Program-made: the position numbers and the translations under genes
The notes under the pieces: model-generated
Seen by the model: only the letters and a program-made list of their open reading frames with translations
Told to the model about the DNA's origin: nothing
Database searches by the model: none
Virus record (IMG/VR): IMGVR_UViG_3300022916_000105
Span: 1 to 20,051 of that record
Strand: one strand, 5' to 3'
Length of the DNA stretch: 20,051 nt
Origin: a virus
Part shown: positions 1-20,051 of the stretch, piece by piece
How positions within the stretch are numbered: the stretch's first letter is position 1
Layout: every line of letters starts with the position of its first letter

Positions 1-312
1 CCTGCTAACTTTGTGTTTGTTTTCTATTTCTTGAAATGGGTCAGATTTGTTTCCAAGTCGGATAGTCTTTTTTTGCTTTAAGAGATGAGCAAGAATTGAT
101 TTGGGATTTTTGTTTTTAATTCCATTTTCTAATTTCTTTTCAAGAAGGTCTAAATCAGCTGGTTTCAAATCATCATCCCAAATGTTATTTAGATTCCTAA
201 AATAACAATGATGGCAATCTGTTAGGCAGTTGCCATATGAGTCAATAGAAAGTGGAAGAGGACAGTACAAACCGTCCCCTCTCACTGTTACACTACTTTT
301 TAACTTCTTCAC
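1..312 (-). CDS. Radical SAM protein, N-terminal part (gene continues past left edge)
   Basis: The frame opens with GTG at 312-310, overlapping the TAG stop of the upstream gene (TAGTG), and stays open for 104 codons to the window edge. Residues 29-36 read CLTDCHHC, the CxxxCxxC triad that holds the 4Fe-4S cluster of radical SAM enzymes, followed by YFR. Further on, residues RLGNKSDPFQ resemble the segment after the cluster loop in spore-photoproduct-lyase-like and phage radical SAM proteins. The enzyme should cleave S-adenosylmethionine to start radical chemistry; the substrate cannot be told from this fragment. Translational coupling to the acidic protein gene suggests co-expression with the methyltransferase and glycosyltransferase genes just upstream, so a role in modified-base chemistry or DNA repair is possible. 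The GTG start is inferred from the overlap; no ATG lies in frame before the cluster. Confidence 0.75.
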   Translation of the reverse strand, partial: MKKLKSSVTVRGDGLYCPLPLSIDSYGNCLTDCHHCYFRNLNNIWDDDLKPADLDLLEKKLENGIKNKNPKSILAHLLKQKKTIRLGNKSDPFQEIENKHKVSR

Positions 313-1013
313 TACTTGGTAGGAATATCAATATCAAAGTGAGGTGCCATCTTTGAAACTCTCCGGACATCGTCTTTGGTTTCTTTTAAGTTGGCTTTTC
401 CACCAGCATCCTCATAAAGAGCATCTGCAGCTTCTGCCCATGCTTCCATAGTTTTAGGAGCTTTCTTGGCATTCAGAGCTTTACAAACTGCATCCAGACG
501 AGTCATTCCAACCTTTACTTTTTTAGGCTTTGGAGCAGGTGCTTCCTCTTCATCATCATCCTCAGCAGGAGTGGCTTTCTTTGCTTTCTTTCCTTTCTTA
601 GCTTTTGGAGCAGGTGCCTCTTCTTCCACATCCTCATCCTCTTCATCCTCTTCATCCTCTTCATCCTCTTCATCCTCTTCATCCTCTTCATCCTCTTCAT
701 CCTCTTCATCCTCTGGTTCAGGGGCAGGAGCTTTCTTGCTTTTCTTTCCTTTCTTAGCTTTTGGAGCAGGGGCTTCCTCTTCCTCTTCTTCCTCCTCCTC
801 TTCAACTTCTTCACCTTCCATCAATCCCATCTCTTCTAAGATAGCAATGGTTTTATCTGAAAACTCATCATCCTCAGTTATAAGCTTGGAAGCTTTTGTT
901 ATCCCAGCTTTCAGGTCAACATCCTTAGCTTTTGTTGTTACTACAATCGCTGGATCAAGTTCCATCACAGCATTTAATTCTTTCGCGGCTTTGATTAAAT
1001 CGTTTCTGTTCAT
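312..1013 (-). CDS. Phage protein with long Glu/Asp tract and Ala-Pro-Lys linkers
   Basis: This is a 233-residue protein in three parts. Residues 1-65 form a small, probably helical domain (MNRNDLIKAAKELN...). Residues 65-170 are low complexity, with acidic runs (a run of EEDEEDEED type) alternating with three APAPK-type segments rich in lysine (KAKKGKKSKK, KAKKGKKAKK, KPKKVK). Residues 170-233 form a second folded domain containing MEAWAEAADALYEDAGG. The layout of two small domains joined by an acidic/basic tether resembles proteins I associate with other Bacteroidota and gut phages, but no function is known to me. A DNA-mimic, histone-like or scaffold role would be speculation. ATG at 1013 follows an A-rich leader without Shine-Dalgarno. 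Its stop overlaps the GTG of the radical SAM gene. The tract arises from a perfect 9-bp tandem repeat. Confidence 0.8.
   Translation of the reverse strand: MNRNDLIKAAKELNAVMELDPAIVVTTKAKDVDLKAGITKASKLITEDDEFSDKTIAILEEMGLMEGEEVEEEEEEEEEEAPAPKAKKGKKSKKAPAPEPEDEEDEEDEEDEEDEEDEEDEEDEEDEDVEEEAPAPKAKKGKKAKKATPAEDDDEEEAPAPKPKKVKVGMTRLDAVCKALNAKKAPKTMEAWAEAADALYEDAGGKANLKETKDDVRRVSKMAPHFDIDIPTK
634..714. repeat. 9-bp tandem repeat, nine perfect copies of TCATCCTCT
   Basis: Nine uninterrupted copies of the 9-mer lie inside the coding region of the acidic protein and encode Glu/Asp triplets on the minus strand. Perfect identity at the DNA level, where synonymous GAA/GAG and GAT/GAC variation would be free, indicates recent expansion by slippage. 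The copy number should vary in multiples of three codons without breaking the frame. Confidence 0.95.
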
Positions 1014-1088
1014 AATTATTTTTTTACTTTTTTAAAAATGGTTTTATTTTAACATTCATCTATATAATACAATTGCCTTTTGGTTGCA

Positions 1089-1415
1089 TTAGGGTTGGTG
1101 GTTATTATTTTTTTCTTTTCTATATTTAAGAACACCATCAACCCACTTCCTTTTAGATACTAAAGAAGCCTTAACAAAATGCTTCATAGCATAGGCCATG
1201 AGCTCCTCTGGTGTTTCGGGTAGTTTAGGAGCTTCTGTGCACTTTCCTTCTTCACATTTAGTTGGTTCTTTTATTAGCTCCTGTTCCAGCCAACTTATAT
1301 GATGTTGTATTGTTTTTTGTAGTTTAGCCTGTTCCATTTGGCTATGAGTTTCAAACAATCCCTTTACCATAAAGACTAAATTGACTAAATGTTTTCTATG
1401 ATCCATAACATCCAT
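1089..1415 (-). CDS. Hypothetical phage protein, about 108 aa
   Basis: I do not recognise this protein. The start chosen is ATG at 1415 (MDVMDHRKHLVNLVF), 64 bases after the methyltransferase stop. A longer version from ATG at 1535 would run 40 residues into the methyltransferase gene and has a poor-looking N-terminus, so I reject it; ATG at 1406 is another option. The N-terminal 50 residues look helical and amphipathic. The middle has an acidic, Cys-containing, proline-broken linker (KCEEGKCTEAPKLPETPEE). The C-terminus is basic and hydrophilic (RKWVDGVLKYRKEKNNN). It lies between the methyltransferase and the acidic protein and is probably co-transcribed with both. Confidence 0.65.
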   Translation of the reverse strand: MDVMDHRKHLVNLVFMVKGLFETHSQMEQAKLQKTIQHHISWLEQELIKEPTKCEEGKCTEAPKLPETPEELMAYAMKHFVKASLVSKRKWVDGVLKYRKEKNNNHQP

Positions 1416-1479
1416 TTTATAAATTGAACAATCCAATATGATATACCGATGGTGCCTCCAATAACTAATAACCAACTTA

Positions 1480-2244
1480 TTAAAAAAGCCCACGCACTTT
1501 TGGCTTATCAGCCAATTTTGATGCAGCTTTAGCAATTCTATTTTTAGCTATTTCAAAATACTTATTATCTATTTCAATTCCAATAAAATTTCTATTCAAA
1601 TTCACACAGGCAACGCCAGTTGTTCCTGAACCCATTGTAAAATCAAGGACTGTTTCACCTTCATCCGTGTAGGTTTTGATTAGGTATTCCATCAAAGCAA
1701 CTGGTTTTTGAGTAGGATGAACATTCCTACTGTTGTCTGTTCCAAATGTTTGTATACTTTTAGGATAATTAGTATGAGTCTGCTTATATGGTTTCTTTAT
1801 TGATCTTCCGAATCCCAACTCTGTTTTACTTGGATTCACACCTCCTCTTGGCTTCCCGTCTGTTTTAATAAGTCCCTGTGGGTTATACGTTCCAAATTTT
1901 TTATAAAAAATAGATATGTTTTCATGTACTTTCATAACTTGTTTTTTAGCCAGCATCGGATTTGATGGTCTTTTTTTATGCCATATTATATCATACTTAT
2001 AGTTCTTAATATTACTCATTCTTAAAGCACTACTGAAAGGCTCACTACCAAATAATACAATAGCTCCGTTAGGTTTTATTAGTTTGTTTAGTCTTAGCCA
2101 CATTTCATCAAAAGGAATTACACTATCCCATTTACAATTAGTTATACCATAGGGTAAATCACAAATAACAGCATCAATACTTTTATTTGGTATGTCTTTC
2201 ATTACTTCGAGACAATCGCCTAAATATATTTCGTTTCTTTTCAT
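1480..2244 (-). CDS. Beta-class DNA methyltransferase (N6-adenine or N4-cytosine)
   Basis: This is a SAM-dependent DNA amino-methyltransferase of 254 residues. The catalytic motif IV DLPY is at residues 29-32, ahead of motif I (DFTMGSGTTG, 201-210) that binds AdoMet; this motif order defines the beta class. HPTQKP at 176-181 is typical of the same family, and IGIEID at 221-226 fits motif II. DLPY is a variant of DPPY and favours N6-adenine over N4-cytosine. The length is normal for a solitary phage methyltransferase, and no restriction endonuclease is nearby, so it probably protects phage DNA or marks it for regulation. It does not make 5-methylcytosine. ATG at 2244 follows TTAAAAACGAAAT, a relative of the AAAACTC leader found at 11.4-14.7 kb. 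Confidence 0.9.
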   Translation of the reverse strand: MKRNEIYLGDCLEVMKDIPNKSIDAVICDLPYGITNCKWDSVIPFDEMWLRLNKLIKPNGAIVLFGSEPFSSALRMSNIKNYKYDIIWHKKRPSNPMLAKKQVMKVHENISIFYKKFGTYNPQGLIKTDGKPRGGVNPSKTELGFGRSIKKPYKQTHTNYPKSIQTFGTDNSRNVHPTQKPVALMEYLIKTYTDEGETVLDFTMGSGTTGVACVNLNRNFIGIEIDNKYFEIAKNRIAKAASKLADKPKVRGLF

Positions 2245-2315
2245 ATTTCGTTTTTAATTATTCTTGTCTACAAATAGAACAATGTTTATGGTCCGTTATC
2301 ATATTATATTCAGTT

Positions 2316-3140
2316 TCATTTTATTTTCTTTAATTTCATTCCATAATTATCGACACCTTTCTTAATTTCCAAACCTTTCTTTTTTATCAGTTTGTTTCTT
2401 TTAAAGGGTGTATAATTTACTTGGTGCTGCCACCGTCCCCACTTCCATGTTACTCTAGTTAGGTTGGGGTGTAGCTCTTTAAGAGCTTCTGCCATCTTTA
2501 AACGACCATCTTGGATCAAATATAAGTCCTCAGTGTTTCCTCCTTTAATAGTCATTGTGGTGGATTTCAATTGTATGAAAGCATAGAAAAGAATCGTACA
2601 CCATTTCTCCTTTAAAGCTTGCAAACAAACATCTGTATCATCATTGTACAGGCTTCTCCATCTAAAGGGAATGGCATTGTTCACTAGTGTGCAGGAATAG
2701 ATTCGGGTGTTTATAACAAAGGCTGGATGTAGAACTTTACTAGGTACAAAGAAGTCATATTGGAATCCAGCATATGCTATATTCTCATATCTATCCACAA
2801 AGTCCTCAGCACACCTAAAGATAGTGCCTGATGTAACAGGAACATGGTAGTTGTTATTGAATCTACAAAAGCCTTCAATATTATCATCCAGTTGCCAATG
2901 TCTTTTAGCTCCTAAAGATATGGAATGTTCCATGATCCAATTCCTAGCTGAAAACAATCCCTTATTGCTAAAGGGCAATACCAGAATCTTTTTAGGAGAA
3001 ATGACAGAAGCATATTGCTCATACTCTTCTTTTTCTACCACTATATAATAAGGCATATTCATTAGCTCCAGAGCTTTACTAGTCAATCTGGTTTCCCACC
3101 TACCTTTAGATGGTATGTACACTGGGTATTTAGGATTCAT
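2316..3140 (-). CDS. TET/JBP-associated-type glycosyltransferase (TAGT-like)
   Basis: This 274-residue protein matches my memory of the TAGT family of phage glycosyltransferases. The marks are an N-terminal YPVYIPSKGRWETRLTSKAL, LPFSN at 55-59, ARNWIMEHS near 65-73, an acidic HWQLDDNI at 81-88 that likely binds metal and nucleotide sugar, a second acidic cluster NDDTD at 166-170, then TMTIKGGNTEDLY near 195-207 and a C-terminal RLKMAEAL...WKWGRWQH. Family members are linked to glycosylation of hydroxylated bases such as 5-hydroxymethylcytosine in phage DNA. No TET/JBP oxygenase or C5 methyltransferase lies in this window, so the acceptor hydroxyl must come from elsewhere in the genome or be another base. 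The start overlaps the end of the upstream 89-residue gene by 11 bases, which indicates tight coupling. Confidence 0.8.
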   Translation of the reverse strand: MNPKYPVYIPSKGRWETRLTSKALELMNMPYYIVVEKEEYEQYASVISPKKILVLPFSNKGLFSARNWIMEHSISLGAKRHWQLDDNIEGFCRFNNNYHVPVTSGTIFRCAEDFVDRYENIAYAGFQYDFFVPSKVLHPAFVINTRIYSCTLVNNAIPFRWRSLYNDDTDVCLQALKEKWCTILFYAFIQLKSTTMTIKGGNTEDLYLIQDGRLKMAEALKELHPNLTRVTWKWGRWQHQVNYTPFKRNKLIKKKGLEIKKGVDNYGMKLKKIK

Positions 3141-3399
3141 CGATGTATCGTTTATTGAAGTGATGACGAATTTCTCTTTTTGGATACCAAATGCTTGGTT
3201 GCTTTTTAGTTATCCTTTGATTAAGAAGCTTTGCAAACTCCTCTACATCTTCTTGGTTTCTAAAGTGGACAATTATTTTACGGAAGGAGGTTAAATCATT
3301 CTGTGTAAATTCAGGCATCCCTTCCCACTCCTTTTCCCATAGAGGTTTGACTTCAAAGAATCCTTTGGACTTCTTTTCTGGTTTTTTATTTCTTTCCAT
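3130..3399 (-). CDS. Small conserved partner of the TAGT-like glycosyltransferase
   Basis: This is an 89-residue basic protein. Its central segment reads MPEFTQNDLTSFRKIIVHF followed by EDVEEFAKLLNQ and a C-terminal SIWYPKREI and RYIDE. I recall this pattern from short phage proteins encoded directly upstream of, and overlapping, TAGT-like glycosyltransferases, but no biochemical role is known to me. The 11-base overlap with the glycosyltransferase start keeps the two products in step, so a complex or chaperone function is plausible. It begins one base after the stop of the 93-residue gene upstream. Confidence 0.75.
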   Translation of the reverse strand: MERNKKPEKKSKGFFEVKPLWEKEWEGMPEFTQNDLTSFRKIIVHFRNQEDVEEFAKLLNQRITKKQPSIWYPKREIRHHFNKRYIDES

Positions 3400-3400
3400 A

Positions 3401-3682
3401 TTATAAACAATTTGAAAGCTCTTCCAACCAATTCTTATCTTTAAGATTGTTATGAAGCATATTAAGATTAAGAATCAAATCAGCAAAATTCTTTCCTGTC
3501 ACTAATTGTGATTCTGGATTTGGTATATTAGCATAAGCATCAAGCGCATGAAATGAATTGACATACAATCGTTCTTGAGTCACTTGTATAGTTTTCTTTT
3601 CTATATCAAAATAACATAAATACAAAATACCTCTTGTGCTTTCTGGGATTGGTGTTCCTAAAATAGTTGTTGGATTTTTCAT
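3401..3682 (-). CDS. Hypothetical protein, 93 aa
   Basis: No recognised family. The N-terminal half (ILYLCYFDIEKKTIQVTQERLY) looks like a beta-hairpin and the C-terminal half (FADLILNLNMLHNNLKDKNWLEEL) like amphipathic helices. There is no signal peptide or membrane segment. ATG at 3682 follows the A-rich TTTTAAACAAAAATATT, without Shine-Dalgarno. It sits 11 bases after the helicase gene and one base before the TAGT partner, so it belongs to the same transcript. Confidence 0.7.
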   Translation of the reverse strand: MKNPTTILGTPIPESTRGILYLCYFDIEKKTIQVTQERLYVNSFHALDAYANIPNPESQLVTGKNFADLILNLNMLHNNLKDKNWLEELSNCL

Positions 3683-3693
3683 AATATTTTTGT

Positions 3694-5241
3694 TTAAAAG
3701 TAACTTGTTAAAAATGGTCTTCCAATTTGTAATTTCTGTAAAACATATACATGTTGGGAGCTGTCAAATGCTCCTTCTCTAATTACCAATTCATTTATTC
3801 GCATCACACCCAGATTCTTTTCTCTGCCTTTCCAATCTTGATTTAAACCATACATGGCTGTAACATGGGCATACTTCCTTTTGTCTTCAGAAAAGTTTTT
3901 TAGACTCAAGCTGTTTTTTTCATAGCTATTAGCATCGGCTTGGGTGGGTGCTATCACAAGCGCATTCCTTTCCTGACTAATACTTCTCAAACCTTTCCAG
4001 ATTTCATTTTGTTGATGTCTAAATTCCATCCGACTTGGAGGAGCTAAAATATCAGCATAATCAATTGCTATTAAATCAGGTACAAACCCATCTTCCACCT
4101 CCCACATATTAAGTATGTCATTGATTCCCTTTATAGACAAGGTGCCATTAGCATGAGTGGATAGTTTGAATTGTTTAGGATGGTTTATGAAAAAGTCAGA
4201 ATACTTTTCTTGAGCTTCTTTTTTACTCAGGGCATTTTTGATATGAATCTCTTTAATCCATGGTGTGCCTAATCTGTATTTGTAATATTGATCACAATTG
4301 TAACAGGGTGAATATTCAGGATTGTCTTTGTAAGACTGTATCAAGTCCTCTAATACAATGTCCTGCCTGATTGTGTCCTTAGTGTAATCTAACCCATCTA
4401 ACACCCCAATCATTGACTCCCGTTCGTCTAAAGTACAAGAATCAAGCTGATTACGGAGGCAGTCTTTCACAGGAAGCCACAAGGCACCGGTATATCTATC
4501 TTGATTGCTCTTTCTGGCTAAGTAAATACACATACGAAGGATTTGTTGAGTTTCGGTCATATCTCCAGCTTGGAAGAAAGCAACCTTTGCTCCTTGGCGG
4601 GAAGCTCTTATCGTCATATCTAATAACCAAAATGTCTTTCCTCTTTTCTCTGGGGCCATTAAACCAATCAAACCTCCTCTAACAAATTGATGATTCCAAA
4701 ACTTTCCTAATGCTCCGGGATATTGTACAATTGGAGTTTCGGATTCTGAAAAAGCTTTACTAACAACATCCAGAGTAGATTCATCAGAAAGGTTTATGTC
4801 CATCCTTTCTTCAGCTACTGATTTGTAATCTTTTATCAGTGCCTCAGCTTCTTCCAATTTTCCATCATCTAATAGAGTTTGGGTTTGTTCATTTAATTGA
4901 ATCAGCTTTCTTTCTTTGAAATGCTTTTTTGTTTTGCTTAATAGGGCTTTTATATTGATTGGGTCACTTACATACTCCTCATTTAAATCAGGCAAGATAT
5001 CATTTTCAATCTCTTCTGCCAAGTCCTCTGATATTTTTTTATGCTTAACTTTCTCAAAGTAAATGATTTCAATATCTTTTTCTGGTGCTTTTTTAAACTG
5101 CTCATAATATTCCATACACCATTTAGCTAGGATGCCAGCCGCTGCGCTTTGGAATAAATCTAATTTAAGCACAGGTGCTATCTGTTTGATGTAATCAGTT
5201 GAAGTGATTAAGCCTATTATGATTTTTCTTTCTAAGTTCAT
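3694..5241 (-). CDS. DnaB-type replicative helicase with Cys-rich insertion
   Basis: A 515-residue replicative helicase of the RecA-fold DnaB superfamily, expected to unwind the phage replication fork. The N-terminal ~140 residues are helical and end in a charged linker. The Walker A loop is APEKRGKT at 196-203, Walker B is LIAIDYAD near 390-397 and the sensor strand is APTQAD near 431-436. The acidic FFQAGDM near 222-228 fits the catalytic strand. Between Walker A and B lies a long insertion (about 250-350) with C261, C269 and CYNC at 313-316, which could bind zinc. The region from FKLSTH to the end (DYADILAPPSR, RHQQNEIWKGLR, NFSEDKRK) matches phage helicases that I remember with the same insertion. 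Its start overlaps the end of the loader gene by 4 bases (ATGA). Confidence 0.9.
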   Translation of the reverse strand: MNLERKIIIGLITSTDYIKQIAPVLKLDLFQSAAAGILAKWCMEYYEQFKKAPEKDIEIIYFEKVKHKKISEDLAEEIENDILPDLNEEYVSDPINIKALLSKTKKHFKERKLIQLNEQTQTLLDDGKLEEAEALIKDYKSVAEERMDINLSDESTLDVVSKAFSESETPIVQYPGALGKFWNHQFVRGGLIGLMAPEKRGKTFWLLDMTIRASRQGAKVAFFQAGDMTETQQILRMCIYLARKSNQDRYTGALWLPVKDCLRNQLDSCTLDERESMIGVLDGLDYTKDTIRQDIVLEDLIQSYKDNPEYSPCYNCDQYYKYRLGTPWIKEIHIKNALSKKEAQEKYSDFFINHPKQFKLSTHANGTLSIKGINDILNMWEVEDGFVPDLIAIDYADILAPPSRMEFRHQQNEIWKGLRSISQERNALVIAPTQADANSYEKNSLSLKNFSEDKRKYAHVTAMYGLNQDWKGREKNLGVMRINELVIREGAFDSSQHVYVLQKLQIGRPFLTSYF

Positions 5242-5834
5242 ATGGGTTTATTGAATTTTATTTGTTTACACATTCTTTGGATTCTGCTTGGTATGCGATC
5301 ATCTCCTAAATTCTGAGCTAATTCAGCCAAACTAAAATTGGATGTTATTATGGTTTCTTTTTCCCATTCATACCTTCTGTTGATGATTATGTAAAGAATC
5401 TGTAATGCCCACTCCGTAACTCTTTCTGCTCCAAGGTCATCCAGTACCAAATAATCATAGGCTATATATTTTTCAATTATTTGATTCTCATCCATGACAT
5501 TCTTTCCATAGCTTGCTTTTATCTCAACCAATAAGTCTGAGGCATTTTTAAAGCAGTAGGAAGCTTCTTGATTGTAGATGTAATTGAAATGCTTAGTTTC
5601 CAATAACATGGTACAGGCTTCTATTGTTTTACCACTTTTAACCACTCCATACAAATAGCTATTTTCCCACATTTCTATTTCAGGAAGGTTTAAGCATAAA
5701 AGATCAGTTTCAATTCTTGGAGGAAATGTTGAATGAATAAAGCTTTCTTTTATCAAGCTGTTCCACTTTCCTTCTCTGATACAAAATTCACATTCCTGCC
5801 TTTTGTATTCTCTTTTACATTTGATACATTCCAT
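5238..5834 (-). CDS. DnaC-like helicase loader ATPase with N-terminal zinc finger
   Basis: A 198-residue AAA+ loader for the downstream helicase. An N-terminal CxxC-x8-CxxC (C3, C6, C15, C18) should bind zinc. The ATPase core has Walker A GVVKSGKT at 63-70, Walker B YLVLDDLG at 128-135, a sensor I strand IITSN at 162-166 and a late arginine-rich RIPSRIQRM that could supply the arginine finger. This order matches DnaC/IstB-type proteins, though it is short. Its stop overlaps the helicase start (ATGA), which fits a loader and its client being made together. It begins two bases after the 96-residue gene. Confidence 0.88.
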   Translation of the reverse strand: MECIKCKREYKRQECEFCIREGKWNSLIKESFIHSTFPPRIETDLLCLNLPEIEMWENSYLYGVVKSGKTIEACTMLLETKHFNYIYNQEASYCFKNASDLLVEIKASYGKNVMDENQIIEKYIAYDYLVLDDLGAERVTEWALQILYIIINRRYEWEKETIITSNFSLAELAQNLGDDRIPSRIQRMCKQIKFNKPI

Positions 5835-5836
5835 AG

Positions 5837-6127
5837 TTAGTTATGCTCAGGTTGTTGTATGATTCTTTTCTTTTCAAAATTTATAAGCTCCTGCACTCTA
5901 TCCATCAATACTTTTATTTTTTCAAAATGGGGTGTTTCTTTTTCTGCTTCTCTCACAATCTCTTTAATCACAGGTGTGACTGTATCATTTGTGAAAGGGT
6001 ATTGCCTTCCTGTAATTGCAAAAGTTATATCATCTAGCATTTTTTTAAACTCTAAAGAATCACGAAGCCCTTTAGCAAGTTTTCTAGCATCTTCAATTGT
6101 TTTTAATTTTTCATAAGTCATAATCAT
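5837..6127 (-). CDS. Hypothetical replication-module protein, 96 aa
   Basis: I do not recognise this protein. It is almost wholly helical and charged: an N-terminal EKLKTIEDARKLAKGLRDSLEF, then a short loop with ITGRQYPFTNDTVTP, then a C-terminal helix KIKVLMDRVQELINFEKKR. There is no cysteine cluster or nucleotide-binding motif. ATGA overlap with the initiator-like gene upstream and a 2-base gap to the loader gene place it in the replication operon. The start could be ATG at 6127 or the in-frame ATG two codons later (6121). Confidence 0.7.
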   Translation of the reverse strand: MIMTYEKLKTIEDARKLAKGLRDSLEFKKMLDDITFAITGRQYPFTNDTVTPVIKEIVREAEKETPHFEKIKVLMDRVQELINFEKKRIIQQPEHN

Positions 6128-6894
6128 TTTTCTTTATCGGGTTGACCAAAGTCGGTTGTTATTTTTCTTCCTGTTTTTTTATCATTTGTTTTTCTTCTAA
6201 TGTCATTCATAAATGAAACATCATCATCCCATCGTTGTTGATTTAACCAAGTAGTTGGATGAGGTATTATGCCCCGTCCCCACTGGTCTGTTTCTTTCTG
6301 TTCAAGAATAGCGCCTTTGATTATATCCCAATCAGGTGCATCAGCTTTTTTACATATGGTGTTCCATTTAGTTTGCGCAGTAGGTTTGGCAACCTTTCTT
6401 GGATACAATTTCCAAAATCTAGTAAACAAGTCTGGTGTTATTTTTTTGGGATTTTTTTTATTATTTAGGTTTAATTTTTCTTTTTCTTTTTCTTTATCTA
6501 TATCCTTAGCACCATAACTGGTGCTTGTTAGGTACTTAATTTCTGTATTTAAATTGAATGAATCCAATATTTCTAAAACAGAATTGTGAACTTTATTTTT
6601 CGGGTTTAAAATTCCGTACTGTTCTGTTAAGAATGAGTTGATTAGCCATCGTTTTCCCCTATCAAATTCAAATATACGTTTTTCCTTCTCTGTATTGAAC
6701 AAAATCAGGGCTTGTCTTTTATTTACCATCATCTCTTTTCCAATATAAATTTGAGCAACTTCAAAGTCTACAATCCAGATTCCAGCATGGTTGCAGTCAT
6801 GGTTTATATAATCCCAGAGGAGCTTATAAGGTCCGGGCAAACTTTTCATAAAAGCTTCTTTGTATTTATTGGTATCAGTATATCGTTTCGCCAT
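6124..6894 (-). CDS. Replication initiator / replisome organizer-like protein
   Basis: This 256-residue protein has two domains. Residues 1-120 begin KRYTDTNKYKEAF and contain YKLLWDYINHDCNHAGIWIVDFEVAQ, a winged-helix-like segment that I associate with Bacteroidota phage and plasmid replication proteins. A lysine/glutamate linker follows (130-152). Residues 153-225 carry FWKLYPRKVAKPTAQTKW and HPTTWLNQQRWDDD, a C-terminal signature common to phage replication proteins and primosomal organizers. It probably binds the origin and recruits the loader and helicase encoded just downstream. The origin itself is not identified. The assignment rests on motif resemblance and gene order. Confidence 0.72.
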   Translation of the reverse strand: MAKRYTDTNKYKEAFMKSLPGPYKLLWDYINHDCNHAGIWIVDFEVAQIYIGKEMMVNKRQALILFNTEKEKRIFEFDRGKRWLINSFLTEQYGILNPKNKVHNSVLEILDSFNLNTEIKYLTSTSYGAKDIDKEKEKEKLNLNNKKNPKKITPDLFTRFWKLYPRKVAKPTAQTKWNTICKKADAPDWDIIKGAILEQKETDQWGRGIIPHPTTWLNQQRWDDDVSFMNDIRRKTNDKKTGRKITTDFGQPDKEK

Positions 6895-6896
6895 CT

Positions 6897-7061
6897 TTAG
6901 TTAGTTTTTTTAAATAGTATAGATGTATATGGGGCATTTGAATACCATATTTTATCACAAACTCCACATCTCATTTTAGATATTACATTATGTTTTATTA
7001 CATGCCAATCCCTTTTTTTAATAGGTTTCTTTCTTTCCTTACAATGACAAATGCCTCTCAT
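6897..7061 (-). CDS. Small zinc-ribbon-like protein, 54 aa
   Basis: The frame starts at ATG 7061, overlapping the primase stop (ATGA), and ends two bases before the initiator-like gene. It encodes 54 residues beginning MRGICHCKERKKP, with a second cluster RCGVCDKIW near residues 31-39. The CHC and CxxC pairs make a probable single zinc knuckle, and the protein is basic. It lies precisely in what would otherwise be a 163-base gap in a packed operon, which supports it being real. Function unknown. Confidence 0.65.
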   Translation of the reverse strand: MRGICHCKERKKPIKKRDWHVIKHNVISKMRCGVCDKIWYSNAPYTSILFKKTN

Positions 7062-7948
7062 AAGATTTTTGCCTTTAGTTCTTTGATTTGTTGGGGTTTC
7101 ATACTACCCGGATCATTTGTAATAGAAACAATCCAAGCATCAACTCCTCTGAATCCCAATTCAGCTTTTAATTTATTAGCTTGTATGATAGCTTGGGGAT
7201 CAGGATCAAAGACAATAGCAACTCTATCAAAGGTGTCCGCAATAGCTCTTAATTGCCTGTTTGTAAATTCTATTCCAAATGTACAAAATGCTTCTCCTCC
7301 TATTTTCCAAACATCTGTTATTCCTTCTACACATATTCCAGTTTGCGTCCAAGCTTCTTCCTTGCCATAGAGAATATGTTTGTGATGTATCTTTTCCCTG
7401 TGTTTAGGACACGCGAGATACTTTGTAAGGCTTCTGTTGGTAATATCCCTTGTTTGAAAGGTAACTCGTTGCCCTTGCCAGTATACGGGTGCCAGAATCC
7501 TATGTCCATAATGTATCTTATCTAACAAGCTAATTGGACCAGTACCCATAACATCCCAATAGTGAATTAGCTCCTCTGGGTCAAATCCTCTTTTTGTCAA
7601 ATAGGTTTTATGCTTTTTCTCTAATGGTCCAACATTACTAGGAAGTTTGAAAAGTTCTTGTTTGGGCTTGTGTACTTTAATTTTACTTGTTAGGAGTTCA
7701 TATGGTTTTATTATTCCATAGGCTTCCTGTTCTGATATATTCATCATCTTAGCAATTGTACCAACAATAGGATGCCAACCACATCTCCAGCAATAATAAT
7801 ATCCTTGGTCAGCTTCAAATCCAAGATGCATACCTGTATTCCCAGAACAATAAGGGCAAGGAGTATTGACCCAGCCGGGCCGACAATGTTTATGCCCTTC
7901 TGTTAGGAAATGAATACCATGGTTTCGGTACAAAGAGATAATATCCAT
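7058..7948 (-). CDS. DnaG-type DNA primase (zinc ribbon plus TOPRIM)
   Basis: A 296-residue primase that should make RNA primers for phage replication. The N-terminal zinc ribbon is C31-P-Y-C34 and C53-W-R-C56, as in CHC2-type primases. The TOPRIM core shows GICVEGITD near 204-212 with the catalytic glutamate at 208 and VFDPD near 246-250 with the metal-binding aspartates. Residues 118-135 (TKRGFDPEELIHYW) match the segment between zinc ribbon and TOPRIM in DnaG-like enzymes. It is about half the size of bacterial DnaG and has no separate helicase-binding domain visible. Its start shares one base with the stop of the 51-residue gene (TAATG). Confidence 0.9.
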   Translation of the reverse strand: MDIISLYRNHGIHFLTEGHKHCRPGWVNTPCPYCSGNTGMHLGFEADQGYYYCWRCGWHPIVGTIAKMMNISEQEAYGIIKPYELLTSKIKVHKPKQELFKLPSNVGPLEKKHKTYLTKRGFDPEELIHYWDVMGTGPISLLDKIHYGHRILAPVYWQGQRVTFQTRDITNRSLTKYLACPKHREKIHHKHILYGKEEAWTQTGICVEGITDVWKIGGEAFCTFGIEFTNRQLRAIADTFDRVAIVFDPDPQAIIQANKLKAELGFRGVDAWIVSITNDPGSMKPQQIKELKAKIL

Positions 7949-8103
7949 TACAAATCTTTTTCAGGAATGATTTTGTAATCCCCATGGAGTGTTCCACATT
8001 CTGAACAATATATAAAATACGTATTCCCATAGGTTAAAAGCACTTGACGGTATCTTAAAGTCACCCCACAGCACTTTGATTTTAGTTTAATGTTACTTGC
8101 CAT
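7948..8103 (-). CDS. Small Cys-rich protein, 51 aa
   Basis: A 51-codon frame from ATG 8103 to TAA, sharing one base with the primase start (TAATG). It begins MASNIKLKSKCCGVTLRY and has CSECG near residues 33-37, so CC and CxxC pairs could hold one zinc ion. The segment between them alternates like a beta-hairpin (RQVLLTYGNTYFIYC). The stop-start coupling at one end and the 11-base overlap with the 49-residue gene at the other support expression. Function unknown. Confidence 0.65.
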   Translation of the reverse strand: MASNIKLKSKCCGVTLRYRQVLLTYGNTYFIYCSECGTLHGDYKIIPEKDL

Positions 8104-8242
8104 CTTTTCTTCCATTTAGATAAGCTACACGATCAGCAGCATCTGTACTATTTGAATGATCACTATCTGTATGCCATTTTCCATCAGGAGCGTAAAAGCC
8201 AACAGTAAATAAATTTGGTTCACTTCTTATATACACCCACAT
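8093..8242 (-). CDS. Small conserved protein, 49 aa
   Basis: The frame starts at ATG 8242, one base after the stop of the upstream gene, and ends inside the start of the 51-residue gene. It encodes MWVYIRSEPNLFTVGFYAPDG, then KWHTDSDHSNSTDAADRVAYLNG. I recall short hypothetical proteins with this FTVGFY-DPDGKWH-SDH-AA-RV-YLNGG pattern in many bacteria and phages, apparently a mini beta-sheet domain, but with no known function. A GGAGG occurs 9 bases before the start; it lies inside the upstream coding end, so it may be chance. Confidence 0.72.
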   Translation of the reverse strand: MWVYIRSEPNLFTVGFYAPDGKWHTDSDHSNSTDAADRVAYLNGRKDGK

Positions 8243-8243
8243 T

Positions 8244-8468
8244 TTAGTTTCCTCCTTTTGCTTTTAAAATCCTTTTGCGATAAGCTTTGTAATTAACTAG
8301 ATCACTTGGGTGTGTACCATATCCTTTAGCAATCATATTTTTAGCTACTGATTTGGAAACCTTATGGGTGTCCATCATTAGTTGTATTTTTTCAAGATTC
8401 TTTTCAAGTATTTTTCTTTTCTTCTTAGCTTGGTTTTTCAGATGTTGTTCTGGTGTTAGAGTTTTCAT
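8244..8468 (-). CDS. Small basic protein, 74 aa
   Basis: I do not recognise this protein. The N-terminal half is a lysine-rich helix (EQHLKNQAKKKRKILEKNLEKIQLMMD). The C-terminal half has HKVSKSVAKNMIAKGYGTHP, which could be a small helix-turn-helix, then YKAYRKRILKAKGG. The strong positive charge suggests nucleic acid binding, which is only inference. It overlaps the 58-residue gene upstream by 4 bases (ATGA). Confidence 0.7.
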   Translation of the reverse strand: MKTLTPEQHLKNQAKKKRKILEKNLEKIQLMMDTHKVSKSVAKNMIAKGYGTHPSDLVNYKAYRKRILKAKGGN

Positions 8469-8641
8469 AATATTTGTTTTATTGTTTCGTGAATAATTAC
8501 ATGATGGAAATCCCCATCATAATTGGAATTCATTTCATTTGTTACAGTCATGTCAGCGTAGATACTGTCTTCAGCTTCCACTAGTCGCCAAACAGGATGA
8601 TCCGTGTCCTTATTTGTTATTATTTGTGCTAGAAATAACAT
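8465..8641 (-). CDS. Small hypothetical protein, 58 aa
   Basis: The frame starts at ATG 8641, whose A is the last base of the preceding gene's stop (TGATG), and ends in an ATGA overlap with the next start. It encodes MLFLAQIITNKDTDHPVWRLVEAED followed by SIYADMTVTNEMN and ends HHVIIHETIKQIL. The product looks like a compact mixed alpha/beta fold with many acidic residues. Exact stop-start coupling on both sides is strong evidence that it is translated. No family recognised. Confidence 0.68.
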   Translation of the reverse strand: MLFLAQIITNKDTDHPVWRLVEAEDSIYADMTVTNEMNSNYDGDFHHVIIHETIKQIL

Positions 8642-8865
8642 CAGCTTCCTATTTGGGTGTTATGAGATTTCTTTTCAGCTACCATTTCCTTTTTAGCTTG
8701 TTCAGGAATAGGAACAGGAGTTTGTGAGGCAACTTCTTCACTTGCGTGGGATAATTTAGCCATCAAATCCGTCATGGGTGTCCATCTATTAGAAGAGGCA
8801 TAATCATGGTTTGCTTTTTTGCTTTGCTTCTTCCTTCTTTTGATTCTGGTTTTACTTTTTGCCAT
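8641..8865 (-). CDS. Small basic/low-complexity protein, 74 aa
   Basis: The N-terminus is extremely basic (MAKSKTRIKRRKKQSKK), followed by a serine-, proline- and glutamate-containing tail without hydrophobic core, so the protein is probably disordered. It could bind nucleic acid. No family recognised. ATG at 8865 follows ACTTAAAAACTTAAACC, a variant of the AAAACTC leader. TATAAT also occurs on this strand at about 8891-8886, but no matching -35 is seen. Confidence 0.65.
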   Translation of the reverse strand: MAKSKTRIKRRKKQSKKANHDYASSNRWTPMTDLMAKLSHASEEVASQTPVPIPEQAKKEMVAEKKSHNTQIGS

Positions 8866-8896
8866 GGTTTAAGTTTTTAAGTATTATACAATAGTT

Positions 8897-9388
8897 TTAG
8901 TTTTCATTTAGGGTTGTTTTTAATTCACCTAGTGTTTTCCAAATAACACTCCAGCTCCATCCTTTTCCCCGTAGCTCTTGTACAATTTGTCCTCTCGCTA
9001 ATTTAGGGGATTTGTCAAGATAATTATATGGATCAGCTAGCACCATAGATGCTACTTGTTTTGCTTGATCCCCAAGCTCTTCCCAAACCTCAAAAAACAG
9101 ATTGGGTAGCACATAAGGTTCATTACTATAAGTGTGGCTGGCATCATCATCACAATCCTCATATTCTAAGGAGTCATATGTGTATCTCTTCTCTCTGGTT
9201 AGCACATTACATAATCGTCCTGACATTCCATTCCATACATAACTTGATAGGCTTCCTTTATCTGGGTCATATGTTTCTAATGCTTCATAATAAGCAACAG
9301 AAGCTTCACCAAATAGCTCATCAAAGTCCATTCCACTGTTCATGAAATATTGCCAAGTGATTTTACGGATTAGATTTATGTTATCCAT
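8897..9388 (-). CDS. Phage RNA polymerase sigma factor-like protein (region 2)
   Basis: Of 163 residues, the first 65 match sigma-70 region 2. FDELFGEASVAYYEALETYDPDKG (residues about 22-45) is the region 2.1 pattern, followed by SSYVWNGMSGRL for region 2.2, the contact with the beta-prime clamp helices. Region 2.3/2.4 is weak; an acidic stretch YEDCDDDASHTYSNE follows. The C-terminal RGQIVQELRGKGWSWSVIWKTL could be a reduced helix-turn-helix in place of region 4. It may direct host RNA polymerase to phage middle or late promoters, or act as an anti-termination or appropriation factor. It begins 3 bases after the SNF2 helicase stop. Confidence 0.75.
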   Translation of the reverse strand: MDNINLIRKITWQYFMNSGMDFDELFGEASVAYYEALETYDPDKGSLSSYVWNGMSGRLCNVLTREKRYTYDSLEYEDCDDDASHTYSNEPYVLPNLFFEVWEELGDQAKQVASMVLADPYNYLDKSPKLARGQIVQELRGKGWSWSVIWKTLGELKTTLNEN

Positions 9389-9391
9389 TTC

Positions 9392-11416
9392 TTAATAATT
9401 ATTTAATAGTTCAGTTAATAAAGATTCAGTTTCAGTTATTTTTCCATCCAGTACACTATCCAGCACCCTTCTCTTTGAATCAAGAAGTCTTGCTATTTTT
9501 TCTTCGATTGTATTATAAGCTAGTAAATAATGGATGTGGACGCAATTCTTTTGCCCTATTCTATGAGCCCGGTCCTCTGCCTGAGTTAGATCACCCGGAG
9601 TCCAAGGCAATTCTATAAAAGCAACATTACTAGAGGAAGTCAAAGTGAGTCCGACTCCAGCCGCCTTAATGTTTCCTATGAACAACCTAATTTCATCAGA
9701 GTTTTGAAATCTATCTACAGCCATATGCCTCTTATCCATTCCCACACTTCCATCTATCTTGACAGCTAGGTTTTTGAACTTCTCCATCAGGGCATCAATA
9801 ACAAATTTATGGTTAGCAAACAGGATAAGTTTTTCACCACTTTCTAAGAAGTTTTCAACCCAGTTAATAACTTCATTCAATTTACCTTTAACAGCCAATT
9901 GTTTTAGCACTTCTATTTCAGCAAGGGCTTGGGCATTACTAGCTTTCTCAGCCGCGGCACTTCCTCTATTAACTTTCATCCAGTTTATAAAGTTTGACTC
10001 AGCTTCTTGGTATTCTTTTAGATTGTCCAAATCAATAGGCGTGAAAGTTCTAATTTTATCAGGAAGCTCCTTCAGTACATCTTTCTTTAATCTCCGAATC
10101 ATAATTGACTCAGAAAGCTTTTGATGGAGTTCAGTTGTATTAGTTGCTCCAGAGAAGTCCCAGCCATATCCATTGTATTTAGCACCACAATATCTTTTAG
10201 CATAAGTCCAATAATCAGGAGCTACCGTATCATCAATTATCTTAATAGCATTAAATATTTCAATTGGTCTGTTTACTATTGGTGTTCCAGATAAAGCTAT
10301 GAAGTGGGGTACACCTTTAGATAGGAGTTTGATTGCCTTTGTTCTTTTAGCTTTGTTGTTCTTAAAGTAGTGACACTCATCAGATATAATTACTTGGAAT
10401 CTATAAGCCCGAAGAGCTTCCATCCAATAAGAAAGAATATCATAGTTAATGATAATAATATCACCAACCAGAGGAGTAGGTGTTTGGCCAGATAGTATTT
10501 GAATACATCTGTAATCAATTGTTTCTTGAATTTCCTTTTCCCAGTTCAGTTTTAAAGATGCAGGGCATATAATCAACACAGGTCTTTTTTCAGGATGTAG
10601 TTGGAGATAAGCTAATGATTGAATAGTTTTACCCAATCCCATTTCATCTCCTACCAAAGCCCTCCCATCCTTCTTATCTATGAAACTGACTCCTATTTTC
10701 TGGAATGGAAATAAAGTTTTTTTAAGTCCTTTGACCTCCACTTCTTTTAGGTCTTGTTTTTTGATAGTAGATTTTAGAAGATGATCCATCAATACTTGCT
10801 CCAATTCAAATCCCCATCCTGATAGCTTTCCAATAGCTTCTATGGATACAGGGCTTGTCCAATACTTTCCATCGGATACATATCTTCGTCCCGGTAGGGT
10901 TTTAATGTTAGTAATATCATCATGGTTAAAAGGAAAAGAGATTTTAATCAATTTAGTACTGGGAGTGGGTTTGATCAATATTGCCCTTCTTAGAGCTACT
11001 GTTTTTGGTTTCATTTCTTCTTCTTTACTTTTTAACATTAAGTGGTCCTGAGGAGCTTGTACAATTTCTTCAGAAGCTTCTTTTGTTTTGATTACACTTT
11101 TAGGAAGCCACTGATCAATTTTAATTTCCTTTACAGCACTTTTAAGTCTTTCAATATTGGCTTCTGTATAACCTCCTATTGCTTTCCAATCATGGAAGTG
11201 TCCTCCACATTCAGGTCCAATTCCTAATATAACACTAACAGGGTGCGTCAGAGTCCTTCCACATACGCAACAAATTCCTGTTTTAGTAGTTTGGGTGGTT
11301 CCTTGGCCATATATATATACAGCTCTTTCAGTTTCTTTTAAAACAATCCCAGCAAACCACATAGGGATTTTATTATGACGGGCAAAGCCGTTTTTAATTT
11401 CAAATAAAGTTGTCAT
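9392..11416 (-). CDS. SNF2-family DNA helicase/translocase with N-terminal zinc motif
   Basis: A 674-residue superfamily 2 ATPase. Residues 49-70 contain CCVC...GPEC, a probable zinc-binding module of the kind found N-terminally in phage SNF2 proteins. Residues about 155-205 (FPFNHDD...GRRYVSDGKYWTSPV) resemble the HARP-like substrate module of annealing helicases. The motor has Walker A DEMGLGKT (257-264), motif Ia ICPASLKLNW, DECH (346-349), motif III ALSGTP and motif VI AEDRAHRIGQ (613-622), all intact. Such enzymes use ATP to translocate on double-stranded DNA; HARP-type members regress forks or anneal strands, so a role in replication or recombination is likely. ATG 11416 carries the AAAACTC leader and lies 29 bases beyond the T-run of an apparent terminator hairpin. 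Confidence 0.9.
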   Translation of the reverse strand: MTTLFEIKNGFARHNKIPMWFAGIVLKETERAVYIYGQGTTQTTKTGICCVCGRTLTHPVSVILGIGPECGGHFHDWKAIGGYTEANIERLKSAVKEIKIDQWLPKSVIKTKEASEEIVQAPQDHLMLKSKEEEMKPKTVALRRAILIKPTPSTKLIKISFPFNHDDITNIKTLPGRRYVSDGKYWTSPVSIEAIGKLSGWGFELEQVLMDHLLKSTIKKQDLKEVEVKGLKKTLFPFQKIGVSFIDKKDGRALVGDEMGLGKTIQSLAYLQLHPEKRPVLIICPASLKLNWEKEIQETIDYRCIQILSGQTPTPLVGDIIIINYDILSYWMEALRAYRFQVIISDECHYFKNNKAKRTKAIKLLSKGVPHFIALSGTPIVNRPIEIFNAIKIIDDTVAPDYWTYAKRYCGAKYNGYGWDFSGATNTTELHQKLSESIMIRRLKKDVLKELPDKIRTFTPIDLDNLKEYQEAESNFINWMKVNRGSAAAEKASNAQALAEIEVLKQLAVKGKLNEVINWVENFLESGEKLILFANHKFVIDALMEKFKNLAVKIDGSVGMDKRHMAVDRFQNSDEIRLFIGNIKAAGVGLTLTSSSNVAFIELPWTPGDLTQAEDRAHRIGQKNCVHIHYLLAYNTIEEKIARLLDSKRRVLDSVLDGKITETESLLTELLNNY

Positions 11417-11445
11417 GATTTTGAGTTTTAAGTTTTGGAGCTTTT

Positions 11446-11485
11446 AAAAAAGGATGCCCTGAGGGATTGCCCTCAGGATACATCC
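11446..11485 (-). terminator. Intrinsic terminator or attenuator-like hairpin upstream of the SNF2 gene
   Basis: On the minus strand GGATG pairs with CATCC (11485-11481 with 11456-11452). Inside it CCTGAGGG pairs perfectly with CCCTCAGG (11477-11470 with 11465-11458) around a CAAT loop. Six T residues (11451-11446) follow directly. This is a textbook rho-independent terminator for transcripts from the 11522-12013 gene. Only 29 bases separate the T-run from the SNF2 start, too few for a conventional promoter, so partial read-through, attenuation or RNA processing is likely. Confidence 0.8.
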
Positions 11486-11521
11486 CACATACAGAATAAA
11501 AACTCACTAAAATCCTGAATG

Positions 11522-12013
11522 TTATTTCTTCTTCCTCCTGACAATAGGAGCTTCCTCAAATGTTTCAATATTTCTTTGGAGGGCTTCTGCTTCAACAATG
11601 TTTTGAACTTCCTCTTCCTCCATCTTTAGAGTGCTAGCAATAATGTTCCGTATTTTTGCCCTTCTTTCATCCGACCTTTCAGCAAACTCTACATCACGCA
11701 AAGACTCTGATTGTAAAAATAGATAGGAATGTATCAGTTGATTGATTAGGAGTGGGCTATGGCACATTAGTCTTGCCGTTGCTGCATCTGTTTCATCATC
11801 CCACGCAACATCAAGATTATTTTTGTGCATTGCTTCTCTAAGATATTTGGTGGTACATTCAGCAATAGGAATATACCCAAAATCAGCAGTGTGTACTTTT
11901 ATGATAGGTTTATGCAGAATAGAGTCTGGATCAAATACCCATTTACCTTTTAGCCAATTCTTATTAAAAGAGTTCAACCAATTTCTTTTTGATGCTTTCT
12001 TTTTTCTTTTCAT
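11522..12013 (-). CDS. Hypothetical protein, 163 aa, basic at both ends
   Basis: I do not recognise this protein. It starts MKRKKKASKRNW and ends VRRKKK. The middle contains KPIIKVHTADFGYIPIAECTTKYLREAMHKNNLDV in pieces suggesting an alpha/beta domain, then ETDAATARLMCHSPLLINQLI and long acidic helices (KMEEEEVQNIVEAEALQRNIE). ATG 12013 follows TAAAAACTCTAATC, a clear copy of the leader motif whose T-run side overlaps the stop of the 12025-12318 gene. It is the last gene before the terminator-like hairpin. Confidence 0.75.
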   Translation of the reverse strand: MKRKKKASKRNWLNSFNKNWLKGKWVFDPDSILHKPIIKVHTADFGYIPIAECTTKYLREAMHKNNLDVAWDDETDAATARLMCHSPLLINQLIHSYLFLQSESLRDVEFAERSDERRAKIRNIIASTLKMEEEEVQNIVEAEALQRNIETFEEAPIVRRKKK

Positions 12014-12024
12014 GATTAGAGTTT

Positions 12025-12318
12025 TTATTTTAATGAATAAATTTTGTTAATTTCTTTAGCAAATATTTCAAAGGAGGGCTTCCGTGGGTAGATAGTTCTA
12101 CGGCCCATGGCTTTAAGCTCCTTATGTCTTTTGAGCTTTCTTTGCCAATCCATATATAGGGTTTCATAAACAGCCATTTGGTAAGCCCTATGAATCGAAA
12201 CATGATACATCGTCCTCCTTCCTTTTCTCCTAAAAGAAATGGTGCCCTCTGGATTAAGGATTACAATTCGCCCATCCAGAGTTTCACGAGTTACTTTCTT
12301 AGTCAATTTGGTAGGCAT
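12025..12318 (-). CDS. Hypothetical protein, 97 aa, very basic
   Basis: The first half (VTRETLDGRIVILNPEGTISFRRKGRR in parts) reads as a small beta-sheet. The second half is a long basic helix (AYQMAVYETLYMDWQRKLKRHKELK). I recall short phage and bacterial hypotheticals of the same design (a sheet with RRKGTR-like turn, then a helical YxxAFxxAV segment) with no assigned role. Its leader TTTAAAAGTT lacks the CTC core that its neighbours carry. Confidence 0.72.
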   Translation of the reverse strand: MPTKLTKKVTRETLDGRIVILNPEGTISFRRKGRRTMYHVSIHRAYQMAVYETLYMDWQRKLKRHKELKAMGRRTIYPRKPSFEIFAKEINKIYSLK

Positions 12319-12323
12319 AACTT

Positions 12324-12539
12324 TTAAATAAATATGTTTTCAATTGACACCTGAACATTTCTTCTAAGGTGTTTTAAATAGATTGTACCGCACGCTAAGT
12401 TCTTGTGCCAGCTACTAACTGTCCCAACATCTCCTTTTTTAACCTTACTGGCTAACAAGGTTGGGTTGTCTTTAGCATTTCTGATTATTACATTAAGTCC
12501 TAACATCGTTTTGATTTCTTCAATAGTTTTAGTTTTCAT
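12324..12539 (-). CDS. Small beta-rich protein, 71 aa
   Basis: No family is recognised with confidence. After a short N-terminal helix (EEIKTMLG), alternating hydrophobic residues with KKGDVGTVSSW and a final VQVSIENIF suggest an SH3-like or KOW-like barrel, a shape often used for binding nucleic acid or protein. ATG 12539 follows GTTAAAAACTCAAAATT, one of the best copies of the leader motif, which overlaps the stop of the 12552-12977 gene. Confidence 0.7.
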   Translation of the reverse strand: MKTKTIEEIKTMLGLNVIIRNAKDNPTLLASKVKKGDVGTVSSWHKNLACGTIYLKHLRRNVQVSIENIFI

Positions 12540-12551
12540 AATTTTGAGTTT

Positions 12552-12977
12552 TTAACAGTTATAAATTATTTCATTTTGCTCTTGGTCATATACTTTTCCA
12601 TCTGGAGTTCTGAAACACCATTCATTAGGTTTGTTTTCAGAATTAAACCAAACACTCATCATTTCTCCTCCATTACTTCCTCCACTTATATGCTTCCAAC
12701 TTATATTGACAGTAAACCAAACTCCAAATCTATCATTTTCTTCATCATAATTTAAAGATGAACTAAAAGTATTTATTTGTACATTTTTAAAAATTGAAGC
12801 AAATATTCCAGAGGTTTTAACAAGGTTGTCAAAAGATTGAATCTCAATGTATTGATCTCCATTTCTTCTTTTTTCCAAGGTGGTTATAAGTTTAGGAGTA
12901 AAACCGATTAAATTAGCAATCATCTTTTCAACATAGCTAAAATCTAATGATTCAAAATAGTTCTGATAATTTTTCAT
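12552..12977 (-). CDS. Hypothetical protein, 141 aa
   Basis: I do not recognise this protein. It looks like a single alpha+beta domain: an N-terminal helix (FSYVEKMIANLIG), then strands IQINTFSSSLNY-like and RFGVWFTVNISWKHISGG, and a C-terminal hairpin EWCFRTPDGKVYD ending IIYNC. There is no membrane segment or signal peptide. The leader TTAAAAACTCAAATT precedes ATG 12977. Confidence 0.72.
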   Translation of the reverse strand: MKNYQNYFESLDFSYVEKMIANLIGFTPKLITTLEKRRNGDQYIEIQSFDNLVKTSGIFASIFKNVQINTFSSSLNYDEENDRFGVWFTVNISWKHISGGSNGGEMMSVWFNSENKPNEWCFRTPDGKVYDQEQNEIIYNC

Positions 12978-13009
12978 AATTTGAGTTTTTAATAATTTGA
13001 TTAAGTAAT

Positions 13010-13273
13010 TTATATGTGCGAAGCTAATCCGTAGCCACCAGCAGGATCAATTTCATCATCCAATACATAGGCTTCTTTAACTTCAGGTGAAAAAACAGCT
13101 ATGTCCCAAGCTTCACTAACAAGGTCTTGGATGTCAATAGCTTCTTGATTGTTGAGTCTATATTCTATATAAGCTCTGGTTGATAAAATTGTTCTTGATG
13201 CTAAAAATACTAAAAGCCTTAAATCTGTAAAAGAGGGCTTTGGGCAGTTGATAATTAAAAATGAGTTTTCCAT
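13010..13273 (-). CDS. Hypothetical protein, 87 aa
   Basis: The start is placed at ATG 13273 (MENSFLIINCPKP) because it directly follows ACTTAAAACTCAGAATA, a copy of the leader motif. An ATG at 13324 would add 17 residues and overlap the upstream gene, and it has no such leader. The product has a hydrophobic first strand, a helical RLLVFLASRTILSTRAYIEYRL and an acidic C-terminal part (DIQDLVSEAWDIAVF, LDDEIDPAGG). Function unknown. Confidence 0.7.
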   Translation of the reverse strand: MENSFLIINCPKPSFTDLRLLVFLASRTILSTRAYIEYRLNNQEAIDIQDLVSEAWDIAVFSPEVKEAYVLDDEIDPAGGYGLASHI

Positions 13274-13299
13274 TATTCTGAGTTTTAAGTTAATTAAAT

Positions 13300-13722
13300 T
13301 TATGAACAAGCTTCTATATCCCATTGGATTCTTTCCAGAGGAGTTTCACTGCCCCAATCCTTTTGGATCATATTTCTAACATAGGCAATCAATCCAGTTT
13401 CATACTTAGCATTTTCTGCCATATCATAGGCATGCTCTGCTCCACCATTTGAGGCCATTCCCTTAATCCACCTATTGTATTTGGCTTTGGTCCATCTGGC
13501 TTCCTTCTCTAATCTTTTTGCTTCCTTTTCTTCCTCTTCTCTTTGAATCCTTCTTTCTACAGCTTGGGCTTCTTTATTTATAAGCTCAATAATAGTAGGT
13601 GTTTCTAATTTCAGCATGTAGTTGAAATCTGATTCCGACCAGTTAGAATTTCTTTTAACATTCTCCTTGATGGAGTTGTTTTGGGTTTGATAATACTCTT
13701 TTAATAAGTTTAAATTGTTCAT
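13300..13722 (-). CDS. Hypothetical protein, 140 aa, coiled-coil region
   Basis: I do not recognise this protein. Residues about 50-85 form a highly charged helix (QAVERRIQREEEEKEAKRLEKEARW), likely a coiled coil or long single helix. The C-terminal third (GGAEHAYDMAENAKYETGLIAYVRNMI) is helical and less charged. ATG 13722 follows AACTAAAACTCACAATC, a slightly shorter leader copy, and behind that lies the structured element at 13754-13793. Confidence 0.72.
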   Translation of the reverse strand: MNNLNLLKEYYQTQNNSIKENVKRNSNWSESDFNYMLKLETPTIIELINKEAQAVERRIQREEEEKEAKRLEKEARWTKAKYNRWIKGMASNGGAEHAYDMAENAKYETGLIAYVRNMIQKDWGSETPLERIQWDIEACS

Positions 13723-13753
13723 GATTGTGAGTTTTAGTTAATAAAAAGTTTGC

Positions 13754-13793
13754 ACCAGCTCAGGTCTTGAACCTGAGTGACTGCCAGTCTGGT
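13754..13793 (-). other. Compact three-way-junction-like structured element
   Basis: The spacer between the 13795-14028 and 13300-13722 genes can fold completely. Four or five outer pairs (ACCA/G with TGGT) enclose a small hairpin GACT-GGC-AGTC and a strong hairpin CTCAGG-TTCAAGA-CCTGAG on the minus strand. The second hairpin has a 7-base loop starting TTCAA, similar to a tRNA T-arm, but the element is only 40 bases and cannot be a tRNA. The T-run behind it starts 6 bases after the stem, so it is a poor terminator. An RNA processing or protein-binding site is a guess. Confidence 0.5.
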
Positions 13794-13794
13794 T

Positions 13795-14028
13795 TTAACA
13801 ATTATAATTTTCAATGATCCAATCTTCCAACTTCCTTTGATGGTCTGTAGAAAGGTTAACATAAAAGAGTAACATAACAGCATTACTTCCCACTTGGGTA
13901 TAATAGCTTTTGAATTTGGTTCTTAGATGTCCTGCTAATAAAGGACTGTCAAACCATACTTGTTCAATAAAGTCTGGAGTGTAATTGTAACTGAAATAAT
14001 TAAATTTTCTGATAGCTGAGTTTTCCAT
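13795..14028 (-). CDS. Hypothetical protein, 77 aa
   Basis: I do not recognise this protein. It is rich in aromatic residues (NYFSYNYTPDFIEQVWFDSP) and has a central KFKSYYTQVGSNAVMLLFYVNLS, then a helix HQRKLEDWIIENYN. It is probably a small alpha+beta domain. Its leader ATAAAACGCAAAACC is a diverged copy of the motif, with CGC in place of CTC. Confidence 0.68.
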   Translation of the reverse strand: MENSAIRKFNYFSYNYTPDFIEQVWFDSPLLAGHLRTKFKSYYTQVGSNAVMLLFYVNLSTDHQRKLEDWIIENYNC

Positions 14029-14039
14029 GGTTTTGCGTT

Positions 14040-14303
14040 TTATTTGTTTCTTGAATTACTTAATTTCATAAAGTATGATCGCAAATCCATCATACTAAAG
14101 GTGGAGTGGCATCTGACATTAACAAATTTAGCTAATGTTTTAACTTCATCATCTGTTAAGTTTTTGTAATAATCTCTTTTCCGTATCAGTACAGATGACT
14201 TAACTATACTTGATTGAGGAACACTGTCTGTATTCCTGTTAATTACTTTAAAGGATTTTGCACCCATTCCAAGATATGGATCAGTTGTTTTTGAATTTTT
14301 CAT
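14040..14303 (-). CDS. Hypothetical protein, 87 aa
   Basis: No family recognised. The N-terminal 45 residues (TDPYLGMGAKSFKVINRNT) look extended and polar. The C-terminal part has YYKNLTDDEVKTLAKFVNV, a short helix with DDEV, and FSMMDLRSYFMKLS. The leader TTTAAAAACTCAATATT precedes ATG 14303. Confidence 0.68.
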   Translation of the reverse strand: MKNSKTTDPYLGMGAKSFKVINRNTDSVPQSSIVKSSVLIRKRDYYKNLTDDEVKTLAKFVNVRCHSTFSMMDLRSYFMKLSNSRNK

Positions 14304-14325
14304 AATATTGAGTTTTTAAATTTGT

Positions 14326-14592
14326 TTATAATCTTTTCCATTTTTCATTAGGGTTTTCAATACCTAATGCTTTGAGCTTCTTTTTTGAGACAGTTTGGTA
14401 TTCTTTCATATCCTTTTCATTCTCATCAATATCAAAGTCCAAACGGGCTTCTTCTGATTCTTCCTTAGTTTCCCAACCTGAACAAATCCGGTGGTTAGCT
14501 TTCTCTATAAGGTAGAATTGGTATGCATCTACATCATCGCAATACCTTTGGTGTTCCATTTCTGCTTTTGTTCTTCTTTTTCTAGTTGTCAT
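14326..14592 (-). CDS. Hypothetical protein, 88 aa, highly charged
   Basis: No family recognised. It starts with a basic MTTRKRRTKAEMEHQRY, continues as mixed-charge helix, has an acidic centre (KEESEEARLDFDIDENEKD) and a basic end. It may be mostly disordered or helical. ATG 14592 lies inside the 3' end of the 41-residue gene upstream, after TTTAAAAACTCAAGATT. The leader motif here is therefore also coding sequence, giving the LKTQDYDN end of that upstream peptide. Confidence 0.68.
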   Translation of the reverse strand: MTTRKRRTKAEMEHQRYCDDVDAYQFYLIEKANHRICSGWETKEESEEARLDFDIDENEKDMKEYQTVSKKKLKALGIENPNEKWKRL

Positions 14593-14707
14593 AATCTTGA
14601 GTTTTTAAAGTTTCTGACGAATTGTCTTCTTTTCTTCCTCCTTCTATATTATGATTTGTTTTTCCATTTAAGGTACAAACCAGAAGGATAATGATAAATG
14701 TTTTCAT
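14582..14707 (-). CDS. First minus-strand gene: 41-aa peptide with hydrophobic N-terminus
   Basis: The frame runs from ATG 14707 to TAG 14582 and overlaps the next gene by 11 bases. It encodes MKTFIIILLVCTLNGK, a hydrophobic start like a short signal peptide or membrane anchor, followed by a hydrophilic tail. The cysteine at residue 11 sits where a lipobox cysteine could be, but LLVC is a poor match to the consensus. The copy TTAAAAACTCAAAT right before the ATG matches the other early genes and argues that it is translated. It would be the first product of the minus-strand transcript. Confidence 0.55.
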   Translation of the reverse strand: MKTFIIILLVCTLNGKTNHNIEGGRKEDNSSETLKTQDYDN

Positions 14708-14721
14708 ATTTGAGTTTTTAA
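14708..14721 (-). promoter_or_regulatory. AAAACTC leader motif (reference copy of a repeated family)
   Basis: TTAAAAACTCAA or a close variant ends 2-7 bases before the start codon of most minus-strand genes between 11.4 and 14.7 kb. Good copies (plus coordinates): 14708-14721, 14593-14608, 14304-14319, 13723-13736, 13274-13288, 12978-12992, 12540-12555, 12014-12027 and 11417-11431. Weaker copies: 14029-14041, 8866-8880 and 2245-2257. In several copies a second ACT lies 3-6 bases further upstream (ACTTAAAAACTC). The motif has no complementarity to the anti-Shine-Dalgarno. A translation-initiation element is the simplest reading, since spacing to ATG is nearly fixed. Confidence 0.8.
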
Positions 14722-14727
14722 GTTTTG

Positions 14728-14774
14728 TGCCCTGTTCAGTTATGAACCGAATAAAGTATCACATACACAGGGCA
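14728..14774. repeat. Inverted repeat TGCCCTGT/ACAGGGCA with two inner hairpins
   Basis: Arms at 14728-14735 and 14767-14774 are perfect over 8 bases. Inside lie GTTCA-GTTA-TGAAC (14734-14747; its outer bases compete with the main arm) and GTAT-CAC-ATAC (14756-14766). Seven T residues (14780-14786) follow on the plus strand five bases after the stem, so it could act as a weak rightward terminator. On the minus strand the same fold sits in the leader of the first early gene and resembles the element at 13754-13793. Confidence 0.65.
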
Positions 14775-14866
14775 TCCAATTTTTTTAGGGTTGGTGAGAT
14801 AATAATATTTTATTGAGTGAGTTTAAAAAACTATCTTATCTCTAGTATCGGGAGGGTTTTAATTAG

Positions 14867-14886
14867 GGAGCTTTTTTTTAAGCTCC
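14867..14886. repeat. Perfect hairpin GGAGCTT-(T)6-AAGCTCC
   Basis: Seven perfect base pairs enclose a loop of six T residues. Only three T residues follow on the plus strand and none on the minus strand, so it is not a standard terminator. It may be an operator or an origin hairpin. Confidence 0.7.
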
Positions 14887-14916
14887 TTTAGTCTTAAAGT
14901 TATCCTATCTATTAAA

Positions 14917-14931
14917 CCTTAGAGTCTAAGG
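14917..14931. promoter_or_regulatory. 15-bp palindrome CCTTAGA-G-TCTAAGG, candidate operator
   Basis: This is a perfect two-fold dyad of 7 bases around one central base, a size typical of dimeric repressor sites. It lies mid-way in the divergent region, upstream of both gene blocks. No second copy was noticed in the window, and no repressor gene is recognised. Confidence 0.5.
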
Positions 14932-15029
14932 TACCGAACAAAACTTTTAAAGAAAACTTTGAGGTCAGGTCTATCCGTTTCAGCCTATTTTATGGGAACC
15001 AGTCGTTCAAAGGCAAGGTAAATATAAGG

Positions 15030-15059
15030 TGACTTTTTTATAAAACAATGACTTTTTTA
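15030..15059 (+). repeat. Direct repeat TGACTTTTTTA, two copies
   Basis: Copies at 15030-15040 and 15049-15059 are identical over 11 bases with a 19-base period. They stand immediately left of the AAATAAA/TTTATTT palindrome and about 100 bases before the terminase promoter candidate. They could be iteron-like or activator sites, but two copies are thin evidence. Confidence 0.55.
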
Positions 15060-15139
15060 AAATAAATTTTTATTTGGTTCATAATCAAACAATTACAAGG
15101 CAATATTTTTTTAAAGCTCTAATCACTATAAGAGGAAGT

Positions 15140-15147
15140 TAACTTTG
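15140..15147 (+). promoter_or_regulatory. Candidate Bacteroidota-type -7 box (TAACTTTG) for the packaging genes
   Basis: TAACTTTG matches the TAnnTTTG -7 consensus of Bacteroidota primary-sigma promoters and lies 31 bases before the terminase start. A good TTTG -33 element is not present at the expected 19-21-base distance, so the match is partial. Transcription would start near 15154 and leave a leader of about 25 bases. Confidence 0.4.
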
Positions 15148-15178
15148 TTTCATTCTGAAACAAATTGCTAGAGAAATT

Positions 15179-15730
15179 ATGTCAAAAACTTATCAAGGAA
15201 AATATGATCAAAAGTATGATGAGAGAGCATACAAATTATGTTTGTTGGGATTGAAAGATGACGAGCTTGCTTTAGCATTTGGAGTGGCTCAGTCAACAAT
15301 AACTTTATGGAAAAGAGAACATCCAACTTTTAAGAGGGCAACTGATATAGGAAAGAGAGAAGCAGATGGAAAAGTGGCCGAAGCTCTATATCATAAGGCT
15401 ATTGGATATAGTCATAAAGACACCCACATATCTGTTATTAAAAATAAGGTAGTAAAAACACCAATTACAAAACACTATCCTCCTGATACATCTGCCTGTA
15501 TATTCTGGCTAAAGAATAGAACCAGAGGACAGGAAGTGCCTTGGTCAGATAGATTAGAGGTGACAGGAGCTGAGGGCAGACCTCTTCTAAATGCTTCCCA
15601 AATAGACCTTTCCGACCTTAGTGATAGTGAATTAGCATTATTAAAGAGTCTGTCAGAAAGCCTGCACCAATCCACAGAAATGAGAAGAAATACCAAAGTC
15701 AAAAAACAAAAACAAAAAGAGCTTAATTAA
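15179..15730 (+). CDS. terS: Terminase small subunit
   Basis: This 183-residue protein should recognise phage DNA for packaging and deliver it to the large subunit encoded 21 bases downstream. Residues 12-50 contain RAYKLCLLGLKDDELALAFGVAQSTITLWKREHP in consecutive pieces, a helix-turn-helix typical of small terminases. Residues 57-76 (DIGKREADGKVAEALYHKAIG) form the central oligomerisation helix. The segment YPPDTSACIFWLKNR near 101-115 is a hallmark of this family. The C-terminus is basic (KVKKQKQKE), fit for DNA or large-subunit contact. ATG 15179 follows GAGAAATT, with no clear Shine-Dalgarno. Confidence 0.9.
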   Translation: MSKTYQGKYDQKYDERAYKLCLLGLKDDELALAFGVAQSTITLWKREHPTFKRATDIGKREADGKVAEALYHKAIGYSHKDTHISVIKNKVVKTPITKHYPPDTSACIFWLKNRTRGQEVPWSDRLEVTGAEGRPLLNASQIDLSDLSDSELALLKSLSESLHQSTEMRRNTKVKKQKQKELN

Positions 15731-15751
15731 AAAAAGCAAAAGCTACTTTAT

Positions 15752-17281
15752 ATGAATATGCCAGTACTTGATATCGCCAGAACAAAGAAGCCTAAAAAGC
15801 AAAGGATGAAACAAGCACTCCAAAATTATTATACTATAATTAAGGAGCAAAACAACCGTAGCTTTTTTGAGTTCTTTAAATACTTCTGGCCCCAAGTCTC
15901 AGATGATGCATTAAGTTTGAATTGGCATATAGAATACCTATGTGATGAGTTACAAAAGGTTGCAGAAAATGTAGCATTAGGATTGCCAAAAGAATATGAC
16001 CTAGTAATTAACATACCACCGGGTACAACCAAAACAACTATATGTAGTATTATGTTTCCAGCATGGTGTTGGACAAGATGGCACTGGATGAGATTTATTA
16101 CAAGTAGTTATTCAGGAGCTTTAAGTTTAGAGTCAGCTGAGTATTGCAGAGACTTGATCAAGAGTGATCAGTTTATGGAGGTATATCCAGAATTAACGAT
16201 TAAGGACGATAAAGATACCAAGAGTAATTTCAGGCTTCAAAAGTCCATATGGGACAATATAAAGAGGATGCCAGCTATATTAAGAGGAGGTAACAGATAC
16301 AGTACATCGGTGGGCGGGACATTGACGGGATTCCACGGGCACATGCTGATTGTAGATGATCCTCTGAATCCCAAACAAGCCGTTTCTGAGAAGGAGCTGG
16401 ATAATGTTAACCATTGGATGGAACAAACCTTATCCACTAGAAAAGTATCAAAAAGAAATACACCACTAATTTTGATAATGCAAAGACTGCACCAGAATGA
16501 TCCAAGTGGAAAATTACTAGCTAAGAAGAAAAAGAAAGTTAAGCATATCAGTCTACCGGGACAGATCAGAGATTATGAGAAACAACTCAAACCAATAGAA
16601 GTTAAGGAGAAGTACAAAGATGGTTTACTTGACCCAAAAAGAATGTCTTGGGAGGAGTTGGATGAGATGGAGATAGACCTTGGCCAATATGGATATGCAG
16701 GACAGGTAGGTCAGAATCCAGTACCACCGGGAGGAGGAATGTTCAAAGTGGATCGTTTTAGCTATATAGAAGCTATGCCCTCCCAACCACAGATAATGGG
16801 AGTTGTAAGATATTGGGATAAGGCAGGGAGTCAAGGAGCAGGCTGTTATACTGTTGGAGTAAAGATGGCCAGATTGAGGTCTGGTAAATTCATAGTGATG
16901 GATGTTAAGAGAGGGCAGTGGAGTAGTGAGGTGCGTGAGGCTATAATAAAGGATACAGCCGAAGCTGATGGAAGAGATACTTTGGTGTACCATGAACAAG
17001 AACCGGGCTCAGGAGGAAAGGAAAGTGCAGAAGCTACCACCAAGAACTTAGCTGGGTTTGTAGTACAGGCTGATTTACCAAGAGGTGATAAGGTATACAG
17101 GGCTGATCCATACTCTGTCCAAGTCAACAATGGTAATGTACAGATATTAAAAGGAGAATGGAATTTGACCTTTATTGAAGAGCATAGATTTTTTCCTTTT
17201 AGCACTTATAAAGATCAGGTGGATGGAGCCAGTGGCGCATTTACTAAATTAGTAGGAAAGAAAGAAGCAAAGATATGGTAA
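15752..17281 (+). CDS. terL: Terminase large subunit (ATPase and nuclease)
   Basis: A 509-residue packaging motor. The N-terminal ATPase has a Walker A-like INIPPGTTKTT (87-97), lacking the usual first glycine as in related phage terminases, and Walker B HMLIVDDPLN (197-206), followed by coupling motif LILIMQRLHQND. The C-terminal RNase H-like nuclease shows VVRYWDKAGS with D356, an acidic YHEQEPGSGGKE near 413-424 and KDQVDGASGAF near 488-497, the expected three acidic clusters. Length and domain order are normal. ATG 15752 is used; ATG 15758 two codons later is equally possible. The end overlaps the methyltransferase start by 7 bases. Confidence 0.93.
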   Translation: MNMPVLDIARTKKPKKQRMKQALQNYYTIIKEQNNRSFFEFFKYFWPQVSDDALSLNWHIEYLCDELQKVAENVALGLPKEYDLVINIPPGTTKTTICSIMFPAWCWTRWHWMRFITSSYSGALSLESAEYCRDLIKSDQFMEVYPELTIKDDKDTKSNFRLQKSIWDNIKRMPAILRGGNRYSTSVGGTLTGFHGHMLIVDDPLNPKQAVSEKELDNVNHWMEQTLSTRKVSKRNTPLILIMQRLHQNDPSGKLLAKKKKKVKHISLPGQIRDYEKQLKPIEVKEKYKDGLLDPKRMSWEELDEMEIDLGQYGYAGQVGQNPVPPGGGMFKVDRFSYIEAMPSQPQIMGVVRYWDKAGSQGAGCYTVGVKMARLRSGKFIVMDVKRGQWSSEVREAIIKDTAEADGRDTLVYHEQEPGSGGKESAEATTKNLAGFVVQADLPRGDKVYRADPYSVQVNNGNVQILKGEWNLTFIEEHRFFPFSTYKDQVDGASGAFTKLVGKKEAKIW

Positions 17282-17784
17282 CAAAGAAAAGAAAACAGAT
17301 GATAGGAGGAAATGGTGTAAATCATACCAGACCTTTAATGTTGGATTTGGGCTGTGGGGCATTTACCAGAGCTGGATTTGTAGGAGTAGATATATGGCCA
17401 GCTGGAACTCCTATGTTTAAAGGTGTACCAGCTAAGACAGATGTGGTTGCTAATTTAAATAAAGGGATTCCGTTTGGGGATTCTGAGGTTGATCAAATCT
17501 ATTCTGGGCACTTCTTAGAGCATGTGGACAATCCAACCTTCTTAATAGAGGAGATGTGGCGAGTATGTAGGGATGGTGCTATTGTAGAAACAGTGGTGCC
17601 TATATGGGAACATCATAGTATGGATCATAAAACAATATTCTTTCCGGGATGGGGCAAAAGATTCTTTACTGAAGATAAGTGGGAACTGGTTGAGGTCCGA
17701 ACTAAGGAGAAGTATGTTGAAACAAGTGTAGGTTTATTCTATACTATATTTGAGCAAATGGTTATAACTAAAGTAATCAAATGA
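17275..17784 (+). CDS. Class I SAM-dependent methyltransferase
   Basis: A 169-residue Rossmann-fold methyltransferase. Motif I is LDLGCG (23-28), with the acidic strand end VGVDIW (36-41) binding the ribose of AdoMet. VDQIYSGHFLEHV with HFLEH is the post-motif loop typical of small-molecule and glycan methyltransferases, distinct from DNA enzymes: no NPPY or PC motif is present. The C-terminal part has HHSMDHKTIFFPGWGKRFF. Neighbours suggest it modifies a sugar made or transferred by the large glycosyltransferase, whose start overlaps its stop (ATGA). ATG 17275 overlaps the terL end; an in-frame ATG at 17299 (MIGGNG) is an alternative start. Confidence 0.82.
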   Translation: MVTKKRKQMIGGNGVNHTRPLMLDLGCGAFTRAGFVGVDIWPAGTPMFKGVPAKTDVVANLNKGIPFGDSEVDQIYSGHFLEHVDNPTFLIEEMWRVCRDGAIVETVVPIWEHHSMDHKTIFFPGWGKRFFTEDKWELVEVRTKEKYVETSVGLFYTIFEQMVITKVIK

Positions 17785-19928
17785 AATTAGGGATTCTCAT
17801 ATTGCAATATAACTCAGTTGAGTTTACTAATAGACTGGCCAAGAGTATTCCAGAAGCTATTGTTATTGATAATGGTAGTGATAAAGGAAAGCGATTCAAA
17901 GGAGCTAATGAAACCATAAGACTGGATAAGAACTATGGTTTCACCATAGGTTGGAATAAGGGAATAGAAGCAGTGTATGATAGGTTTGATGCTTTCTGGC
18001 TAATGAACAATGATATCGAGATTGATAGAACCAGCATAGAAAGAGTCCAAGCCCTATTAGAAAGAAAGGACATTGCCATATTTACTCCTTCCTATAATGG
18101 ATGGGCAAAAGAGTTTGACAATCATTTCACTGAGGATGTAAGAGAAGTTGGAGCAATAGAGTTCTGCGCACCTATCATTAAGAAGGAAGTATTTGAAAAG
18201 ATAGGCTTATTGGATGAACGATTCAGTTTAGGGTATGGAGTGGAATTTGATTTCTGTTATAAAGCTAGGAAGGAAGGATATGGAGTACATGTGGATGATG
18301 GTAGTAGTTTCTATCATCATGGGCAACAGACCACTGGAATAGAGCTGGGCCGGACCTTAGTGGAGCATGAAAGAATAGCTAACAAAGAGAGATACAAAGT
18401 GATGCAGGAAATCTATGGTGCTAATTGGCAAAAGAAAACCATGGAAGGCGTCACTCTAACAACTGAGCTAAGAACACCAGTGGTTATCTATACTACGGTA
18501 TTTGGGAATTATGATGAAGTGAAGCCTATTCCAAAACAAAAGGGATATAAAGAAGTGGAATACATCTGCGTGACGGACAATCCTAAATTAGTATGCCCTG
18601 ATCCATGGAAGAGATTAGTGGTAGTGAATCCTTGTGGAAGCCTTGACCCCAGAATGAGGGCCAAATATCATAAGCTTCTGTTTTTCAGAAATCCAGTACT
18701 AAATAAGTTTTACAAGCTCCTCTATATAGATGCCAGCATTGAGGTCACCAGTGATAGTTTGTTATTGGAAGCCTTTGGTGATATGGAGCATATGAAGCTC
18801 TTTAAACATCCCAGCAATAGAACAACCATACAAGAAGAGATCAAAGAAGCTAGGAAGCTAGTGAAGTATGTTGGAGAGTATATGGAAGCGCAAGTGGATC
18901 ATTATACTGAGCAGGGATATAAGAATGAAAAAGGCTTATGGGCATGTGGAGTAATGGCCCGAACTAATAATAAGAAGGTCAGAGAGCTAATGGAAGCTTG
19001 GTGGGAGGAGAATGTACAATGGACTATCCAAGATCAGCTCAGCTTTCCTTATGTATGCTGGAAGCAGGATTTCAATCCACAGGCTTTTAATGGTAACCAA
19101 GGAAAGAATGATTGGTTTAAAGTAATATGGCATGACGATAATAGGGTTTCGGAAGCTAGGAAGAAGCTTGCCGAGAACAAGTCGCTATATGTGGAGCAAT
19201 CAGATAAACCTATTCTAAACAATACTAAGTACAGTCCAGTTGATATGGGAGTCTTAATGCCCGTTTATAACACTCCATTAGTTTATCTAAAGGAAGCTGT
19301 TGAAAGCATCCTCAACCAGAGTGACCCAGATTTTAAATTTGTAATAGTAGATGATGGGAGCACCTTGCCAGAAGTAATATGGTATTTAAATCATTTATAT
19401 TCTAAAGGGCTTATAACATTGTACCGTTTTGATAAGAATGTAAAACTGGCCAAGAGTTTGAATAAGGGCTTACAGGTTTGTAAAACAGAATGGGTCATAA
19501 GGATGGATGGAGATGATATTGCCCATAAGGATTTGGTGAGAGTACATAAGAACAATATTCGGAACCATCCTAATAGAATATGCACTGGAGTACAGGCAGA
19601 AAGGTTTGGGAGGAAAACAAAACCAATTTGCCATCCTTCCTTAGTGACGGCAGAGGATGCTTATAACATGGAAGGATTCTGGTTTGTGAATCATATAGGA
19701 GTCTGCTACCATAGGCAAACTGTACTCAATTTAGGAGCTTACGGTGACACACAGCTAGCGGCCGAAGACTATGCCCTTTGGGTCAATATCTTAGCTAATG
19801 GACATAACATCTACAATCTGCCTTTAGTATTGATGAGGCACAGGACTACGGATGGAAAGCATAGGAACAAAGATGTACAGAAGTTTTTAGAAAAGCAAAA
19901 AAGTAAATTGGACAAAATAAAAGTATAA
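17781..19928 (+). CDS. Trimodular glycosyltransferase (GT2-like, DUF616-like, GT2-like)
   Basis: A 715-residue protein with three transferase-like modules. Module 1 (1-225) starts GILILQYNSVEFTNRLA, has VIDNGSD and the metal-site-like FWLMNNDIEID (72-82), and RFSLGYGVEFDFCYKAR, as in family 2 rhamnosyltransferase-type enzymes. Module 2 (about 230-450) has VVIYTTVFGNYDEVKPIP, YICVTDNP and KLLYIDASIEV, the pattern I associate with DUF616-type transferases. Module 3 (about 488-700) begins MGVLMPVYNTPLVYLKEAVESIL with VIVDDGS and RMDGDDI near 575, a second GT2 fold. No membrane segment is seen. The protein could build a multi-sugar chain on a virion protein, on DNA or on host surface glycan. The 4-base overlap with the methyltransferase suggests a joint pathway. 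Confidence 0.85.
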   Translation: MKLGILILQYNSVEFTNRLAKSIPEAIVIDNGSDKGKRFKGANETIRLDKNYGFTIGWNKGIEAVYDRFDAFWLMNNDIEIDRTSIERVQALLERKDIAIFTPSYNGWAKEFDNHFTEDVREVGAIEFCAPIIKKEVFEKIGLLDERFSLGYGVEFDFCYKARKEGYGVHVDDGSSFYHHGQQTTGIELGRTLVEHERIANKERYKVMQEIYGANWQKKTMEGVTLTTELRTPVVIYTTVFGNYDEVKPIPKQKGYKEVEYICVTDNPKLVCPDPWKRLVVVNPCGSLDPRMRAKYHKLLFFRNPVLNKFYKLLYIDASIEVTSDSLLLEAFGDMEHMKLFKHPSNRTTIQEEIKEARKLVKYVGEYMEAQVDHYTEQGYKNEKGLWACGVMARTNNKKVRELMEAWWEENVQWTIQDQLSFPYVCWKQDFNPQAFNGNQGKNDWFKVIWHDDNRVSEARKKLAENKSLYVEQSDKPILNNTKYSPVDMGVLMPVYNTPLVYLKEAVESILNQSDPDFKFVIVDDGSTLPEVIWYLNHLYSKGLITLYRFDKNVKLAKSLNKGLQVCKTEWVIRMDGDDIAHKDLVRVHKNNIRNHPNRICTGVQAERFGRKTKPICHPSLVTAEDAYNMEGFWFVNHIGVCYHRQTVLNLGAYGDTQLAAEDYALWVNILANGHNIYNLPLVLMRHRTTDGKHRNKDVQKFLEKQKSKLDKIKV

Positions 19929-19933
19929 AACAA

Positions 19934-20051
19934 TGAATACAGAACAGAGCAACCAAGAAGAAAACAAGGCATTACATATAACTGATGTTATAGCTATGTT
20001 GCCCACCAAAGAAGAAATTGAAAAAGAAGCAAATAGTTACGATAATAGTAT
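19934..20051 (+). CDS. Start of next late gene (partial, 39 codons visible)
   Basis: ATG 19934 lies 5 bases after the glycosyltransferase stop and the frame is open to the window edge. The visible part starts MNTEQSNQEENKALHITDV and continues with LPTKEEIEKEANSY, a hydrophilic, acidic N-terminus. By gene order a portal or other head protein would be expected, but the fragment shows no motif that would decide this. The leader is A-rich without Shine-Dalgarno. Confidence 0.6.

Follow-up and report, generated by a model that had tools for sequence, protein, structure and literature searches.

Why a virus should place sugar-transferring enzymes directly behind its packaging genes, and on what these enzymes would act, is the question raised by the stretch of viral DNA analysed here (the window: 20,051 nucleotides, positions 1 to 20,051 of IMG/VR record IMGVR_UViG_3300022916_000105). 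On its plus strand the genes for the terminase small subunit (15179..15730; phrog_309, 2.9e-38) and large subunit, terL (15752..17281; phrog_38, 2.2e-87; 15 relatives at 54-65% identity), are followed by a gene for a small class I SAM-dependent methyltransferase (17275..17784) and an ORF for a 715-residue, three-module glycosyltransferase chain (17781..19928; assigned from Pfam, PHROGs, AlphaFold and alignment). The answer we favour, at a probability of roughly 60%, is that chain and methyltransferase form a late cassette for virion glycosylation, which would put a methylated glycan on the phage's own particle.

Layout of the locus

A preliminary description of this DNA had the methyltransferase and the three-module chain following terL, and the ORFs, coordinates and domains are as it claimed by Pfam, PHROGs and AlphaFold. 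It also had the chain coupled to both upstream genes by overlapping starts. The chain's ATG (17781) does overlap the methyltransferase stop (17784), and the methyltransferase ATG (17275) overlaps the terL stop (17281); the direct overlap of the chain is with the methyltransferase only, its coupling to terL being indirect, through that gene. What had been called the next late gene is indeed an ORF starting at 19933 on the plus strand (19933..20051, from the ORF call), but only its first 39 codons precede the contig end, and they have no match among the compared loci. The portal gene lies within 368 bases after terL in 12 of the 15 terL relatives of the window, and the methyltransferase and glycosyltransferase cassette therefore looks, from gene order, to have been inserted after terL here. 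Only terS and terL of the head and packaging block are visible in the window, the portal and capsid genes lying off the contig, and this counts against a role on the virion. From 14500 on, the plus strand showed no terminator-like site; promoter-like sites stayed close to chance expectation (22 seen, 16.4 expected), and the window held neither a tRNA nor an Rfam match at the gathering threshold.

Domain structure of the two enzymes

The methyltransferase carries the motif DLGCG, is without a transmembrane-like segment, and scores 36.7 bits against PF08241 where the cut-off is 21.2 (6.9e-9; phrog_6636, 2e-8), which places it in class I by profile; a sequence search for relatives of solved structure gave none at E 0.01. 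The chain, judged from profile matches and predicted structure, is a fusion of GT2, TOD1/MUCI70 (formerly DUF616) and GT2, three GT-A modules in all. Glycos_transf_2 (PF00535) matches the whole protein at 4.6e-28 with two stretches reported by Pfam, the better at residues 491-610, and TOD1_MUCI70 (PF04765) matches residues 276-430 at 3.7e-9, with 36.7 bits against a gathering cut-off of 21.4. Among PHROGs, residues 1-163 match phrog_2456 (glycosyltransferase, 9.2e-7), 235-429 match phrog_26101 (glycosyltransferase, 2.7e-10) and 490-587 match a GtrB-like profile (9.4e-6). Structure prediction, which had been proposed as a check, returned confident domains and a GT-A fold for the modules, with low-confidence breaks in the AlphaFold model of the chain that include residues 225-231 and 452-486. 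The ORF is not a chance one, since two full-length homologues share 42-43% identity with it over the chain.

Module 1 (residues 1-228; 17781..18464, plus strand like all features of the chain) is of GT2-type GT-A fold by phrog_2456 and by VIA-align rows over residues 1-228 of the model, for example GalNAc-T2 at Z about 18. Its DxD-like N76-N77-D78 (18006..18014) retains N76 and D78 in the window and in all six aligned relatives, the middle residue being S in all six, and E155 (18243..18245), which we take from the GT2 motif to be the catalytic base, is E in the window and four relatives and D in two (L107 and L113). Module 2 (about residues 230-445; 18468..19115), the TOD1/MUCI70 module, was modelled over 229 residues (pLDDT 87.7, pTM 0.88) as a GT6-like GT-A fold (Z 14.4, 3.2 Å over 196), from which donor specificity is not readable; its D317-A318-S319 (18729..18737) has D317 and S319 identical in the window and all six relatives. 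A linker of low confidence (residues 452-486; 19134..19238; pLDDT below 50), at which the relatives' two-ORF split falls, leads to module 3 (about residues 487-700; 19239..19880), a GT2 module that holds the better PF00535 stretch and aligns to 6p61 at Z 21.5 and 2.7 Å over 178. Its DxD motif D576-G577-D578-D579 (19506..19517) has all three aspartates identical in the window and the six relatives, as is E662-D663 (19764..19769), presumably the "ED" catalytic-base motif, the meaning of the GT2 motifs being likewise our assumption. The putative nucleotide-sugar and base residues of modules 1 and 3 are intact. The preliminary description had proposed checking all three motifs for intact nucleotide-sugar sites; the residues compared are intact, and the loss of catalytic residues that it named as refuting was not found.

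The same modules in other head and packaging blocks

The same three modules were found in eight other distinct contigs, seven viral and one a Bacteroidales MAG (L104, L105, L106, L107, L110, L113, L118 and L132), at 33-48% identity to the window by ORF. They form one chain in two contigs and neighbouring ORFs in six, module 3 being a separate ORF in L105, L107, L113, L118 and L132. The trio lies within the head and packaging block in all eight, which argues for a role on the virion; upstream, seven of them have a protease and/or the gene behind it (a putative MCP, judged from its position alone), and downstream seven have terL, the missing flanks falling beyond the contig end upstream in L104 and downstream in L105. 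The protease is named from phrog_53 in L110 and by profile elsewhere. The search that had been proposed for the same fusion next to terL in other phages thus succeeded in part: the three modules do recur in the head and packaging block, but only two of the eight contigs have them as a single chain, and they precede terL where those of the window follow it. This lineage differs further from the window in that its terL appears unrelated (no significant BLASTP match to the window terL, tested for L110), so that the trio recurs beside different terminases, which again favours the virion as target. A Stealth-like gene (GT0) lies just upstream of the trio in all eight. Two observations count against that target: GT0 has no profile match anywhere in the window, and the profiles applied place a small methyltransferase next to the trio in only two of the eight, L104 (PF08241, 1.5e-11) and L110 (a weak Pfam match, 0.041). 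In L113 a DNA-methylase-like gene two ORFs downstream takes its place.

The relatives were recovered by alignment-based searches; direct search with the 715-residue protein in viral contigs gave no match, single-protein patterns reaching close relatives only. Omitted from the eight were L119 (without a TOD1 match), L120 (GT0 and module 1 beside bacterial-looking genes), L116 and L117 (solely GT2-like), as well as further locus numbers of contigs already counted (L112, L114, L115, L126-L131); alignment A5 was excluded as badly aligned. Two trees, one for modules 1-2 and one for module 3, both give the window a long branch of its own next to the six remaining rows; their root was set for drawing only, so that the direction of transfer is not readable from them.

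Sets of GT2 and TOD1 genes, some with a methyltransferase, also lie against terL (L049), at most two genes from it (L040, L043) or a short way downstream of MCP (L026, L071), which lends further support to a virion target. On the other hand, 18 of the 35 TOD1-family groups have no terL, portal, MCP or protease match within 6 kb, which counts against it, and two more have only weak protease matches near 1e-5 within that distance; many of the groups away from head genes are long sugar-gene clusters, and two of them, as judged by eye, stand one among apparent replication genes (L035) and one in an apparent bacterial polysaccharide locus (L018). Three unannotated MT83xxxx records from the phage collection, L017, L018 and L020, were rejected as phage evidence, their ORFs looking like bacterial loci.

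Precedents in characterized viruses

The cultured Cellulophaga phage phi18:1 (Helsingorvirus), whose terL is 40.5% identical to that of the window over 484 aligned columns, likewise has a methyltransferase gene, gp40, followed by gp41, in which TOD1 is fused to GT2; the pair is flanked by genes for head morphogenesis and for protease/MCP, and this position also argues for the virion. Unlike the window, phi18:1 has two modules with TOD1 first, a gp40 of PF13578, and its cassette after portal. In PMC11946311 gp40 is described as a DNA methyltransferase and gp41 as a CAZy enzyme. Such genes of Bacteroidota phages carry annotations for DNA methylation or for a sugar enzyme of regulatory function.

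Cluster O mycobacteriophages (Corndog, Firecracker, Catdawg), with the gene order terL, portal, methyltransferase, three GT genes, protease, capsid, resemble the window in the succession of a methyltransferase and three glycosyltransferases with overlapping starts in a head-gene operon; the first GT gene is annotated "hypothetical" in Firecracker and "glycosyltransferase" in Catdawg. They differ in that the genes are separate and lie after portal, the methyltransferase is TylF-type (PF05711, as against PF08241), and there is no TOD1 match. Firecracker gp33-gp36 show no significant BLASTP similarity to the window enzymes, only gp35 matching module 1 weakly (HMM 7e-9 in a four-protein search). 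According to the sections consulted, all four Corndog enzymes were present in infected cells and were not identified in virions, capsid modification being suggested (PMC4351075), while a later note citing Freeman 2023 has the cluster O enzymes modify capsid and tail tube (PMC11600133). Chlorovirus A064R is described, in the parts of the sources consulted, as extending the capsid glycan by two rhamnoses in turn and methylating the last of them (PMC7826918, PMC9614988). Compared from such descriptions, PBCV-1 A064R and A111/114R resemble the window chain as virus-coded three-domain transferases, theirs serving the capsid glycan; they differ in their eukaryotic algal host and in the methyltransferase lying inside the A064R chain. 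These precedents favour a virion target for the window enzymes, and the best reading by analogy is that the window cassette would work as those of cluster O and A064R do, while standing outside the cluster O family.

From these comparisons we infer when the cassette would act and on what, with which sugars and in what order, where the methyl group would go and what the phage would gain. The terL, methyltransferase and chain would probably be made from one message at the time of head building, and the soluble chain would modify a protein of the virion, most likely one of the head, while still in the cytosol. Each module would use a host nucleotide sugar, and together they would build a short glycan, probably of two or three sugars, which the methyltransferase would cap with a methyl group; the benefit may be particle shielding or altered binding.

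Alternative targets

A late change to the glycans of the host surface, for example to block superinfection or release progeny from receptors, is an unlikely role for these enzymes. It would agree with the match of module 3 to GtrB-like O-antigen conversion profiles, with Foldseek neighbours that include polysaccharide polymerases and teichoic-acid transferases, and with the adjacent TOD1 and GT2 genes of an apparent bacterial polysaccharide locus (L018, read by eye). However, GtrB-type conversion requires membrane parts, with a membrane-anchored GtrB, and the chain has no transmembrane-like segment (highest 19-residue Kyte-Doolittle mean 0.92), a finding that fits virion glycosylation. A packaging operon would also be an odd location for lysogenic conversion, and no partner gene is visible beside the chain, though only 123 bases follow it.

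More doubtful still is that the chain acts on DNA just before packaging and lengthens a sugar that a TAGT-type glycosyltransferase has started on modified bases. The homologue itself is real, encoded on the minus strand in the early region outside the cassette (2316..3140; PF20691, 2.8e-43; phrog_842, 2.2e-39); TAGT is described in the consulted part of PMC13216743 as adding glucose to glucosylated hydroxymethylcytosine in T2/T6, and one TOD1 gene (L035) lies among apparent replication genes, as read by eye. Against this, the cassette lies on the opposite strand and in another region, and the TAGT profile matches in the window only, with no match in the compared stretches of relatives, which cover less than whole genomes. 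Nor did Pfam find a TET/JBP or base-hydroxymethylating enzyme among ten more ORFs of the early region, on a contig that is a fragment and has 13 smaller minus-strand ORFs besides. Of the two glycosylation systems that the preliminary description had envisaged, the second, DNA-directed one would thus rest on one TAGT gene, and DNA glycosylation in this phage is possible.

A polymerase role, in which the GT2 modules would take turns in making a repeating polysaccharide, is very improbable: chondroitin synthase K4CP is the top Foldseek match of the whole chain (2z86, 7.2e-16), with heparosan synthase and LARGE1 next, but overall rmsd values of about 22-31 Å mean similarity domain by domain, the TOD1 module sits between the two GT2 modules, and six of the eight relatives have an ORF of its own for module 3 or for every module.

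Distribution and possible mobility

The head-gene location of the related sets suggests, without proving, that these viruses sugar-coat their own particles. Virion glycosylation, reported in the portions consulted for mycobacteriophages and algal giant viruses (PMC4351075, PMC11600133, PMC7826918, PMC9614988), would, if the virion is the target, extend to Bacteroidota phages, and would be directly testable in cultured phi18:1; sugar coats bear on particle encounters with host receptors, mucus and immune factors. No description of a three-module fusion in phages was found in titles or abstract openings of the open-licence literature searched. More tentatively, at somewhat short of even odds, TOD1/MUCI70-centred virion-glycosylation cassettes may be mobile among the head modules of unrelated tailed phages, including those of Bacteroidota, and may here have undergone fusion into a synthase of three modules, from which the particle would receive a methylated oligosaccharide while it is being assembled. 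Composition gives no sign of recent import: GC is 0.39 for methyltransferase and chain and 0.40 for terL, and the codon distance of the cassette is 0.09-0.13 to late genes and 0.11-0.16 to early genes, that of late to early genes being 0.11.

Organization of the cassette and its place after terL

The window is the entire viral record, 20,051 bases, and no second contig belongs to it. Its minus-strand genes up to 14592, which look like an early region, encode an SNF2 helicase, a sigma-70 region 2 protein, an IstB-like ATPase, the TAGT glycosyltransferase (2316-3140) and an N6/N4 methylase, together with a weak DnaB match. The plus strand from 15179 carries terS, terL (15752-17281), a methyltransferase (17275-17784) and a 715-residue chain (17781-19928), and the contig stops 123 bases past the chain. 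The methyltransferase ATG at 17275 overlaps the terL stop at 17281, and the chain ATG at 17781 overlaps the methyltransferase stop at 17784. Insertion of a methyltransferase and a three-module chain after the packaging genes, as proposed in the preliminary description, is borne out by the ORFs, their overlapping starts and the Pfam and PHROGs modules. At the other end of the window lie a partial minus-strand ORF (1-312) without a Pfam match, whose CxxxxCxxC-like cysteine motif (CLTDCHHC) recalls radical SAM enzymes, and a minus-strand ORF (312-1013) alternating long Glu/Asp runs with Lys/Ala/Pro-rich stretches.

Fifteen relatives of the window terL (54-65% identity) were compared downstream of that gene; they are not fully independent, as L007, L008 and L009 appear to represent a single phage. 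The portal gene follows terL by 0-368 bases in 12 of the 15; two others lack a portal match and one has its portal 9.2 kb away. Cassette profiles found no match in any of the 15, in stretches reaching 1.2-10 kb past terL. Because the portal directly follows terL in most relatives, none with a cassette match, the cassette was probably added at this place, although the window's own portal lies beyond the contig end.

Modules of the 715-residue chain

Pfam and PHROGs place in order a GT2 module (residues 1-228), a TOD1/MUCI70 module (PF04765, about 230-445) and a second GT2 module (about 487-700); no membrane-spanning-like segment was found in the chain. An AlphaFold2 model of the whole chain from 11 aligned sequences (mean pLDDT 79.9, pTM 0.42) breaks to low confidence between modules at 225-231 and 452-486, with four shorter breaks inside modules; the single modules are thus predicted with fair to high confidence, their relative placement not being fixed by the model. 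Modelled alone, module 2 (pLDDT 87.7, pTM 0.88) resembles GT6 enzymes, including BoGT6a and the ABO and alpha-1,3-galactosyl transferases (Foldseek 1.7e-7; VIA-align Z 14.4, 3.2 A over 196 residues). GT6 enzymes are retaining, and the modelled fold therefore hints at an alpha linkage in the module 2 product. Structure comparison matched module 3 to GT2 enzymes (6p61, Z 21.5; SpsA, Z 20.7) and module 1 to GT-A enzymes, GalNAc-T2 among them (Z about 18).

Loss of catalytic residues in two of the modules had been named as a result that would refute the proposed glycosylation program; no such loss was seen among the residues checked. Those of module 2 (D317, S319) and module 3 (D576, D578, D579, E662, D663) do not differ between the window and the six relatives that span the module concerned. 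In module 1, all six relatives have S in place of N77, and two have D in place of E155.

The three modules among head genes of other phages

Scans recovered the trio of modules on eight distinct contigs (L104, L105, L106, L107, L110, L113, L118 and L132), of which L118 is a Bacteroidales MAG contig. Compared ORF by ORF, their modules share 33-48% identity with those of the window. The trio lies within the head/packaging block in all eight. The head maturation protease (identified through phrog_53 in L110, by profile elsewhere) and/or the next gene stands upstream in seven; that next gene, without a Pfam or PHROG name in L110, is by position the putative major capsid gene. A terL-like gene lies downstream in seven; it has no Pfam or PHROG name, and some of its phage-record relatives carry a terminase annotation. 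In L110 the following gene weakly matches a portal family (phrog_11226, 4.7e-5), and the L110 terL gave no significant BLASTP match to the window terL. The trio is therefore present among the head genes of two or more separate groups of phages, and this speaks for a link to particle assembly. The suggested search for the same fusion beside terL in other phages was partly successful: the trio is found among packaging and head genes, but it forms a single chain only in L106 and L110, and terL, where seen, lies downstream of the set. Modules 1 and 2 are fused in L105, L107, L113, L118 and L132, with module 3 as its own overlapping ORF, and all three are separate ORFs in L104. With the profiles used, and Pfam on some neighbours, a small methyltransferase was found beside the trio in two of the eight: L104 (PF08241, 1.5e-11) and L110 (only PF13847, 0.041).

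Directly upstream of the trio in all eight is a Stealth-like gene (PF11380 scores under the cut-off in each of three loci scanned), which has no profile match in the window. This Stealth-CR2-like gene (L110 5246-6001; L124 1286-1972; phrog_7999, function not assigned) is matched at 26-27% identity in 25 mycobacteriophage records among the matches listed; in the one inspected, Cheetobro, it precedes the terminase gene by about 0.5 kb. In L113 a DNA-methylase-like gene (12853-14091) lies between trio and terL and matches the window N6/N4 methylase profile (2e-24).

A related pair occurs in the cultured Cellulophaga phage phi18:1 (NC_021790). Across 484 aligned columns its terL shares 40.5% identity with the window terL, and its gene order is terS-terL-portal-head morphogenesis-small genes-gp40-gp41-small genes-protease-MCP. 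Here gp40 matches PF13578, a general methyltransferase domain, and gp41 joins TOD1 (PF04765, 7.9e-8) to a module 1-like GT2 (1e-8 in a five-protein search). We read gp40-gp41 (7534-9206, in the structural module) as a cassette of the same kind. In a published account (PMC11946311), gp40 is called a DNA methyltransferase and gp41 a CAZy enzyme; from the PF13578 match and the adjacent TOD1-GT2 fusion, gp40 may instead be a glycan-methylating enzyme. The presence of this pair in a cultured phage makes the idea of virion glycosylation testable.

Proposed function of the cassette and the wider TOD1 family

The best explanation of the window set, at a probability of roughly 0.6, is a virion-glycosylation cassette. 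The earlier interpretation, a program of successive sugar addition and methylation made together with virions, is partly supported. Two precedents offer, by analogy, a favoured mechanism. In cluster O mycobacteriophages, the interval from portal to protease holds genes for an O-methyltransferase and three glycosyltransferases; these enzymes are not homologous to the window's beyond a weak GT2 match. All four were detected in Corndog-infected cells and not identified in virions, and capsid modification was suggested (PMC4351075); such enzymes are also said to modify capsid and tail tube (PMC11600133, with Freeman 2023 as source). In chlorovirus PBCV-1, A064R, whose single chain combines two transferases with a methyltransferase, is described as adding two sugars in turn to the capsid glycan and methylating the second (PMC9614988, PMC7826918).

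Clustering at 70% identity sorts 90 ORFs of the TOD1 family into 35 groups (L132 outside this set). Fifteen groups, the window counted, have a terL, portal, MCP, putative MCP or protease gene no more than 6 kb away, a descriptive figure rather than a test against a base rate, with several profiles seeded from the same loci (named by PHROGs or Pfam) and flanks of at most 10 kb; two groups have weak protease matches only, and 18 have no such gene within 6 kb. In the clear cases near terL the orders are methyltransferase-GT2-TOD1-terL-portal-like (L049), GT2-TOD1-methyltransferase-(one gene)-terL-portal (L043), GT2-TOD1-GT4-(one gene)-terL (phrog_38)-portal (L040) and terL-TOD1 (L063), and in L095 terL and a portal (by profile only) precede GT2-TOD1-methyltransferase farther along. 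Near MCP they are protease-MCP-GT4-(one gene)-TOD1-methyltransferase-GT2-connector (L026) and MCP-(one gene)-TOD1-GT2 (L071).

Against a strict head-gene rule, many of the other TOD1 groups are long sugar-gene clusters, the L018 gene stands in what resembles, by eye, a bacterial polysaccharide locus, and the L035 gene stands among apparent replication genes. Modification of the host surface by the window set is unlikely. We consider glycosylation of DNA less likely still. The L035 gene (7995-8669) adjoins a DNA polymerase III alpha-type-like gene and other replication-like genes (read by eye), and some family members may therefore act on DNA. That the set is a polymerase is very improbable.

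In the Bacteroidales MAG contig L120 (4355-10753) the Stealth-like gene and module 1 adjoin genes resembling ordinary metabolism, possibly in a decayed prophage. L117 (3545-13845) has a glycosyltransferase block between the major capsid and head-tail adaptor genes, which also includes, by eye, epimerase-like and aminotransferase-like genes.
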